From positions 682,001-746,000 of the forward strand of contig NZ_CP012945.1 of NCBI RefSeq assembly GCF_001402915.1: 64,000 bases of DNA, written 5' to 3'. The notes under the pieces are model-generated. The model saw nothing but the letters and a program-made list of their open reading frames with translations, had not been told where the DNA came from and did no database searches. The stretch comes from Devosia sp. A16 (GTDB taxonomy: Bacteria > Pseudomonadota > Alphaproteobacteria > Rhizobiales > Devosiaceae). This document shows positions 1-64,000 of this stretch, one piece after another (position 1 is the first letter of the stretch; each line of letters begins with the position of its first letter). The position numbers were made by a program, and so were the translations under genes.

Positions 1-258
1 AAGCGAGCGTCTACGACCTGTTCGAGCACCCCATCCACCCCTATACGCTGGGGCTGATGGGGGCGATCCCGCGTCCTGTCGCCGGCCGGCCGGCCACCGA
101 GCGGCTGGTCGACATCGCCGGCACCGTTCCGCCGCCCTGGGACCTGCCCAAGGGCTGCGCCTTCGCCCCGCGCTGCCCGCGCGCCTCGGCCCGCTGCCGC
201 GAGGAACGGCCACCCCTCGAAGAAAAGCGGCCCGGCCACTTCGCCGCCTGCTGGGAGC

Positions 259-272
<14 letters not shown>
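1..272 (+). CDS. Peptide ABC transporter ATP-binding protein (DppD/OppD type), C-terminal fragment
   Basis: The frame is open from base 3 and the start lies before the window; 89 residues are visible. The visible part is the C-terminal oligopeptide/dipeptide-specific region: an HPIHPYTLGL segment, a short Pro-rich stretch and a Cys-containing tail (GCAFAPRCP, then a Cys before the stop) typical of OppD/DppD ATPases. Such subunits power import of peptides or related solutes together with a second ATPase, and that partner follows directly with a 14-bp overlap, so the two are one operon. The nucleotide-binding core is outside the window, so substrate and full length cannot be judged. Confidence 0.9.
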
Positions 273-1233
<961 letters not shown>

Positions 1234-1253
1234 GCATCCACCGGCGGTGCAGT

Positions 1254-1393
1254 GATCCTCCCCCGCGTGGCGGGGGAGGGGGACCGCCGTAGGCGGTGGA
1301 GGGGGCGGCGGCAAGCGCAGTGTGCGTGGTCGCCCCCTCCACCAGCTTCGCTGGTCCCCCTCCCCCGTTCCACGGGGGAGGATCACCGAGAGT
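1254..1393. repeat. Intergenic palindromic repeat, family A copy 1
   Basis: This G+C-rich element fills most of the gap between the ABC ATPase gene and the amidohydrolase gene. It is an imperfect long inverted repeat: a left arm starting GATCCTCCCCCGCG, a central variable section, and a right arm ending GGGGGAGGATC, with inner arms built on GGTGGAGGGGGCGG and CCCCCTCCACCAGC. Closely similar copies occur at 29501, 37620 and 57041. It contains no convincing gene. Confidence 0.85.
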
Positions 1394-1425
1394 CCCTGCC
1401 CGACCCCAGATAGAAAGCCCACCCC

Positions 1426-2658
1426 ATGCCCACCACCACCCTCTTCACCAATGGCCGCGTGCTCGATCCCGCCCAGGGCGTGCTGCGCGATGGGCTGGCC
1501 GTGCTGGTGCGCGATGGCCGCATCGCCGAAGTCGGCGCCGGCATCGCCGCCCCCGCCGATGCGCGTGTCATCGATCTCGGCGGCCGCACCCTGATGCCGG
1601 GGCTGATCGACTGCCACATGCATGTGGTGGCCGAAACTCTCGACCTCTGGGCCAATATGATCGCCCCCTCCTCGCTCGCGGGCCTCCGCGCCGCGCGCGT
1701 CATGGAAGAGACGCTGCAGCGCGGCTTCACCACCATCCGCGACCTCGGCGGCGCCGATCACGGCCTCGTTCGCGGCGTCGAGGAAGGGCTGATCGACGGG
1801 CCGCGCATCGTCATCTGCGGCAAGGGCCTCACCACCACGGGCGGCCACGCCGACCTCAGGAAGCGCACCGATGACCGTCCGGGCATGATGTCGGATCGGC
1901 TGGGCTCGATGGGCTATATCGCCGATGGCGTCGATGCGGTGCGCACCGCCTGCCGCACCATGATCAAGGAGGGCGCCAAGTTCATCAAGGTGATGGCCAA
2001 TGGCGGCGTCTCCTCGCCCAACGATCCGATCCACTCGATCCAGTACTCACGCGAGGAAATCCTCGCCATGGTGGAGGAAGCCGAGAATGCCGGACTCTAC
2101 GTCTCGGCCCATGTCTATACCGACGCCGCCATCCGCCGCTGCGTCGAGCTCGGCGTCCATTCGCTCGAGCACTGCAACCTGATCAGCGCCGAAACGGCGA
2201 AGCTCGCCGCCGAGAAGGGCTGCATCGCCGTCCCCACCCTCGTCGCCTATGACGCACTGTGGCTCGAAGGCAAGGCGCTCGGCCTCGGCCCGGCCGAGTT
2301 CGAAAAGATCGACGTGGTGCGCTCGGGCGGGCTCAAGTCGCTCGAGATCATGCGCGACGCGGGCCTCCCCATGGCCTTCGGCTCCGACCTGCTGGGCGGC
2401 CTGAGGAAGTATCACTGCATGGAGTTCGAACTGCTCGTCAAGGTGCTGACCCCGGCCGAAATCATCCGCTCGGCCACCACGGTCGGCGCCGAGCTCTGCC
2501 GCATGTCGGGCCAGATCGGCACCATCGCCGCCGGCGCCCATGCCGACCTGATCGTCGTCGACGGCGACCCGCTGGCCGATATCACGCTGCTGCAGGACGA
2601 CGGCGCGCATATGCCGCTGATCATGCGCGGCGGTCAGGTGTTCAAGGACCGGGTGTAG
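1426..2658 (+). CDS. Metal-dependent amidohydrolase (imidazolonepropionase/prolidase-like)
   Basis: 410 residues of the amidohydrolase superfamily. The metal-binding set is visible: HMH at 64-66 after the PGLIDCH turn, Lys188 in KFIKVMANGG (the position of the carboxylated bridging lysine), His229, His249 and Asp321 in FGSD. The N-terminal and C-terminal beta-sandwich strands (GRVLDP..., ADLIVVDGDPL) are present, so the protein looks complete and catalytically intact. Relatives hydrolyse amides in cyclic or N-acyl compounds, including Xaa-Pro dipeptides. It sits downstream of a peptide-type ABC importer, so it may process an imported amide; the substrate cannot be read from sequence. Confidence 0.9.
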   Translation: MPTTTLFTNGRVLDPAQGVLRDGLAVLVRDGRIAEVGAGIAAPADARVIDLGGRTLMPGLIDCHMHVVAETLDLWANMIAPSSLAGLRAARVMEETLQRGFTTIRDLGGADHGLVRGVEEGLIDGPRIVICGKGLTTTGGHADLRKRTDDRPGMMSDRLGSMGYIADGVDAVRTACRTMIKEGAKFIKVMANGGVSSPNDPIHSIQYSREEILAMVEEAENAGLYVSAHVYTDAAIRRCVELGVHSLEHCNLISAETAKLAAEKGCIAVPTLVAYDALWLEGKALGLGPAEFEKIDVVRSGGLKSLEIMRDAGLPMAFGSDLLGGLRKYHCMEFELLVKVLTPAEIIRSATTVGAELCRMSGQIGTIAAGAHADLIVVDGDPLADITLLQDDGAHMPLIMRGGQVFKDRV

Positions 2659-2724
2659 CAGCAGACAGCCCGGTCGAGCGCGCGCGAAGCGCGGAAGCTC
2701 GCCCCCCGCGGCTCTCGCTCTGGG

Positions 2725-3636
2725 CTAGAGGTGGAAATCGCCTGAGGATTCCGGCTGGTACAGCAACTTGCCGATCAGCAGGTGTCGCGTGCGGTCGGCA
2801 ACCACGCAATCGACGGCGTCGCCTTGCCGATAGCCCAGGATCGCGGCGCCGAGGTCGGACAGCACCGACAGTTTGCCGGCCCGCTCGTCGGCGTCCTCAG
2901 GATAGACGAGGGACACTTTCAGGTCCTCGTCGTCCAGCCGCAACGCGAACCTCGAGTTCATCGTCACGACATCCTCGGGAACGCTTTGGGCCGCGACGAC
3001 GATGGCGCGTTCGATCTCGTGTTCGAGTTCGACGATGGCCGGCCCCTGTTCGAACGCGACCAGTTCCTCGAGCCGCGGTTGGTCGAGGTCGGTGATGTAG
3101 ATCTCGCCGGCCTCCGCCATGACGCCCTCGCGCAGCAGCCGCCGATACCGGCCGGCGGTCATTGCCAGCGAGATGAGCGTCGCCGTCTCGCTCATGCCGA
3201 GAAAACCGCAGCGCCCGAAGGCCCTGAGCGAACGCCTATTGTCGGGGTGGATCCTGGCGATCACCGTAGCGGCGCGCATTTCGAGGAACGCCAGTTTCAG
3301 ACCCTCGCGGATGGCGCTGGAGCCGATGCGTCGGCCCCAGTTGTCGTGATCTCCGACGATCAGGACCATTTCACAGTCGCGCCCCGTCATGACCAGGCGG
3401 ACGAAGCCGACAGGCCTGTCGTCGCGGTCATGGACCATGAAGAAGCGGCCGCCCTGATTGAACAGATGCGTCAGGATCGGCAACTGCGTGCGATCGATCG
3501 CCTCGGCGATGAACCGCGACACATTGCGGGAATCGCTGAGGTAGCGGGTGACCCGTTCATCCTCCAGCCAGTCCATCAGGACCAGCGCATGGGGCCGGGT
3601 GATCTCCGGACGCAACGAAACGAAAGGCCTCTCCAT
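2725..3636 (-). CDS. GNAT acetyltransferase-Rnk (GreA/GreB C-terminal type) fusion protein
   Basis: 303 residues from ATG 3636 (a GTG three codons upstream is possible). Residues 1-165 look like a GNAT acyltransferase: an acyl-CoA loop WGRRIGSS near 100 and the HPDNRRSLRAFGRCGF helix-strand typical of this fold. After a short linker an internal Met173 opens a domain resembling regulator of nucleoside diphosphate kinase (Rnk): EIYITDLDQPRLEEL, then VPEDVVTMNSR, LVYPEDAD and VLSDLGAAILGYRQGD. Rnk-like domains resemble GreA/GreB C-termini and bind RNA polymerase in known cases. The two halves are in one uninterrupted frame. What the acetyltransferase modifies is unknown. Normally these are separate proteins. 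Confidence 0.8.
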   Translation of the reverse strand: MERPFVSLRPEITRPHALVLMDWLEDERVTRYLSDSRNVSRFIAEAIDRTQLPILTHLFNQGGRFFMVHDRDDRPVGFVRLVMTGRDCEMVLIVGDHDNWGRRIGSSAIREGLKLAFLEMRAATVIARIHPDNRRSLRAFGRCGFLGMSETATLISLAMTAGRYRRLLREGVMAEAGEIYITDLDQPRLEELVAFEQGPAIVELEHEIERAIVVAAQSVPEDVVTMNSRFALRLDDEDLKVSLVYPEDADERAGKLSVLSDLGAAILGYRQGDAVDCVVADRTRHLLIGKLLYQPESSGDFHL

Positions 3637-3785
3637 CCTCGCCACCTCGGTCGCAAGATTGAAAGCCTGTCACAGTCGCCGCCGTGATGGTTCTTTCGCT
3701 GAAATTGAACGCCGGAGTTTAGCAGCGATCCCGCCGGGAAGGCCAGACCCCGGCCTGACGCCGTTTGCCGCAAGGCCGGCGATGC

Positions 3786-4172
3786 CTATCGAATCTCCTC
3801 GGCGATTTCCCACACATTGCCGGAGGGATCGGCGAACGCCGCGGTGCGGCGCCCCCAGGGGCGGTCGATCGGCCCGTTGAGAAAGGCGATGCCCTTCGCC
3901 GTCAGTTCGGCATGGGCGGCGCGGCAATCCTCGACCTTCACGGTGAACATCACCCGCGGGCCATCGGTGCGGGCTCCCACCTGCCGCGGCGTGACCAGCT
4001 CGGGGGCATCCGAGATGCGCAGCAGGTTGACGGCCATGCCGGCAAACTGCAGCACCGCGCCGGCCTCGTCCTCGAACAGCACCTGAGGGGCGAACACCTC
4101 CTCATAGAACCTTCTCGTCTGCTCCAGGTCATCGACGAAAAGCGTCACAACCTCGATCGCGCTCGGCAACAT
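3786..4172 (-). CDS. VOC family protein (glyoxalase/bleomycin-resistance fold)
   Basis: 128 residues, the usual length of a single vicinal-oxygen-chelate protein. It opens with a beta strand and VDDLEQTRRFYEEVF, the hallmark helix of VOC modules, and ends with DPSGNVWEIAEEI, which carries the C-terminal metal-ligand Glu position. The middle has VMFTVKVEDCRAAHAEL, the start of the second beta-alpha-beta-beta-beta unit. Enzymes of this fold include glyoxalases, dioxygenases and antibiotic-binding proteins, so the reaction cannot be assigned. It stands alone between the GNAT-Rnk gene and the surface-glycan locus, on the same strand as both. Confidence 0.85.
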   Translation of the reverse strand: MLPSAIEVVTLFVDDLEQTRRFYEEVFAPQVLFEDEAGAVLQFAGMAVNLLRISDAPELVTPRQVGARTDGPRVMFTVKVEDCRAAHAELTAKGIAFLNGPIDRPWGRRTAAFADPSGNVWEIAEEIR

Positions 4173-4243
4173 CGCTCGTTCTCCAGTCGAACCACTATGA
4201 GGGTAGTCGATCCGCCCCGCGTCTTTTCGACATTCCTGTCGGG

Positions 4244-5389
4244 CTAGCGGGCCGATATCGCCTCGACCAGCGCCTCGTAGCCCGCTGCCGTCCGATCATT
4301 GTTGTAGAGGGCGGCGATGGCCTCGCGCGGGCGGACGTAGCGGGCCTTCGATCCGATCACCTTGAGGATCGCCTCGGCCAGGGCGGCGCTGTCGCCGATC
4401 GGCACGACCTCACCCATGCCGGTGGTGAGCACCGGCTGGCGCACGCCGGGCAAGGCGCTGGCGATCGACGGCGTGCCGCTCAGCATCGCCTCGATCTGCA
4501 CCAGCCCGAAGGCCTCCGTGGAGTTGAGGCTGGGCACCACCACCACCGAGCAGTTGGGATAGAAGGCGGCGAGTTCGCGTTGCGTGAGATTGCCGGCAAA
4601 CGTCCAGCGGTCGCCCAGCCGTTCGATATGCGGCGCCAGCCGCCTGGCATAGGCCTCCTCGCCGAGCACGTTCCGGTGGGGACCGGCGAAGATCACCCGG
4701 GCGTCGGGATGCGCCGCCAGCACCCGCGGCAGCGCCTCGAGCAGGACTTCGACGCCTTTTTCGGCGGCCAGCCGCGCCACCATGCCGATGATCGGTCCGC
4801 GGATGTTCCAGCGCTGCGCAAAAGCCGCGACCTCATCGGGGGAAGCTACGGGCATGTCGACCGGCGGCGGAATGATCGTCAGCTTGGCGGCATGCCGCCG
4901 GAGGTAGCGCGAGTGATCCGCATAATCCTGCGTATAGGTGACGAGCCGCGTCGCAAGCCGCGCCCCGATCTCGTTCGAGAGGTTCACCGCCGCCTCGGCC
5001 GCGACGTTCAAGGCGCCGGGCGGCAGCCGGACGTCGCAATGGTAGGTCAGCACCACCGGCCGCCCCTTGAGCCGGGCCTGCAGCGCCAGCCGGGGCGTGT
5101 CGAGCTGCGGCAGGTGCAGGTTCACCACGTCGTGGCGCGCCAGCAGATCCGATGCCAGCCGCCCCAGGGTCGGCATGATGACCCCTTTGCTGAGCCGCGC
5201 GCTCACCGGCGCCCGCACCACGTCCACGCCGTCCATCGTCTCGCGCAAGGCCAGCGTGGCCTCGTGCTGCGAAGCAAGCACGGTGACCTGGTGTCCGCGG
5301 CCGACCAGCGTGCGGGCGAGGCGCTCGGCGTAGATGGTCAGCCCGCTCGTATAGGGGCGATAGTAGGTGAGCCCGATCAGCAGCCTCAC
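4244..5389 (-). CDS. Glycosyltransferase family 4
   Basis: 381 residues from a GTG whose GTGA overlaps the stop of the upstream epimerase gene by 4 bp; a longer reading from 5434 is open but would overlap that gene by 49 bp and adds a non-conserved leader. The GT-B fold is recognisable: an N-terminal LLIGLTYYRPYTSGLTIYAERLA, a donor-site segment MVARLAAEKGVEVLLEAL, and the EX7E nucleotide-sugar motif in STEAFGLVQIEAML. Such enzymes transfer a sugar from a nucleotide donor to a lipid-linked or glycan acceptor at the cytoplasmic face of the membrane. Coupling to the epimerase suggests a role in one surface glycan; the sugar is unknown. Confidence 0.92.
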   Translation of the reverse strand: MRLLIGLTYYRPYTSGLTIYAERLARTLVGRGHQVTVLASQHEATLALRETMDGVDVVRAPVSARLSKGVIMPTLGRLASDLLARHDVVNLHLPQLDTPRLALQARLKGRPVVLTYHCDVRLPPGALNVAAEAAVNLSNEIGARLATRLVTYTQDYADHSRYLRRHAAKLTIIPPPVDMPVASPDEVAAFAQRWNIRGPIIGMVARLAAEKGVEVLLEALPRVLAAHPDARVIFAGPHRNVLGEEAYARRLAPHIERLGDRWTFAGNLTQRELAAFYPNCSVVVVPSLNSTEAFGLVQIEAMLSGTPSIASALPGVRQPVLTTGMGEVVPIGDSAALAEAILKVIGSKARYVRPREAIAALYNNDRTAAGYEALVEAISAR

Positions 5390-6411
5390 CGCTCGGCCTC
5401 GAACAGCACCCGGTGCTCGGCTACCCAGTCCCACAACAGGGCGATGCCCTGGCTGACGTCGCGCCGCGGCTGCCAGCCGAGCTGGCGCGCCGCCTTGCCG
5501 GTATCCATCACGCAGACCAGTTGGTCGCCGGCGCGGGCGGCGCTGAACCGCACATCGAGGGCATGGCCGGCGAGCCGCTCGAGCTCGGGGCCGACCTCGC
5601 GCCAGATCGACCGCGCGTTGCCCGGCCCACCCCCGATATTGAACACCTGGCCCTGCACGGCCTCGATGCGATCGACCGCCAGCCGGTAGGCGCCGATCAG
5701 GTCCTCGACATGCAGCATGTCGCGCACCTGCTTGCCATCGCCATAGATCGAGATCGGCCGGCCTAGTTGCGCGGCGATGACGAAATGCGCCAGCCAGCCC
5801 TGGTCTTCCACGCCGAACTGTCGCGGCCCGTAGATGCAGGATTGGCGCATCACCACCGTTCTGAGGCCATAGATCCGGGCATAATCGCGCACATACTGGT
5901 CGGCCGCCCCCTTCGAGCAGCCGTAGGGCGAATGGAAATCCAGCGGCTGTTCCTCGGCGATCCCCTCGATGTCGCGATAGTGGTAGCGCGTCGCGGTCTC
6001 GGCGATTGGCGTCTCGTCCATCGCCCCATAGACCTTGTTGGTCGAGGCGAACAGCACGATCGGCGGCCTCGCTGCGCTGCGCGCCGCTTCGAGCACGTTC
6101 AGCGTGCCCAGCGCGTTGATCTCGAAATCCTCGCGCGGCGCGACGATAGAGGTGGTGACGGCGACCTGCCCGGCCAGATGCACCACGACATCGGCATCGC
6201 GCACCGGTGCAACGAGCGCGGCGGCATCGCGGATGTCGCCGGTGACCACTATTGCCCGTTCACCGTAGCGGCCCTGCAGCCAGGCGAGGTTGTGGCGGCT
6301 GCCGGGGCGGGACAGGTTGTCGAAAATGGTGACGTCCTCGCCGTCCGCCAGCAAGGCATCGGCCAGGTTGCTGCCGATGAAGCCGGCTCCACCGGTGATC
6401 AGAAAACGCAT
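5386..6411 (-). CDS. NAD-dependent nucleotide-sugar epimerase (CDP-paratose 2-epimerase-like)
   Basis: 341-residue extended short-chain dehydrogenase. The NAD-binding GGAGFIG is at 7-13 and the catalytic Tyr163/Lys167 pair lies in SPYGCSKGAADQYVRDY. NKVYG, RQSCIYGPRQFG and EDQGWLAHF strongly recall CDP-tyvelose/CDP-paratose 2-epimerases (RfbE-like) rather than GalE. It would act in the cytoplasm on a nucleotide-linked sugar for surface polysaccharide. GAGG sits 8 bases before the ATG. The following glycosyltransferase gene overlaps it by 4 bp, implying coupled translation. The exact sugar is uncertain, because no CDP-hexose dehydratase or cytidylyltransferase gene is in the window. Confidence 0.88.
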   Translation of the reverse strand: MRFLITGGAGFIGSNLADALLADGEDVTIFDNLSRPGSRHNLAWLQGRYGERAIVVTGDIRDAAALVAPVRDADVVVHLAGQVAVTTSIVAPREDFEINALGTLNVLEAARSAARPPIVLFASTNKVYGAMDETPIAETATRYHYRDIEGIAEEQPLDFHSPYGCSKGAADQYVRDYARIYGLRTVVMRQSCIYGPRQFGVEDQGWLAHFVIAAQLGRPISIYGDGKQVRDMLHVEDLIGAYRLAVDRIEAVQGQVFNIGGGPGNARSIWREVGPELERLAGHALDVRFSAARAGDQLVCVMDTGKAARQLGWQPRRDVSQGIALLWDWVAEHRVLFEAER

Positions 6412-6454
6412 GCATCAACCTCGACGCGACAAGCCGGCGGCTCGCCCGATCCCG

Positions 6455-7219
6455 TCATCGCAGAAAAACGAAGTTGCTGCGATAGCTGTTCAAGCGGCCG
6501 AAGCGACCGGGCGAGCGCGTGAGCATCGCCGCCGCCTGTTCGGGCCCGCCCGGCTGCAGCCGGCCCGCCTCGTAGACGAAGCAGCCGAACCCCTGGCCGG
6601 CGAGCAGCGAGAATATCCCGGCATAGTCGGGGTTCAGGCGCGCTTCGATTTCGATGATCAGCAGCGCAGGGCGATCGGCGAGCAGCCGCGGCATGCCCTC
6701 CAGCACGGCCTGCTCGGCCCCCTCCACATCGATCTTGGCGACGATGGCCCCGGGGCGGCCCATCAATCCGAGCCGTTCGCAGATGCCGTCGACGGTTTCC
6801 ACCCGACAGGCCTGCTGCCAGCCCTTACCATCGGCCGCGGCGCCGAGCCGGGCCAGCGGCCGACGCCAGCCGCCCGCCCCGGCATCGACCAGCAGCGCCG
6901 TCCCGGCGGCGCGGCCCGCCGCCGCCTCGACCACCTGCGCGCTCGCGCCGAAACTGCGCCGCAGGTACTCGGCCTGTTCGTGGTTGGGTTCGACCAGCAC
7001 CACCTCGTCGCAGTGCCGCATGAGCTTGCGCCCGTAAGGGCCTGTACCGGCTCCGATATCGATGCCGAGAGCGGCGCGATCCGGCCAATGCGGCATCACG
7101 CGGCGCACCGCGCGCGGCAGCCCGGCGACCAGTTCGAGCTCGGCCTCGTGAGCGTGGTAGGCCAGCGTGAACAGGTGGTGGTGCAGCCGGGCCAGCCCGG
7201 TGAACTCGAGCAGCTTCAT
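6455..7219 (-). CDS. FkbM family methyltransferase
   Basis: 254 residues from ATG 7219 (MKLLEFTGLARL); an upstream start at 7291 is open but its leader looks non-conserved and would run further into the divergent gene region. The SAM-binding motif I is GIDIGAGTGPYGRKLM and the acidic strand after it is VVLVEPN. The FkbM-type segment AIVAKIDVEGAEQAVLEGM, with the DVEG motif, is clear. Family members O-methylate sugars or polyketides; in a glycan locus a sugar methyl ether is likely. It lies 43 bp upstream of the epimerase gene and probably belongs to the same minus-strand operon. Confidence 0.85.
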   Translation of the reverse strand: MKLLEFTGLARLHHHLFTLAYHAHEAELELVAGLPRAVRRVMPHWPDRAALGIDIGAGTGPYGRKLMRHCDEVVLVEPNHEQAEYLRRSFGASAQVVEAAAGRAAGTALLVDAGAGGWRRPLARLGAAADGKGWQQACRVETVDGICERLGLMGRPGAIVAKIDVEGAEQAVLEGMPRLLADRPALLIIEIEARLNPDYAGIFSLLAGQGFGCFVYEAGRLQPGGPEQAAAMLTRSPGRFGRLNSYRSNFVFLR

Positions 7220-7343
7220 CGCCTCCCCGCTTGGCGCGCCATTCGCCATACCTTTCCCGAGCGGCGCAGCGAAGACAACCCGGCTGGACAAATTCCTCGC
7301 GGGCCTGTCTGCTCGGCGCCAATCCCGGCCGGCTCATCCCGCA

Positions 7344-9149
7344 TTGTCCTCGCAATCCGCCCGCACCGCAGAGCCCATCGTCGCGCCGCGCCGGCAGCCG
7401 CGCCGGCTGCTCGTGGCGCTCGCCTGCCTGCTGATCGTGATGCTGGGCGCCTCGATGCGGCTGTCGGGCAGCGACTGGGATCGAGGCTCGAACCTGCATC
7501 CCGACGAGCGTCACCTGATGTTCGTGATCACCGACACCATGCGCGACTGGCAGGCCCTCCCGCCCGACGGCATGTCGCCCTACAGCCTGTGGTTCGCCAC
7601 CGGCAAGTCGCCGCTCGATCCGCGCCGCAACGGCCAGATCTATGTTTACGGCGAGTTTCCGCATCTCGTGACGGCCCTCGTTGCGCGCCTCACCGGCACC
7701 GACGGCTGGCCGCCCATCCTCAGGCTGGGGCGGACGCTTGGGGCGATCGTCGATGCCTACACCATCCTCGCGGTCTTCCTGCTCTCGATGCAGGTGCTGC
7801 GCAGCGGCGGCGCGGCGCTTGCCGCCGCCGCGTTCTACGCCTTCTGTCCGCTGGCGCTGCAGCTGTCCAATTTCTTTGCCGTCGACATCTGGCTCACCGG
7901 CGCCGCCGCCTGGTGCACGCTCGCCGCCACCATCGGGCTTGGCGCCCGGACGCGGCGCGCCGCGCTCGCCTGGTTCGTGCTCGCCGGCGCGCTTGCCGGC
8001 CTGGCGCTCGCCTGCAAGCTCCCCGGCGTGCTGCTGGGTGGCGTGGTGGGTGGCGCCGCGCTGCTGCGCTTCTGGCGGGATGGCCGCGAGCGCAGCATGA
8101 AATGGCTGGTGCTGTGCGCGGTGTCCTCGCTGGCCGCGGCCATGCTGGCGCTGCGGCTTGCCGCGCCGTTCACCTTCCTGGGCCCCGGGTTTTTCGGCTT
8201 CGACATCACGCCGGCGGTGATCGCCGGCTATGTGGAGATGTCGCGCCTGGTGCTCGATTTCGGCTTTCCGCCGAACTGGCAGTGGATGACCGGTTACGGC
8301 CCGCTCAATGCGCTCGTGGACATGGCCGTATGGGGCCTGGGGCCCATCATCGGCTTGGCGCTGGTCCTGGGCGCCTTCGTCGTGGCCCGCCGCCGCGCGC
8401 TTTGGGCCGCGGCGGCGCCCCTGCTCGTGCTGATCGTCCCCTTCTCGGCCTACTGGCTGGCGGGCGCCGCGCCGGCGCTTCGCTATGCGGCGCCCATCCT
8501 GCCGGCGCTTTGCGTGCTGGCGGCCGGCGGCGCACTTGTCACGCCCCGCGGCGTGTCGCTGCTGGCGGGGATCGGCGCCTTCGTCTGGGGCACCGGCATG
8601 GTCGGCCTGCATGGCGGGCTCCATAGCCGCATCGCCGCCTCAGAGTGGATGTGGCAGAATCTGCCGGCGGGCACCGTGGTCGCCAACGAGTCGTCCTGGG
8701 ATGACGGCCTGCCGAGCGCCGTCCGCGTCAATGCCCGCGGCGACCTGCTGTACGGCGATGTCGGTGGTCACTTCACCTCGGTGGCGCTCGCCATCGACCT
8801 GCCGGACAACGCCGAAAAAGCCCACACCATCGCCACGCGACTGGCCGGGGCTGACGTGCTTGCCATCTCGAGCGAACGGATGCGCAAGCCAATCCTGGCG
8901 CTGGGCAGCCGCTTCCCCATGACCACCCGATATTACCGCATGCTCGAGAGCGGCGAGCTCTGCTTTGCGCTCATCTACCAGAACAAGCCCGGCTACACCG
9001 TGCTCGGCCAGCGCTTCGACGACAGCTGGGCCCAGGAGCCGTGGAGCATCTACGACCACCCGCAGGTCGAGATTTACCGCAAGCTCGATTGCTACGACGC
9101 CGGCAAGGTCGAGGAGGCGCTGCTTCAGGCCTTGCCCAAGGGATCGTGA
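7344..9149 (+). CDS. GT-C fold membrane glycosyltransferase (PMT/ArnT-like) no. 1
   Basis: A polytopic membrane protein of about 600 residues. The start is uncertain: the only in-frame ATG (7167) would extend it far into the divergent methyltransferase gene, so TTG 7344 or GTG 7413 is more likely. A basic N-terminus precedes TM1 (LLVALACLLIVMLG). The first periplasmic loop carries SDWDRG followed by HPDERH, the acidic motif typical of lipid-phosphate-sugar-dependent GT-C enzymes. Many Ala/Leu membrane helices follow, then a soluble C-terminal region ending in YDHPQVEIYRKLDCY. The same DWD...PDE motif occurs in the gene at 16961. It would move a sugar from a polyprenyl-phosphate carrier to an acceptor in the periplasm. 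It overlaps the convergent glf gene by 25 bp. Confidence 0.82.
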   Translation: MSSQSARTAEPIVAPRRQPRRLLVALACLLIVMLGASMRLSGSDWDRGSNLHPDERHLMFVITDTMRDWQALPPDGMSPYSLWFATGKSPLDPRRNGQIYVYGEFPHLVTALVARLTGTDGWPPILRLGRTLGAIVDAYTILAVFLLSMQVLRSGGAALAAAAFYAFCPLALQLSNFFAVDIWLTGAAAWCTLAATIGLGARTRRAALAWFVLAGALAGLALACKLPGVLLGGVVGGAALLRFWRDGRERSMKWLVLCAVSSLAAAMLALRLAAPFTFLGPGFFGFDITPAVIAGYVEMSRLVLDFGFPPNWQWMTGYGPLNALVDMAVWGLGPIIGLALVLGAFVVARRRALWAAAAPLLVLIVPFSAYWLAGAAPALRYAAPILPALCVLAAGGALVTPRGVSLLAGIGAFVWGTGMVGLHGGLHSRIAASEWMWQNLPAGTVVANESSWDDGLPSAVRVNARGDLLYGDVGGHFTSVALAIDLPDNAEKAHTIATRLAGADVLAISSERMRKPILALGSRFPMTTRYYRMLESGELCFALIYQNKPGYTVLGQRFDDSWAQEPWSIYDHPQVEIYRKLDCYDAGKVEEALLQALPKGS

Positions 9150-10282
9150 ACGAACGCCGGCGGCGCCGCATGGGCGCCGAAGGCCGCGATGGCGACCCGG
9201 GCGGTCTCCAGCGCCCTGCCGATCGCGGCGTCCATGTCGATATAGGCATAGCAGCCGAGCCGGCCGAGGAAGGTGATGCCATGCTCGGCGTTGGCAAGGC
9301 CGACATAATCGCGCAACAGCCGCTCGTCGCCGGCGAGACGCAGCGGGTAATAGGGCGATTTTCCCGGCTCGGTGGCCTCCGAGAACTCGCGCCAGACGAT
9401 GCTGGTATCGCTGAGCGGTTTCCGCCACGGCGACAGATGGCGGTGCTCGGTCATGCGCGTCCACGGCACGTCGGGATCGGGGAAGTTCATCACCGGGCAG
9501 CCCAGGGCGTCGCCCTCGAGCCGGAGTTCCTCGAAGCGCAGGCTGCGATAACCCAGGCGGCCGAGGCGATAACCGAAATAGCGATCGAGCGGCCCCGAAT
9601 AGAATGTGTGGTCGAACCGCTCCTCCACCGCTTCGGCCGCGGTGCCAAGACGCAGCTCGATCCGCGGATGCTCGAGCATCCGCTGCGTCAGCGCGGTGTA
9701 GCCATCGCGCGGCATCGCCTGGCGCTGATGGTGGAAATAGTTGATGTCATAGGAGAAGCGCAGGGGCAGCCGGCGAAGGATGGCGGCCGGCAGGTTGCGA
9801 TCGTCGGTGCCCCACTGCTTGGAGGTATAGTGCCGGAAGAACGCCTCGTAGAGCGCCTCGCCGACGAGGCTCAGCCCCTGCTCGCGGAAATTGGCGGGCA
9901 CCGCGATCGGCTCCGCCTGCGCGGCGACGAAGGCGCGCGCCTCGGCCGGCGTCATCGCGGTGCCGAAGAACTGGTTGATGGTGAGGAGGTTGACCGGCAG
10001 GCTGAACACCTTGCCCCTGACCGTCGAATAGACCGAGTGACGATAAGGGACCCACTCGCCGAACCGCCCCACGAACGCCCAGACCGCATCGTTGTCGGTG
10101 TGGAAGATGTGCGGGCCATAGCGGTGCACCATGATGCCGGTGCTCTCGTCGAGCGAGGTGTGGCAGTTGCCCGCCACGTGGTCGCGCTCGTCGATGACGA
10201 GGCAGGCGAAGCCGGCCTCCGCCAGCTCGCGGGCCACGACTGCGCCACTGAGGCCGGCGCCGACAACGAGAATTCTGCCCAC
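9125..10282 (-). CDS. glf: UDP-galactopyranose mutase
   Basis: 385 residues, normal Glf length, from a GTG start. The FAD-binding GAGLSGA is at 8-14, followed by GNCHTSLDESTGIMVHRYGPHIFHTD, the flavin and substrate region of Glf, and NQFFG and TSKQWGTD further on. The enzyme converts UDP-galactopyranose to UDP-galactofuranose in the cytoplasm using reduced FAD, supplying galactofuranosyl residues for surface glycans. It stands between two plus-strand glycosyltransferase genes. A galactofuranosyltransferase of the GlfT type was not recognised; the GT4 or GT2 enzyme here could do that job. Confidence 0.95.
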   Translation of the reverse strand: MGRILVVGAGLSGAVVARELAEAGFACLVIDERDHVAGNCHTSLDESTGIMVHRYGPHIFHTDNDAVWAFVGRFGEWVPYRHSVYSTVRGKVFSLPVNLLTINQFFGTAMTPAEARAFVAAQAEPIAVPANFREQGLSLVGEALYEAFFRHYTSKQWGTDDRNLPAAILRRLPLRFSYDINYFHHQRQAMPRDGYTALTQRMLEHPRIELRLGTAAEAVEERFDHTFYSGPLDRYFGYRLGRLGYRSLRFEELRLEGDALGCPVMNFPDPDVPWTRMTEHRHLSPWRKPLSDTSIVWREFSEATEPGKSPYYPLRLAGDERLLRDYVGLANAEHGITFLGRLGCYAYIDMDAAIGRALETARVAIAAFGAHAAPPAFVHDPLGKA

Positions 10283-10463
10283 TGGAACGCCCCGGCCCGT
10301 AACCTTGTTGTCGCCCGTCGAAACCGCGTGCTAGCAATTGCATGACTCTGGCGGGTTCGCCAAGCCGAGCACGTGGCCGCCCGGCGCCCCCTGTCGAGAT
10401 GACCCGGTCGCGCGAGCTCAGGCGCAACGGGCGGGCGTTCGGATTGTGGCTGACGATAGGTTC

Positions 10464-11195
10464 ATGGCGCATCTTTCGGTTATCATCCCCGCATATAATG
10501 AGGCAGAGAACATCATCGGTGCGCTGGAGGACGTGTTTCGCGACGTCGCTCCGGTGGTGCCGGACCTCGAAGTGATCGTCGTCAACGACGGCAGCCGCGA
10601 TGACACCGCCACCCTCGCCGGCAAATTTGCGGCCGCCGAACCGCGCGTCAGGGTGGTGACCCAGCCCAACCAGGGGCACGGCCCGGCGCTGAGCAACGGC
10701 CTCGGCATGGCGACCGGGGAATGGGTGCTGCTGCTCGACAGCGACCGGCAGGCATCGCTCGAGGATTTCGCCGCCCATTGGGCCCTCACCCGCCAGTACG
10801 ATGTGATCCTGGGCCTGCGCCGCCCGCGCTCCGACCCGTTCTATCGGCAGATCATCTCGTTCTTCATGCGAGTGCTGCTGCTGGCGGCGCTGGGGCAGAA
10901 CGTCAAGGATGGCGGCGCGCCCTACAAGCTGCTGCGCCGCGCGGTATGGAACGAGGCGCGATCGGCCATGCGGCCCAACTGCTGGATCCCCTCGGTCCTG
11001 CTTGCGGCGGCCGCGCTCGAGCGCGATGGCCTGAAGGTGATCCAGTTGCCGATCCGCCACCGGGCCCGCGACCACGGCCCCTCGACGCTGAACCTCAAGC
11101 GGCTGGGAGCCTTCTGCCGCGAAGGCGTCTCGGACATCCTCTTTTATCGGGCCCATTCGAGAAAACCGGCCCCCGCCCCGGTCGCCAATGATTGA
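10464..11195 (+). CDS. Glycosyltransferase family 2 (polyprenyl-phosphate sugar synthase-like)
   Basis: 243 residues from ATG 10464; an upstream ATG (10338) would add a leader unlike the family. The GT-A core is complete: LSVIIPAYNEAENI, the nucleotide-binding NDGSRDDT at 41-48, and the metal-binding LDSDRQ around 91-96. There are no obvious membrane helices, and the short length resembles dolichyl- or polyprenyl-phosphate sugar synthases. Such enzymes charge a lipid carrier with a sugar, the substrate that GT-C enzymes use. It overlaps the downstream DUF2298 gene by 8 bp and begins the candidate glycoprotein operon. Confidence 0.9.
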   Translation: MAHLSVIIPAYNEAENIIGALEDVFRDVAPVVPDLEVIVVNDGSRDDTATLAGKFAAAEPRVRVVTQPNQGHGPALSNGLGMATGEWVLLLDSDRQASLEDFAAHWALTRQYDVILGLRRPRSDPFYRQIISFFMRVLLLAALGQNVKDGGAPYKLLRRAVWNEARSAMRPNCWIPSVLLAAAALERDGLKVIQLPIRHRARDHGPSTLNLKRLGAFCREGVSDILFYRAHSRKPAPAPVAND

Positions 11196-13257
11196 CGGCG
11201 CAAGCCTCGCCTCCCTGCTGTCGGTCTGGCTGGCTGTGGCGGTTTGCGGGGTGCTCGCCTGGCCGCTGTCCGCCTGGCTGTTCCCCACCGATCCCGACCG
11301 CGGCTATCTCGCGGCCAAGCCGCTGGCCTGGATCGCCGGCTCCTATGCCGCCTGGCTTGCGGCGGTGTTCGGCGTCGGCTTTGCCCAATATGGCTGGCTC
11401 GTCGGGCTCGCCGGCATCGCCGCGCTGAGCGCCGCGGCGCTCCCCGCGGTGCGCCGGCTCGGCTTTCCCGGTTTCCGCCGGGTGCTCACCCTCGAGACCG
11501 GGTTTCTGCTGCTGCTCCTCATCGGGGCCTTGATCAAGGCCCGGGTGCCCGACATTCACGGGCTCGAGAAGTTCATGGATTTCGGCTTCGTCAACGCCGC
11601 GCTGCGCACCGAGGCGATGCCGCCGCTCGATCCGTGGTGGGGTGACGAGCCCATCAACTACTACTATTTCGGCCATGTCGCGGCGGCCTGGCTGATCGGC
11701 CTCGCCCGGGTGCCCGCCGACCACGGCTTCAACCTGATGATCGGCCTGATCTTCGCCTTTACCGGGGCCCTCGCCTACCGGCTGGTGTCGGGGACGCTCG
11801 CGGCGGGCGGGACCGGTCGCCGCCTCGCTGCCGTCAGCGGCGGGCTCGCGGCGGTGCTGGTGACGCTGGGGGGCAATTTCCACAGTGTGCTCTACGGCCC
11901 GTTCCGGGCCTTCAGCCCCACCACCTATACCCGCGGCTATTACTATCCGGATTCGACGCGCTTCGTCGGCTTCGATCCCCCGACGATGGATCACGGGTTC
12001 ACCGAAATGCCGGCCTATGGCTTCGCCGTCGGCGACCTGCACGCCCATGTCCTGAACCTGCCCGTGGCGCTGCTCATCGCCCTGCTGCTCGTCCGCATCC
12101 TGCAGCGCGAGTGGTCGGCGGGCGCAGTCGGCGGCGTCCGCCTGGTCGAAGTCGGGGCGCTCGGGCTGCTGTTTGCCGTCACCGCCATGAGCAACAGCTG
12201 GGACGCCATCTCCTACGGGGTGCTGATGCTGCTGGTCGGCCTGCTGCTGCTGTTCCGCTGGGGCTTCACTGCGCCGCTGCGCTCCCTCCGCCTGGTCGGC
12301 GCCGCGCTGCTGGTGCTGGCGCTCAGCGGCGCCGCGGCGGCGCCGTTCCTGCTGCAGTTCAAGCCGATATCGTCCGCACTGGTCCTCTCCGACGGGCAGA
12401 CGCCGCTGTGGCAGCTCGCGGTGCTCTATGCACACCTCATCGGCCCGGGCCTGGTGCTGCTGCTCGTCACCCCGTTCTGGCGCCGGCGAGATGGCCGCTG
12501 GGTGGTGGCGGCCACGCTGGCGGTGCTCGCCATCATCCTGATCGCGCTGCCCGAGATCGCCTACGTCAAGGACATCTACGGCTACGACCACCGGCGCGCC
12601 AACACCATGTTCAAGTTCACCTTCGAGGCACAGCCGATGGCCTTCCTCGCCGGCGCGCTGCTGGTAGGCCTGCTGTTCGGCAGCCGGCGCCGGTGGGCGC
12701 CGGTGCTGGGCACGGTGCTCGCCGTGCCGCTGGTCGCGACCCTGGCGTTTGCCGGCGAGATCTATGGCGACACGCTCCGCAACCTCGACCGCACGACGTT
12801 TACGCTCGATGGCCTGCGCTTCATCGACCGCGATCACGGCGATGACCGCCCGCTGCTCGACTGGCTGAAGGGGCGCCCCCTCGGCTCGCGGCTGTTGCTC
12901 GTCGAGGCTCCGGGCGACAGCTACACCGATACCGGCCGCTTCGCCGCCCTGTCGGGCGTGCCGGCTTTGCTTGGGTGGCGGGGGCATGAATGGCTGTGGC
13001 GCGGCGACAACACAACGCCATACAAACGCTACGATGAAATCGCCGCATTCTACCAGGACACGGACTTCGCCAAGGCGTGCCAGTTCGTCCTCGCACACGG
13101 CGTAACCCACATTGCCATCGGCACAATCGAGCGCGAAGTGTTTCCTGAGCTCGCCGAAACTACTCTCGAACGACTGGGCCAGACGGTGGTAGAGAGTGGA
13201 TCTTCGCGGCTCATTGCAGTTGATCGCGCCAGGTGTGAGGCGCCGGGCGCTTCCTGA
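11188..13257 (+). CDS. DUF2298 (YYY) polytopic membrane protein, GT-C-like no. 2
   Basis: 689 residues with many hydrophobic helices. The segment FMDFGFVNAALRTEAMPPLDPW followed by PINYYYFGH (Tyr158-160) is the signature of the DUF2298 family, named YYY after this triplet. The family is known mainly from Chloroflexota and archaea and is thought to be GT-C-like; the reaction is not established. The C-terminal part (KACQFVLAHGVTHIAIG) resembles the soluble tails of large GT-C proteins. It overlaps the GT2 gene by 8 bp, suggesting that it uses a lipid-linked sugar made by that enzyme. Its presence in an alphaproteobacterial locus is unusual. Confidence 0.85.
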   Translation: MIDGASLASLLSVWLAVAVCGVLAWPLSAWLFPTDPDRGYLAAKPLAWIAGSYAAWLAAVFGVGFAQYGWLVGLAGIAALSAAALPAVRRLGFPGFRRVLTLETGFLLLLLIGALIKARVPDIHGLEKFMDFGFVNAALRTEAMPPLDPWWGDEPINYYYFGHVAAAWLIGLARVPADHGFNLMIGLIFAFTGALAYRLVSGTLAAGGTGRRLAAVSGGLAAVLVTLGGNFHSVLYGPFRAFSPTTYTRGYYYPDSTRFVGFDPPTMDHGFTEMPAYGFAVGDLHAHVLNLPVALLIALLLVRILQREWSAGAVGGVRLVEVGALGLLFAVTAMSNSWDAISYGVLMLLVGLLLLFRWGFTAPLRSLRLVGAALLVLALSGAAAAPFLLQFKPISSALVLSDGQTPLWQLAVLYAHLIGPGLVLLLVTPFWRRRDGRWVVAATLAVLAIILIALPEIAYVKDIYGYDHRRANTMFKFTFEAQPMAFLAGALLVGLLFGSRRRWAPVLGTVLAVPLVATLAFAGEIYGDTLRNLDRTTFTLDGLRFIDRDHGDDRPLLDWLKGRPLGSRLLLVEAPGDSYTDTGRFAALSGVPALLGWRGHEWLWRGDNTTPYKRYDEIAAFYQDTDFAKACQFVLAHGVTHIAIGTIEREVFPELAETTLERLGQTVVESGSSRLIAVDRARCEAPGAS

Positions 13258-13325
13258 AGCCGAAAAACTGCGCTATTCTTGGCCGTTGCAGAATCTCGCC
13301 TGTTCTCCGGCTTGGGGGCCGCAGC

Positions 13326-14330
13326 TTGTTCATTATGCCAATCAGGCTCTCCGCGATGCAGCGCATGCTATGCGTGGTGCTGGCTGCACTGGTGTTCGCC
13401 CTTGCCGGCGCGGCGCCGGCGGCAGCGCGAAACGTGCCCGGTTCGGCCGCCGTGGCGCAGGCCGAGGTCGACCAGGCGGTCGGATCGTCCATCCTCGACT
13501 CCCTGCTGACCGCGACGCCGATGTGCGAGAACTATCTCGACCGGCCTGCCGACGACCGGCGGCGGGAACCCTGCACCTCGGGCTTCGCCATCGGCGGCGG
13601 CGTGCTGGCGCTGCAGGATGCGCCGGACGGCTACAAGTTCGACTACTCGGCGGCCTATTCGACGATGGTGATGACGCAGCGGCTGACCAATGGCGTGAGC
13701 GTCTTCGGCGGGCTGATCGGCGAGGCCGGCTCGGGCGTGCTCGACTACAATGACGGCACGCTCGACCACTATGGCTTCGGCGCCGCCGCCGGCGCCTCGT
13801 TCGAGCTCGGCAGCGATGCCAAATTCGCCATCGTCGGCTCGGCCGAATGGCTGCACTATTCCACCACGCGATCCGACGGCCTCTACGAGGGCGAGTACGA
13901 TGCGGCCCGCTACATGGCCGATGCGCGGCTCAGCGGCATCCTCGAAGGCGACTGGTTCTTCATCGAATATGGCGGCGACCTGCGGCTGATCCACCAGGAG
14001 AATGCCGCCTATACCGAGTTCTCGATGGGCTCGCCGTTCGCCGACGTCGCTGCCACGAGCTTCACCTCGCTGACCGCCATCGGCAACCTCAAGCTCGGCG
14101 TCCCGATGGGCGCGCTCACCCCATATCTCGAGGCCACCGGCTATCTGGGGCTCTATCGCGATGGCGACATCGATACCGTCGGCATCGATGACCAGCTGAC
14201 GGGCCGGCTCGGAGTGGGCCTCAATGCCGAGCTCGAAGGTGGCGTGCTGTCGCTGCGGACCGGCGCCTATTTCGACGGCGACGGCTACAAGGGCGCCGAT
14301 GCCGGCGTCAACTACTCAGCGCGCTTCTAG
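13326..14330 (+). CDS. Secreted outer-membrane beta-barrel protein, unknown function
   Basis: 334 residues as read from 13326; in-frame ATGs at 13335 and 13356 are alternatives. A signal peptide is clear: MQRMLCVVLAALVFALAG with an Ala-rich cleavage site near APAAARN. The mature part alternates polar and aromatic residues in many Gly/Tyr-rich strands (for example GFAIGGGVLAL, YGFGAAAGASFEL, YLEATGYLGLY) and ends with Ser-Ala-Arg-Phe, a C-terminal aromatic typical of outer-membrane barrels. A Cys pair (MCENYL and PCTSGF) lies in the mature N-terminal part. It resembles autotransporter-type barrels without a recognisable passenger. Its place in the glycan operon suggests a role in export or as a substrate, but that is inference. 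Confidence 0.7.
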   Translation: MFIMPIRLSAMQRMLCVVLAALVFALAGAAPAAARNVPGSAAVAQAEVDQAVGSSILDSLLTATPMCENYLDRPADDRRREPCTSGFAIGGGVLALQDAPDGYKFDYSAAYSTMVMTQRLTNGVSVFGGLIGEAGSGVLDYNDGTLDHYGFGAAAGASFELGSDAKFAIVGSAEWLHYSTTRSDGLYEGEYDAARYMADARLSGILEGDWFFIEYGGDLRLIHQENAAYTEFSMGSPFADVAATSFTSLTAIGNLKLGVPMGALTPYLEATGYLGLYRDGDIDTVGIDDQLTGRLGVGLNAELEGGVLSLRTGAYFDGDGYKGADAGVNYSARF

Positions 14331-14332
14331 CC

Positions 14333-15274
14333 GTGAGCTCCATCTCATCCATCGGCGACGAGGAAATCCGGGGGCAGTTGCCCCCGCGTTTTCGTGTCAC
14401 CGCCGGATTGCTGCTGCGCATCGCCGTTTCGACCGGCCTGCTTGCGGCGGCGTTCTGGCTGACCTCGGACAAGCTCGACTGGAGCCAGCTGGCCCGGCTC
14501 GACCTTCCCACCATCGCCATCTCGGCCGCATTGTCGCTGGCGATCGTCTGGTTGCTGGCCTGGCGCTGGCTCAAGGTCACGCGGCTGGTGATCCCTGAAG
14601 CTACCGCCCTTCCCCGCTTCGGCACCTTCGTGGCGCAGACCTGGCTGGGGCTGGCCGCCAACCAGGTGCTGCCCTCGATCGTGGCGGGCGACGCGCTGCG
14701 CATCGGCCTGCTGGCGCGACAGAACCTGCCGCTTGGGTCGGCCACGGGCTCGGTCCTGCTCGACCGGGTGTTCGGGCTGGTCGGGCTTGCCGTGCTGACG
14801 GTCGCCAGTGCCTTCCTCCTGGCGCCGGACTTCGCCATCCCGTCACTGGCGGTGGCGGCGATCGTGCTCGGCGGCACGACTCTGCTCGCCGTGCTGTGGC
14901 GCCTGTTCGGCTCCCGGTTTCGCGCCATCCTGCCACTCCATCACGTCACCCCGGCGACCGGCGCCGCCCTCGTGGCCATGGCGATGGCCGCGCACCTTGC
15001 CAATATCGCGGTGTTCCTCGTCGTGGCGCATGCGCTGGGCGCGGACCTGCCGCTGCTGCCCACCATCGCCGTGATGTGCGCCGTGCTGCTGGTTGGTGTG
15101 CTGCCCATCTCCGTCGCCGGCTGGGGCGTCAGGGAGCTGGCGCTCGTCCAGGCGCTGGGGCATATCGGTGTGGCGCCCGACACCATCATTCTGGCATCGG
15201 TAACTTATGGCCTTGTCCTGTTCATGATGCAGGCTCCGGGTTTCCTGCTGCTTGCGAGGAGAGATCGTCCGTGA
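14333..15274 (+). CDS. Flippase-like integral membrane protein (LPG synthase TM-domain family)
   Basis: 313 residues from a GTG two bases after the preceding stop. About eight hydrophobic helices are visible, with the family's C-terminal motif [14 protein letters not shown] and the [20 protein letters not shown] loop typical of the UPF0104/lysylphosphatidylglycerol synthase transmembrane family. The soluble synthase domain is absent, as in stand-alone members that are often encoded among glycan genes. A lipid-linked sugar flippase or accessory role is plausible but unproven. Its stop codon overlaps the next GTG in a GTGA, so it is translationally coupled to the Thr/Pro-repeat gene. Confidence 0.85.
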
Positions 15275-15840
15275 CGACCAGATTCCGCCCTCTGCATGTG
15301 CTCGTCATTGCCACGGCGCTCGCCGGCGGCATCGGTGTCCTGCCGGTCCTTGGTCAGGCGACGGACACGCCCACGGCCACGCCGACGGATACTCCGACCA
15401 ACACGCCGACGGACACGCCGACCCCGACGCCGGAACCGCCGACCAATACCCCGACCGATACGCCGACGGCGACCCCAACCAACACTCCGACCAATACGCC
15501 GACCGACACCCCGACCGGCACACCCACCAATACCCCGACCGACACGCCGACGGGGACGCCCACCAACACCCCGACCAACACGCCAACCGATACCCCGACT
15601 GGAACACCCACCAATACTCCAACCGACACGCCGACGGGGACACCCACCAACACGCCGACCGATACCCCGACAGGCACGCCGACCAACACGCCGACCTCGA
15701 CCCTGACGTCGACGCCGGTGAACGTTGCCAACGTGCCGGGCGGGGTCTCGCAGTTCAGCGTGCCGGCGCTGCTCCTCGTAGTGATCGGCGCCTTCGTGGC
15801 GCTGTTGCTGTGGGCGCGGCAGGCGGACCGTAGGGAATGA
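15271..15840 (+). CDS. Thr/Pro-repeat surface protein with exosortase-type C-terminal sorting signal
   Basis: 189 residues from GTG 15271 (GTGA overlap with the upstream stop). Residues 1-30 are a signal peptide ([16 protein letters not shown], probable cleavage after GQA). Residues 31-149 are an almost pure tandem array of TPT-type units, with a 12-residue period [12 protein letters not shown], rich in potential O-glycosylation sites. The tail has [19 protein letters not shown] (164-182) followed by the basic RQADRRE, the tripartite layout of exosortase sorting signals: motif, helix, basic end. The last ATGA is shared with the exosortase-like gene. The repeat also keeps other frames open, but only this one has the signal peptide, tail and coupling at both ends. 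Likely a rigid glycosylated cell-surface stalk. Confidence 0.78.
15360..15710 (+). repeat. Tandem coding repeat (36-bp period) in the Thr/Pro-repeat gene
   Basis: An array of degenerate 6-bp (ACNCCG) steps organised in about 36-bp higher-order units encoding [12 protein letters not shown]. Units differ mainly at third codon positions, so the array is old enough to have drifted or is under selection for the protein and not the DNA. Such arrays expand and contract by slippage or unequal recombination, so copy number probably varies between strains. There are no spacers, so this is not a CRISPR array. Confidence 0.9.
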
Positions 15841-16961
15841 TCGAACGGCGCGCTGCGCCCGACCGAGTGCCGATCCCTCGTCTGGTCTACCTCTGGGCAA
15901 CCGCCGCCATCGTCCTGCTCGCAGGCTTTCTGCTGCTCGAGGCGCCTCCGGTTACTGCGGCGTTCGGTGCGGTGGCCGAACTCCTCGCGCTTTGCGCCGC
16001 CGCGATCCTCAGGGCGGTCGGCTACCCGATCGTGCTCAGCGGCATCGAGCTGCGCGACAGCGTGTCCGGCCACGCCATCGCGGTCACCCAGGCCTGCGAC
16101 GGCAGTTCGCTGGTGATCGCCGCCATCGCAGTGAGCCTGTGGCTGTGGAAGGGCGGCCGGCACGACCTGCTGCTGCTGGCGGCGACCGCGCTGATTGCCA
16201 TATTCTCCTTCAACCTGCTGCGTGTGGTCCTGCTGTTCGTGTCGATCGGCGCGCCCGGGCTGATGGACCTGCAGCACCTCTATGTCGCCCCGCTGCTCAG
16301 TGCAGTACTGGTGGCCGGTCTCGTCCTCGTCGGTCTTGGCCTGCCGCTGCGCGATGCGGTGCGCTCGCCGATCCTGTGGCTGGCGGTCGCGGCGGTCGCG
16401 GCGATCGCCTGGTACCCGGTGGCGGAGATGCTCACTTGCGCCACGGTGGTGCCGATCGCCAATACCCTGCTTTGGATTGCCCCCGGTGAGCTCGAACAGG
16501 CAATCGTCTGCGGCGCCGGCAACGCCACGGTTTCGACCGCCGCGGTCGTCGGCTACGAGCCGCTGCGGGTGCTCGATGCGGGGTTCTATCCCAGCGACTT
16601 CACCCTGGCGCTGCCGCTGGTCGTCGCCTCGCTGGCGGTGGTCGGCAAACCCGGGCCGGTCATCCGCGGAGCGCTGCTTGCCGTTGCCCTGATGGCGGTG
16701 GCGATGGCGCTGGGCGCCATGACGGCAAGCCAGGACGCCGCCATCGGCGCGTCGGTCACGACGCTGATGGGGCGGGGCTTTTCCGCCCCCTTCGCGCCGA
16801 TGGGCGAGATGCTGCTGGCGCTGCTGAAGGCCGCGCAGAACGCGCTGGTGCATTTCAACCTGTTCGTCCTGCCGCTGGCGCTGCTCTACCGGAAGCCGGC
16901 GCCGCTGCCGACCCGCGCCCAACCCCCTGTCCGATCCCCCAACCGAGGAAGACGCCGCTGA
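15837..16961 (+). CDS. Exosortase/archaeosortase-like transmembrane cysteine protease
   Basis: 374 residues, about eight or more membrane helices. The exosortase catalytic triad is readable: Cys87 in [10 protein letters not shown], Arg129 in FNLLRVVLL and His147 in LQHLYV, each at the end of a helix as in EpsH/XrtA-type enzymes. The usual ACSG is ACDG here, and Arg to His spacing is short (18), so it is a divergent subtype. Exosortases cleave C-terminal tripartite signals at the inner membrane and pass the protein on to the surface. A long C-terminal extension with extra helices (around 175-350) is not part of the minimal core. It overlaps the Thr/Pro-repeat gene by 4 bp, pointing to a dedicated enzyme-substrate pair. 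Confidence 0.75.
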
Positions 16962-18646
16962 TGTTCGAGACGGCGCGCCGCGAGGCAGACGCGCGCGAAT
17001 GGCTCTGGTTCGTGCTGGCGCTCGGCATGGCGCTGCGCCTGCTCGGGCTCGATTGGGACCACGGCCTGCTCTTCAACCCCGACGAGGGCAATATCGGCCG
17101 CGCCGCCGCCGCGCTGCGCTTTCCCGATCAGCTGGTTTCGGGCTTCAGCGCCTATAATGGCCTCGCGCTCTATCTGCCGCGGCTGCTGGCCGAGCTGCTT
17201 GCCCTGTTCGGCTTCGGGGCGCCCACCAATCCCGCCAGCATCGTGTTTGCCGGTCGCATCCTCTCGGCGCTGTCCGCCTGCCTGTCGCTGGCGCTCCTCG
17301 GCGCCATCGCCCGCCGGCTTTGGTCGTTCGAGGTCACTCTGTTCGTGCTGGTGGTCGCCGGTTTTACCCCGGCGCTCATCCAGACCGCCCATTTCGCCAC
17401 TACCGAAGCGGCGCTGATCCTCTGCCTGGTGCTGCTGCTGTGGCTGACGCTTGAGCATATGACCGGTCGCTTGTCGCTAATTGCCTATGGCGCGCTGGTC
17501 GGGGTGACGCTCGGCGTCGGCTTCGGTTTCAAGACGACGGCGCTGATCTTCGCCGTCGTGCCGCTGGTGGCCGTGACCCAGACCACGCTGCTCAAGGGAC
17601 GTTGGCTGCCGGCGCTCGGCGCGGGCGGGCTCGCGATCGTCATCATTGCCCTGCTGGGGCTGGCATCGACGCCGCAGATCTGGGCCACCCCGGCCGCCTA
17701 TTTCGACACCATGCGCTTCGAAGGCGGTGTGGTGGCGGGTACCGAAGATGTGTTCTGGACCTACCAGTTCGCCGGCCGCGTGCCCGGACTGTTCGAGCTG
17801 GCACAGCTGCCCTGGACCATGGGCCCGGCATTGGCGGCTCTGTCGCTCGTCGGCTTCGCCGGGCTTTGTGTCGCCATCGTGCGGAGGCGCGAGACGGCGC
17901 TGTTGCTGGCCCCCGCCGCGCTGTTCTCGCTGATCTACGCAGCGGTGATCGTCAGCTGGTACGCCAGGTTCGTCCGCTATGAAACGCCGCTGCTGCCCAC
18001 CATGGTGCTGTTCGCGGCCTATGCGGTGTCCTCGCTTCCCTTTGCGCTGCTGCGGCGCGGCATCATGGTGCTGACGGCACTCGTCACCGTCGCCGTGGGC
18101 GCCCTGCAACTGCTGGTCTACCTCAATCCGGACCCGCGCATCGCCGCCTGGGACTGGCTGTCGCCGCACCTGACCGACGGCCAGCATATCGTCGTCGAGC
18201 CCGTGGATGTCGGCTCGGCCTATTGGTATGGGCCGAAGCGAACTCCGTTGCAGGTGGTGCCGCTGATCGAGCCATCCGGCGCCGCCAAGCTGACGCGGAT
18301 CGCCGACACTCTCGCCACCGGCGACTGGATGATCGTGGCGAGCCGCCGCCACCATGCAGTGCTGCCCAGGCTGCAGCAGCGCTTCCCCGAGATGTGCGGT
18401 TACTATGACGCGCTGTGGTCGGGCCGTCTGGGCTACGAGGTGGTGGCCCGCTTCACGCGGCGTCCCCCGCTGCCGCAGATCCTGTCGCCCGAAATCTGGG
18501 CCGAGGAGACGTTCACCGTCTTCGACTCCCCCGAAGTCTACGTGCTGCGCAACGCCCGCCACCTGCCGGTCGCGGAGTTGCTCGGAGAAGTAAGCGCCGT
18601 CTCGCCGGCCTGCGACGGCGACGAGGTGCCTAAACCGCCAAGATGA
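16961..18646 (+). CDS. GT-C fold membrane glycosyltransferase (PMT/ArnT-like) no. 3
   Basis: 561 residues, start ATG sharing one base with the exosortase-like stop. TM1 is followed by LDWDHGLLFNPDEGN (residues 30-44), matching the DWD...PDE motif of the gene at 7344; Asp41-Glu42 is the likely catalytic or metal region. Many hydrophobic helices follow, and the C-terminal soluble part contains EETFTVFDSPEVYVLRNAR, like the tail of the other copy. It should transfer a sugar from a polyprenyl-phosphate donor in the periplasm. Its position directly after the exosortase-like gene and Thr-rich substrate suggests protein O-glycosylation, an inference. It converges on and overlaps the UbiA-family gene by 17 bp. 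Confidence 0.83.
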   Translation: MFETARREADAREWLWFVLALGMALRLLGLDWDHGLLFNPDEGNIGRAAAALRFPDQLVSGFSAYNGLALYLPRLLAELLALFGFGAPTNPASIVFAGRILSALSACLSLALLGAIARRLWSFEVTLFVLVVAGFTPALIQTAHFATTEAALILCLVLLLWLTLEHMTGRLSLIAYGALVGVTLGVGFGFKTTALIFAVVPLVAVTQTTLLKGRWLPALGAGGLAIVIIALLGLASTPQIWATPAAYFDTMRFEGGVVAGTEDVFWTYQFAGRVPGLFELAQLPWTMGPALAALSLVGFAGLCVAIVRRRETALLLAPAALFSLIYAAVIVSWYARFVRYETPLLPTMVLFAAYAVSSLPFALLRRGIMVLTALVTVAVGALQLLVYLNPDPRIAAWDWLSPHLTDGQHIVVEPVDVGSAYWYGPKRTPLQVVPLIEPSGAAKLTRIADTLATGDWMIVASRRHHAVLPRLQQRFPEMCGYYDALWSGRLGYEVVARFTRRPPLPQILSPEIWAEETFTVFDSPEVYVLRNARHLPVAELLGEVSAVSPACDGDEVPKPPR

Positions 18647-19556
18647 TGCTCGCGACCACCGCGATGGCGAGCCCGAGGCTGATGGGATCGGACGTCGCGA
18701 CCACCACCGGATCGCCATGCAGCCTGCCGGCCGCCGCGCGCCGCAGCATGTGGGCCAGCCAGACCGCGAGCAAGGCCGTCGACAGCCACAGCCAGTCGGG
18801 TTGCCGGTAGACGTAGATGTCTCCGGCCCTGAGCGAGATGTAAGCCGCGAGCACGGCAATCGCCACCGTGCCGCAAAGGATGGCGCCGCGCATCAGCGCG
18901 GCCGCATCGCCCGGCCCGTAGGCCCGCCCCGGCACCGCCTCGCCATGCGCCCGATCGCTGGTGACGACCTCATCCAGCCGCTTGGCCAGCGCCAGCGACA
19001 GGAACAGGCAGCAGCCAAAGGCGAACAGCCAGCCCGACACGACGATGTCGGAGGCAACGCCGCCGATCTGCAGGCGGAGCGCAAACAGCAGGGCCAGCCC
19101 ACACACGTCGATGACCGGCAGGCGCTTCAGCCACCGGCTATAGGCCGCGGTCAGCGCCAGGTAGGCGGCGACGAACGCTGCGGCAGCCGGCGAGATCAGG
19201 TAGGCGAGCGCCAGCGAGCCGGCAGCCAGCGCCGATGCAACCGCCAGCGCCTGGCGCGGATCGATCAGGCCGAGCGTGATCGGCCGCGTCCGCTTGCTGG
19301 CGTGAGCGCGATCCGAAGCGAGGTCGCGCACGTCGTTGACCAGGTAGCCGGCCGACGCCGCGAGACAGCAGACGACGAATGCGGCCGCAAGGCTCATGAG
19401 CAGCGACGGGGTGGGGGCGGCGTGGCCGAACACCATGGGGGCGGCAACCAGCAGGTTCTTGACCCAGTGGGCAGGCCGCAGGGCCGTCAGCCAGTGACGG
19501 AACAGCTCAGTTGCTGAACGCAGTTCGAGACCGTCGCTCACCCGATTTGCCCCCAA
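18630..19556 (-). CDS. UbiA family: decaprenyl-phosphate phosphoribosyltransferase-like
   Basis: 308 residues from TTG 19556; GTG 19541 five codons later is an alternative. The Asp-rich prenyl-diphosphate motif is NDVRDLASDRAHASKRTRP (Asn74, Asp75, Asp78, Asp82), very close to the pattern of mycobacterial Rv3806c-type DPPR synthases, and RPAHWVKNLLV near residue 27 also fits that branch. About eight helices are seen. The known enzyme transfers phosphoribose from PRPP to decaprenyl phosphate, the first step to decaprenyl-phosphoryl arabinose used by membrane glycosyltransferases. The partners DprE1/DprE2 and the phosphatase are not in the window. Beside glf and three GT-C-like genes it suggests pentose-containing surface glycans. 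Confidence 0.8.
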   Translation of the reverse strand: MGANRVSDGLELRSATELFRHWLTALRPAHWVKNLLVAAPMVFGHAAPTPSLLMSLAAAFVVCCLAASAGYLVNDVRDLASDRAHASKRTRPITLGLIDPRQALAVASALAAGSLALAYLISPAAAAFVAAYLALTAAYSRWLKRLPVIDVCGLALLFALRLQIGGVASDIVVSGWLFAFGCCLFLSLALAKRLDEVVTSDRAHGEAVPGRAYGPGDAAALMRGAILCGTVAIAVLAAYISLRAGDIYVYRQPDWLWLSTALLAVWLAHMLRRAAAGRLHGDPVVVATSDPISLGLAIAVVASIILAV

Positions 19557-19695
19557 TCCCCGTCAACCGTACCGCCGATCGGACGGACCTCGCAACTGCG
19601 AACCCGGCGCCCCCCGCTCTGCCTGAGTGCGCGCTCGGAACGATGCCCTCTCCCCTGCGTTCGCATTTCGAGCATCACCGGCACGGGAGGGGAAG

Positions 19696-22134
19696 ATGGC
19701 TGCGCGCAATGACCGAGGCATCGGGTTCTGGCTGATCATGGCGCTGGCAGCGCTGCTCACGGTCGCGGCACTGGCACTGATCGGCGGCGGCGCCTACCTG
19801 ATCGTGCTCGGGGGCTCGTGGTATTATGCGCTCGCCGGCCTCGCCCTGCTCGCTACCGGCTTTTTTCTGTTCCGGCGCTCGCGCCTCGCGGTCTGGATCT
19901 ATGCCGCGCTGTTTGCGGTAACCGTCGCCTGGGCGCTGTGGGAATCCGGATTGAACGGCTGGGCCCAGATCCCGCGCATCTTCACTCCGTTCGTCGTGCT
20001 GCTCCTGGTGCTCGCCTGCCTGCCAGGCCTGCGCTCCGGTCCGCGGCTCGACCGCCGCATGGCGGCAGCGAGCCTGGCCGGGCTGGTCGGCATTGCCGGC
20101 ATGGCACTGGCCTTCAGCGGCGCCGACCGAACTCTGCACGCCCAGGAGGCGCCTGGAGCGACGCCCGCCGACGCGCCATCCGGCATCGTCCCGGCGGTGC
20201 CGGCGGCACCCACCGCGTCCTATCCGATGCCCGAAGTGGGGGCGGACTGGCCGGCCTATGGCGGCAGCAATTTCGCCACCCGCTATTCGCCGCTCGACCA
20301 GGTGACGCCTCAGAACGTCACCCAACTCGAAAAGGTCTGGGAGTTCCGCACCGGCGACCTGCCGGAAAAGGGCGAGAAGTTCGGCAACCAGAACACCCCG
20401 ATCAAGGTGGGCGACCGGCTGCTGCTCTGCTCGGCGCTCAACAAGGTCTCGGCGCTCGATGCCGCGAGCGGCAAGGAATTCTGGACCTATGACCCAAATG
20501 TGTCGACCGACGCCATCGGCTACAATGCCACCTGCCGGGGCCTCGCCTATTATGAAAATCCGGCGGCGGCCGCGACCGAGCTTTGCGCCGCCCGGGTGGT
20601 GATGAACACCCTCGATGCGCGGCTGATCGCGCTCGACGTGGAAACCGGGCAGCTCTGCGCCGATTTCGGCAATGGCGGCATCGTCAACCTGCTCGAGGGC
20701 ATCGGCGACACCGCGCCGGGATTCTACTCGCCCACTTCGCCTCCCACGATCGTACGCAACGTCGTCGTCACCGCCAGCCAGGTGAGCGACGGGCAGACCC
20801 GCAAGGCGCCGTCCGGGGTGGTGCGCGGCTGGGACGTGCTGACCGGCGAGCTGCTCTGGGCCTGGGACATGGGGCGCCCCGGCGAGACCGGGCCGTTGCC
20901 GGAAGGCGAGATCTACACCCCGGGGACGCCGAATGTCTGGACCATTGCCTCGGGCGACAATGAACTCGGCCTCGTCTACATGCCGACCGGCAATTCGGCT
21001 GTGGACTATTGGGGTGGCGACCGCAGCGCCGAGGAGAACCAGTTCTCCACTTCGCTCGTCGCCCTCGACGTGACCGATGGCTCGGTGCGCTGGTCCTACC
21101 AGACGGTGCATTACGACGTCTGGGATTACGACCTCGGCTCGCAGGGCACGCTGCTCGATTACCCGACCCCAGACGGCCCGGTCCCTGCCCTGCTGCTGCC
21201 CACCAAGCAGGCCGAATTCTACGTCTTCAACCGCGCCACCGGCGAACTTCTGGTCACTGTCGAGGAGCGCCCTGCCCCCACCGGCGGGGTGGAACCCGAG
21301 CGGCTGTCGCCGACCCAGCCCTTCGTCACCGACTTCCCCAACCTGCTCAAGCCCGACCTCACCGAAAGCAACATGTGGGGCATCACCCCGCTCGATCAGC
21401 TGTTCTGCCGCATCCAGTTCCACGAGGCGAGCTATGCCGGGCGCTACACCCCGCCCACCGCCGACCGCTCCTGGATCCAGTATCCCGGCTATAATGGCGG
21501 GGTGGATTGGGGCGGCGTCGCGGTCGATACCCGGCGCAACATCCTCGTCACCAACTATAACGACACGCCCAACTACAACCGCCTGGTGCCGCGCGAGGAG
21601 GTCGACCGGCTCGGCATCGTGCCGCGCGGCGCACCGGGCTATGCCAACAACCCGCAGGGCACCGGCATCAGCCCGCAGGCCGAGACGCCCTATGGCATCC
21701 ACGTCAATGCCGGCTGGCGCGTGCCGCTCACCGGCATGCTGTGCAAGGAGCCGCCCTATGGCGGCATCGCGGCCATCGACCTCAATACCCGCCGGGTGCT
21801 GTGGGACCGCCCCTTCGGCACCGCCCGCAACAATGGCCCGTTCGGCATTCCCTCCCTGCTGCCCTTCGATATCGGCACGCCCAACAATGGTGGCTCGGTG
21901 GTGACTGCCGGCGGGCTGATCTTCATCGCCGCGGCCACCGACGGGCTGATCCGCGCCATCGACATCGAGACCGGCGAGACCATCTGGAGCGACACGCTCC
22001 CCGCCGGCGGACAGGCGGGACCGATGGTCTACGAAGCCGGGGGCCGGCAGTTCCTCGTCATCAATGCCGGCGGCCACAACTTCATGCAGACCCCGATCGG
22101 CGACTACTTCATCGCCTACGCACTGCCCGGCTAG
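19696..22134 (+). CDS. Membrane-bound PQQ-dependent dehydrogenase (glucose/quinate/shikimate family)
   Basis: 812 residues from ATG 19696, which has a good GGGAGGGGA site; an upstream in-frame start at 19627 lacks one. Residues 1-125 form several membrane helices that anchor the enzyme and pass electrons to ubiquinone. From about 185 the PQQ beta-propeller begins with WPAYGGSNFATRYSPLDQVTP. The active-site Asp region VWDYD is at 475-479. It oxidises an aldose (or quinate/shikimate) in the periplasm to the lactone, feeding the respiratory chain. No PQQ biosynthesis genes are in the window. It converges on the triheme cytochrome gene across a palindromic repeat. Substrate choice within the family is not resolvable. 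Confidence 0.9.
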   Translation: MAARNDRGIGFWLIMALAALLTVAALALIGGGAYLIVLGGSWYYALAGLALLATGFFLFRRSRLAVWIYAALFAVTVAWALWESGLNGWAQIPRIFTPFVVLLLVLACLPGLRSGPRLDRRMAAASLAGLVGIAGMALAFSGADRTLHAQEAPGATPADAPSGIVPAVPAAPTASYPMPEVGADWPAYGGSNFATRYSPLDQVTPQNVTQLEKVWEFRTGDLPEKGEKFGNQNTPIKVGDRLLLCSALNKVSALDAASGKEFWTYDPNVSTDAIGYNATCRGLAYYENPAAAATELCAARVVMNTLDARLIALDVETGQLCADFGNGGIVNLLEGIGDTAPGFYSPTSPPTIVRNVVVTASQVSDGQTRKAPSGVVRGWDVLTGELLWAWDMGRPGETGPLPEGEIYTPGTPNVWTIASGDNELGLVYMPTGNSAVDYWGGDRSAEENQFSTSLVALDVTDGSVRWSYQTVHYDVWDYDLGSQGTLLDYPTPDGPVPALLLPTKQAEFYVFNRATGELLVTVEERPAPTGGVEPERLSPTQPFVTDFPNLLKPDLTESNMWGITPLDQLFCRIQFHEASYAGRYTPPTADRSWIQYPGYNGGVDWGGVAVDTRRNILVTNYNDTPNYNRLVPREEVDRLGIVPRGAPGYANNPQGTGISPQAETPYGIHVNAGWRVPLTGMLCKEPPYGGIAAIDLNTRRVLWDRPFGTARNNGPFGIPSLLPFDIGTPNNGGSVVTAGGLIFIAAATDGLIRAIDIETGETIWSDTLPAGGQAGPMVYEAGGRQFLVINAGGHNFMQTPIGDYFIAYALPG

Positions 22135-22171
22135 CCGAGCGTTCGCCCTGCTCGGCTTGGCGATCGTGGCT

Positions 22172-22337
22172 TACCCCTCATCCGGCGCTACGCGCCACCT
22201 CCGGGCGAGGGCTACGGCCTCGTACCGCGACCCCGACGGGGAGAAGAATTCGGAGAGCGCGGCGATCACCTCTTTTCCACTCCCCGTCGGGGAGAGGGTG
22301 GCTCGGCCCAGGGCCGAGACGGGTGAGGAGTGGCGGG
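22172..22337. repeat. Intergenic palindromic repeat, family B copy 1
   Basis: This element fills the gap between the convergent PQQ dehydrogenase and triheme cytochrome genes (22135-22422), where I see no gene. It begins ACCCCTCATCCGGC, contains TCCGGGCGAGGGCTACGG, and has facing arms CCCCGACGGGGAG and CTCCCCGTCGGGGAG. Related copies are at 45391 and 57267. Lying between converging genes, it could also serve as a bidirectional transcription barrier. Confidence 0.8.
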
Positions 22338-22422
22338 CACAGCGCGTCCGACAGCGGGCTCACGCACGCCGCCAGGCGTCCTCGCTTTCACCGGGGCTGA
22401 CGCCGGGGCCTGGGCCCCTTTC

Positions 22423-23436
22423 CTACCGGCCGTAATGCGCCGCCAGCGCCTCGATCTCTTCGGCAGTCAGCGGCGCCTTCTCGGCTTGCGGCAGCACCCG
22501 CAGAGCCTTGGCCATCAGCTCGGCATGCGCTCCACCGCGCTCTGCCCCGAGCCGGTTGAACAGCTCGAGCTGGCGCTTCAGGTACTCCTCCCGCTGGCCG
22601 AGGAGCCGCGGAAATTCCGGCCGGGCGCCGGCGTGGCAGGAGTTGCAGGCAGCGATGTCGCGCTCAGGGATGCCGCGCCTCGCGATCTCTGCCCCCGCTG
22701 TTGCCGGATCGCCGGGGGCGACCGGCGCGGCGGTGCCGTACCGCTCCGCCAGCTCGGCGATCTCCGCGTCGCTGAGCCGGCTGGCGACGGCCATCATCGT
22801 GCCGCTGGCGCGCGTGCCGTCGCGATAGGCCCGCAGCGCGGCCTCCAGATATTGCGGGGACTGGATATCGAGCCGCGGCGCCGCCGGGCTGCCTTCGCCC
22901 CGCTCGCCATGGCAGCTGGCGCAGCCGCGCCGCTCCAGTCCCGCGAGCTCGCGATAGCGTGTCGCCGGCATCTGCGCCATCTCGCCGAGAAAGGCCACCA
23001 TGTCCCACACCTCGTCGTCGCGCAGTTGCGTTGGCCAGGCCGGCATGGCGCTGCGCTTGATGCCGTGCTTGACGGTCCAGAACACCCGCGCCTCGGGATG
23101 CCAGCTGGCCATCTGCTGCATCAGCCGCGGCGGTGCCGGCACCAGATCGTCGGCGAATTGCTCGGGCGGTCCGTCCGGGCTGCCGTGGCAGGCTGCGCAG
23201 ACCATCTCGTAATGGCCGGCCGCCCGCTGCAGGGCGGCCGGGTCGTCACGCTCCGGCGCCGTCAGCCCGGCCGAGCGCAGCGTGATCGACTGCTGCGCCG
23301 CGGTGCCGAAATACCAGTCGGTCACCCCCCACTGGCCGCGGCTCGCATCGTGGTCGAGCACCCCGCTCAGCGGCACGATGGCCGCCGCGAGGATGCCGCC
23401 GATGGCGCCGATCAGGTAGGGCCGGTAGCGTTTCAT
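22423..23436 (-). CDS. Triheme cytochrome c (three CXXCH sites), membrane anchored
   Basis: 337 residues from ATG 23436, whose ATGA overlaps the upstream stop by 4 bp. An N-terminal helix (YLIGAIGGILAAAIVPLSGV) anchors or exports it. Three heme-c sites are visible: CAACH 80-84, CASCH 172-176 and CNSCH 264-268, each in a domain of about 90 residues with Met candidates for the sixth ligand (Met131 for the first). Domain architecture resembles cytochromes that feed terminal oxidases or accept electrons from periplasmic dehydrogenases. It is the last gene of the cytochrome oxidase operon, so it probably donates to that oxidase. The convergent PQQ enzyme is a membrane quinone-reducing type, so direct coupling is less likely. 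Confidence 0.85.
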   Translation of the reverse strand: MKRYRPYLIGAIGGILAAAIVPLSGVLDHDASRGQWGVTDWYFGTAAQQSITLRSAGLTAPERDDPAALQRAAGHYEMVCAACHGSPDGPPEQFADDLVPAPPRLMQQMASWHPEARVFWTVKHGIKRSAMPAWPTQLRDDEVWDMVAFLGEMAQMPATRYRELAGLERRGCASCHGERGEGSPAAPRLDIQSPQYLEAALRAYRDGTRASGTMMAVASRLSDAEIAELAERYGTAAPVAPGDPATAGAEIARRGIPERDIAACNSCHAGARPEFPRLLGQREEYLKRQLELFNRLGAERGGAHAELMAKALRVLPQAEKAPLTAEEIEALAAHYGR

Positions 23437-24038
23437 GCCGGGGCGCGCCTCAGCACCCGCGCCATCAGCATTAGCCCGCCAGCCAGATAGACTGCTCCGC
23501 CGATCGCCAGCATCACCACCCCGCCCAGTTGCTGGTCGGCGAGCGGCGACAGGCCGAGCCAGCCTTCGGCGTGGTGCCCGGCGTAGAGCGGGCGCGGCGC
23601 GAGGCTCAGCAGCGCGCCGAGCAGCGTCATGTGCATCGAGGTGAAGAACAGCGCCATGGCGCCGCCCAGTGCGGCATTGCCCCGGTCGCGCCCGCCCAGC
23701 GCCACCAGCCAGACCAGCAGCGAGACGCCGAAGAAGCTGAGCTGCTCCACGGCCAGCCAGAGCGGCGCACTGCGCGACGCATGGTGCAGCGTCGGCGCGT
23801 GCCAGCCCCAGACCACTATGAAATCGACGATGCTGACGACGATCGGCAGGGCGAGCGCCGAGCTGATGGCGAGCCTGGGCGCCAGCCATGCGGCGAGGAG
23901 CGGCACCGCTATGCCGACGACCAGCATGTGCAGCCACATATGGGCGGCAAAACTCTGCGGCACCAGGGCCGGCAAAGGCCCGGCCCAGGCGAAGACGAGC
24001 ACTGAAAGTCCTGCTATTCCGAGCAACGCTGGCCTCAT
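23433..24038 (-). CDS. CtaG-like cytochrome oxidase assembly/associated membrane protein
   Basis: 201 residues from ATG 24038, overlapping the upstream gene by ATGA. About five to six helices are visible; His-rich loop residues include HMWLHMLVVG, WGWHAPTLHHASR and TSMHMTLLGALL, the pattern of the caa3-type CtaG family (COG3336), distinct from the copper chaperone CtaG/Cox11 of typical alphaproteobacteria. Members accompany fused subunit I/III oxidases and are needed for their assembly or activity. Overlaps of 4 bp on both sides show tight coupling in the oxidase operon. Confidence 0.82.
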   Translation of the reverse strand: MRPALLGIAGLSVLVFAWAGPLPALVPQSFAAHMWLHMLVVGIAVPLLAAWLAPRLAISSALALPIVVSIVDFIVVWGWHAPTLHHASRSAPLWLAVEQLSFFGVSLLVWLVALGGRDRGNAALGGAMALFFTSMHMTLLGALLSLAPRPLYAGHHAEGWLGLSPLADQQLGGVVMLAIGGAVYLAGGLMLMARVLRRAPA

Positions 24039-24439
24039 CGGCAGCTCGTCAGATAGAGCATCGGGATGGCGACATAGAGCACCGCCACCGCCGACAGCAC
24101 GCACAGCATCAGCGCCACGTGGCTGAGGAAGCGGTGGCGCTCCTCGGGCGTATTGTGCTCGAACTCGAAATCATTGTCGGTGAGGCTGCGGCCGCGCACC
24201 CGCCACAGCTGCAGCGTCGAGAGGCTGATCAGAACGAGCGCCACCACGGTCGCCCCGACGATGACGAGGGTCGGCCCGTCCAGCGCCGCATCGCGGCCGG
24301 CCTTGGCGCAATAGATCGCGCCGTAGACGTAGCAGAACAGGAAATGCAGGGCCCAGACGATCGGCGCAGCAATCACCCGCCACAGGTCGGTGCCCGTGCC
24401 GGTCTCACGCCACACCTCGTTTTCCACCTTGCCTGTCAT
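24035..24439 (-). CDS. Small membrane protein of the cytochrome oxidase operon, function unknown
   Basis: 134 residues. Three hydrophobic segments are visible (around IAAPIVWALHFLFCYVYGA, TLVIVGATVVALVLIS and VALMLCVLSAVAVLYVAIP), separated by a charged loop with NTPEERHRFLSHVA. His and Cys residues in the first helix (LHFLFCYV) are notable. It lies between the subunit I/III gene and the CtaG-like gene, overlapping each by 4 bp, so it is almost certainly an oxidase accessory protein. I do not recognise a named family with confidence. Confidence 0.75.
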   Translation of the reverse strand: MTGKVENEVWRETGTGTDLWRVIAAPIVWALHFLFCYVYGAIYCAKAGRDAALDGPTLVIVGATVVALVLISLSTLQLWRVRGRSLTDNDFEFEHNTPEERHRFLSHVALMLCVLSAVAVLYVAIPMLYLTSCR

Positions 24440-26931
24440 GTGAGCAGCGGGAAGCCTCCGATGACCATTGCGGTGAGCAACGCCGCGAAGCCGCTAAAGT
24501 GCCAGTAGAGGGTGACGTTCCACAGCTCCGCATCGTGCTGCGGCGTCATCTTGGCGCAGAGTGAGCGGGCGAGGCAGTAGCCCTGCATCAGCATGCCGGC
24601 CCCGAGGTGCAGCACCACCCACAGCACCAGCGCCCAGACGATTGCCGGATAGGCGTGCCGGGTCGGGTCGAGCCCGGTGCTGAGCGGCCCGGCGACCAGC
24701 GCGCCGGCCGCCGCGGCCGCGGCCGTGAACCCGAGGACCAGCGCCAGGCGGGCGAGCGGCACGCGTCCGGCGGAGTTGAGCAGCCGCGCGGCGAGCGTGC
24801 AGCCCCAGGCGAGGATGGCTGCGACCGCAGCGATTGCCGGCCACATCCAGCCCGGCCCGTCGATGCCGTCGGGAGGAAACTGCGGGTGGACCGTCCAGAA
24901 GAAGAAGTAGCCGAAGATCAGCGACAGGAATGCCGTGAGGTCGCCGGTCATGGTGATGAACATCGCCCACCAGCCGGTGGAGCGGACCCCCGAGACGTAG
25001 AGCGGCAGGGTCAGCCCGCCGCCCGCGTCCTTGCTCGGCTTTTCCGGGATCACGGCGGTGCCGGTCCACAGCCAGCGCAACAGCGCGACGATGAACACGA
25101 GGCCGCCTGCCGCAGTCGGCAGCCACAGCTTGTAGGTGGAAAAGATGAACACTGCGCCGAGCCCGAACGCGGCGATCATCGGCAGCCAGGTGGGCGTCCC
25201 GACGCGCAGGATCTGCACCGGCCGCGCATCGAGCACCGAAGTCACCAGCGTCTCGCGCTTGCCCTCCCGCGCGTCGGCGAGGAGCCCCCTGCCCTCGTCG
25301 AGGTCGGTGATGAACGCCTCGTCGTCCCAGAGCGGATAGCGGCTGTTGACCGTGGGGATCGAGCGCAACGCGTAGCTCGGCTGCGGCACCGGCATCGCCC
25401 ATTCGAGCGTGCCGGCATTCCAGCTGTTGCGCGGCGCATGGGGCTGCCGGCGCTTCGGCCGCAGGCAATCATAGGCGAACACCAGAAAGCCGGCGGCAAA
25501 GACGAAGGCGCCGATGGTCGACACGAGGTTCAGCCAGTCCCAGCCCATCTCGCGCTGATAGGTGAAGACCCGCCGCGGCATGCCGAGCAGTCCGGTGAGG
25601 TGCATGGGGAGGAAGGCGGTGTTGAAGCCGAGGAACATCAGCCAGAACGACCAGACGCCCAGCCGGTGCGACAGCGTCTTGCCGATCGCGAACGGATAAT
25701 AGTAGCGCACGCCCGCCAGCACCGGGAACAGCATGCCGCCGATCAGCGTGTAGTGCAGGTGCGCCACGATGAAGTAGGTGTCGTGCGCCTGGAAATCGAA
25801 CGGCGCCACCGCCACCATCACCCCGGTGAGGCCGCCCACGATGAAGGTGGCGAGCGCCCCCACGCAATAGAGCATCGGCACCGAGCGGATGACCCGGCCG
25901 AGCATCACCGTGGCGATGAAGGCAAACAGCTGGATGCCGGTGGGGATCGCCACCGACTCCGAGGCCGCCGAAAAGAACCCCAGCGAGATCGAGGGCAACC
26001 CGGTGGTGAACATGTGGTGGACCCACAGCCCGAAGCTGAGGAAGCCGGTACCGAGCGCCGCGAGCACGATCCACGAATAGCCGGCGATCGGCCGCTGCGC
26101 GAAGGTCGGCACGATCATGGCGAGCAGCGCAATGGCCGGCAGGAAGATGATGTAGACCTCCGGATGCCCGAAGATCCAGAACAGGTGCTGCCACAGGATC
26201 GGGTCGCCGCCTCGCGTCACGTCGAAGAACGGCCAGTCAAGCAGCCGCTCGAGTTCGAACAGCAGGTCGCCGGCGATCAGCGGCGGGAAGGCGAACAGGA
26301 TCATCGCGCCCACGATCAGCACATACCAGCCATAGAGCGGCGTCAGGTTGATGTGCATGCCAGGGGCCCGGCATTTCAGCACCCCGACGATGAGCTCCAC
26401 CGCAGCGGCGATCGAAGCCACCTCGATGAAGCTCAATCCCAGTAGCCAGATGTCGGCGCCGATCCCCGATTGCTCGGTCGAGAGCGGCGGATACATGAAC
26501 CAGCCCGCATCCGGCGCCTGGCCGAAGAAGATCGAGGAGGAGACGAATACCCCGCCGATCAGGAAGCACCAGAAGCCGAACGCCGAGAGGCGCGGGAACG
26601 GCAGGTCGCGGGCGCCCAGCATGGCCGGCAGGATCAGGATCGCTACCGCCTCGAAGATCGGCACGGCGAAGAGGAACATCATCACCGTGCCATGCAGGGT
26701 GAACATCTGGTTGTAAGTCTCTGCCGAGACAAGAGTATTCTCGGGAACCGCCAGCTGCAGCCGGATGATCAGCGCCAGCGCCCCGGCGAACAGCATGAAG
26801 GCGAAGGCCGTCCCGATGTACCAGAGCCCGACTGTCGAGTTGTTGACGTCGGAGAAATAGCGCCAGCCCTTCGGGCGGGCCCAGGTGCGCTCCAGCTGCG
26901 CGAGCTCTGCGGCCTTGTCCTCGGGCGTCAT
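24436..26931 (-). CDS. Cytochrome c oxidase subunit I-III fusion
   Basis: 831 residues. Residues 1-520 are heme-copper oxidase subunit I: heme a ligand His80, CuB ligands His256, His305 and His306 with the Tyr260 cross-link in GHPEVY, heme a3 ligand His391 and heme a ligand His393 (VAHLHY). The Glu in HPEVY marks an A-type proton channel. After a linker of about 100 residues, a shortened subunit III begins near GWWAMFITMTGDLTAFLSL and ends at the C-terminus. The enzyme reduces oxygen at the inner membrane and pumps protons. Fused subunits plus CtaG-like and cytochrome c-tailed subunit II indicate a caa3-type oxidase. It overlaps both neighbours by 4 bp. Confidence 0.93.
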   Translation of the reverse strand: MTPEDKAAELAQLERTWARPKGWRYFSDVNNSTVGLWYIGTAFAFMLFAGALALIIRLQLAVPENTLVSAETYNQMFTLHGTVMMFLFAVPIFEAVAILILPAMLGARDLPFPRLSAFGFWCFLIGGVFVSSSIFFGQAPDAGWFMYPPLSTEQSGIGADIWLLGLSFIEVASIAAAVELIVGVLKCRAPGMHINLTPLYGWYVLIVGAMILFAFPPLIAGDLLFELERLLDWPFFDVTRGGDPILWQHLFWIFGHPEVYIIFLPAIALLAMIVPTFAQRPIAGYSWIVLAALGTGFLSFGLWVHHMFTTGLPSISLGFFSAASESVAIPTGIQLFAFIATVMLGRVIRSVPMLYCVGALATFIVGGLTGVMVAVAPFDFQAHDTYFIVAHLHYTLIGGMLFPVLAGVRYYYPFAIGKTLSHRLGVWSFWLMFLGFNTAFLPMHLTGLLGMPRRVFTYQREMGWDWLNLVSTIGAFVFAAGFLVFAYDCLRPKRRQPHAPRNSWNAGTLEWAMPVPQPSYALRSIPTVNSRYPLWDDEAFITDLDEGRGLLADAREGKRETLVTSVLDARPVQILRVGTPTWLPMIAAFGLGAVFIFSTYKLWLPTAAGGLVFIVALLRWLWTGTAVIPEKPSKDAGGGLTLPLYVSGVRSTGWWAMFITMTGDLTAFLSLIFGYFFFWTVHPQFPPDGIDGPGWMWPAIAAVAAILAWGCTLAARLLNSAGRVPLARLALVLGFTAAAAAAGALVAGPLSTGLDPTRHAYPAIVWALVLWVVLHLGAGMLMQGYCLARSLCAKMTPQHDAELWNVTLYWHFSGFAALLTAMVIGGFPLLT

Positions 26932-27905
26932 TTGAGCTCCAGCAGGTAATCGGCGATTTCGGCGAGATCGGCATCGGGCAGGAAGGCATAGCCCGGCATG
27001 CCGACGCCCGGCTTGCTGTGCGCGGGGTCACGGAGCCAGGCGAGGAGGTTGTCGCGGCTGTTCGCCAGCCGGTCCGCGCCGATGCTGCGGCGGCTGCCGA
27101 AATGGGTGAGGTCGGGCCCGACTGAGCCCGCCTCGGTAACGCCGCGCACCGTGTGGCAGGCTCCGCACCCGGCCGCGACGAACGCCGCGTTGCCGGCGCG
27201 GGCGGGCTGCCGCTGCGCCGAGAGCCAGGCGGCGAAGGCTTCGGCCTCCTCGACCACCACCGCAAAGGCCATGAAGCTGTGCGACGGCCCGCAGAACTCG
27301 GCGCAGACCCCGCGATAGGTCCCTGTCTTGGTGGGGGTCAGCCGCAGCACGTTGCGCCGCCCCGGGATGGCATCCATCTTGCCGCCCAGCGCCGGGATCC
27401 AGAACGAGTGGATCACGTCGGTGCTGCTCAGGACGAACTCGACGGTGGCGTCCTTGGGCAGGTGCAGCTGATTGGCGGTTTCGAGGCTTGTGCCGTCCGG
27501 CAGCTGGTAGCTCAGCCGCCACCAATATTGCTCGGCCTTGACCTCGACCCTCAGGTCGGGCGGCTCATCGGAACGCCAGTTCGGCAGCAGCGACAGGCCA
27601 TAGACCAGGAGGATGGCAAGCCCGACCGTCGGAAACGCCACCCCACCCACGAGGACGAAATAGTCGGCGAACCGCTCGCTGCTGGGCCGGCGTCGTCCCA
27701 GCACCGCATAGACCACCACCCCCATGATGATCGCCCACACCACCACGGCGCCGGCGAACATGAACCAGGTCAACCCGCTCAGTGCTTCGGCGTCGCGCCC
27801 CGCAGGGTGAAGCGCGCTCTGCTCGAAACTGCAGGCGCCCAGCGGCAGGCAGGCGCCGGCAAGTGCGACAATGCTCAAGGTTCGCGGGAAGTGATGACGC
27901 GCCAA
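26928..27905 (-). CDS. Cytochrome c oxidase subunit II with C-terminal cytochrome c domain (caa3 type)
   Basis: 325 residues. The N-terminus is a lipoprotein signal (LPLGACS, lipobox Cys25), then two membrane helices. The CuA site is complete: His in DVIHSFWIPALGGKMD and CAEFCGPSHSFM with two Cys, His and Met. A fused cytochrome c domain follows with CGACH and a downstream Met candidate in GVGMPGY. Such subunits take electrons from soluble or fused cytochrome c and pass them to heme a. It is the first gene of the minus-strand oxidase operon and overlaps the subunit I/III gene by ATGA. Confidence 0.93.
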   Translation of the reverse strand: MARHHFPRTLSIVALAGACLPLGACSFEQSALHPAGRDAEALSGLTWFMFAGAVVVWAIIMGVVVYAVLGRRRPSSERFADYFVLVGGVAFPTVGLAILLVYGLSLLPNWRSDEPPDLRVEVKAEQYWWRLSYQLPDGTSLETANQLHLPKDATVEFVLSSTDVIHSFWIPALGGKMDAIPGRRNVLRLTPTKTGTYRGVCAEFCGPSHSFMAFAVVVEEAEAFAAWLSAQRQPARAGNAAFVAAGCGACHTVRGVTEAGSVGPDLTHFGSRRSIGADRLANSRDNLLAWLRDPAHSKPGVGMPGYAFLPDADLAEIADYLLELK

Positions 27906-27988
27906 GCTGCCCCCGAAGGTTACGACAGGGTTGGAACGTCAAACGGCGCGATGAGTTGCTGTTTGCGGACGCCATATCGGGAGATGAG

Positions 27989-28486
27989 ATGACGAGACGC
28001 GCCGCCCCGCCGGGCTACTCCACCCTGCAGATCGCCCTGCACTGGATCATCGCCGCGCTGGTGATCCTGCAGCTGACGGTGAACGAGGACATGCAGGACG
28101 CCTTCAAGGACCGGGCCGATGGCCGGCCGGTCGACGGTGAAGCCGGGGCGCTGCTGCACATCGTCGTCGGGCTCACTATCCTCGGCCTCGCCGTCATACG
28201 GCTCGCCATCCGCCTGTGGCGCGGCGCGCCCGAGGCGCATGCCACCAACCCCCGGCTGGTCAACTTCGCCGGCCAGGCCGCCCATCTGCTGCTCTACGGG
28301 TTCCTGCTCGCCATGCCGCTTACCGGCGCCATCGCCTGGTTCACCGGTTTCGAGCTCAGCGCCGAACTGCACGAGCTGGGCCGGCTGGTGCTGATTCCGC
28401 TCATCGCGCTCCACGCGCTGGGCGCGCTGCTCGAGCATTTCGTGCTGAAGACCGATGCGCTGACCCGGATGCTGAAACCGCGCTAG
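27989..28486 (+). CDS. Cytochrome b561 family protein
   Basis: 165 residues from ATG 27989, divergent from the oxidase operon (83-bp gap). Four membrane helices and heme-ligand His candidates are visible: His18 (ALHWIIAAL), His57 (LLHIVVG), His99 (AHLLLYGF) and His142 with His150 (LHALGALLEH). YSTLQIALHW is the usual N-terminal motif of bacterial YceJ-type b561 proteins. These move electrons between quinone or superoxide and periplasmic partners; the partner here is unknown. An upstream start at 27782 is open but overlaps the divergent gene. Confidence 0.9.
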   Translation: MTRRAAPPGYSTLQIALHWIIAALVILQLTVNEDMQDAFKDRADGRPVDGEAGALLHIVVGLTILGLAVIRLAIRLWRGAPEAHATNPRLVNFAGQAAHLLLYGFLLAMPLTGAIAWFTGFELSAELHELGRLVLIPLIALHALGALLEHFVLKTDALTRMLKPR

Positions 28487-28516
28487 CACCAGGCGGCTGG
28501 CGCGCGATGGGTTCAG

Positions 28517-28541
28517 GTGAACCCTCCCGGCGTTGCGACGT
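28517..28541 (+). promoter_or_regulatory. Possible EcfG-type promoter for the SDR gene
   Basis: TGAAC at 28517-28521 and CGTT at 28538-28541 are separated by 16 bp, one mismatch from the alphaproteobacterial general-stress consensus GGAAC-N16/17-CGTT. The start codon follows 36 bp later. The product class (YghA-like SDR) is often stress-induced. A weak match on its own. Confidence 0.3.
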
Positions 28542-28577
28542 TGCGCTCACATCCTGTCAACCACACGAGGTCGAGCC

Positions 28578-29438
28578 ATGCAGCGCACCTTCCCCAAGCC
28601 CCCCTTCCCGCCGCAGAAGCAACCCTATCCGGGCCTCGCCAGCCGGATGGACCCGGTCCCCGACCATGGCGAGAAAAGCTACGAGGGGCGGGGTCGGCTC
28701 ACGGGCAAGAAGGCGCTGATCACCGGCGGCGACTCCGGCATCGGCCGCGCCGTCGCCATCGCCTTTGCGCGCGAAGGGGCAGACGTCGCCATCTCCTACC
28801 TCAATGAAGAGGAGGACGCGGCCGAGGTGAAGGCGGTGATCGAAGGGGCCGGCCGCAAGTGCCTGCTGCTGCCGGGCGACCTCGCCGACCCCGAGCATTG
28901 CCGCAGCCTCGTGGCGCGGACCGTCGAGGCTTTCGGCGGGCTCGACGTGCTGGTCAACAACGCGGCGCGACAGAGCTATTTCGAGAGCATCGAGGAGATC
29001 CCCGACGAGGAGTGGGAAAAGGTGCTGGCGGTGAACATCTCGGCGATGTTCTACCTCACCAAGGCGGCGGTGCCGCACATGCAGCCCGGCTCCTCGATCA
29101 TCAACACCGCCTCCAAGCAGGCGGACGAACCTAGCCCCGAACTGCTCGCCTATGCGGTGACCAAGGGAGCCATCCAGAACTTCAGCGCCGGACTCTGCCA
29201 GCTGCTGGCTAAGCGCGGCATCCGCGTCAACACCGTGGCGCCGGGCCCGGTGTGGACCCCGCTGGGGCCGGCGACCCTCCCGGAACAGAACGTCGCCGAG
29301 TTCGGCCAGCAGGTGCCCTTCAAGCGCCCGGCCCAGCCGGTCGAGCTGGCGCCGCCCTATGTGATGCTGGCGAGCGACGAGGCGAGCTACATCTCGGGCG
29401 CCACCATCGCGGTGACCGGCGGCAAGCCGGTGATTTAG
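28578..29438 (+). CDS. SDR family oxidoreductase (YghA-like, stress-associated)
   Basis: 286 residues from ATG 28578. The N-terminal 40-residue extension with PKPPFPPQKQPYPGL is typical of the YghA/general-stress branch and absent in most SDRs. The Rossmann motif TGGDSGIG is at 49-56, NNAA follows, and the catalytic Ser179, Tyr192 and Lys196 are present; the C-terminus has YISGATIAVTGG. It would reduce aldehydes or ketones with NAD(P)H in the cytoplasm; the substrate is unknown. It heads a group of small stress-type genes. Confidence 0.92.
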   Translation: MQRTFPKPPFPPQKQPYPGLASRMDPVPDHGEKSYEGRGRLTGKKALITGGDSGIGRAVAIAFAREGADVAISYLNEEEDAAEVKAVIEGAGRKCLLLPGDLADPEHCRSLVARTVEAFGGLDVLVNNAARQSYFESIEEIPDEEWEKVLAVNISAMFYLTKAAVPHMQPGSSIINTASKQADEPSPELLAYAVTKGAIQNFSAGLCQLLAKRGIRVNTVAPGPVWTPLGPATLPEQNVAEFGQQVPFKRPAQPVELAPPYVMLASDEASYISGATIAVTGGKPVI

Positions 29439-29500
29439 GGTCGTCAGCGAAGGGGGACCGCAAACCCCTTTCGCATACCGAGAGTCACCGGCCTCTCCTG

Positions 29501-29655
29501 GATCCTCCCCCGCGTGGCGGGGGAGGGGGACCAGCGAAGCTGGTGGAGGGGGCGGCCCCAACACCGGCGCTTCTCGCCCCTCCCCCGTTTCCCGGTGGAG
29601 GAGCACGAGAGGCCGGGGAGAAGGTGGCCCGAAAGGCCGGATGAGGGGAAAGCCA
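29501..29655. repeat. Intergenic repeat: family A copy 2 joined to a family B fragment
   Basis: The gap 29439-29703 holds no gene. From 29501 it carries a family A element (GATCCTCCCCCGCGTGGCGG start, central GGTGGAGGGGGCGG, right arm GCCCCTCCCCCGTT). From about 29612 a family B-like tail follows (GGGGAGAAGGTGGCC, AAGGCCGGATGAGGGG). The juxtaposition suggests that both families target, or are retained in, the same gaps. Confidence 0.75.
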
Positions 29656-29703
29656 CGGTCGTCGGGGGGAACGGCTACCCGGAAATGCGACCGTCGCCGC
29701 CCG

Positions 29704-29904
29704 TCAGGGAAACGCCGGGTTCATCGGCGAGGGGTTGCGCTCGTCGTTCTCGTCGGCGTCGCGTTCCGCCTCGACGGTGTCCGGCTTGATCGGCTTCAGC
29801 TTGTCGGTTCCCGGCTGGTCGAGCGTCGTGCCGTCGGGGCGGCGGCCCAGATCGTCGATATTGTCGTCCATCTGGCGACGGTCGCGCTTGTTGTCTGCTG
29901 CCAT
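29704..29904 (-). CDS. Small hydrophilic protein, unknown
   Basis: 66 residues from ATG 29904, preceded by GGAGAG seven bases upstream; an upstream start at 29958 lacks such a site. The product is very polar, Asp/Arg/Pro-rich (RRQMDDNIDDLGRR, AERDADENDERN), with no hydrophobic core and probably disordered. Behind it is a good EcfG-type promoter match, which fits small stress-induced proteins of this order. No family recognised. Confidence 0.65.
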   Translation of the reverse strand: MAADNKRDRRQMDDNIDDLGRRPDGTTLDQPGTDKLKPIKPDTVEAERDADENDERNPSPMNPAFP

Positions 29905-29940
29905 CGGAGCTCTCCTCGATCGCATTGCTGATCGAAGCCA

Positions 29941-29965
29941 AACCCCGCAGCCTGCCAACCGTTCC
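29941..29965 (-). promoter_or_regulatory. Probable EcfG-type general-stress promoter
   Basis: On the minus strand GGAAC (29965-29961) is followed after 16 bp by GGTT (29944-29941), one mismatch from the consensus GGAAC-N16/17-CGTT used by the alphaproteobacterial general-stress sigma factor. It lies 37 bp upstream of the start codon at 29904. No ecfG, phyR or nepR gene is in the window. Confidence 0.55.
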
Positions 29966-30105
29966 CCCCGGGCGCGAGGGCAATAGAATATGAGAGTGCA
30001 CCGGGCTCTCGGTGCGCAAGGCCAAATGGATTACCCGTGCCGGTCGGTATCGGCTCGAAGAACGGCCGGAACCACGGGCAGCCTGATGGGTCGCAGGCTC
30101 GGCCC

Positions 30106-30306
30106 TCACGGGTCGAGGTGGTGACCCCGCGCCTCGGCGACGCGCATCTTGGCCGGATTGTACGGCATGGTCTCGAAGTTGCCATTGGGCAACTGGACCG
30201 TCACGTGATGCGGGCCCTCGCCGTTGGGCTCGTGGGATATTCCCGTCGTCTTGGTCAGAACCCAGAGCCACTTGTCTCGCTCTACGGGAAGTTTCGGTTT
30301 GGCCAT
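30106..30306 (-). CDS. Small conserved-looking protein, unknown
   Basis: 66 residues, MAKPKLPVERDKWLWVLTKT start. It contains GPHHVTVQLPNGNFETMPYN, which could form a small beta-rich fold, and a basic C-terminal helix (PAKMRVAEARGHH). No signal peptide or membrane helix. It is one of three consecutive small minus-strand genes beside the stress-type SDR. No family recognised; coding is supported by plausible composition and its start. Confidence 0.6.
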   Translation of the reverse strand: MAKPKLPVERDKWLWVLTKTTGISHEPNGEGPHHVTVQLPNGNFETMPYNPAKMRVAEARGHHLDP

Positions 30307-30411
30307 CGATCGAACTCCATCACTTGGGCTGCCGTCAGTGGTTTGAGACGGGAAACGTCTGGGGCGACGCTGGCCCCGCCCTCGTCTGTCGCGATGTGGC
30401 GGGACATGTGC

Positions 30412-30675
30412 TTATCGTGATGAGGCAGCGACCGCGTCCGCGACCGATCCGTCGTGATAGAGCAGCACGCGTTCCTCATCGCCTTCCGGGGTAAGGTACG
30501 AGACCTCGGCGCAGATGTTTTCGGGCTCACCCAACAGATAGAGCCTCGTCTGCATGACCCGCTCGGCGGCGGCGATGGGATGGGCGGCGATGGCGCGTAC
30601 CGGTCTGCCGAACGCCCCTCCCCCATTGGCACCGATGTATCGCGCCACCTGGAAGGTGAACTGGATTTCACCCAT
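30412..30675 (-). CDS. Small protein, unknown
   Basis: 87 residues from ATG 30675; a longer reading from 30756 is open but its leader looks non-coding. It contains FTFQVARYIGANGGGAFGRP, then RLYLLGEPENICAEVSYLTPEGDEERVLLYHDGSVADAV, suggesting a compact beta-strand protein. No signal peptide. It is separated from the next small gene by about 105 bp. No family recognised. Confidence 0.55.
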   Translation of the reverse strand: MGEIQFTFQVARYIGANGGGAFGRPVRAIAAHPIAAAERVMQTRLYLLGEPENICAEVSYLTPEGDEERVLLYHDGSVADAVAASSR

Positions 30676-30886
30676 CTGCGCTTCCTCGCCCCTGCCGGCG
30701 TCAGGTCGTTTCACGGGCCCTTGCCAATGCGCCCGCGCCACAGACGCATCCGGCACATTTCGCGAAAGCTAGGGGCAGGACGTCATCGCCGCGTGATGCC
30801 GACCGCTGCACACCGTGATTTGTTCGTGATTTCCGGTTGCACCTGCTAGGGTTCACCTCTCGATAGAGCAGTGAGCGCACCGGCCT

Positions 30887-33877
30887 GTGACTTCGCCCGA
30901 TCTCCGTCTGAACCTGCTGGGGCCTTTCGAGGCACGGGACCGGGATGGGCGTGTGGTCGAGCTCAGGCTCAAGACGGCACGCCTGCTGCTGGCCTGGCTC
31001 ATGCTCCGCCCGGCGCAAAGCGGCAGTCGCGACGAGATTGCCGCGCTGCTGTGGAGCGAACGGGACGAGGCCCAGGCCCGCCAGAGCCTGCGCCAGACCC
31101 TGGCCGTGCTGCGGCGCGCCCTCGGTGCAGGGGTCGGCGAGGTGCTCGAGGTCGATCGCGAGAAGCTCACACTTGCCGCGGGCGCCGTGCGGTCGGACGT
31201 AGCGGCGCTGCTGGACGCCCGGGCCGACAGCGCCATCGACGATCTCGAACGCGCCGTCGCCCGCTACCGCGGCGAATTCCTCGAGGGCCTGAGCATCCGC
31301 GATCCGGTCGGCCAGCAATGGCTCGAAGCCCGGCGGGCCGAACTCCGCGCCATGGCCACGAGGCGCTTCGAATGGCTGCTGACGGCCTACGATCGGGCCG
31401 GACGACATCGCGATGCCGAACCTGTCGCCTCTCGGCTGCTCGAGATCGACCCCCTCGCCGAGGAAGGGCATCGCGCCTTGATCCGGGTCCATCTGGCCGC
31501 CGGACAGCGGGCGCTGGCCATGCGGCAATACCAGCGCTGTCGCGATATCCTGGCGCGCGAACTGTCGGTCGAGCCGGCAGACGAAACCAAGGCGTTGCTG
31601 CGGGGCACACCCGGGTCGGCGCCGGACCAGCCGGCAACGGTGTCCGTGGTGCGCGAGCAACCGCTCGGCCGGACGCAGCAGGCGCACAACCTGCCCCGTC
31701 AGATGACCTCGCTGGTGGGGCGCGACCGCGAGGTGGAGGACGTTCTGGCGCGCCTCAGCCGCTACAGGCTGGTAACCCTGACCGGGCCCGGCGGAGCGGG
31801 CAAGACCCGCATGGCGGTCGAAACCGGCTTCCGGCTCGCCGGCGGCTACGCCGACGGAATCTGGCTGGTTGAGCTGGCCTCGATTGCCGATCCGCAACTG
31901 GTGGGGGAAGCCCTGTGCGGGGCGCTGGGGGTGCCGGTGGCCGGCGATCGGGCGGCCGTCGAGAGCGCCATCGCCCATCTGCAGCAGCGCCAGGTGCTGC
32001 TGATTCTCGACAATTGCGAGCACCTGGTTGCCGCTTCGGCGAGGCTCATCGAGATGCTGCTCGACGCCTGCCCGTCCGTCTCTATCCTCGTGACCAGCCG
32101 CGAGAGCCTGTCGGTCCCCGGCGAGAGCCTCTATCGGGTGCCCAGCCTCGCTTACCCGGCCCGCACCGAGACGATCAGCCCGGCTGATGCCGCCGCTTAC
32201 AGCGCCGTGCAGCTGTTCGTCGATCGCGCCGCCGCGATGATCGAGGGCTTCGCGCTGGACGACGCCAACGCGACCGCCGTCGCCAGCATCTGCAGGCAGG
32301 TCGACGGCATCCCGCTGGCCATCGAACTGGCGGTGGGGCGCCTGAGGATGATGGGCCCCGAATGGCTGGCCGCCAATCTCAGCGCGTCGTTTCTGACGCT
32401 GCGGCGCTCCGGCCAGGCCGGCCCCAGGCATCACCAGACCCTCAGGGCCATGCTCGACTGGAGCTACGATCTGCTCGAGGTCCGGGAGCAGGTGCTGTTG
32501 CGCAGGCTTGCCGTCTTTGCCGGCGGCTGCTCCCTGGCTTCGGCGATGCAGGTCGCCAGCGGCGCACCGATTGCCGAGGATGAGGTGTTCGACCTCTTGT
32601 CCTCGCTGGTGGAGAAGTCGCTGGTCGCGGTCGATCTGACCGAAGCCGAGCCACGCTACCGGCTGCTCGAGACGACGCGGCGCTATGGTCTCGACAAACA
32701 GGACGAGCTCGGCGAACCGGGCCGGCAGCGGCAGCTCGCCCACTACCTGATCGATCGGTTTACCGAGGCCGGAGAGAGCTGGCCCACCACCCCGACGCTC
32801 ACCTGGCTGGGCCGCTATGAACCCGAACTCGACAATGTGCGCGCCTCGCTCGAGTGGGCCTTCGGACCCGCGGGCGAGGCGGGCCTGGGCGTTGAGCTCG
32901 CGACGCTGAGCCTGAGGCTTTGGGATGAGCTGTCCCTGTTCCGCGAACGCGCGCGCTGGAGCGAACTGGCGATGCAGCGCATCGACGACACCGCGCCTCC
33001 CGCCATCGCGGCGCGCCTCCACCTGTCGCGGACCTCCAACAGCGCGCATGGCGACTCCTCCGGCTTTTCCTATGCCGATCAGGCGGTTCGCCTGTTCCGT
33101 TCCGCCGATCGTCCGCTCGATCTGGGAGAAGCCCTGGGTCGGGCCGGAGCCGCATTGCTGACCATGGAGACCATCGACAAGGCGCTTCCCTATCTCGAGG
33201 ATGCCCTGAAAGTGCTCGAGCCGCTGGGGCCCACCAAGCCGCTTGCCAGTTGCCTGCGCTCCAAGGGGGTGGCGGCGTATCTGGCTGGCGACGTCGCGGC
33301 GGCCCGGACGCTGATCGGCCGGTCGATGGCCGTGTGCCGGACCGTCGGCGATTCCCGCGGCGTCACCAGCGCGCAGATCGCGCTCGCCGAGATGGACTTC
33401 ATTGCCGGCGATGTGGCGAGTGCCATCGAAGGCATCCGGCGCATGCTCGGCGGCACGGACCATAACCGCCGGCAGGCCACCCTCGGCCTCGCCAACCTCG
33501 CCTCCTATCTGCTGTCGGACGGCAAAACGGCCCTGGCGCGCCAGGCGGCCGGCGAAAGCCTGCGCGAGGCGCGAGCCCTCGGCTGGCCGGCGGCCATCGT
33601 GCGCGCCGCAGAACACCTGGCGCTGGTCGCCGCACTTGAAGGCGAGGCCGAGCTTGCCGCCCGGCTGCTCGGCTTCACCGAGGCGTTTTATGCCAAAGGC
33701 AGCGCCAGCCGGGAATGGACCGAGCAGGTCACCCACCAACGCCTGGTGACGGAGCTGTCGATGCGCCTGTCACCGGCGCGCCTCGGCGAAGCGATGGCGG
33801 AGGGCGCCGGCTGGAGCGAGGCGCAGGCCATCGAGGCGGCAAGCGTCGTGGGCCGGGGACCGCACCCGAGGCATTAG
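30887..33877 (+). CDS. AfsR/SARP-type regulator: winged helix, BTAD, NB-ARC ATPase and TPR
   Basis: 996 residues from a GTG. Residues 1-95 resemble the SARP winged helix (LNLLGPFEARDRDGRVVEL; RQSLRQTLAVLRRALG), 100-245 a bacterial transcriptional activation domain (BTAD), and about 265-560 an NB-ARC-type ATPase. Walker A is GPGGAGKT at 300-307 and Walker B LLILDN ends at 376; a GLPLAIELA-like segment (GIPLAIELAVGRLR) lies further on. The remainder is helical TPR-like repeats, the likely signal sensor. Such proteins activate transcription when a ligand or nucleotide opens the ATPase. They are characteristic of actinomycetes but occur in rhizobia. No neighbouring target operon is evident. Confidence 0.85.
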   Translation: MTSPDLRLNLLGPFEARDRDGRVVELRLKTARLLLAWLMLRPAQSGSRDEIAALLWSERDEAQARQSLRQTLAVLRRALGAGVGEVLEVDREKLTLAAGAVRSDVAALLDARADSAIDDLERAVARYRGEFLEGLSIRDPVGQQWLEARRAELRAMATRRFEWLLTAYDRAGRHRDAEPVASRLLEIDPLAEEGHRALIRVHLAAGQRALAMRQYQRCRDILARELSVEPADETKALLRGTPGSAPDQPATVSVVREQPLGRTQQAHNLPRQMTSLVGRDREVEDVLARLSRYRLVTLTGPGGAGKTRMAVETGFRLAGGYADGIWLVELASIADPQLVGEALCGALGVPVAGDRAAVESAIAHLQQRQVLLILDNCEHLVAASARLIEMLLDACPSVSILVTSRESLSVPGESLYRVPSLAYPARTETISPADAAAYSAVQLFVDRAAAMIEGFALDDANATAVASICRQVDGIPLAIELAVGRLRMMGPEWLAANLSASFLTLRRSGQAGPRHHQTLRAMLDWSYDLLEVREQVLLRRLAVFAGGCSLASAMQVASGAPIAEDEVFDLLSSLVEKSLVAVDLTEAEPRYRLLETTRRYGLDKQDELGEPGRQRQLAHYLIDRFTEAGESWPTTPTLTWLGRYEPELDNVRASLEWAFGPAGEAGLGVELATLSLRLWDELSLFRERARWSELAMQRIDDTAPPAIAARLHLSRTSNSAHGDSSGFSYADQAVRLFRSADRPLDLGEALGRAGAALLTMETIDKALPYLEDALKVLEPLGPTKPLASCLRSKGVAAYLAGDVAAARTLIGRSMAVCRTVGDSRGVTSAQIALAEMDFIAGDVASAIEGIRRMLGGTDHNRRQATLGLANLASYLLSDGKTALARQAAGESLREARALGWPAAIVRAAEHLALVAALEGEAELAARLLGFTEAFYAKGSASREWTEQVTHQRLVTELSMRLSPARLGEAMAEGAGWSEAQAIEAASVVGRGPHPRH

Positions 33878-33968
33878 CGCTTTCACGGCCAATGGGCAGT
33901 TCGCGCCCCGCAGGCCGGCGTGCGCCGGCAGCGGGCTTGTCGGCATACCCGCCGCCGCGAGGTCGTTG

Positions 33969-34000
33969 GACGAGGCCGGGCTGCTGCGCCCGGCCTCGTC
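33969..34000 (-). terminator. Strong hairpin after the solute-binding protein gene
   Basis: A perfect 12-bp stem, GACGAGGCCGGG facing CCCGGCCTCGTC, with an 8-base loop, begins 8 bp beyond the stop of the minus-strand gene at 34008. No T-run follows, so it is either an unusual intrinsic terminator or an mRNA 3'-end stabiliser. Confidence 0.55.
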
Positions 34001-34007
34001 GCTGGGG

Positions 34008-35492
34008 CTAGAGCCCGCCGCCACCGTGGATCTTCCGCACCTTGTCGGCGGCGTCCTTGGCGGCCTGTTCCACCGTCATGTTGCCGGTCAGCGCGTTCTG
34101 CAGCATGTCGGGCACGATGATGTTCATGATCTCGGGCGCTTCGGGCAGCGCCGGGAATGGGATGCCGTTGGGCAGCATCGAGGTGGTGACGTCGAGGAAC
34201 TTGATGGTGTCGAGCCGCTCTTTCATCCACTCGGTCTTGAAGCCGTTGACATTGCCCGGGTTGGAGCCGGCCCAGGCCAGCTTCAGCGACCATTCCGGGC
34301 TGGTCCACATGCAGATCAGCGCCTTGGCCGCCGGCTCATCCACCTTGCCGCCCTCGACGAACTCGGACTTGACGATGTGGATGTTGGAGCCGCCGAACAC
34401 CACGGCGCGCTTGCCGCTGGGCCCGGTGGGGATCAGCCCGTAGCGCATGTTCTCGAGCACGGTGTCGGCCACCGCCTTGTCGGCCCCGGTGGCGGCGCCG
34501 GCGAGTTCGACCATCCTCGCATATTCGGAAGGATGCGAGATCATCATCCCCAGCTGCCCCGAAATGAACGGCGCCTGGTTCTCGCCCTGCGTGTTGGTCA
34601 GCGCCGAAACCGGCACAGATTTGTCGCGCACATACATGTCGTAGGAGGCCTGCAGCGAGCGGATGCTCTCGGGGCTGTCGAGCCGCACCTCGCCATAGGT
34701 CGGGTTGGGGTCCGCCTCGTCGAACACCCCGCCGCCATAGCCCCAGAGCTGCGGCATGTAGCGATAGGGGGTGTTGCCGGCGTTCTGCTTGGCGACCAGC
34801 CCATAGCCCGAGATGCCCAGCTTGTCGTGGATCTGCTTGGAATAGCTGACCACGTCGTCCCAGGTGGCGGGCGGGTTGTCCGGGTCGAGCCCGGCCCGCT
34901 TGAAGATGTCGGCGTTCCAGATGAACGCCATGGTCTCGTTATTGGTGGGAATACCGTAGGTCTTGCCGTCCCAGGTCACCGCCTTCATCGCGCCGGGCCA
35001 GAAATCCTCGGGCTTGTAACCCACATCCTCGGGCTTGAGCTCTTCGAGATAGCCCTTGGCGGCGAACTCGGTGCCGCCGAGGATCTGCAGGCGGATTGCC
35101 ATCGGCGCCGAATTGCCGAGCAGCGCAGTGCGGAACTTGTCGAGCAGCTCGTTATAGGTGATGCCCTGCTCGGTGAGTTCGATCCCCGGATAGGTGGCGC
35201 GGAACGCCGCGAAGAAATCGCGGTAATTGTCGCGCATGATCTGCGGATCGGCCTCGAAGATCCCCTGGTACCAGAAGGTCAGCTTGCCCTTGTAGTCGGT
35301 CGGGGTCACCGAGTTGCAGTGCCCGACCGTGTCGAAGGTCTCCGTTCCGGCGATCGAGCGCACATATTCGGGCGACCACTTGCTGATATCGATGCCTTCG
35401 GCGGCCAGCGCCGTCGAGGCCATCAGGCTGCCGGCCAGCGCAGCCGACAGCATGCCGCGCGCGAGCGCACGGCCAAATCCGTGTTCCGACAT
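34008..35492 (-). CDS. Sugar ABC transporter solute-binding protein (family 1), orphan
   Basis: 494 residues. Signal peptide with an Ala-rich h-region and cleavage after LMASTALAA; GGGAGGAA lies just before the ATG. The mature part has features of family 1 extracellular solute-binding proteins (LTFWYQGIF, WDDVVSYSKQIHDKLG, GLIPTGPSGKRAVVFGGSN). It binds a carbohydrate in the periplasm for an importer. No permease genes adjoin it; the complete importer 4 kb away has its own binding protein, so this one may share that channel or act with distant partners. It is divergent from the GntR gene across a palindromic operator. Confidence 0.88.
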   Translation of the reverse strand: MSEHGFGRALARGMLSAALAGSLMASTALAAEGIDISKWSPEYVRSIAGTETFDTVGHCNSVTPTDYKGKLTFWYQGIFEADPQIMRDNYRDFFAAFRATYPGIELTEQGITYNELLDKFRTALLGNSAPMAIRLQILGGTEFAAKGYLEELKPEDVGYKPEDFWPGAMKAVTWDGKTYGIPTNNETMAFIWNADIFKRAGLDPDNPPATWDDVVSYSKQIHDKLGISGYGLVAKQNAGNTPYRYMPQLWGYGGGVFDEADPNPTYGEVRLDSPESIRSLQASYDMYVRDKSVPVSALTNTQGENQAPFISGQLGMMISHPSEYARMVELAGAATGADKAVADTVLENMRYGLIPTGPSGKRAVVFGGSNIHIVKSEFVEGGKVDEPAAKALICMWTSPEWSLKLAWAGSNPGNVNGFKTEWMKERLDTIKFLDVTTSMLPNGIPFPALPEAPEIMNIIVPDMLQNALTGNMTVEQAAKDAADKVRKIHGGGGL

Positions 35493-35600
35493 GAATTCCT
35501 CCCTCCCGTCCGCGACCGACGCCCCTCGCGCCGGTCAGGAACGGCTCTCCGGCAGCCTGCCGGTTACGCGAATTAACGCCGGGATTTCATCACAGGCAAT

Positions 35601-35620
35601 CAGAATTTTGCAAAATTCTG
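35601..35620. promoter_or_regulatory. Perfect 20-bp palindrome, candidate GntR operator
   Basis: CAGAATTTTGCAAAATTCTG is a perfect inverted repeat and unusually A+T-rich for this DNA. It lies between the divergent solute-binding protein gene (start 35492) and the GntR regulator gene (start 35690), where a dimeric FadR/GntR-type protein would be expected to bind. Position allows control of both genes. Confidence 0.75.
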
Positions 35621-35689
35621 CCTCACTATCTGGAAATTGCCGACGGAAACCGGCAAAGCTGCAGTGTCAGCAGCGTCGGAACCGATGAG

Positions 35690-36391
35690 ATGAGTGCATT
35701 CAAGGCCCGCCCGCCCGTGGGCATCGACCCCACCGGGGTGTCGGAGGAAGGGGCCGCGGTTTACGAGCTGATCCGCGACGACATCATCTCGGGCCGGCTC
35801 GAAGCCAATGCGCGGCTGGTGGTGGCCGAACTCTCCGAGCGGCACCGCGCCCCCGCCAATGCGGTGCGCGAGGCGCTGCAGCTGCTGCGCTCGCAGGGTT
35901 TCGTGCTGATCGTCCACAACAAGAGCGCCAGGGTCCGCCCGATCGACCAGGATTTCGTGCGCGACACCTACGAGATCGGCGTCCTGATCGAACCCTCGAT
36001 GGTGCGCTGGTTCGTCGGCATGGCCACCACCGCCGACATCGCCGCGCTGGAACGCATCCAGGATCAGATCGAAGCCAACAACTTCGCCGACCAGGTGCTG
36101 CACGGCGAGCTCGACACCCAGTTTCACAACGTCATGTACGAGCGGCACTACAACCACCTCGCCGCCGAGCTCTGGTGGAAGCACCGCGAGGTGCTGCGGG
36201 CCGTGGCGCGGCGCTACCAGTATACCCTGGTGCGCCAGGCGCAGGTGATGCGCGAACACCGCGAGCTGATCCGGCTGGTCAAGCTCGGCGATGCCGAGAA
36301 GGCCGCCAGCCTGATCGCCGTGCATGTCGATGGGGCCGGCCGGCACGTGCTCGAACAGATGCGGGCTGCCACTTCACGACGCGCCGGCTGA
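35690..36391 (+). CDS. GntR family transcriptional regulator (FadR/FCD subfamily)
   Basis: 233 residues. The N-terminal winged helix-turn-helix spans about 20-85 (VYELIRDDIISGRLEANARLV; VREALQLLRSQGFV), followed by an all-helical FCD effector domain with metal/ligand candidates in DTQFHNVMYERHYN and REHRELIRLVKLGDAEKA. It probably represses the divergent solute-binding gene and the downstream dehydratase genes until a sugar acid binds. The perfect palindrome 70 bp upstream of its start is the likely operator. Confidence 0.92.
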   Translation: MSAFKARPPVGIDPTGVSEEGAAVYELIRDDIISGRLEANARLVVAELSERHRAPANAVREALQLLRSQGFVLIVHNKSARVRPIDQDFVRDTYEIGVLIEPSMVRWFVGMATTADIAALERIQDQIEANNFADQVLHGELDTQFHNVMYERHYNHLAAELWWKHREVLRAVARRYQYTLVRQAQVMREHRELIRLVKLGDAEKAASLIAVHVDGAGRHVLEQMRAATSRRAG

Positions 36392-36459
36392 AGCAGTTTC
36401 GCGAAGCCGGGGGCAAATCCGGCACAGCGTATTCAATGGTTTGAGGGAGCCATTTCATC

Positions 36460-37608
36460 ATGAAGATCACCGGCGTCCGGCCCTGGCTGGTCAAAGCCAG
36501 CACCTCCTACTGGGGCGAGTACCTGTTTGTCGAAGTGACCACCGACGAGGGGATTTCGGGCTGGGGCGAGATCACCTCGACCACCAGGATCGCCAACCGG
36601 GCGCTCGCCGCCATCCTCAGGCAGGTGAGCCACCAGATCGAGGGCGAAGACCCCAGCCGCATCGAGCGGCTGTGGCACAAGCTGTTCCGCAGCTTCACCT
36701 ATATGGGCAGTCGCGGCGCCGCCTGCGAATGCGTCAGCGCCATCGACATCGCGCTGTGGGACATCCGCGGCAAGGTGCTGGGACTGCCGGTCTACGAGCT
36801 CTTGGGCGGCGCGGTGCGCGACGAGATCGCGCTCTATACCCATCCCGACCAGTCGAAGTTCACCTCCGACGAAGCCGTGGTGGCCGAGATCACCGACATC
36901 GTGAAGTCGGGGCATACGGCGCTGAAGTTCGACCCGTTCCCCTATCAGGGCGATCGCGAGCGGCGCGACGGCTATCTCGATGGCATGCTGTCGCGCGCCG
37001 ACGAGAAAAAGGCCGCCGACCTCACCGCGCTGATCCGCCGGACGGCCGGCCCGGAAGTCGAGATCCTGATCGACGCGCATGGCCGCTTCGACGTGCCCAC
37101 CGCCATCCGGCTCTGCCGTTCGCTCGAGGAAGCCGGCCAGATCGACTGGTTCGAAGAGCCGGTGCCGCCCGAGAGCCTCGATGCGCTCAAGCAGGTGCGC
37201 GAAAAGGTCAGCGCCGCCATCTCGGTGGGCGAGCGCGCCCACACCAAGTGGGATTTCGTGCCGATCCTCGAGAACAAGCTCGCCGACTACATCATGCCCG
37301 ACGTCACCTGGACCGGCGGCATCACCGAGATGAAGAAGATCGCCATCCTCGCCGAGGGCTATTACGTGCCGATCTCGCCGCACGATGCGGGCGGGCCGAT
37401 CAACGTGCTGGCCGGCGCCCATGTGATGATGACGGTGCCCAACTTCTACAAGCTCGAAACCTCGCGCTGGGACCTCAGTGGCTACAACGAACTGATGCAC
37501 ACCCGGCTCGACAACTCCAACGGCGCCCTGAAACTCCCCCGCGTCCCCGGCCTCGGCATCGAGATGAACCGGGACTATCTCGAGGATAATGAGATCAGGA
37601 CGGCGTGA
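36460..37608 (+). CDS. Enolase-superfamily sugar-acid dehydratase (mandelate racemase group) no. 1
   Basis: 382 residues. N-terminal capping domain (MKITGVRPWLV), then barrel residues: Lys156 and Asp158 (ALKFDPF), metal ligands around Asp205 (ILIDAHG, with His207), Glu232 (WFEEP) and Glu258 (SVGER), Asp281 and His308 (ISPHDAGG), the His/Asp dyad of the mandelate racemase group. It lies 68 bp after the GntR gene with GAGGGAG ahead of the ATG. Members dehydrate or racemise acid sugars; the substrate is not readable. The partner enzyme of the same family follows. Confidence 0.9.
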   Translation: MKITGVRPWLVKASTSYWGEYLFVEVTTDEGISGWGEITSTTRIANRALAAILRQVSHQIEGEDPSRIERLWHKLFRSFTYMGSRGAACECVSAIDIALWDIRGKVLGLPVYELLGGAVRDEIALYTHPDQSKFTSDEAVVAEITDIVKSGHTALKFDPFPYQGDRERRDGYLDGMLSRADEKKAADLTALIRRTAGPEVEILIDAHGRFDVPTAIRLCRSLEEAGQIDWFEEPVPPESLDALKQVREKVSAAISVGERAHTKWDFVPILENKLADYIMPDVTWTGGITEMKKIAILAEGYYVPISPHDAGGPINVLAGAHVMMTVPNFYKLETSRWDLSGYNELMHTRLDNSNGALKLPRVPGLGIEMNRDYLEDNEIRTA

Positions 37609-37619
37609 GCCCGAAATAC

Positions 37620-37772
37620 CGGCCTCTCCCTGATCCTCCCCCGCGGGGCGGGGGAGGGGAACCGCCGAAGGCGGTGGAGGGGGCGGCAAGAGTCACGGTT
37701 AGTTTGGCTCCCCCCTCCACCAGCTTCGCTGGTCCCCCTCCCCCGCCCCGCGGGGGAGAATCACCGAGAGTT
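37620..37772. repeat. Intergenic palindromic repeat, family A copy 3
   Basis: This repeat fills nearly all of the gap between the two dehydratase genes. It has the family A layout: GATCCTCCCCCGCGG on the left, AACCGCCGAAGGCGGTGGAGG and CCCCCTCCACCAGCTTCGC inside, CCCCGCGGGGGAGAATCACC on the right. The inner segment is the most variable part compared with copy 1. It lies inside an apparent operon, so it must be transcribed and could set mRNA stability between the two genes. Confidence 0.85.
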
Positions 37773-37799
37773 CAGCGCCTACCCCCAGAGGAGCCCCCA

Positions 37800-38975
37800 A
37801 TGAAAATCACCGGCATCGAAACCGTCGTCGTCAACGCCGTGCACCGCAACTGGATCTTCGTGAAGGTGCTGACCGACCAGGCGGGCCTGTGGGGCTGGGG
37901 CGAGGCGACGCTCGAGTGGAAGACCCGGGCCGTGAAAGGCACCATCGACGATCTCGCGCCCTTCCTCATCGGCGAGGATCCGCTGCGCATCGAGCACCTC
38001 GTCAACACCATGACCCGCTTCAGCTTCTGGCCGCTCGGCTCGATCGGGCTCACCGCCGTCTCGGGCATCGAGCAGGCGCTGTGGGACATCAAGGGCAAGG
38101 CGCTGGGCGTGCCGGTGTGGCAATTGCTGGGCGGCCGGGTACGCGACAAGGTGCGCGTCTATACCCACCTGCGCCGCGGCGACAGCTCGGTCCGGGTGCC
38201 CAACACCGACATCTCGCGCTTCTGCGATGCGGTGCAGGAGACGGTGGAGATGGGCTACAACGCCATCAAGCTCGGCTTTGTCCCCTATACCGGCTATGAC
38301 GCGCCCCTGCCCGCCGTGCGCCATGTCGAAAAGCTCGCCGCCGCGGTGCGCGAGCGGGTCGGCGACGGCGTCGAGATCATGACCGATTTCCACGGCCGCC
38401 CGGATTCCCTCGATGCCGCCATCGCCTACATCAAGGCGATCGAGCCGATCAAACCGCTGTTCTGCGAGGAAGTGATCCAGCCCGGCGACACCGCCGCCAT
38501 GGCCGATATCGCCCGCCGCGTCGATTGCCCGCTCGCCACCGGCGAGCGGCTGTTCACCCCGCGCGAATTTCTCGAAGTGGCCCAGACCCGCGCCGTCGCC
38601 TATATCCAGCCCGACCTCGCCCATTGCATGGGCTTTACCGGCGGCCGCAAGATCGCCGCCATTGCCGAGGCCGCGCATATGGGGGTGTGCCCGCACAACC
38701 CGATGGGCCCGGTGGCCGGCGCCGTGGCGCTGCAGTTCGACGCCGCGACCACCAATTTCGTCATCCAGGAAGAAGCGGTCGGCATCGTGCCCTGGTTCGA
38801 GGAGATCTGCTCGAGCTATCCCCTCACCCTGGTGGACGGCGCCTGGCCGATCCCCGAGGCCCCCGGCCTCGGCATCGAGATCGACGAGAAAGCGGCGGCC
38901 CGCCACCCCTTCGCCCAGGAGGTGATCCCGGCGACGGAGTCGGTGCTGGCCGACGGGCGCATCGCCAACTGGTAG
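37800..38975 (+). CDS. Enolase-superfamily sugar-acid dehydratase (D-galactonate dehydratase-like) no. 2
   Basis: 391 residues from ATG 37800 with GAGGAG upstream; a longer reading from 37605 would run across the repeat. Barrel motifs: Lys157 (AIKLGF), Asp196 with His198 (MTDFHGR), Glu223/224, Glu249 (TGERLF), Asp272 and His299 (CPHNPMGP). The CPHNPMGP segment is the pattern of galactonate-type dehydratases. It would convert an aldonate to a 2-keto-3-deoxy sugar acid in the cytoplasm. No 2-keto-3-deoxygluconate kinase or aldolase gene of the known types is visible, so downstream steps are elsewhere. It converges on the BadF kinase gene. Confidence 0.9.
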   Translation: MKITGIETVVVNAVHRNWIFVKVLTDQAGLWGWGEATLEWKTRAVKGTIDDLAPFLIGEDPLRIEHLVNTMTRFSFWPLGSIGLTAVSGIEQALWDIKGKALGVPVWQLLGGRVRDKVRVYTHLRRGDSSVRVPNTDISRFCDAVQETVEMGYNAIKLGFVPYTGYDAPLPAVRHVEKLAAAVRERVGDGVEIMTDFHGRPDSLDAAIAYIKAIEPIKPLFCEEVIQPGDTAAMADIARRVDCPLATGERLFTPREFLEVAQTRAVAYIQPDLAHCMGFTGGRKIAAIAEAAHMGVCPHNPMGPVAGAVALQFDAATTNFVIQEEAVGIVPWFEEICSSYPLTLVDGAWPIPEAPGLGIEIDEKAAARHPFAQEVIPATESVLADGRIANW

Positions 38976-39023
38976 TGGCCGAGCGGCCGAGGCGGTAGGC
39001 CCCCGGATACCTTGCCCCCGCCG

Positions 39024-39931
39024 TTACCTCGATAGCCGCGCCAGCGCGCAGGCGCCTTCCACCGGCTTGCCGGTGAACAGATGCGCGGTGAGGTGCGGCG
39101 CGGTTTCCCCGAGGCCGGCGACGAAGGCGGCCCAGAGGCTCGGCTGTTCGACGATCACGCTGCCGCCCGCCACGACATGGCTGGCCCCGGCGCCGCGCCG
39201 GTCGAGCAAAGCGGCGAGTTCGGCGAGCATCTGGCCGCCCTCGCGGATCACCGCCTGGGCCAGCCGTGAACCGCGTTCGGCCGCCGCGAAGACGGCCACT
39301 GCATGCACCCCGACCTCGGCGGCGGTGCGCAACTGCCCCAGCGTGCTGCCGAGCCGCGGCACTGCTTTGACCTCGAGCGAGGCGAGGATGGCGGCGGCGA
39401 GCGGTTCGGTGGCATCGCCACCGCGGTCGAAATGCAGCGCCACCGCGCGCACCGCCTGCCGCACCAGCGCCGCGGCGCTGCCCTCGTCGCCGACGATCCA
39501 GCCCCAGCCGCCCGCGACCAGCATGCGATCGGGGGCCGGCCGGCAGACGGCAATCGAGCCGGTGCCGGCGACGACGCCGATCTGTCCGGGAAAGCCCAGC
39601 GCCAGCGGCATCAGTTCGGCATCGTTCACCACCGCAACCCTGGCGCCGGTGCGCGCCGCCACGGCGCTCTCGAACGCCTTGCATTCCTCGGCGTCGTCGC
39701 AGCCGTGCGCGCCGATGCCGATGGCGGCGACGGGCGCCCCGCCGGCAAGCTGGCCGACCAGCCCGAGCAGCGCCTCGGCATCCTCGTTCCAGTCGCGCCG
39801 GCGCCAGCTCGCGCTTGCGACGATCAGGTCGCGCTCGGCGCCCCCGTCATCGGGGAGCGCCCGAAGGTGCGTCTTGGTCCCGCCGATATCGATGCCGATC
39901 GATAGCGGGGTGAGGAGAGAATGAGGAGAAC

Positions 39932-39935
<4 letters not shown>
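39024..39935 (-). CDS. BadF/BadG-type sugar kinase (N-acetylglucosamine kinase-like)
   Basis: 303 residues. The ASKHA phosphate-1 loop is GIDIGGTKTH near the start; the adenosine motifs include VVAGTGSIAV and GWGWIVGDEGS. The size and motifs match the BadF/BadG/BcrA family of sugar kinases, some of which phosphorylate amino sugars. It overlaps the ABC ATPase gene by ATGA and ends the importer operon, so it probably phosphorylates the imported sugar. A SIS-domain protein on the opposite strand would fit an amino-sugar pathway. Confidence 0.85.
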
Positions 39936-41032
<1,097 letters not shown>

Positions 41033-41042
41033 TATTGCTCCT

Positions 41043-41894
41043 TCAGCCCTTGCTTCCCGACATCGCGATGCCCTGGACGATCTGGCGCTGGAAAATGAGG
41101 AAGAAGACCAGCGGCGGCACGGCCGCCAGGAGGTTGGCGGTCATCACCGTATCCACCGTGTGGTGCGACAGCGGCGAGTTGAACAGGCCGACCACCTGAC
41201 CCACGGTGTAGAGCTCTTCCCTGGTGCCCACGATCAGCGGCCACATGTAGTTGCCCCAGGTCTGGATGAAGGTGAGGATGGCCAGCGTCACCAGCGCATT
41301 GCGGCAGAGCGGCAGCACCACGTGCCAGTAGATCTGGAAGTGCCCTGCCCCATCGAGCCGCGCCGCCTCGATCATGTCCTTGGGGATGGCGCGCATGAAC
41401 TGCACCAGCATGAACAGCCCGAACGCCGAGGCGAGCCCCGGCACCACCAGCCCCTCCATGGTGTTGAGCCAACCGAGCCGCGACACCAGCACATAGGTGG
41501 GAATGATGGTCACCGCGGTGGGCACCATCAGCGCCAGCAGCACCACGCCGAACAGGATCCGGCGGCCGGGGAACTCGAACAGCGAGAACTCGAACGCCGC
41601 CAGCGAGCCCACCAGCAGCACCCCGGCAATGGTGAGCAGTGCATAGAGGATCGAGATGCCATAGGCGCGCAGATAGCCGGTCTGGGCGAAGATCGTCGTG
41701 ATCTTGTCGATCCCGGCGCTGAACGAGGTGGGCCACAGCCGCGGGTTGAGCGAGACCGCCTCGCCGGCCTGGGCGAACACCACGTTGAACATCCACCAGA
41801 TCGGGAACACCGCGACCAGCGCGATCGCGACGGCAAGGAGCCATTTGAGCGCGGTCCAGACGGTGAAGCGGCGCAGCCTGCGCATCGAACTCAT
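41043..41894 (-). CDS. Sugar ABC transporter permease (MalG type)
   Basis: 283 residues with six hydrophobic helices. The cytoplasmic EAA loop, which docks the ATPase, is EAARLDGAGHFQIYWHVVLP. The N-terminus starts with a basic segment (MRRLRRF) before the first helix. It overlaps the second permease gene by ATGA and precedes the ATPase gene by 10 bp. Confidence 0.95.
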   Translation of the reverse strand: MSSMRRLRRFTVWTALKWLLAVAIALVAVFPIWWMFNVVFAQAGEAVSLNPRLWPTSFSAGIDKITTIFAQTGYLRAYGISILYALLTIAGVLLVGSLAAFEFSLFEFPGRRILFGVVLLALMVPTAVTIIPTYVLVSRLGWLNTMEGLVVPGLASAFGLFMLVQFMRAIPKDMIEAARLDGAGHFQIYWHVVLPLCRNALVTLAILTFIQTWGNYMWPLIVGTREELYTVGQVVGLFNSPLSHHTVDTVMTANLLAAVPPLVFFLIFQRQIVQGIAMSGSKG

Positions 41895-42778
41895 CGGCGT
41901 TCACTCCAGGCGCGCAGGCCGAACATCACGCCGGTGACGGCGACGATGGCGACGGTGAGGAGGAAGCCGTAGGCGGCGGCCTCGCCGAACTTCACCCCGC
42001 CAAAGGCCCGCCCCATCATGTCCATCACCGGAAACAGCAGCGCGTTGCGCCGCCCGCCATAGGAGGTGAAGGACGAGCCGGTCAGCAGCCAGGGCTTGTC
42101 GAACACCTGCATGGCCGAGATCAGCCCGTAGGTGAGTACGAAGAACAGCACCGGCCCCAGCATCGGGATGGTAACGTGGAACAGCTGCTGCCGCCGGCTG
42201 GCGCCATCGAGCCGCGCCGCCTCGTAGAGTTCGGTGGGGATGTTCTTCAGCCCCGCAAGGATGATCACCATGTTGAAGCCCGCCGACACCCAGATATCCA
42301 CGGCGATGAGCGCGTAGAGCATGGTGCCGGTGTCGTTGAGGAAATTGACCGAGGGCAGGCCGAACCAGCCCAGCACGGTGTTGAGGAGGCCGAAATTGGG
42401 GGCATAGATCCAGCGCCAGATGGTGGCCGCGAGGAACGCCGGCAGCACCACCGGCATGAAATAGGCATTGCGGAAGAAGTTGGACCAGCGCCCGGTGAAA
42501 CTGTCCACCAGCAGCGCCAGGCCCAGCGCCGCTAGGATACCGAGCGGCACGGTGATGGCGATATAGGCGGCGAGGTTTCCCATGGCGCGGGAGAAATCGC
42601 GCGAGGCGACGATCTTCGAATAGTTGTCGGCGCCGACGAACTCCGGCACCCGCACGCCGTTCCAGTCGTGGAAGCTGTAATAGAGGCCGCTGAGGATCGG
42701 ATAGAGGAAGAACACGACGAACAGCACCATGAACGGCGCGATCATCAGATAGTGCGGCAGGTAACGGCGAAACGGCAT
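41891..42778 (-). CDS. Sugar ABC transporter permease (MalF/UgpA type)
   Basis: 295 residues, six helices, with the EAA loop EAARLDGASRRQQLFHVTIP. The N-terminal helix FMVLFVVFFLYPILSGLYYSF is the typical MalF/UgpA opening. Its stop overlaps the next permease start. The gap to the upstream solute-binding gene is about 67 bp, which holds no further gene. Confidence 0.95.
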   Translation of the reverse strand: MPFRRYLPHYLMIAPFMVLFVVFFLYPILSGLYYSFHDWNGVRVPEFVGADNYSKIVASRDFSRAMGNLAAYIAITVPLGILAALGLALLVDSFTGRWSNFFRNAYFMPVVLPAFLAATIWRWIYAPNFGLLNTVLGWFGLPSVNFLNDTGTMLYALIAVDIWVSAGFNMVIILAGLKNIPTELYEAARLDGASRRQQLFHVTIPMLGPVLFFVLTYGLISAMQVFDKPWLLTGSSFTSYGGRRNALLFPVMDMMGRAFGGVKFGEAAAYGFLLTVAIVAVTGVMFGLRAWSERR

Positions 42779-42845
42779 GGACGGCCCCTCGATGGGCCGC
42801 GGCTGAGCACAAGCCAGCCGCGGCGCTCGGCATCACGTGTGTGGC

Positions 42846-44120
42846 TTACTGCGCCATGCACTCGTTGAGGGCGGCGATCATCTCCTTGGCGCCTTCCGCC
42901 GGCGTATACTCGCCATCCGCGGTGGCCGAGGCGAAGTCGATCACCGTCGAGTTGTAGCAGCTGGGGATCGAGCCGACGAAATACGGCGCTGCCACCTCCA
43001 TGGCGCCGTGCGCCGCATCCACCGACACCTTGATCAGCGGCAGGGCCGAGACATCGGGGTCGGCCATCGCCGCGGCATTGGCATTGTAGCGGGCGAGGAG
43101 CTTGGCCCAGCGCGCCATCTGCGCCTTCTCGGTGATGAAGGCGGCGAACTGGAAGGCGATCTCCTGGTTCTTGCCCGGCGCCACGGCGACGATCTCGTAG
43201 CTGCGGATGCCGCCGGTCTTGCCGGCGGTGTCACCGGGGATCAGCACGAAATCATACTTCAGCCCGCTGGCCTTGGCCGCTTCCTCATAGGTCGGGTTCA
43301 CCCAGGGGCCAATGGTGTGGAAGGCCAGCTGGTTGGAGATGAACAGGTCCTTGGTGGCCTGGTCGTTGCGGCTGGTGCCGGAATTGAGCGGCACCATGTC
43401 GACAAACTTCTGCAACACCGTGGTCATCGTCGCTTCGTCGATGCGGGTCTTGCGGTTGGCCCAGTCGAAGCCCCAGGTCTCGGTGCTGCCGGTGGTGGCG
43501 TAGATCTCGGCGATCGAGTTGAACACCAGCGTCTCGTCCGGGATGGCATACATGCCGGCAGCCTTGACCTTCTGCATCTGCTCGAACCACTCGGACCAGG
43601 TGGCGGGCGGCGTCGCCGTATCGATCCCGGCCTTTTCGAGTACCGTCAGGTTGAGGAACAGGAGCGAGCCGAACCCGGTATAGGGCAGGCAATAGAGTTC
43701 GTCGGGCTTGGGCATGCAGCTCGCCAGGGCGTCCTTGTCGAACTGGTTGCGCTGCTCTTCCGGCAGCGCCATGAACTGGCTGTAGATATTGGCCATGGCG
43801 CCGACATCGACCAGTTGCGCGCCGACCGACTGGGCGTTCATGTAGACATCGGGAACGGTGCCGCTGGCGGCGCCCGCCACCTGCCCGGCGGTCAGGTCGT
43901 CGTCGCCCTTGCCGCTGATATTGATCGTCACGCCCGGATGGGCAGCGGTGAATTCCTTGATGAACTCCTGCTGCATGGCGAGCGCCTCGCCCTGGGCGAA
44001 ATCGGAGTACACCCAGTATTCCAGCGTCACATCTTCCGCCATTGCCGCGCCGGCAAACGCGACGGCGATCAAGGCGCTCGCTGCCGTCAGGGCAGCCCGA
44101 AAAGCTTTGGTCGTCTTCAT
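42846..44120 (-). CDS. Sugar ABC transporter solute-binding protein (family 1)
   Basis: 424 residues from ATG 44120 with AGGAGG six bases upstream; the longer reading from 44153 is less likely. The signal peptide ends near AGAAMAED. The mature part has the family 1 binding fold (VTLEYWVYSDFAQGEAL, FTAAHPGVTINISGKG, WSEWFEQMQKVKAAGMYAIP). It is the first gene of the importer operon and delivers the sugar to the two permeases. Substrate is not readable; the kinase and SIS genes nearby suggest an amino or acid sugar. Confidence 0.93.
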   Translation of the reverse strand: MKTTKAFRAALTAASALIAVAFAGAAMAEDVTLEYWVYSDFAQGEALAMQQEFIKEFTAAHPGVTINISGKGDDDLTAGQVAGAASGTVPDVYMNAQSVGAQLVDVGAMANIYSQFMALPEEQRNQFDKDALASCMPKPDELYCLPYTGFGSLLFLNLTVLEKAGIDTATPPATWSEWFEQMQKVKAAGMYAIPDETLVFNSIAEIYATTGSTETWGFDWANRKTRIDEATMTTVLQKFVDMVPLNSGTSRNDQATKDLFISNQLAFHTIGPWVNPTYEEAAKASGLKYDFVLIPGDTAGKTGGIRSYEIVAVAPGKNQEIAFQFAAFITEKAQMARWAKLLARYNANAAAMADPDVSALPLIKVSVDAAHGAMEVAAPYFVGSIPSCYNSTVIDFASATADGEYTPAEGAKEMIAALNECMAQ

Positions 44121-44228
44121 GATACCTCCTGTGCCATGCCCCTGCGGCGCCACGCGCCCCTCCAGAGTTAGCGGTTAGGCAGGTTAACTAATAAAATCAG
44201 GTGATCAAGCCCAAGTCCGATGCATGAC

Positions 44229-44242
44229 GCGCAAATTTGCGC
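44229..44242. promoter_or_regulatory. Perfect 14-bp palindrome, candidate operator
   Basis: GCGCAAATTTGCGC lies in the 217-bp gap between the divergent importer operon (start 44120) and the SIS-domain gene (start 44338). A TATACT box (44263-44268) follows 20 bp later toward the SIS gene, so binding here could block that promoter. The ROK regulator encoded downstream is the obvious candidate ligand-controlled binder. Confidence 0.5.
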
Positions 44243-44337
44243 TTGCGATTAAGTAAGGCTGCTATACTAATGCGCACCCATCTGGCGCGGACCGTCGTTC
44301 TTGCGCCCCTCTTCCAGGCTGATCTACGGAGACCAAG

Positions 44338-45348
44338 ATGCCGGCACGCGTGCCCTTCCGCGACGCAATCGAGCTGGAGCCGCAGGCGTTGCGCAACGCA
44401 CTGGAGAGCACCGGCCGGGCGCTCGACGCGGCCGATCTCACAAAGCTGCGGACCGGCAGCATCGGGCTGGTCGGCATCGGCGCCAGCCTCTATGCCGCCA
44501 TTGCCGGGGCGGCGCAGCTGCGCGCCCAGGGCCGCCGCGCCATCGCACTGGCGGGCGGCGAACTCTACGACGCGGCGGTCGACGCGGCCGATGCCTATAT
44601 CGCCGTTTCCGCCTCCGGCCGCAGCGTCGAGCCGGCCAAGGCCCTGGCGCTCCGCCCTCGCGCCGTCACCTTCGGCATTGCCCAGGCGGCCGACACTCCG
44701 ATGCAGGGCTCGGTCGGCCAGATGATCGGCACCGGTAGCGGCATCGACAGCGGCCCCAACACCACCAGCTACATGGGTTCGCTCCTCGCTCTGGCGCTGA
44801 TCGCCGACCGCGTCGGGGTGCCCTCCGGCTTCGACTGGACCACCATCGGCGACCTGCTGGCGACCACCCGCGCCGCCACGGCCGATGCCGTCGCCCGCGC
44901 CGGCAGGCTGCTGACCGGCAAGCGGTCGCTCGATTGCGTCGGCGCCAACGTCGCCTATGGCACGGCGGGCTATGCGGCGCTGCTGCTGCGCGAGGCGGTA
45001 CGCGTTCCGGCGCAAAACTGGGACACGCTCAACTTCCTCCACGGCCCGATGGAGCCCAATGATCAGGGCACCGGAGTCATCGTCTATGGCGAGGGCCGCG
45101 AGGTGCAACTGGCGGAAGATCTCGCCGGCTTCGGCATCGCCACGGTGCTCGTCACCAGCAGCGAGGTCGCCGAGCGCGACAACCTGGTGGTGATCCGCAT
45201 CCCGGCGACCGGCAACGGTCTCGCCACGGCCATCCTCGCCGCGCTGCCGACCCAGCTGGTGATCGCCGACCTTGCGGAAGCCGCCGGCCTGCCGGTCTGC
45301 GTGTTCCGCTACCGCCAGACCGACACGAAGCTGCCCGAAGTGGCGTGA
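44338..45348 (+). CDS. SIS-domain sugar isomerase/phosphosugar-binding protein (GlmS isomerase-like)
   Basis: 336 residues with two SIS halves: SIGLVGIGASLYAAIAGAAQL followed by AYIAVSASGRSVEP, and a second half beginning near ADAVARAGRLLTGKRSLDC. No glutaminase domain is present, so it resembles AgaS/FrlB-type deglycases or isomerases acting on amino-sugar phosphates. It is divergent from the sugar importer and is followed by the ROK regulator. The substrate is likely the product of the BadF-type kinase, an inference from context. Confidence 0.85.
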   Translation: MPARVPFRDAIELEPQALRNALESTGRALDAADLTKLRTGSIGLVGIGASLYAAIAGAAQLRAQGRRAIALAGGELYDAAVDAADAYIAVSASGRSVEPAKALALRPRAVTFGIAQAADTPMQGSVGQMIGTGSGIDSGPNTTSYMGSLLALALIADRVGVPSGFDWTTIGDLLATTRAATADAVARAGRLLTGKRSLDCVGANVAYGTAGYAALLLREAVRVPAQNWDTLNFLHGPMEPNDQGTGVIVYGEGREVQLAEDLAGFGIATVLVTSSEVAERDNLVVIRIPATGNGLATAILAALPTQLVIADLAEAAGLPVCVFRYRQTDTKLPEVA

Positions 45349-45390
45349 GGTTTGGCCTCGGATGAAGAGCCACCGGCAGAGCTGCGGTGG

Positions 45391-45526
45391 CCTTCTCCCC
45401 CTGTGTAGCGCGCTCCGAGCGGAGCGAGGAGCGATCCGGAACGCGGCGAGATACCCCTCATCCGGCCTTCGGCCACCTCCGGGCGAGGGCTACGCCCTCG
45501 TCCCCCGACCACAAGGGGAGAAGGCG
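45391..45526. repeat. Intergenic palindromic repeat, family B copy 2
   Basis: The 305-bp gap 45349-45653 holds no gene. It carries a family B element: CCTTCTCCCCCTGTG on the left, ACCCCTCATCCGGCC and TCCGGGCGAGGGCTACGCC in the middle, and CACAAGGGGAGAAGG on the right, so the outer arms pair (CCTTCTCCCC with GGGGAGAAGG). The inner sequence is nearly identical to copy 1 at 22172. Confidence 0.82.
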
Positions 45527-45653
45527 AACCGGAGAGTGTTGCGGCTCTACGCGAACCTGTTACTCCGCCGAATACCCCCTTCTGCCGCCACCCCGGTTCG
45601 TGACATGACAGCGCAGAACGGACTAGGCTTATCCAGTTGCCCCTGCTGACGGT

Positions 45654-46829
45654 GTGTCGGTCTTGAACCTAGCTTTCACCTCGCCTCCTGCACCTTTGAC
45701 CGAGAGCGCCCGCGCGGTGTTCCGGCGCATCATCCTTCTCGGCCGCGCCACCCGGCCGATGCTGGGAAGCCTGCTCGATTTTTCCAAGCCCACCATGTCG
45801 GCGGCGATCCTCGAGCTCAGCGAACTGGGCCTGGTGGAGCCGGTCGGCACCACGCAGGGCGCCAGCGGTCGCAAGGCGACAGTCTATGGCCTCGGCCGCG
45901 AGGCCGGCTATGTCATCGGCGTCGATGCCGGCGCCACCCAGGTGCGCGCCATCGCCCAGACGCTCGATGGCACGGTCCTCGCCGAGATCGAGCAGACGCC
46001 TTCCGCCGAGGCGGTGCACCTCAATGCCGAAACCGGCAAGGCGACGCGCACCATCCTCAAGCGGCTGCGCCAGAACACCGGGGCGCATGGCCCGCTGCGA
46101 GCCGTCTCGGTCGCCGTGCCGGTGATCGTTTCGCGCAACCGCCCCGAACTGGCCTATCGCGCCGACCTCGACGTCGTCCGCGACGCGATCGGCGAGTTCG
46201 GCGATGCGCCGGTGGTGTTCGAGAACAACGTCAACTGCGCCACCATTGCCGAGCTCGACCGCGGCGGCGCCCAGGGCCGGCGAACCTTCGCCTATCTGCA
46301 GGTCGGCGTGAAACTCGGCCTCGGCCTGGTGCACGAGGGCCGCCTGTTCCGCGGCGCCAACGGGGCCGCCGGCGAGGTCGCCCGCCTGCCCTTCCCCTGG
46401 TCCGAGCGGAGTGCACCGCGCCGCAGCGGCCTCGAGGACTATCTCGGCTCGCACGCCCTGATGCAACGCGTCGGCAATGACTGGACCGACCGCGGCGCCC
46501 CGCCACAGACCGCCCGCGAGCTGTTCGAGATGGCCGCCGACGGCTCCAGGGCCGCCCGCCGGCATGTCGATAACCACGCCATCGATATCGGTCGCATCGC
46601 GGCCTCGGTGGTCAGCATTTTCGACCCCGGCCTGATCGTCATGGGCGGCGGCGTGGGCCAGAACGAATTGCTGCTGCCCCGCATCCGCGAGGTCATCGCC
46701 GAACTCGCCTGGCAGACCGAAGTCACCACCAGCCAGCTGCCGGCGCGCGGCACGGTGCTGGGCGCCTCGCAACTGGCGGTGCGCGAAGCCGTGCAGATGC
46801 TGACGGGAACCGAGCACCTGCCGGTCTAG
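45654..46829 (+). CDS. ROK family transcriptional regulator
   Basis: 391 residues from a GTG. A winged helix-turn-helix at about 20-70 (FRRIILLGRATRPMLGSLLDFSKPTMSAAILEL) is fused to a ROK sugar-kinase-like domain: GVDAGATQVRAIAQ, EAGYVIGV, VFENNVNCATIAE and FDPGLIVMGGG. The ROK metal-site Cys cluster (CXCGXXGC) is not seen. The likely targets are the SIS-domain gene and importer operon beyond the repeat. The ligand would be a sugar or sugar phosphate. Confidence 0.88.
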   Translation: MSVLNLAFTSPPAPLTESARAVFRRIILLGRATRPMLGSLLDFSKPTMSAAILELSELGLVEPVGTTQGASGRKATVYGLGREAGYVIGVDAGATQVRAIAQTLDGTVLAEIEQTPSAEAVHLNAETGKATRTILKRLRQNTGAHGPLRAVSVAVPVIVSRNRPELAYRADLDVVRDAIGEFGDAPVVFENNVNCATIAELDRGGAQGRRTFAYLQVGVKLGLGLVHEGRLFRGANGAAGEVARLPFPWSERSAPRRSGLEDYLGSHALMQRVGNDWTDRGAPPQTARELFEMAADGSRAARRHVDNHAIDIGRIAASVVSIFDPGLIVMGGGVGQNELLLPRIREVIAELAWQTEVTTSQLPARGTVLGASQLAVREAVQMLTGTEHLPV

Positions 46830-46937
46830 GGACAGCGTCCCGATCCTGCCCGTGAGGTTTTGTACCCACGTGCAGGGACGGCTTGGCGCAAGGGGGCCGC
46901 GAGGTAAGCGTTGCGTCGGCGGGTTGGCCGTGTACCC

Positions 46938-48827
46938 ATGGCGGTGGCCAACCAGGAGTGGCTCGATATGCTCAAGCGGGTCATGCGTCTCGGGCTCGCG
47001 CTCGACTGGCTCAAGCTGCTGCCGATCGTCGTGTGCACGGCGCTTGCCGCCGCGCTGCCGGTCGGGGTGCCGCTGCTGCTCGGCCGCAGCATCGATGCGG
47101 CGCTGAAGGGCGCCGGGCTGGTGCAGTTGCTGCCGCTGCTCGGGCTCGTCGCCGCCTTCGCCATCGGCGCGGCGCTCGCCGAAGTGCTGGCCAACACGAT
47201 GGGCGCACGGCTCGGCTATGGCCTCTCCTGGCAGCTGGCGCGACGGCTCTATGGCGAGCTGATGCGGATGCCGCTCCTGAGCTACGCCACCATCAACCCC
47301 GGGGTGCTCAACAGCCGCCTGACCAACGACATGCGCATGGTCGATCCGCTGTTCGCGGTGGTGCCGCTCGCGACCGTGCACGGCTGGGTCGGGCTCGCCG
47401 CCGTCGCCATCGCGCTGGCGGCGATCGACATCTGGTTTCTCGCCGCCTTCGTGCTGGTGCCGCTGGCGCTCGTCGCGGTGCGCTTTGCCGAGGGGCAGAT
47501 CAACGCCACCATCCGGCAATCCTACGAGATCAATGCCGCCGTGGCCTCGCAGATCGAGAGCACCACCAGCGGCGATGCGGTGAGCCTGGTGCGCCAGGCG
47601 CGCGCCACCGCCGTCGAGGAGGGCCGCTTCGCCCGGCTCGCCGACCAGTCGGTGGAGCTCGCCGCCCGCATGGACAACTGGCGCGCCGTGATCAACGTCG
47701 CCTATCGGTTGTGCTTCGACCTGATCACCGTGCTGTTCCTGGGCATCGGCATCGTGCTGGCCTCGGCCGGGCAGATTTCCATCGGCAGCGTCGTGTCGGC
47801 CCTGTTCTTTGTCGGCCTGGTGCGCCAGCCGCTCGGCGAAGTCGTCGGCCAGCGCTATCCGCTGATCCGCGCCAGCATGGGGCTCGATCGCGTCGAGGCG
47901 GTGCTCGCCTCCCCCAATACCGGCCTCGCGACGGTGGCGGCCTCGCCCATTACGCCGCAGCAGCAGCTGCCCGACGAGGTGCTGGTGTTCGACCGGGTGG
48001 GCTACACCTATCCCGGCCGGCAAGCGGTGGCGGTCAGGACGCTGTCCGATGTCGCCGGTGCCAGCCAGGGGATGAGCGGCTTTCTCGCCGGAGTGTCGCT
48101 GACGCGGCTCGACGAGGCGGGTGACGGCGAGCCGGCCGACCGGCCCGCCCGGCTGCTCGAGAACATCTCCTTCGCGGTCCGGCGCGGCGAGACCGTGGCG
48201 ATCGCCGGACATTCGGGTTCGGGCAAATCGACCATCATCAGCCTCGCCTGCGGGTCGATCCGGCCATCGGCCGGCGCGGTTCGGCTGGCAGGCATCGATA
48301 CCGCCGGGCTCACCGAGGAGGACGCCTGGCGCTTCGTCTCGCTGGTGAGCCAGGACGTCTACCTCCAGGATGCCTCGCTGCGCGACAATCTCGGCTATGG
48401 CCTCGCCGACGCCACCGACGAGCGGCTCATCGATGCCCTGCGGCAGGCCGGGCTGGGCGAGCTGCTGCAGCAGCTGCCCGAGGGGCTCGGCACCATGGTC
48501 GGGCAGCGCGGCAAGCGCTTCTCGGGCGGCGAGCGGCAGCGCATCGCCATCGCCCGCGCCGTGCTGCGCGATCGCCCGCTGCTCATTCTCGACGAAGCCA
48601 CCTCGCATCTCGACGCCGAGCGCGAGGACTCCATCCTCGATGCCATCGACCGGGTGGCGGCCGACCGGGCCGTGCTGGTGGTGGCGCACCGCCGATCGGC
48701 GCTCGAACGGGCGGAGCGCGTGGTGATGATCGAACAGGGCAGCGTGGTCGAACCGGGCACGCATGCCGAACTGATCGCCGCAGGCGGCCGTTATGCCGCC
48801 ATGCACCGGACCGGCGGGCCGCAGTGA
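46938..48827 (+). CDS. ABC exporter half-transporter (fused TM domain and ATPase)
   Basis: 629 residues from ATG 46938; a TTG-initiated extension from 46911 is possible. Six helices are followed by an ATPase with Walker A GHSGSGKST at 424-432, signature FSGGERQR, Walker B LLILDEATSHLD and the switch VVAHRR. Between the A-loop Tyr356/358 (GYTYPG) and Walker A there are 66 residues, roughly 40 more than usual, an insertion with GMSGFLAGVSLTRLDEAGDGEPADR. It probably exports a lipid, peptide or drug as a homodimer or with an unlinked partner. It is separate from the sugar importer operon by its strand-matched 108-bp gap. Confidence 0.88.
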   Translation: MAVANQEWLDMLKRVMRLGLALDWLKLLPIVVCTALAAALPVGVPLLLGRSIDAALKGAGLVQLLPLLGLVAAFAIGAALAEVLANTMGARLGYGLSWQLARRLYGELMRMPLLSYATINPGVLNSRLTNDMRMVDPLFAVVPLATVHGWVGLAAVAIALAAIDIWFLAAFVLVPLALVAVRFAEGQINATIRQSYEINAAVASQIESTTSGDAVSLVRQARATAVEEGRFARLADQSVELAARMDNWRAVINVAYRLCFDLITVLFLGIGIVLASAGQISIGSVVSALFFVGLVRQPLGEVVGQRYPLIRASMGLDRVEAVLASPNTGLATVAASPITPQQQLPDEVLVFDRVGYTYPGRQAVAVRTLSDVAGASQGMSGFLAGVSLTRLDEAGDGEPADRPARLLENISFAVRRGETVAIAGHSGSGKSTIISLACGSIRPSAGAVRLAGIDTAGLTEEDAWRFVSLVSQDVYLQDASLRDNLGYGLADATDERLIDALRQAGLGELLQQLPEGLGTMVGQRGKRFSGGERQRIAIARAVLRDRPLLILDEATSHLDAEREDSILDAIDRVAADRAVLVVAHRRSALERAERVVMIEQGSVVEPGTHAELIAAGGRYAAMHRTGGPQ

Positions 48828-48846
48828 CGGCGGCCTGGCAGCCGGC

Positions 48847-49149
48847 TCAGGAGCCGGGCGCCGCCGCGCCCTGATGCACCAGGGTATCGTCGATCAGCCG
48901 GGCGATATGGTCCATGGCGGCCCTGAGATAGGCCAGCCGCTCGGGCAGGCGCGTGGCGGTGAACGAGCCCATCTTGACCGTATGCGGCACCGGCTCGCCA
49001 CCTTTGGGCGCCAGCGTCACCTCGATCTGCACCGAGGTGCGCTCCACCGTCATCTCGACCTCGAGCAGGGCGAGGCTCGGGCCGTAGGTCTCGCGCAGCG
49101 AGGCGACGGCTGCTTCGAATGCGGGAACCATGTCGTCATAGTCTGGCAT
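48847..49149 (-). CDS. Small protein, unknown, behind a candidate response-regulator site
   Basis: 100 residues from ATG 49149, preceded by GGAGG; a longer reading to 49299 has an Arg-rich non-conserved leader. It reads as an alpha/beta protein: PAFEAAVASLRETYG helix, then LALLEVEMTVERTSVQIEVTLA strands and a C-terminal helix LPERLAYLRAAMDHIARLIDDTL. No signal peptide. The start is 141 bp from a CTGACAC-N4-CTGATGG direct repeat. No family recognised. Confidence 0.65.
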   Translation of the reverse strand: MPDYDDMVPAFEAAVASLRETYGPSLALLEVEMTVERTSVQIEVTLAPKGGEPVPHTVKMGSFTATRLPERLAYLRAAMDHIARLIDDTLVHQGAAAPGS

Positions 49150-49289
49150 GGACGCCTCCAGCGCGAGGGAATGCTGGCCGCCGATGCGCAACCATCGGCG
49201 GCCCGTCCGGGTGCGCCCGCGCCGCGTTGCGAGTTCGGGGCCTCGCCGCGCGCGTCGCCCGTCGACGCTTTTGACCCTACAGCCGGAAG

Positions 49290-49307
49290 CTGACACCAAC
49301 CTGATGG
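49290..49307 (+). promoter_or_regulatory. Candidate response-regulator direct-repeat site 1
   Basis: CTGACAC and CTGATGG are separated by four bases (11-bp step), the layout used by OmpR/PhoP-family regulators. It reads on the plus strand, upstream of the minus-strand small gene that starts at 49149. The same repeat occurs at 55130 and a variant at 52131. Confidence 0.45.
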
Positions 49308-49317
49308 CCCGAGCTCG

Positions 49318-49842
49318 TCAGCCGGCGTAGGCGCTCCATGCCCGCGGATCGGCGCCCGACATCGAAATGATGCGATAGCCGGTCTGCGCCAGCGGACGGA
49401 CTGAGCGGTGCAGGTTGTCGAGCACGTAATCGCCCCTGCTGGTCCGCACCACCACGATGGCATGCCCCTCGCCGCGCACCTTGACATAGGCGAAGCGGAT
49501 GGCGCTGGCCGGGATGCCGGCGCGGATCAAGAGGTTGCGCTTGGTTGCGGCATATTCGTCGCAATCGCCGGCGGCGACGCCGACCCGCCAGATGACCGGG
49601 CCGCCCGCCTCAGGGGTTATGGCGCGGTTGACGTGCGCGTTGACCCGCTTCAGCGTCGCCATGACGTCGTCGCTGGCCTCGACATGGCTGGCCCCGCCGC
49701 CCAGGCACTCCTCGGGCGTCTTGATGCACATCATGCGGAACCCGAGCGGCACGGTGACGCCCGCCGCCTGCGACGTGCCGCCCCCGGCGAGGCCGAAGAT
49801 CACCACCGCCATCGCGGCGACAAGACAAAGGGCGTGGCGCAT
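49318..49842 (-). CDS. Periplasmic transglutaminase-like cysteine peptidase (BTLCP/DUF920)
   Basis: 174 residues from ATG 49842; a longer reading from 49989 has no signal-peptide continuity. A signal peptide (HALCLVAAMAVVIFGLAGG) precedes the domain. The catalytic triad is visible: Cys94 (GDCDEYAATKR), His127 (EGHAIVVVRT) and Asp142 (YVLDN). The LapG-like BTLCP family includes proteases that release adhesins and other periplasmic enzymes. No LapD-like partner is here. The substrate is unknown. Confidence 0.88.
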   Translation of the reverse strand: MRHALCLVAAMAVVIFGLAGGGTSQAAGVTVPLGFRMMCIKTPEECLGGGASHVEASDDVMATLKRVNAHVNRAITPEAGGPVIWRVGVAAGDCDEYAATKRNLLIRAGIPASAIRFAYVKVRGEGHAIVVVRTSRGDYVLDNLHRSVRPLAQTGYRIISMSGADPRAWSAYAG

Positions 49843-50065
49843 CGGGATCCTCGCTGCTCGGTTGGTCTGGTGGACGACACAAGCCCGGCGGGTTTTGTCA
49901 TAAGCTTCGACTGGCCCCGAAAATTCGATGCAAATGCCGACCATCCGGCGCGGCATCGGCCAGGTGCCGGGTTGGCCGCGGCCACCCATCGGGTCATTAC
50001 CGCGAAAGCGGCAACCTCTGCTTCCGGCGCGGAGGCCCCCGCTTTCGGGGAAACAACACCAAGTC

Positions 50066-51427
50066 TCAGCCCTTCTGCGTTCCGGCCGCCGGCAGCCGCA
50101 GCACCACCGTAAAGCCAGGGCCGGGGCCGGCCTCGGCGTCGCCGCCCAGCCGGCGGCAGATGCTGCGCACGATGGCGAGCCCCAGCCCCGAGCCGGCCGA
50201 ATGCTGCCGGCCCTTCCGGAACCGGTCGAACAGCATCTCGGCCGCCGCCGGGCTCACTGCCGGCCCGTCGTCGCCGACTCCGATCTCGACCATGCCGTCG
50301 CCGGCCTGGCGCACCGTTACCCGCGTCGTGCCGCGGCCGTGGCGGATGGCATTGTCGAGCAGGTTCCTCAGCGCCTGGCGCAACAGGTCGCGCCCGGCCG
50401 GCACCGCCAGCCCCTCCTCGACCTCGATCTCGATCGGCCGCTGCGCGGCTTCGAAGGCCGGCAGCATGTCCGCCACCGCCTCGCGCGCCAGCCGCGCCGC
50501 CGAGACCGGCGCGGCGAGCTCGTCGGAGAGGTTTGCCTGCTCGGCCCGCGCCAGCGCCAGCAATTGATCCACCAGGTGCTGCATCTGCCGCATGTCGCCG
50601 GCGATGGCCTCCCAATCGGGCCGCTCGGAGCGGCGCGCCTTCTGCAGCCTGAGGTCGAGCACGGCGAGCGGCGTCCTGAGCTCGTGCGCCGCATCTGAGG
50701 TAAAGCGCCGCTCGCTCTCATAGGCGCCGGCCAGCCGGTCGAACGCGTCATTGGCGGCACGCGCCAGCGGCACGATTTCGGCAGGCAGCTCGCCGATCGG
50801 GATGCGGCGGTCGGGGTGATCCCGCCCGATGGTGCCGGCCAGCGCCGCGGCGCGCCGCACCGAACTCAGCATCCAGCCGGCGAGCCCCGCCATGGCGACG
50901 ATCGAGGCGATGCCCAGCGCGATGAGCGCCACGGTAGAGCCCGCCACCCTGCCCCGCATGATCTGGCACAGTTCCTCGCACTCGCCCCAGTCGTTGCGGC
51001 GCACCACCAATACGCTGCCATCCTTGAGCTGGCGCGCATCCATCACGTCGGCGGTGAGGGGCGGCGGGGCGCGCGGCGCCATGAACGGCAAGGGATCGCT
51101 GCCTTTCGGCTGCACCCCCAGCAGCCTGCCGTCGGCGCTGTACAGCGAGTAGCGCCAGCTCGATTCCGAGAACGACAGCGGCAGCTCGTCGAGCGGCTCG
51201 CCTCCGGCATCGCCCGGCGCCCGGGCGACAAGGGTGTCGATCTGCTCGTTCAGCACATGGGCGCGGATGTCCTTGTCGAGATCGAGCAGGTAGATCATGA
51301 CGTTGCCGACGCCGAGCGCGAACACCACCGCCATCACCAGCATCAGCCGGCTGCGCAGGCTCGAGAGCTTCGCCATTGCGCCGAAGCGGCGAACGCGCGC
51401 GCCCAGCGCTCTAGCGAGCCGCCGCAT
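50066..51427 (-). CDS. Two-component sensor histidine kinase
   Basis: 453 residues; the ATG lies 17 bp inside the response-regulator gene end. Two membrane helices (about 28-48 and 163-187) flank a periplasmic sensor of about 110 residues that has Cys150 and Cys154. A HAMP segment follows, then the H-box with His248 (DAAHELRTPLAVL), the N-box LRNLLDNAIRHG, the G1 box VGDDGP and the G2 GSGLGLAIV. It phosphorylates the coupled OmpR-type regulator in response to an unknown envelope signal. The length is normal for the QseC/PhoQ-type class. Confidence 0.93.
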   Translation of the reverse strand: MRRLARALGARVRRFGAMAKLSSLRSRLMLVMAVVFALGVGNVMIYLLDLDKDIRAHVLNEQIDTLVARAPGDAGGEPLDELPLSFSESSWRYSLYSADGRLLGVQPKGSDPLPFMAPRAPPPLTADVMDARQLKDGSVLVVRRNDWGECEELCQIMRGRVAGSTVALIALGIASIVAMAGLAGWMLSSVRRAAALAGTIGRDHPDRRIPIGELPAEIVPLARAANDAFDRLAGAYESERRFTSDAAHELRTPLAVLDLRLQKARRSERPDWEAIAGDMRQMQHLVDQLLALARAEQANLSDELAAPVSAARLAREAVADMLPAFEAAQRPIEIEVEEGLAVPAGRDLLRQALRNLLDNAIRHGRGTTRVTVRQAGDGMVEIGVGDDGPAVSPAAAEMLFDRFRKGRQHSAGSGLGLAIVRSICRRLGGDAEAGPGPGFTVVLRLPAAGTQKG

Positions 51428-52106
51428 CGCCGGCCCCCAGCACCATGCGGTAGCCGATCCCGCGCACCGTTTCGACCCGCACGGTCGAGCCGGCGGCGGC
51501 GAGCTTGCGCCGCACCCGGTAGACGATGGCCTCGATGGCGTTCGCCGTCACCGGCTCGAACGCATAGACGCGATCCTCGAGCCGGTCCTTGACCACGATG
51601 CCGGGTGCCGCCCGCATCAGTTCCTCGAGCAGCGCGAACTCCTTTTTGGCGAGGTCGATGCTGCGCGCCCCGGCCCGCGCCTGCCAGCGCCCCACATCGT
51701 AGGTCAGGTCGCCGAAGCTGACGACATCGGCCTTGCGCAGGCCGGGGCGGCGCATGATGACGCGCAGCCGCGCTTCGAGCTCGAGCAGGTCGAAGGGCTT
51801 GGTGAGATAATCGTCGGCGCCGCCATTGAGCCCGCGCAGCCGGCTGTCGAGATCGTCGCGCGCCGTCAGGATCACCACCGGCGCGGCATGGTCGCTCTCG
51901 CCGCGCGCCAGGGTGCCGAGCACCTCCATGCCGTCGCCATCCGGCAGGCCCAGATCGAGCACCACCCCGTCATAGCGGGTGGAGCGCCAATAATGCACCG
52001 CGTCCTCGGCGGTCGACACCGCATCGACGTCGAAGCCCGACCGTTCGAGATGCTCCTTGATCATCTCGGACAGCGAGCGGTGATCTTCGACCAGCAATAT
52101 TCTCAA
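51411..52106 (-). CDS. OmpR/PhoB-family response regulator
   Basis: 231 residues. The receiver has MRILLVEDH at the N-terminus, phosphoacceptor Asp51 (GVVLDLGLPDGDG) and Lys in YLTKPFDLLEL near 103. The C-terminal winged helix recognises DNA (RAAPGIVVKDRLEDRVYAF; EAIVYRVRRKLAAAG). It is upstream of the kinase gene, overlapping it by 17 bp. A variant of the direct repeat seen elsewhere lies 25 bp upstream of its start, implying autoregulation. Confidence 0.95.
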   Translation of the reverse strand: MRILLVEDHRSLSEMIKEHLERSGFDVDAVSTAEDAVHYWRSTRYDGVVLDLGLPDGDGMEVLGTLARGESDHAAPVVILTARDDLDSRLRGLNGGADDYLTKPFDLLELEARLRVIMRRPGLRKADVVSFGDLTYDVGRWQARAGARSIDLAKKEFALLEELMRAAPGIVVKDRLEDRVYAFEPVTANAIEAIVYRVRRKLAAAGSTVRVETVRGIGYRMVLGAGDAAAR

Positions 52107-52130
52107 CTCTGTCTCCTCGACCGGCGCCCA

Positions 52131-52148
52131 TTGACACCCTCCGATGCG
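52131..52148 (+). promoter_or_regulatory. Candidate response-regulator site 2 (autoregulatory variant)
   Basis: TTGACACCCTCCGATGCGG has the same left half (TGACAC) and a diverged right half (CGATGCG) compared with sites at 49290 and 55130. It is 25 bp upstream of the response regulator start, close enough to lie over the promoter or leader. Confidence 0.35.
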
Positions 52149-52181
52149 GGCGCGGCAAGTCTGCCAGTGCCGCGCCCTGCC

Positions 52182-52808
52182 TCACTGATCCCGTTGCCGC
52201 CGCCCAGCGCCGACCCTGCGCCTCCGGACCAGCCCGATCGCCAGATCGAGCAGCCAGCCCAGCGCGAACGCGACGCCGATGGCGACGAGCATGCCGACGA
52301 GCGGCTCGGCTTCGAACCACTTGCCGGCAGCGAACCCCACCGCCACCGTATAGGCGGCCCAGCTGGCGCCGGCGGCGACGGACCAGGGCAGGAAGTGCCG
52401 GAACGGATACTCCACCGCCCCGGCCGTGAGGTTGACGCCGAACCGCCCCAGCGGAACGTAGCGCGCCGCGAGGAACAGCGTACCCGGCCGCGCCGCAAGG
52501 CCCGCCTCGGCCCAGCCGACCAGCCGGACCAACGGCCTGAACCGCAACTGCAGCAGCCGGCCCCGGCCGATCGCCCGCCCGCCGAGATAGGCGACATTGT
52601 CCCCGGCGATCGCTCCGGCCGCGGCGGCCGCCAGCAGCAACCCGATATCGGGACCGCGGCCGGCGGCCGAGAGCGCCGCCAGCGCCACCACCACGGATTC
52701 GCTGGGGAATGGCGGAAAGAACCCGTCCACCGCGATCAGCCCGAAGGCGATGAGGTAGATCCAGGGCGAGGCCGCCAGCCCCAGCACATAGTCGTTGACG
52801 ATGTCCAC
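52182..52808 (-). CDS. DedA family membrane protein
   Basis: 208 residues from a GTG. Hydrophobic helices and the family motifs are present: FPPFPSESVVV near the N-terminus (the re-entrant loop), then GAIAGDNVAYLGGRAIGRG and LGRFGVNLTAG-like RYVPLGRFGVNL. DedA proteins are proposed to flip undecaprenyl phosphate or phosphatidylethanolamine. It follows the TerC gene by 5 bp on the same strand, forming a membrane-protein operon. Confidence 0.9.
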   Translation of the reverse strand: MDIVNDYVLGLAASPWIYLIAFGLIAVDGFFPPFPSESVVVALAALSAAGRGPDIGLLLAAAAAGAIAGDNVAYLGGRAIGRGRLLQLRFRPLVRLVGWAEAGLAARPGTLFLAARYVPLGRFGVNLTAGAVEYPFRHFLPWSVAAGASWAAYTVAVGFAAGKWFEAEPLVGMLVAIGVAFALGWLLDLAIGLVRRRRVGAGRRQRDQ

Positions 52809-52813
52809 GCCGG

Positions 52814-54385
52814 TCAGCTCCCCGCTCCCGTGCCGCCCGGTGGACGGGTGACCTTGAGCATGACGATCTGCCCGCCCCGCGCCTCCACCACCTCGAAGGC
52901 CAGCCCCGCCGCCACCACCACCTCGCCGCGGCCGGGGATGTGGTCGACCTGCCAGAGCACGAAGCCGGCAAGCGTGGTGTAGCGATCGGCATCGTCGACC
53001 AGCTCGGCCTCGAGCAGGCTCGCCGCCAGCCGCACGTCCGTCGCCCCGGCCAGCAGCCAGCCGCCATCCTCGGTCCGCACCGGCTCGGCCGGCAGCTCGT
53101 CCGCATCGGGAAACTCGCCGGCAATGGCCTCGAGAATATCGGTCGGCGTCGCCAGCCCCTGCAGCGCCCCGTACTCGTCGACCACCGCCGCCATCTGCAT
53201 GGGCTGGCGGCGCAACTGCTCGATCAGCTTGAGCACGCTCGCGCCTTCGTGGACGATCAGCGGCTGCTTGAGCGAGCGGTTGAGGTCGATCGAGCCGGTA
53301 TCGAGCAGGTCGCGCAGCAGGTCCTTGGCCAGCGCGACGCCGAGCAGCGTATCGAGGCTGCCGCGCCCGATGGGAAAGCGCGAATGGCCGATCTCGAGGA
53401 TCTTGGCCCTGAGGCGGGCCGCATCGTCCTCGATGTCGAGCCAGTCGATGGCGCCGCGCGGCGTCATCACCGACAGTACCGGCCGGTCGGCGAGCCCGAG
53501 CACGCCCTGGATCATGGCGGTCTCCTCACGGGCGAACAGCGCCCGGCTCGCCGCCGCTTCGACGATGACGTCGGCGGTTTCGCCCAGGCTCACCTCGCCG
53601 CGCCGGCCGCCGAGCAGGGCCAGCACCGCATCGGCGGTGCGCTGCCTCAGGTCCGAGGTCCTGAGCCGCTTTTCGCGATTGCGGCGGGCCAGCTGGTTGA
53701 ACGCCTCGATCAGCACCGAAAAGCCGATCGCCGCATAGAGGTAGCCCTTGGGCAGGTGATAGCCGAACCCTTCGACCAGCAGCGAGAAGCCGATCATCAT
53801 CAGGAAGCCGAGGCAGAGGATCACCACCGTAGGGTGCCGCGAGACGAACGCCATCAGCGGCTTCGACAGCGCCAGCATGGCGAGCACGGCGACGATCATC
53901 GCGATCATCATGATCGACAATTCCTCGACCATACCGACGGCAGTGATGACGCTGTCGAGCGAGAACACCGCATCGAGCACCACGATCTGCACCAGCACCT
54001 GCCAGAACACCGCGTGCCCCAGCTTGCCCGGTCTGGGCTCGGTGCGCCCCTCGAGCCGCTCATGCAGCTCCATGGTGCCCTTGGCGAGCAGGAACGCGCC
54101 GCCCGACAGCAGGATCAGGTCGCGGCCGGAAAAGCCGAGCCCCAGGACGCTGAACAGCGGCGTGGTCAGCGTCACGATCCACGCCATCGAGGCAAGCAGC
54201 GTAAGCCGCATGAGCAGCGCCAGCGACAGCCCGACCACGCGGGCGCGGTTGCGCTGATGCTCGGGCAGCTTGTCGGCGAGGATGGCGATGAATACCAGGT
54301 TGTCGATCCCGAGCACGATCTCGAGCAGGATCAACGTGCCGAGGCCCGCCCAGGCGGCGGGGTCGGACATCCATTCGAAGATCAT
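52814..54385 (-). CDS. TerC-CBS-CorC membrane protein (YoaE/YegH type)
   Basis: 523 residues. The N-terminal 240 residues are a TerC domain with acidic motifs in [19 protein letters not shown] and [16 protein letters not shown]. The middle has a CBS pair (about 300-420: [35 protein letters not shown]). The C-terminal 80 residues are a CorC_HlyC domain ([22 protein letters not shown]). It probably exports a divalent metal, with the CBS pair sensing nucleotide. It is followed by the DedA gene. Confidence 0.92.
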
Positions 54386-54475
54386 CGGGACGCCACGGAC
54401 CCGTTGACGCGGGCGTGCGGCAGGGGCGCGGCGCGCCCTTGCGGGGGCAACGCGGCTGCACCGGCGGAACGGTTT

Positions 54476-54510
54476 GCCGAGGGCCGGCAGGCAATGCTGC
54501 CGGCCTCGGC
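54476..54510 (-). other. Strong hairpin in the leader of the TerC-type gene
   Basis: GCCGAGGGCCGGCAG pairs with CTGCCGGCCTCGGC around a 6-base loop with one bulge. It lies about 90 bp upstream of the TerC start and after the stop of the gene at 54605. It may end that upstream transcript or regulate the leader. The conserved sequence of the yybP-ykoY manganese riboswitch was not found. Confidence 0.45.
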
Positions 54511-54604
54511 GGGACTTCGACCTGGATCAGGCATGGGAAGGTTGTTCCTTGTTGCGGGTTGGGTGGGCGGAGGGTTCCGGGCAACAGCAGCCGCGACCGC
54601 GGCG

Positions 54605-55021
54605 TCACTGCGCCCCGCCGGCCTCGACCATGGCGAGGGAGATGGCGGCGAGATAGGCCTGCTCAGCCAGCTCGTCCTGCTCGCGCGGTGGCCGCAGCAG
54701 CCAGGCGGCCCTGAGGCGCGCCGGCAGCTGGTCGACGATGGCCCGGCTCACCGGCCTCAGGTGCAGCCGCGGCTCGACCAGCTCGCCGGCCAGCGCCGAG
54801 CGGCGCAGCCGGTTCCAATGCTGGCGTGCCGTGCGCCGCAGCTTGCCGGTCAACGCGAGCGGCGGGCCGTCCCAGCCGAGCGCCGGCTCGAGCGCCCGCA
54901 CATAGCGCTCGAACAGCGCTTCGTCGACGAGGCTCGGGCGCCGCCGGCCGAGCACGGCGTCGGCGATCGCCCAGATCGCGCCGATCACCGCCAGGCCGAC
55001 GAAAAACCAGACGATGTTCAT
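54605..55021 (-). CDS. Small membrane-anchored protein, unknown
   Basis: 138 residues from ATG 55021; a longer open frame to 55732 is antisense to the YCII and sigma genes and was not used. One N-terminal helix (IVWFFVGLAVIGAIWAIADAVLG), then a charged helical domain rich in Arg/Leu (RPSLVDEALFERYVRALEP; LRAAWLLRPPREQDELAEQ). It lies upstream of the TerC-DedA operon and downstream of a candidate response-regulator site. No family recognised. Confidence 0.65.
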   Translation of the reverse strand: MNIVWFFVGLAVIGAIWAIADAVLGRRRPSLVDEALFERYVRALEPALGWDGPPLALTGKLRRTARQHWNRLRRSALAGELVEPRLHLRPVSRAIVDQLPARLRAAWLLRPPREQDELAEQAYLAAISLAMVEAGGAQ

Positions 55022-55129
55022 CGGCCGCCCTCCGGCGCCGGGTGCGGCGACGTGGCCGTCATGAGCCCCCTGCTGGACGTATGGTTCATCGGCGTTCCAT
55101 GTTTGGCACCCGAGCCATAGCATCCCCAC

Positions 55130-55147
55130 CTGACACCAAGCTGATGG
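55130..55147 (+). promoter_or_regulatory. Candidate response-regulator direct-repeat site 3
   Basis: CTGACACCAAGCTGATGG matches the site at 49290 in all but one spacer base. It lies 109 bp upstream of the minus-strand gene starting at 55021 and nearly 200 bp upstream of the YCII gene. The same orientation relative to the minus-strand gene is kept at all three sites. Confidence 0.45.
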
Positions 55148-55261
55148 GGAGCGGCATGTCTCTGGCGGTCGGCAGGCGCGGTCGATGCCGGCTTGAGCGC
55201 GGCCCGCGGCGATGGGTAGGATCGCCTTCAGCCCGGGGGACGAAAATAATCTCGGCCCGTT

Positions 55262-55289
55262 TGTCGATCCCGGCTCTGCCCTGTTCGAC
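55262..55289 (+). promoter_or_regulatory. Probable ECF42 promoter of the YCII-sigma operon
   Basis: TGTCGA at 55262-55267 and CGAC at 55286-55289 are 18 bp apart, matching the described ECF42-type pattern of TGTCGA at -35 and CG(A/T)C at -10. The start codon of the YCII gene is 38 bp further on. ECF42 factors control their own operons, so this predicts autoregulation. Confidence 0.6.
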
Positions 55290-55327
55290 CGATCGCCGGT
55301 AGCAACTGCCAACAGATGGAGACGACC

Positions 55328-55684
55328 ATGCAGTACCTGCTGATGATCTATGGCGACGAGGCGGCGATGGGTTCGGCGACGCCCGAACAGGGCAAGGCCA
55401 TGGGCGAGGCCTATGCGCGCTTCACCCAGGATATCGTGAGGAGCGGCCACCTCAAGGGCGGCGACAAGCTGAAGCCCTCGAGCACCGCCACCACCATTCG
55501 CCGCGGCGACGGCAAGTCGATGACCACCGACGGCCCCTTCGCCGAAACGCGCGAGCAGCTCAGCGGCTACTACATCGTCGAGGCGAAAGACCTCGACGAG
55601 GCCCTGGCGATCGCCGGCAAGATCCCGTTCGGCTCCGGCGCGGTGGAAGTCCGCCCGATCGACAGCCTGGCCCGCCAGTACTGA
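55328..55684 (+). CDS. YCII-related (DGPF) domain protein
   Basis: 118 residues from ATG 55328 (GGAG upstream); ATG 55316 is four codons earlier. MQYLLMIYGDE starts the domain and the family motif TTDGPFAETREQLSGYYIV is clear, with the DGPF tetrad. Such proteins are almost always encoded beside ECF42 sigma factors. The sigma gene follows directly, starting at the base after the stop. The biochemical role is unknown. Confidence 0.92.
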   Translation: MQYLLMIYGDEAAMGSATPEQGKAMGEAYARFTQDIVRSGHLKGGDKLKPSSTATTIRRGDGKSMTTDGPFAETREQLSGYYIVEAKDLDEALAIAGKIPFGSGAVEVRPIDSLARQY

Positions 55685-56917
55685 GTGACCAACCTGATCG
55701 ACCGAGCCGACATCGAAGCGGTCTATCGCCACGAGGCGGGGCGCGTGCTGGCCACGCTCATCCGCCTCGTCGGCGATTTCGAACTGGCCGAGGAAGGCGC
55801 TCAGGATGCCTTCGAGGCGGCGCTACTGCGCTGGCCGCAGATGGGGCTGCCCGACAATCCGCGCGCCTGGCTGGTCAATACCGGCCGCCACAAGGCCATC
55901 GACCGCATCCGCCGCCGCGTCACCCTGCGCGGCAAGCTGAAGACGCTGGCGGCCGAGAGTGCCATTGCCGCCGCGCCTCAGGACCTCGAGGAGATCGAGG
56001 ACGATCGGCTGCGCCTGATCTTCACCTGCTGCCACCCGGCCCTGGCGCTCGAAACCCGGGTGGCGCTGACGCTGCGCACCGTGTGCGGGCTCTCGACCGC
56101 GGCGGTGGCCAGCATCTTCCTCGTCGGCGAGGAGACCATGGCGCAGCGCCTGGTGCGCGCCAAATCGAAGATCCGCGACGCCGCCATTCCCTATGAAGTG
56201 CCCGAGCGCGAGCACCTCGCCGAGCGGCTCGCCGGCGTGCTGGCGGTGGTCTACCTGGTGTTCACCGAGGGCTATGCCCCGAGCGCCGGCACCGCCACTT
56301 TCCGGCCCGAACTCTGCGCCGAGGCGATCCGGCTCGGCCGGCTGCTCGACCAGCTGCTGCCGGGCGAGCCGGAGATCGCCGGGCTGCTGGCGCTGATGCT
56401 GCTGCACTTCGCGCGGCTCGGCGGGCGCAGCGACGGCGCCGGCGAATTGCTGCTGCTCGAGGAGCAGGATCGCAGCAGCTGGGACCGCGCGGCGATCGCC
56501 GAGGGCAAGGCTCTGGTCGAGCGGGCGCTGGCGCGGCCGCGCCGCATCGGCCCCTATGGCGTGCAGGCGGCAATCGCGGCGCTCCATGCCGATGCACCGA
56601 GCTTTGCCGCAACCGATTGGCCGCAGATTTCCGGACTCTATCAGGTGCTGCTGCGCCTCACCCCTTCGCCGGTGGTCGAGCTCAACGCGGCGGCGGCGCT
56701 GTCGATGGTCGATGGCCCTGAGCGGGCGCTGCAGCTGGTCGACGCCCTGGCCGCCGGCGGCGCGCTCGACGGCTACTGGCCGCTCCACGCCGCCCGCGCC
56801 GACCTGCTCGACCGCCTGGGCTGCAAGGCCGAAGCCGAGGCCGCCTACGCCCGCGCGTTGCCGCTGGTCCGGCTCGAGGCGGAGCGGCGGCTGCTGGAGC
56901 GCAAGATGCGCAGGTGA
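55685..56917 (+). CDS. ECF sigma factor, ECF42 group (C-terminal extension)
   Basis: 410 residues from a GTG directly after the YCII stop. Sigma region 2 covers about 10-80 (AEEGAQDAFEAALLRWP; NPRAWLVNTGRHKAIDRIRRR) and region 4 about 110-165 (RVALTLRTVCGLSTAAVASIFLVGEETMAQRLVRAKSKI). The remaining 230 residues form the helical C-terminal extension typical of this group, which replaces a separate anti-sigma factor in control. With the YCII partner and the matching promoter it is a self-contained regulatory unit. Confidence 0.93.
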   Translation: MTNLIDRADIEAVYRHEAGRVLATLIRLVGDFELAEEGAQDAFEAALLRWPQMGLPDNPRAWLVNTGRHKAIDRIRRRVTLRGKLKTLAAESAIAAAPQDLEEIEDDRLRLIFTCCHPALALETRVALTLRTVCGLSTAAVASIFLVGEETMAQRLVRAKSKIRDAAIPYEVPEREHLAERLAGVLAVVYLVFTEGYAPSAGTATFRPELCAEAIRLGRLLDQLLPGEPEIAGLLALMLLHFARLGGRSDGAGELLLLEEQDRSSWDRAAIAEGKALVERALARPRRIGPYGVQAAIAALHADAPSFAATDWPQISGLYQVLLRLTPSPVVELNAAAALSMVDGPERALQLVDALAAGGALDGYWPLHAARADLLDRLGCKAEAEAAYARALPLVRLEAERRLLERKMRR

Positions 56918-57026
56918 GGAGCCCCCCTCCCCCTTGAGGGGAGGGGCTGGGGGTGGGGGTCCATCGGTGATCACTGCACCACCCCTCCCTCATTCCCTCC
57001 CCTCAAGTGGCGGCAGTCGCATATGA
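56918..57026. repeat. Intergenic inverted repeat D with partial copy of hairpin C
   Basis: Left end of the 488-bp gap 56918-57405 that contains no gene. CCCTTGAGGGGAGGGG (near 56930) faces CCTCCCCTCAAG (near 56995), forming a long inverted repeat. It runs into CAAGTGGCGGCAGTCGCATA, a partial direct copy of the hairpin found at 57201. Confidence 0.65.
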
Positions 57027-57040
57027 CATGGCGCACTGCC

Positions 57041-57188
57041 CTCTCGGTGCTCCTCCACCGTGAAACGGGGGAGGGGGACCGCCGCAGGCGGTGGAGGGGG
57101 CGGCGGGAAGCGCCGGTACTTGTGGCCGCCCCCTCCACCAGCTTCGCTGGTCCCCCTCCCCCGCTGCGCGGTGGAGGACCACTGAGAG
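57041..57188. repeat. Intergenic palindromic repeat, family A copy 4
   Basis: This copy of the family A element has arms CTCTCGGTGCTCCTCCACCG and GCGGTGGAGGACCACTGAGAG, with GACCGCCGCAGGCGGTGGAGG and CCCCCTCCACCAGCTTCGC inside. Compared with copy 1 the inner variable segment differs while both arms are conserved. It sits between partial and full copies of hairpin C. Confidence 0.85.
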
Positions 57189-57200
57189 CCCGGTGCCTGT

Positions 57201-57244
57201 TCATATGCGATAGCCCTGCCTCAAGAGGCGGCAATCGCATATGA
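57201..57244. repeat. Hairpin C
   Basis: TCATATGCGATAGCC pairs with GGCAATCGCATATGA (one mismatch), with a central GCCTCAAGAGGC that is itself an inverted repeat, so the element could form a nested stem. A shorter copy (CAAGTGGCGGCAGTCGCATA) lies about 215 bp to the left, on the other side of the family A element, giving the appearance of flanking repeats. Confidence 0.7.
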
Positions 57245-57266
57245 AGCACCGACAGTAGTTGGAGTG

Positions 57267-57345
57267 CCTTCCCCCCTTGTGGTCAGCGGACGGGGGCGAA
57301 GCCCTCGCCGCGAGGTGGCCGAAGGCCGGATGAGCGGTTCTCTCC
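57267..57345. repeat. Intergenic repeat, family B copy 3 (truncated)
   Basis: CCTTCCCCCCTTGTGGTC, GGCGAAGCCCTCGCC and GAGGTGGCCGAAGGCCGGAT match family B in reverse orientation to copies 1 and 2. It is close to the 3' end of the DMT exporter gene, so it could help end that transcript. Confidence 0.7.
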
Positions 57346-57405
57346 GCATCCTCAATCGCCCCTCGCTACGCTCAGGTCGCGCTACACTTCGTTGCGGTGG
57401 GCCCC

Positions 57406-58275
57406 TCACGTCCCGAACCGCCGCGCCCCGACCACGCACCCGATCACCGCCAGCGTCACCAGCAGCATGGCAGGCGTCACCGCCTCACCGAGGAGGCCCG
57501 CCGCCAGCGCCAGCCCAAAGAACGGTTGCAGCAGCTGCAGCTGCCCGACCGCGGCGATGCCGCCCTGCGCGAGGCCGCGATACCAGAACACGAAGCCGAT
57601 CAGCATGCTGAACAGCGACACATAGCCGAGGCTCAGCCAGGCCGGCGCGGTGACCGCGGCGAACGAAGCGGGCCACCAGATGACGCACAGCACCGCCATC
57701 AGCGGCAGCGCCAGCACCAGCGCCCACGAGATCACCTGCCAGCCGCCCAGCCGGCGCGACAGCTTTGCGCCCTCCGCATAGCCGAGCCCGCAGACGATGA
57801 TCGCCCCCAGCATCAGCCCGTCGCCGAGCGGGCTGGTCGCGCCGCCCTGCATCAGCGCAAAGCCGGCGACCAAGAGGCTCCCGGCGAGCGAGAACGCCCA
57901 GAACGCCGGCTTCGGCCGTTCGCCGCCGCGCACCACCCCGAAGATCGCCGTCGCCAGCGGCAACAGCCCGATGAAGACGATGGAATGCGCCGAGGTGACA
58001 TGCTGCAGCGCCAGCGCCGTCAGCAGCGGAAAGCCCACCACCACGCCCAGGGCGACGATAGCGAGCGAGCCGAGGTCGGCCGCCGCCGGCCGCCGCTGCC
58101 GGAACGCCAGCAGCAGGCCCAGGCCCACCAGCCCGGCAATGCCGGCGCGGGCCACCGTCAGGAACACCGGATCGAACGCCTGCACCGCCACCCGGGTGGC
58201 CGGGAGCGAGCCCGAAAAGATCATCACCCCGATCAGCCCGTTGATCCAGCCGCTGGTCGACCGTTCCATTCGCAC
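57406..58275 (-). CDS. DMT superfamily exporter (two EamA domains)
   Basis: 289 residues with about ten helices in two EamA repeats (LIGVMIFSGSLPATRVAVQAFDP and LGDGLMLGAIIVCGLGYAEG). It begins with an ATG; a second ATG two codons later is possible. The family exports amino acids and related metabolites. It is divergent from a MocR-type regulator gene with an 82-bp shared gap, the standard layout of a regulator controlling an exporter. Because that regulator is frameshifted in this sequence, regulation here may be lost. Confidence 0.92.
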   Translation of the reverse strand: MRMERSTSGWINGLIGVMIFSGSLPATRVAVQAFDPVFLTVARAGIAGLVGLGLLLAFRQRRPAAADLGSLAIVALGVVVGFPLLTALALQHVTSAHSIVFIGLLPLATAIFGVVRGGERPKPAFWAFSLAGSLLVAGFALMQGGATSPLGDGLMLGAIIVCGLGYAEGAKLSRRLGGWQVISWALVLALPLMAVLCVIWWPASFAAVTAPAWLSLGYVSLFSMLIGFVFWYRGLAQGGIAAVGQLQLLQPFFGLALAAGLLGEAVTPAMLLVTLAVIGCVVGARRFGT

Positions 58276-58328
58276 GCCTCGCTTCTCGACGCGGGCCTTA
58301 TCGATTGTCCGTGCCGGGCGCGCCAGCT

Positions 58329-58356
58329 ACAGTCCAGTACACTTGGAACATACTGT
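58329..58356. promoter_or_regulatory. Possible MocR operator
   Basis: ACAGT (58329-58333) and ACTGT (58352-58356) form the ends of an imperfect dyad, with CCAGTAC and ACATACTG inside. It lies in the gap between the divergent exporter and regulator genes. Weak on sequence alone. Confidence 0.3.
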
Positions 58357-58357
58357 T

Positions 58358-59759
58358 ATGGTCACGGACACAGCACAGCCAAGCCGGATCGAGCAGGTGA
58401 TGGCCACCATCAGCGGGCGGATCGCGGCGCGCAGCCTCGTCGCGGGCGCGCGGCTGCCCTCGCTGCGCGGCTTCGCCCGCTCGGCCGGCGTCTCGGTTTC
58501 GACGGTGGTCGAGGCCTATAACCGGCTGGCGGCGGCGGGCGCCATCGTCTCGCGGCCTGGCTCGGGCTTTTACGTCGCGCCGCAACTGGCGCCGATGCAG
58601 CTCTCGGCGGTGGAGCCGAAACGCGATCGGGCCATCGATCCGCTCTGGGTGTCGCGCCAGTCGCTCGAGGCCGACGATGCCGTGCCCAAGCCCGGCTGCG
58701 GCTGGCTGCCGGCCGGCTGGATGGCCGAGCAGAGCCTCAGGCGCGCGCTGCGCACCGTGTCGCGCGGCGGCATCGAGGCGCTGGCCAATTACGGCGCGCC
58801 GCTTGGCCTGCTGCCGCTGCGCCGGCTGATCAGCCGGCGGCTGGGTGAGCGCGGCGTCGAGGCGGCGCCCGACCAGATCATCCTCACCGAAAGCGGCACC
58901 CAGGCGATCGACCTGATCTGCCGCTTCCTCCTCGAGCCGGGCGACACCGTGCTGGTCGACGATCCCTGCTACTTCAACTTCCAGGCGCTGCTGCGGGCCC
59001 ATCGGGTACGGGTGGTGAGCGTGCCCTACACGGCGAGCGGCCCCGATATCGCGGCCTTCGCCACCGTGCTCGCGGCCGAACGCCCGCGCCTCTACATCAC
59101 CAATTCGGCCGTCCATAACCCCACCGGCGCGACGCTCTCGCCGGTCACCGCGCATCGCGTGCTGAAGCTTGCCGACCAGCACGGGCTCACCATCGTCGAA
59201 GACGATATCTTCGCCGATTTTCGAGCACAGCCCGGCGCCGCGCCTCGCCGGCTTCGACGGGCTCGAGCGGGTGATCGAGATCGGCAGCTTCTCGAAAACG
59301 CTTTCGGCTTCGCTGCGCTGCGGCTTCATCGCCGCCCGGCGCGAGTGGCTCGAGCCCCTGCTCGACCTCAAGATCGCCACCATGTTCGGCGGCGCCCGGC
59401 TGAACGAGGAGCTGGTCCATGCCGTGCTGAGCGACGGTCGTTTCCACCGCCACGCCGAGGCGCTGCGGCAGCGGCTGGAGCGGGCCCGCCGCGCCGTCGG
59501 CGACCGGCTCAGGCAGCTCGGCATCGTCCCCGCCATCGAGCCCCGCGCCGGCATGTTCCTGTGGTGCACCCTGCCCGACGGCCGCGACAGCGCCGATCTC
59601 GCCCGCGCCGCGCTGGCGCACGGCATGGTGCTCGCCCCCGGCAACGCCTTCAGCGCTGCCCAGGCGGCCGCCGGCTTCATGCGCTTCAACGTGGCGCAGA
59701 TGGAGGAGCCGAGTTTTGCCGTGCTGGAGCAACTGCTGGCGGCGGAGCCGGTACGGTAA
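58358..59759 (+). pseudogene. MocR/GntR-type regulator with aminotransferase domain, +1 frameshift
   Basis: The first frame encodes a GntR winged helix (residues 1-80: RLPSLRGFARSAGVSVSTVVEAYNRL) and an aminotransferase-like PLP domain up to IVEDDIFADF. After a TTTT run (59218-59221) the first frame becomes arginine-rich nonsense, whereas the shifted frame restores the expected EHSPAPRLAGFDGLERVIEIGSFSKTLSAS, with the PLP Lys candidate in FSKT, and runs to FNVAQMEEPSFAVLEQLL at 59759. Removing one T would give a full-length product of about 466 residues. This is either a real inactivation of the exporter's regulator or a sequencing error. Confidence 0.85.
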
Positions 59760-59916
59760 GGCGCTTCACCGATCGCGCCATACCGATTGACCCAATGGTG
59801 ATGCTCAAGGCCGCCGAACAATCACGACTGGTTACTCTTGGGAACAAAACAGAAACATACTGATGACAGCCGCCTCGGGACCATGTAACGATCCTTCCGG
59901 CTTGGGGGAGTTCATC

Positions 59917-61245
59917 ATGCAATGGTACTATTCGGCTGACGGCGCTGCAGTGGGGCCGCGTTCGGCAGCCGATATCGAAGATCTGTTCGTCGCCCGTCAG
60001 ATTACGTCGGATACACTGGTCTGGCGCAAAGGTCTGGCCGACTGGGTGGCGCTCGGCGATACTGAGGAATTCGCCCATCTGGCAGATACCGAGGCGCCGC
60101 CGGCCCCACCTGAGGCGTACCGGCAAGCAATGGCGCAAGACGGCGGGGGCGAGGCGCCGCTCGATACTCGCCATGCCGATGACGATGCGCGCGTCGCCAC
60201 TGCCGACGATCACGACGAGGACGACGATGAGCCGGCGTTCGAACCGGCCGCAGCGTCGGCGGGGCCAAGGCTCGCCGGCCCGTGGGAGCGCTATTTCGCG
60301 CGCTCGATTGATCTCACCATCATCCTGTCGCTTCTCGTCACCGGCCTCTACCTGGTACTGCCCTCGATCAGCCCCCAGCTGGCGCTCGATCTCTACAACG
60401 CCCAACCGGGAGCAGTGGCGCTCCTGCTCTTGCCGCTGGCGCTCTTCATCAATGCCGGCATCATCACCCTCTGCGGCAATTCCCTGGGCAAGGCCATCTT
60501 CGCCATCCGGGCAGAACCCATCGACGGCCGGCAGCGCTTTGGCTTCGGCGGCACCCTGAAGCGCGAGTTCACGGTGTGGCTGCGGGGGCTGGCGCTCGGC
60601 ATTCCCGTGTTCAACCTGTTCACCATGGTACCGGCCTACCGGGCGGTCGGCAGCGGCAAGCCGGCGCCGTATGATATCGGCCGCGCTGCGGTGCGCTCAT
60701 ACTCCAATAGTCAGTTGCGCAGCACACTGGGGATGGTGTTGGGCATGCTGCTCTATCTCGGCATCTTCGCGCTCAACGGCATGGAACGCGCCCAGCAAGA
60801 CGCCCTCGCACAGCCCAGCAACTGGACCCACCCCACCACTCAGATCACGACCACCATCCCCGCCGGCTGGCAATACGAAGCGCTGCCCGGACCCGACGGC
60901 ACCACGCTGCACGGCTTCGGCAACGCCGGGATCGGCATCGCAGCCTTCTTTGTGGTGGAAACCTTCGAGGGCGGCGACATGGCGGCCTACACCGCCGCCG
61001 TCACCAGCAATCTCGGCGCCAACGCTACGCTTGGCGCCTGGTCGATGTCGAACCTGCCGGGCGTCTGGAAAGCCAGCGGCCAGATGCTTCCAAGCGGCTA
61101 CGCCAGCACCGTTTACGCCGCACGGAACGGCACCCAGTACTGGCGCATCGTCTATGTCAACGAGCGCTCGACCACCCCCCGCGAGATCAGCGACACGGTG
61201 ATGAGCGCCGCGCTGTTCCGCAGCGCGGGGATCGGCGCACAGTGA
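59917..61245 (+). CDS. GYF_2-RDD membrane protein with periplasmic C-terminal domain, copy 1
   Basis: 442 residues from ATG 59917, with GGGGGAG upstream; a longer reading from 59863 is open. A GYF_2 domain (MQWYYSADGAAVGPRSAADI; LVWRKGLADWVALGD) covers residues 1-50. An acidic linker leads to an RDD-type membrane domain (WERYFARSIDLTIILS, Arg129/Asp132), with helices to about 275. The last 150 residues are soluble (PAGWQYEALPGPDGTTLHGF; GAWSMSNLPGVWKASGQ). The GYF_2 part suggests a cytoplasmic peptide-binding module, and RDD domains are proposed transporters. The function is unknown. It is coupled by GTGA to a small membrane protein gene. Confidence 0.85.
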   Translation: MQWYYSADGAAVGPRSAADIEDLFVARQITSDTLVWRKGLADWVALGDTEEFAHLADTEAPPAPPEAYRQAMAQDGGGEAPLDTRHADDDARVATADDHDEDDDEPAFEPAAASAGPRLAGPWERYFARSIDLTIILSLLVTGLYLVLPSISPQLALDLYNAQPGAVALLLLPLALFINAGIITLCGNSLGKAIFAIRAEPIDGRQRFGFGGTLKREFTVWLRGLALGIPVFNLFTMVPAYRAVGSGKPAPYDIGRAAVRSYSNSQLRSTLGMVLGMLLYLGIFALNGMERAQQDALAQPSNWTHPTTQITTTIPAGWQYEALPGPDGTTLHGFGNAGIGIAAFFVVETFEGGDMAAYTAAVTSNLGANATLGAWSMSNLPGVWKASGQMLPSGYASTVYAARNGTQYWRIVYVNERSTTPREISDTVMSAALFRSAGIGAQ

Positions 61246-61532
61246 ACGACGACCAGTTGGTGCGAGGCATGGAGGCCCTGGTCGTCGAAGCGACCCGCGA
61301 CACGCCCCGCCTGACGCGGGAGCAGGTTGCGGCGCTCGCCGCGGCGGAGCGGAAGACGGCAGCAGACGTCCTGTATCGCCGCGTTCCCAGCCTCTATCTG
61401 GCGGTGAACGACGTCGTCGAGAGGTTCGAGCGCATGCGACGCCATCGTCGAGCGCGCCGCGTGGCGGGGGTGGCGTGGCTCCTGATGGCCCTGTTCCTCG
61501 CCGCCTACACCATGCAACGCGCTATCGGCTGA
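61242..61532 (+). CDS. Small C-tail-anchored membrane protein, cassette copy 1
   Basis: 96 residues from a GTG that overlaps the preceding stop by GTGA. The first 70 residues are helical and charged (EALVVEATRDTPRLTREQVAALAAAERKT), then a basic stretch RRHRRARR and a hydrophobic C-terminal helix (VAGVAWLLMALFLAAYTM). It is the partner of the GYF-RDD gene and is repeated at 62950. Confidence 0.75.
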   Translation: MNDDQLVRGMEALVVEATRDTPRLTREQVAALAAAERKTAADVLYRRVPSLYLAVNDVVERFERMRRHRRARRVAGVAWLLMALFLAAYTMQRAIG

Positions 61533-61567
61533 CGCGCGCCGCGCTGGAGCAAATGGGGGAGTTGGCA

Positions 61568-62953
61568 ATGCAGTGGTACTATTCGGCTGATGGCGCCGCG
61601 GTCGGGCCGCATTCCGAAGATGACATCGAAGACCTGTTCGCTACCGGCGAGGTTGCGGGGGATACGTTAGTCTGGCGCAAGGGCTTTGCCGAGTGGACGC
61701 CGCTCGCCGATACTGACGAGTTCGCACAGCTGGCCGATGCCGGCCTGCCGCCGCCGCTGCCGCGGGCGCAACGCAAAGCAGCGGACTATGGCGCCGACGA
61801 CGACGTGCTCGGCGCCGAGCGCCTGGCGGACGATGGGCGCGCCGGCCGCCAAGATGGCGACACGCGGGTCACAACCTCCCACTTCACTGCCGCCACGGCT
61901 GCGCCGGTTCTGGCGGGGCCGTGGACGCGTTACTTCGCGCGCTCCATCGACATGATCATCATCATCTCGGCGTTGTCCGTCGGTGTCTATGGGGTGCTGC
62001 CTGCGGTGAACCCTCGATATTTCTCTAGCATCCACCTCGCAAACCCGACAGCGATCCTGATCTGGCTGTTTCCGTCGGCCTTCCTCACCAATGCCATCAT
62101 CATCACGCTGTTCGGCAACTCGCTGGGCAAGGCCATTTTCGCCATCCGAGCCGAGCCCAATGACCCCGACAGGTATTTCGGCTGGGGCGGCAACATCGTC
62201 CGCGAGTTCCGCGTCTGGTTCCAGGGGATGGCGCTGTACATCCCGCTGCTCAATTTCTTCACCATGATACCGGCCTTCCGCCGTGTGCTGCGTGGCGCGC
62301 CAACCGCCTACGACCTCGGTCGCGTCAGCGTCCGCGCCTATTCGCAAAGCCGCCTTCGCCGCACCCTGGGCATTCTGTTTGCCCTGCTGCTCTATGTCGG
62401 CGTGGCCGCGCTGGCCGCGGTGGAACGCAGCGGCATGTTCAGCGGCAGCCCGGCGCCCTCCGATCCGGCGTTCGTTTCCCAGTCCTCGCCCGCCCTCTCC
62501 TCACCCGGCGGAATCGCGCGCCCCACCAGCTGGTCCAACCCCGCCACCCACATCTCCACCACCATCCCCGGTGGTTGGAGCTACGAGGCCTTTGCCGGCC
62601 CCGACGGCGGCACCCTCTATGGTTTCACCCAGGTGGAGACCGGCCTCGTCGCCATTCTGGCGGCTGAGAGCCTGCCGAACCTCGGCATCAAGGATTATCT
62701 CCCGGCGCTGGCGAAGGGGGTGAGCGCCACCATCGGACTGGGCGATTGGTCGATGTCGAACCTGCCGGGAGTCTGGACGGCCCACGGTCAGACGACGCCC
62801 GCCGGTTACCCGGCGACCGTCCATGCCGCGCAGGCCGGCACCCAGTTCTGGCGCATCGTCTACATCGACCAGCTCTCGACCACCCCTCGCGTGATCGTCG
62901 AGCCGGAAATGACGGCGGCCCTGTTCCGGAGCGTGGGGCTCGGCGCGCGATGA
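61568..62953 (+). CDS. GYF_2-RDD membrane protein with periplasmic C-terminal domain, copy 2
   Basis: 461 residues from ATG 61568, a diverged paralogue of the gene at 59917 with the same order: GYF_2 domain (MQWYYSADGAAVGPHSEDDI; LVWRKGFAEWTPLAD), linker, RDD-type domain (WTRYFARSIDMIIIIS) and C-terminal soluble region (PGGWSYEAFAGPDGGTLYGF; GDWSMSNLPGVWTAHG). The linker and the segment after the last helix differ most. The two copies keep the GYF and C-terminal motifs almost unchanged, pointing to constraint there. Confidence 0.85.
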   Translation: MQWYYSADGAAVGPHSEDDIEDLFATGEVAGDTLVWRKGFAEWTPLADTDEFAQLADAGLPPPLPRAQRKAADYGADDDVLGAERLADDGRAGRQDGDTRVTTSHFTAATAAPVLAGPWTRYFARSIDMIIIISALSVGVYGVLPAVNPRYFSSIHLANPTAILIWLFPSAFLTNAIIITLFGNSLGKAIFAIRAEPNDPDRYFGWGGNIVREFRVWFQGMALYIPLLNFFTMIPAFRRVLRGAPTAYDLGRVSVRAYSQSRLRRTLGILFALLLYVGVAALAAVERSGMFSGSPAPSDPAFVSQSSPALSSPGGIARPTSWSNPATHISTTIPGGWSYEAFAGPDGGTLYGFTQVETGLVAILAAESLPNLGIKDYLPALAKGVSATIGLGDWSMSNLPGVWTAHGQTTPAGYPATVHAAQAGTQFWRIVYIDQLSTTPRVIVEPEMTAALFRSVGLGAR

Positions 62954-63241
62954 ACGACGACGAGCTGGTGCGTGAGATCGAAGCCCTGGTCGTCGAAGCA
63001 ACCCGCGACACGCCCCGCATGACCCCGGAGCAGGTTGCGGCCCGGACCGCCGCCGAGCGCAAAGCGGCGATGGACGCCATCTATAGCCGCAGCCCCGGCC
63101 TCTACGAGGCGGTCACGGAGATCGCCAGACGGGTGCAACGGAGGCAGGAGCGCCGCCACCTGCTCCGCCGCCTCGGGGGTGCTGCTGTTCATTCTGCTGC
63201 TTTGCTTCGTGTTCGCCGCCATCAAGGACGCTTACACTTGA
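62950..63241 (+). pseudogene. Small C-tail-anchored membrane protein, cassette copy 2, frameshifted
   Basis: Begins MNDDELVREIEALVVEATRDT, closely matching copy 1. After residue 75 the annotated frame diverges at a run of five G (63175-63179) and ends at 63246 in a nonsense tail. The next frame gives GVLLFILLLCFVFAAIKDAYT, a hydrophobic C-terminal helix as in copy 1, ending at 63241. One G fewer would restore a full-length protein. As written the product would lack its membrane anchor. Confidence 0.75.
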
Positions 63242-63294
63242 GCTGACCGCGGGTATGCGGCGGGCCCCGGCCGCCACCGCGCGCGTCATCCCCC

Positions 63295-64000
63295 TCACCC
63301 CACCATCGCCCTCAACCCCTCCGGCGCCCCCTCGAACGCGTACGCATTGAGGAACTGCCGCGTGCGCAGCAGCTCTCGATCCACTTCGCTCACACCTGCC
63401 TCGTCGCACACCGCCTGCCAGCTGCCGAGGATCGCCTCGATCTGCGCCTGTGCGATGCCCAGCGCCTCCTCTGCGCTGAGCTGAAACGCCGCGGCGCCCT
63501 CCACGCAGGTCATGATCCGGCTCATGCGGTTGTCGCCGGCGATCAGCATGGCCTGCGAGGCCTCGTTGCCGGCGCGGGGCTGCGGGCAGATGTCGTAGGC
63601 GGGGGTGAGAGTGAGGTCGCGGCCGTTCCAGAACGCGGCGTGGTTGCGGGCGTGATCGTCGGTGTTGCCGCTGAGGATGTTGAACATCAGGCGGGCGAAC
63701 AGCTCGCGCAGGCTCGCCCTTGGTTTTTCGAAACGATGGCGGATGATCTCGGCCAGATCCGCATAGCTCGCGTAGCGCGCCAGCATTTCATCGAGCCCGA
63801 TCAGGGTGAGGCCGGAGACCATGCCGCGGCGCACCCAGCCGCCCGGCACACGCTGCCGATCGAAACGCTCGACCAGCAGCACATCCCTGCCGGCGGCCCG
63901 CGCCATGCGCACGGGGGCGACCGCGATGCCGGCGAGGGCAGCGAGCCGCATGGCGACGAACTCGGCTTTCACAACGCTATAGAGATCGCCCTGAGCCGAG
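63295..64000 (-). CDS. HipA-like serine/threonine kinase, C-terminal part (5' end outside window)
   Basis: The frame stays open through the window edge (about 235 residues visible), so a GTG at 63972 is not the start. HipA-type motifs are present: VVKAEFVAMRLAALAGI, LLVERFDRQ, FNILSGNTDDHARNHAAFW (catalytic Asp and Asn) and LTPAYDICPQ (metal Asp). HipA kinases are toxins that phosphorylate aminoacyl-tRNA synthetase; the partner HipB should lie just outside the window. Completeness and toxicity cannot be judged. Confidence 0.88.
   Translation of the reverse strand, partial: SAQGDLYSVVKAEFVAMRLAALAGIAVAPVRMARAAGRDVLLVERFDRQRVPGGWVRRGMVSGLTLIGLDEMLARYASYADLAEIIRHRFEKPRASLRELFARLMFNILSGNTDDHARNHAAFWNGRDLTLTPAYDICPQPRAGNEASQAMLIAGDNRMSRIMTCVEGAAAFQLSAEEALGIAQAQIEAILGSWQAVCDEAGVSEVDRELLRTRQFLNAYAFEGAPEGLRAMVG

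What the first reader, a model, noticed from the sequence alone, without database searches (positions are those of the whole stretch)
15271..16961. A Thr/Pro-repeat protein and a divergent exosortase-like enzyme encoded as a coupled pair
The repeat protein has a signal peptide, about 120 residues of TPT-type repeats and a C-terminus with Val-Pro, hydrophobic helix and RQADRRE. The next gene shares its ATGA and has Cys87, Arg129 and His147 in exosortase-like contexts. A one-to-one substrate and sorting enzyme encoded this tightly is a candidate new exosortase class. The ACDG active site and short Arg-His spacing differ from common subtypes.
Basis: partly seen in the sequence, partly recalled or inferred. 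Interest (0 to 1): 0.88.

Follow-up and report, generated by a model that had tools for sequence, protein, structure and literature searches.

The report
Exosortase-like enzyme and its predicted substrate
A bacterial gene cluster appears to pair a surface protein made of threonine/proline repeats with its own membrane sorting enzyme, from an uncatalogued branch near exosortase H that seems to carry a usually separate partner protein fused on.

Summary
A secreted Thr/Pro-repeat protein (15271-15840) and a membrane enzyme (15837-16961) overlap by ATGA. The enzyme passes the general exosortase signature (TIGR04178, 25.0 vs 23 bits) but no subtype model. Searched alone it found no credible relative; the neighbouring DUF2298 gene led to relatives, full-length in four genomes and a broken fragment in a fifth. 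In all five intact cases, window included, the same gene cluster encodes a protein ending [VL]PG(A)G...[VIL]P-helix-WAR[RQ], although its outer part diverges; the gene is adjacent to the enzyme in three and two genes away in two. CDG, N..R and H are invariant. The catalytic half groups with exosortase H but scores far below its cut-off. The second half resembles the separate exosortase H-associated membrane protein beyond 100 of 100 shuffles, though ordinary HMM searches miss it. Best reading: an exosortase H-like enzyme, probably fused to its companion, with its own substrate in a surface-glycosylation cluster. Arg-His spacing is normal for exosortase H, and gene overlaps are not confined to the pair. 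One-to-one pairing was tested in 17% of the genome.

The parts
15271..15840 (+). Thr/Pro-repeat secreted protein, predicted substrate (189 aa, GTG start)
15730..15837 (+). C-terminal sorting tail of the repeat protein: NVPGG...VP, hydrophobic helix, WARQADRRE
   Evidence: same kind of tail in 5 of 5 clusters with an intact enzyme
15837..16961 (+). Exosortase-like enzyme (374 aa)
   Evidence: TIGR04178 25.0 bits vs cut-off 23; alignment A9 of five
15837..16343 (+). Catalytic half (residues 1-169), groups with exosortase H; Cys87 codon 16095-16097, Arg129 codon 16221-16223, His147 codon 16275-16277
16344..16958 (+). C-terminal membrane half (residues 170-374), resembles exosortase H-associated membrane protein NF041730
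   Evidence: hhalign E 3.7e-4, score above 100 of 100 block shuffles; hmmsearch not significant
16961..18646 (+). PMT_2-type glycosyltransferase, shares 1 nt with the enzyme stop
   Evidence: PF13231 29.9 bits vs 26.1; relatives in L077, L078
14333..15274 (+). Flippase-like membrane protein (LPG_synthase_TM), shares 4 nt with the repeat-protein start
   Evidence: PF03706 102.6 bits
13326..14330 (+). Predicted outer-membrane beta-barrel with N[VI]PGS after the signal peptide
   Evidence: alignment of 7; PF03797 above cut-off in L077, L168, L169 but no Pfam match in the window protein
11188..13257 (+). DUF2298 / Chlor_Arch_YYY membrane protein
   Evidence: PF10060 258.7 bits, TIGR03662 344.2 bits
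10338..11195 (+). Family 2 glycosyltransferase (exact start uncertain)
   Evidence: PF00535 94.4 bits
7167..9149 (+). Second PMT_2-type glycosyltransferase (exact start uncertain)
   Evidence: PF13231 26.4 bits vs 26.1
9125..10282 (-). UDP-galactopyranose mutase-like protein
   Evidence: PF03275 212.8 bits; TIGR00031 299.6 vs cut-off 303.75
18630..19556 (-). UbiA-family prenyltransferase
   Evidence: PF01040 84 bits; a UbiA-like gene also lies near the cluster in L078 and L169

Best explanation
This is a protein-sorting system with its own substrate. The repeat protein is exported by Sec and held in the inner membrane by its C-terminal helix. Membrane enzymes of the same cluster build and flip lipid-linked sugars and probably glycosylate its Thr-rich stalk. 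The exosortase-like enzyme recognises the [VL]PG...[VIL]P-helix-WAR tail, cleaves near it with Cys87 (helped by Arg129 and His147), and releases the stalk or passes it to an acceptor for surface anchoring. The enzyme belongs to a lineage next to exosortase H in which the catalytic half is joined to a domain like the separately encoded exosortase H-associated membrane protein. Shown here: exosortase homology, invariant Cys/Arg/His, conserved tail, shared cluster in five genomes, grouping with exosortase H. Supported but not proven: the fusion. Inferred: glycosylation, cleavage, transfer and final location.
For: TIGR04178 (cut-off 23): window 25.0, L077 26.1, L168 29.3, L169 28.9 pass; L078 21.0 does not. 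Motif Cys, Asp, Gly, Asn, Arg, His invariant in 5 of 5. Catalytic half vs exosortase H: 98% probability, E 1.3e-13, above 30 of 30 shuffles; its HMM finds the five exosortase H proteins at E 7e-21 to 1.2e-14 among 2,108 six-frame proteins, with other exosortases next. Tree: the five enzymes form one side of a branch (99/100) inside a ten-row group with exosortase H (100/99). Tail conserved in 5 of 5 although the L077 ectodomain has only 2 TPT triplets and that protein has 10 Cys. Repeat gene adjacent to the enzyme in window, L077, L078, and two genes downstream in L168, L169. C-terminal half vs seven XrtH_assoc proteins: local score 31.7 vs shuffle maximum 23.4, global 21.1 vs 15.9, reached by 0 of 100 shuffles each. 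One tail match among 7,425 open frames in 864 kb of the own genome.
Against: No evidence of cleavage. No Pfam exosortase match in the window protein. Fusion claim: hhalign probability is 0.3% with two companion sequences, 13.9% with seven, and 36% local / 13% global with five enzymes against seven. HMM searches miss it: the companion HMM finds none of the three enzymes then in the set at E <= 10, and in reverse seven open frames outrank the first companion protein (E 2.8), two of them (L002, L003) fetched because they resemble this very region. Of the cross controls, catalytic half vs companion was reached locally by 3 of 100 shuffles, so that control is not wholly flat; the others were reached by 18 to 92. 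AlphaFold model moderate (mean pLDDT 67.5), 0 PDB fold matches at E <= 0.001. Tree: window is a long branch, and a warning names long branches meeting (L066 with window); no XrtM, XrtX, XrtY or cyanoexosortase C were sampled, and the window enzyme itself scores slightly better to XrtM and cyanoexosortase C than to exosortase H. One-to-one tested in 17% of the own genome only. L076's contig ends after the flippase and its genome gives no enzyme match.
Confidence: 0.72

Rival explanations
1. The repeat protein is simply a stalk anchored by its C-terminal helix, and the exosortase-like enzyme acts on other proteins or is a non-proteolytic membrane subunit of the glycosylation machinery.
For: No cleavage shown; the cluster is mostly glycosyltransferase and flippase genes; no Pfam exosortase match in the window enzyme.
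Against: Cys/Arg/His invariant in 5 of 5; the tail, including the segment before the helix, is conserved although the ectodomain is not; no second tail protein in 17% of the genome.
Confidence: 0.17
2. The C-terminal half is an unrelated membrane domain, not an exosortase H-associated protein; the enzyme is then an exosortase with an unknown extra domain.
For: Neither HMM direction detects the relation; hhalign probability 0.3 to 36% depending on depth.
Against: Collinear global match over 163 columns and scores reached by 0 of 100 shuffles; with three enzymes the result was the same, 27.8 vs maximum 19.7; the separate gene follows exosortase H directly in L158 and L159.
Confidence: 0.3
3. A plain member of exosortase H that drifted.
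For: Exosortase H is the nearest group in profile and tree among those sampled.
Against: 23.8 to 46.5 bits against a cut-off of 86 in all five; CDG, not CNG; none of the five tails reaches the cut-off of any NCBIfam model.
Confidence: 0.1

Closest known systems
Exosortase H (TIGR04177) with exosortase H-associated membrane protein (NF041730)
   Same: Nearest profile and tree neighbour among those sampled; same N..R-19-H layout; companion protein resembles the C-terminal half here
   Different: Companion is a separate gene there; CNG instead of CDG; scores far below the exosortase H cut-off. Its pairing with IPTL-CTERM signals is recalled, not from a call
PEP-CTERM / EpsH exosortases
   Same: Membrane enzyme plus Sec-exported proteins with a motif-helix tail and enrichment in residues linked to glycosylation (PMC12188702, passages seen)
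   Different: No PEP motif in these tails; one known substrate; no PF09721 hit in the window protein
Archaeosortase ArtA / PGF-CTERM
   Same: Active-site cysteine enzyme cutting a tripartite tail of a surface protein (PMC11980579, passages seen)
   Different: Archaeal; different motif; ArtA processing is followed by prenylation, the acceptor here is unknown
Rhombosortase / GlyGly-CTERM and myxosortase / MYXO-CTERM
   Same: Tripartite C-terminal tag; the L168 tail gives sub-threshold matches to both signal models (9.3 of 15.5 and 9.5 of 20)
   Different: Unrelated proteases (PMC11980579, passages); no cut-off reached

Membership tests
Exosortase/archaeosortase superfamily | TIGR04178 score above curated cut-off 23 | tested here: met
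   Window 25.0; L077 26.1, L168 29.3, L169 28.9 pass, L078 21.0 does not
Exosortase/archaeosortase superfamily | Conserved Cys, Arg, His | tested here: met
   5 of 5
Exosortase/archaeosortase superfamily | Pfam PF09721 match | tested here: not met
   None in window, L077, L168 or L169; L078 19.2 vs 25.7. The NCBIfam signature is met, so superfamily membership rests on that and the motifs
Exosortase/archaeosortase superfamily | Partner with signal peptide and motif-helix-basic tail | tested here: met
   5 of 5 intact clusters; basic end weak in L168 and L169
Exosortase/archaeosortase superfamily | Cleavage of the tail | not testable with these tools
   Needs experiment
Exosortase H (TIGR04177) | Score above cut-off 86 | tested here: not met
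   Window 24.1, L078 43.0, L077 46.5, L168 23.8, L169 38.8
Exosortase H (TIGR04177) | GCNG motif seen in the five exosortase H proteins compared | tested here: not met
   ACDG or VCDG in 5 of 5. Two of the five comparison proteins were confirmed with TIGR04177, three by alignment, 53-57% identical
Exosortase H-associated membrane protein (NF041730) | Model match above cut-off 35 | tested here: not met
   No NF041730 match listed for the window enzyme or four relatives; none in the own genome at E <= 1e-5
Exosortase H-associated membrane protein (NF041730) | Profile-level homology | tested here: inconclusive
   E 3.7e-4, reached by 0 of 100 shuffles, but probability 36%; HMM search negative
Known C-terminal sorting domains in NCBIfam/Pfam | Tail matches a model at cut-off | tested here: not met
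   NCBIfam, five tails: best TIGR01167 15.1 vs 15.9 (L077), Heimdall-CTERM 15.2 vs 24 (L169), none for window and L078. Pfam, four tails (L078 tail not given alone): none at cut-off

The most novel reading that the evidence does not exclude
The enzyme may ligate the stalk to a specific outer-membrane barrel. The cluster also encodes a predicted beta-barrel whose predicted mature start carries N[VI]PGS in 7 of 7 loci, echoing the VPG of the stalk's tail. If the barrel's amino end is the acceptor, this would be a Gram-negative exosortase that joins two defined proteins, as pilus sortases do (recalled). No result here tests it; the resemblance could be chance or a shared docking motif.
Probability: 0.06. 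Interest if true: 0.9.

Novelty: new variant of a known kind. Interest (0 to 1): 0.62.

Why it matters
What exosortases attach their substrates to is still open: the passages I saw say that they appear to act as transpeptidases (PMC11980579) and possibly link proteins to a polysaccharide or some other molecule (PMC12188702). A compact cluster with one recognisable substrate, one enzyme that seems to have its companion built in, and its own sugar-handling genes is a small unit that could be rebuilt in a laboratory strain. If the fusion is real, it also suggests that the exosortase H-associated protein is a working part of that enzyme rather than a bystander.

Tried and rejected
Enzyme alone as query: in the order 2 of 297 genomes matched, own and G158; in the class 2 of 385, own and G673; in the genus 1 of 19, own; plasmids none; genome contigs 32 and viral contigs 2 pattern matches, none confirmed. 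G158 (L002) and G673 (L003) are short weak hits (20.7 bits each) to the C-terminal half; I set them aside as chance without further study. TIGR04178 in the genus: 4 of 19 matched at E <= 1, own alone over cut-off, while 9 of 14 control genomes also matched at that loose limit; L005 is a different exosortase-like type, L006 showed nothing sensible, L007 was not followed. TIGR04178 in the class: 38 of 289 at E <= 0.01, 35 over cut-off; L068 and L069 are different types, L070 showed no exosortase-like gene in the part listed, G354 was not looked at. Internal duplication of the enzyme: not supported, 18 and 48 of 100 shuffles reach the score. Solved-structure sequence search: none. Fold search: 0 matches at E <= 0.001. 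A plus-strand reading at 9041-10345 was dropped; the gene is on the minus strand. It had been used as a query, so those rows reflect the opposite strand and are not counted. The tree used 30 of 35 loci L038-L072, those whose frames fit a motif pattern. Paper searches: no listing described this enzyme or tail; one search was too broad to tell (21,282 papers), and most subscription papers are not held. PMC11980579 and PMC12188702 were seen as passages, the others as listings; PMC3256604 is not held.

Full report
What is there. On the plus strand lie a family 2 glycosyltransferase (10338-11195), DUF2298 (11188-13257), a predicted beta-barrel (13326-14330), a flippase-like protein (14333-15274), the repeat protein (15271-15840), the enzyme (15837-16961) and a PMT_2 glycosyltransferase (16961-18646). 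Four of the six joints overlap by 1 to 8 nt. A second PMT_2 gene lies at 7167-9149, a UDP-galactopyranose mutase-like gene at 9125-10282 on the minus strand and a UbiA-type gene at 18630-19556 on the minus strand. That these form one operon is inferred from order, strand and overlaps.

The enzyme is an exosortase-superfamily protein: TIGR04178 25.0 bits against 23. No subtype reaches its cut-off (best cyanoexosortase C 27.1 of 225, XrtM 26.9 of 125, exosortase H 24.1 of 86), and Pfam gives no exosortase match.

Finding relatives. Queries with the enzyme alone gave nothing credible. DUF2298 is rare in the class sample: 1 of 240 genomes, the own one. A genome-contig scan with DUF2298 gave 262 related stretches, of which the best 80 were kept. 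Of these 80, L077 and L078 carry the enzyme, tail, beta-barrel, flippase and PMT genes; L076 has beta-barrel and flippase, and its contig then ends; no enzyme match was found elsewhere in its genome. The genomes of L090 and L109, also searched, gave exosortase H instead. With an alignment of three enzymes, 4 of 249 genomes in the order of L077's genome matched: itself, two further full-length cases (L168, L169) and a fragment (L170). In the family of L078's genome 1 of 69 matched, itself. So five full-length enzymes are known here.

The partner. In window, L077 and L078 the repeat-protein gene is directly upstream of the enzyme. In L168 and L169 the enzyme directly follows the beta-barrel gene and the repeat protein comes after PMT and DUF2298, two genes downstream. 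All five proteins end in [NSV][VL]PG(A)G, a short stretch, [VIL]P, a hydrophobic helix and WAR[RQ]. Ectodomains differ: Thr 45% in the window, 13% in L077, which has 10 Cys and 2 TPT triplets. A tail conserved against a diverging ectodomain, and a partnership that survives loss of adjacency, argue for a sorting signal read by this enzyme. In 864 kb of the own genome (17%), with 7,425 open frames of 60 codons or more, the repeat protein alone matches the tail profile (E 3.2e-21; next E 1.3).

Relation to exosortase H. The catalytic half aligns with exosortase H at 98% probability, above 30 of 30 shuffles. In a tree of 40 rows the five enzymes form one side of a branch (99/100) within a group of ten with five exosortase H proteins (100/99); the root is for drawing only, the window row is a long branch, and XrtM, XrtX, XrtY and cyanoexosortase C were not sampled. 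Of the five exosortase H proteins, two were confirmed with TIGR04177 (193.4 and 212.4 bits) and three by alignment. Arg-His spacing is 18 or 19 here; there it is 19 in four and 25 in one; CDG replaces CNG.

The second half. A separate gene for the exosortase H-associated membrane protein (NF041730) follows exosortase H in L158 and L159; in the window's phylum NF041730 was found in 5 of 398 genomes, not in the own one. Residues from 170 on align with seven such proteins: local score 31.7 against a shuffle maximum of 23.4, global 21.1 against 15.9, 0 of 100 each; with three enzymes 27.8 against 19.7 and 18.6 against 13.5. Controls: catalytic half vs companion was reached by 3 of 100 shuffles locally and 43 globally, C-terminal half vs exosortase H by 92 and 21, half vs half by 18 and 48. 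Against the fusion, hhalign probability is 0.3% with two companions, 13.9% with seven and 36% with five enzymes, and plain HMM searches do not find the relation in either direction. I take a fusion as likely, not proven. AlphaFold (mean pLDDT 67.5, three sequences) and fold search decide nothing.

Mechanism. From what is known of exosortases, the tail would be cut at the Cys/Arg/His site after export. The glycosyltransferase-rich cluster suggests glycosylation of the Thr-rich stalk; this is inference. The barrel's N[VI]PGS, 7 of 7 loci, just after the predicted signal peptide, resembles the tail's VPG and is unexplained.

Verdict. The enzyme-substrate partnership is real at the level of sequence and gene order, and is best called an exosortase H-like variant, probably fused to its companion, with its own sorting signal: new as a variant, not as a kind.

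Noticed in passing
window 13326-14330 and L076, L077, L078, L168, L169, L170: Predicted outer-membrane barrel with N[VI]PGS directly after the predicted signal peptide in 7 of 7 loci, similar to the VPG of the stalk tail.
   Followed up: partly
L005/L071, L068, L069: A different exosortase-like type (CSSF or CSVL context; TIGR04178 18.0, 17.3 and 24.6 bits). In L005 and L069 a small protein with a GAPGP-helix-basic tail lies beside it; by my reading L068 and L069 also hold polysaccharide-export-like genes. Possibly another uncatalogued pair.
   Followed up: partly
L170 about 7910-8415: Broken copy of the enzyme, in two frames next to a transposase-like gene, with barrel and GT2-like genes upstream. 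No tail protein among the frames listed, but short frames were not all listed.
   Followed up: no
window 11188-13257: DUF2298 is rare in the class sample, 1 of 240 genomes, the own one, yet occurs with the same genes in L076, L077, L078; transfer of the cluster is one explanation. Genus relatives show no long DNA match over the cluster.
   Followed up: partly
L076 13132-14233: Contig ends just after the flippase, where the repeat gene would be expected; repeats may have broken the assembly.
   Followed up: no
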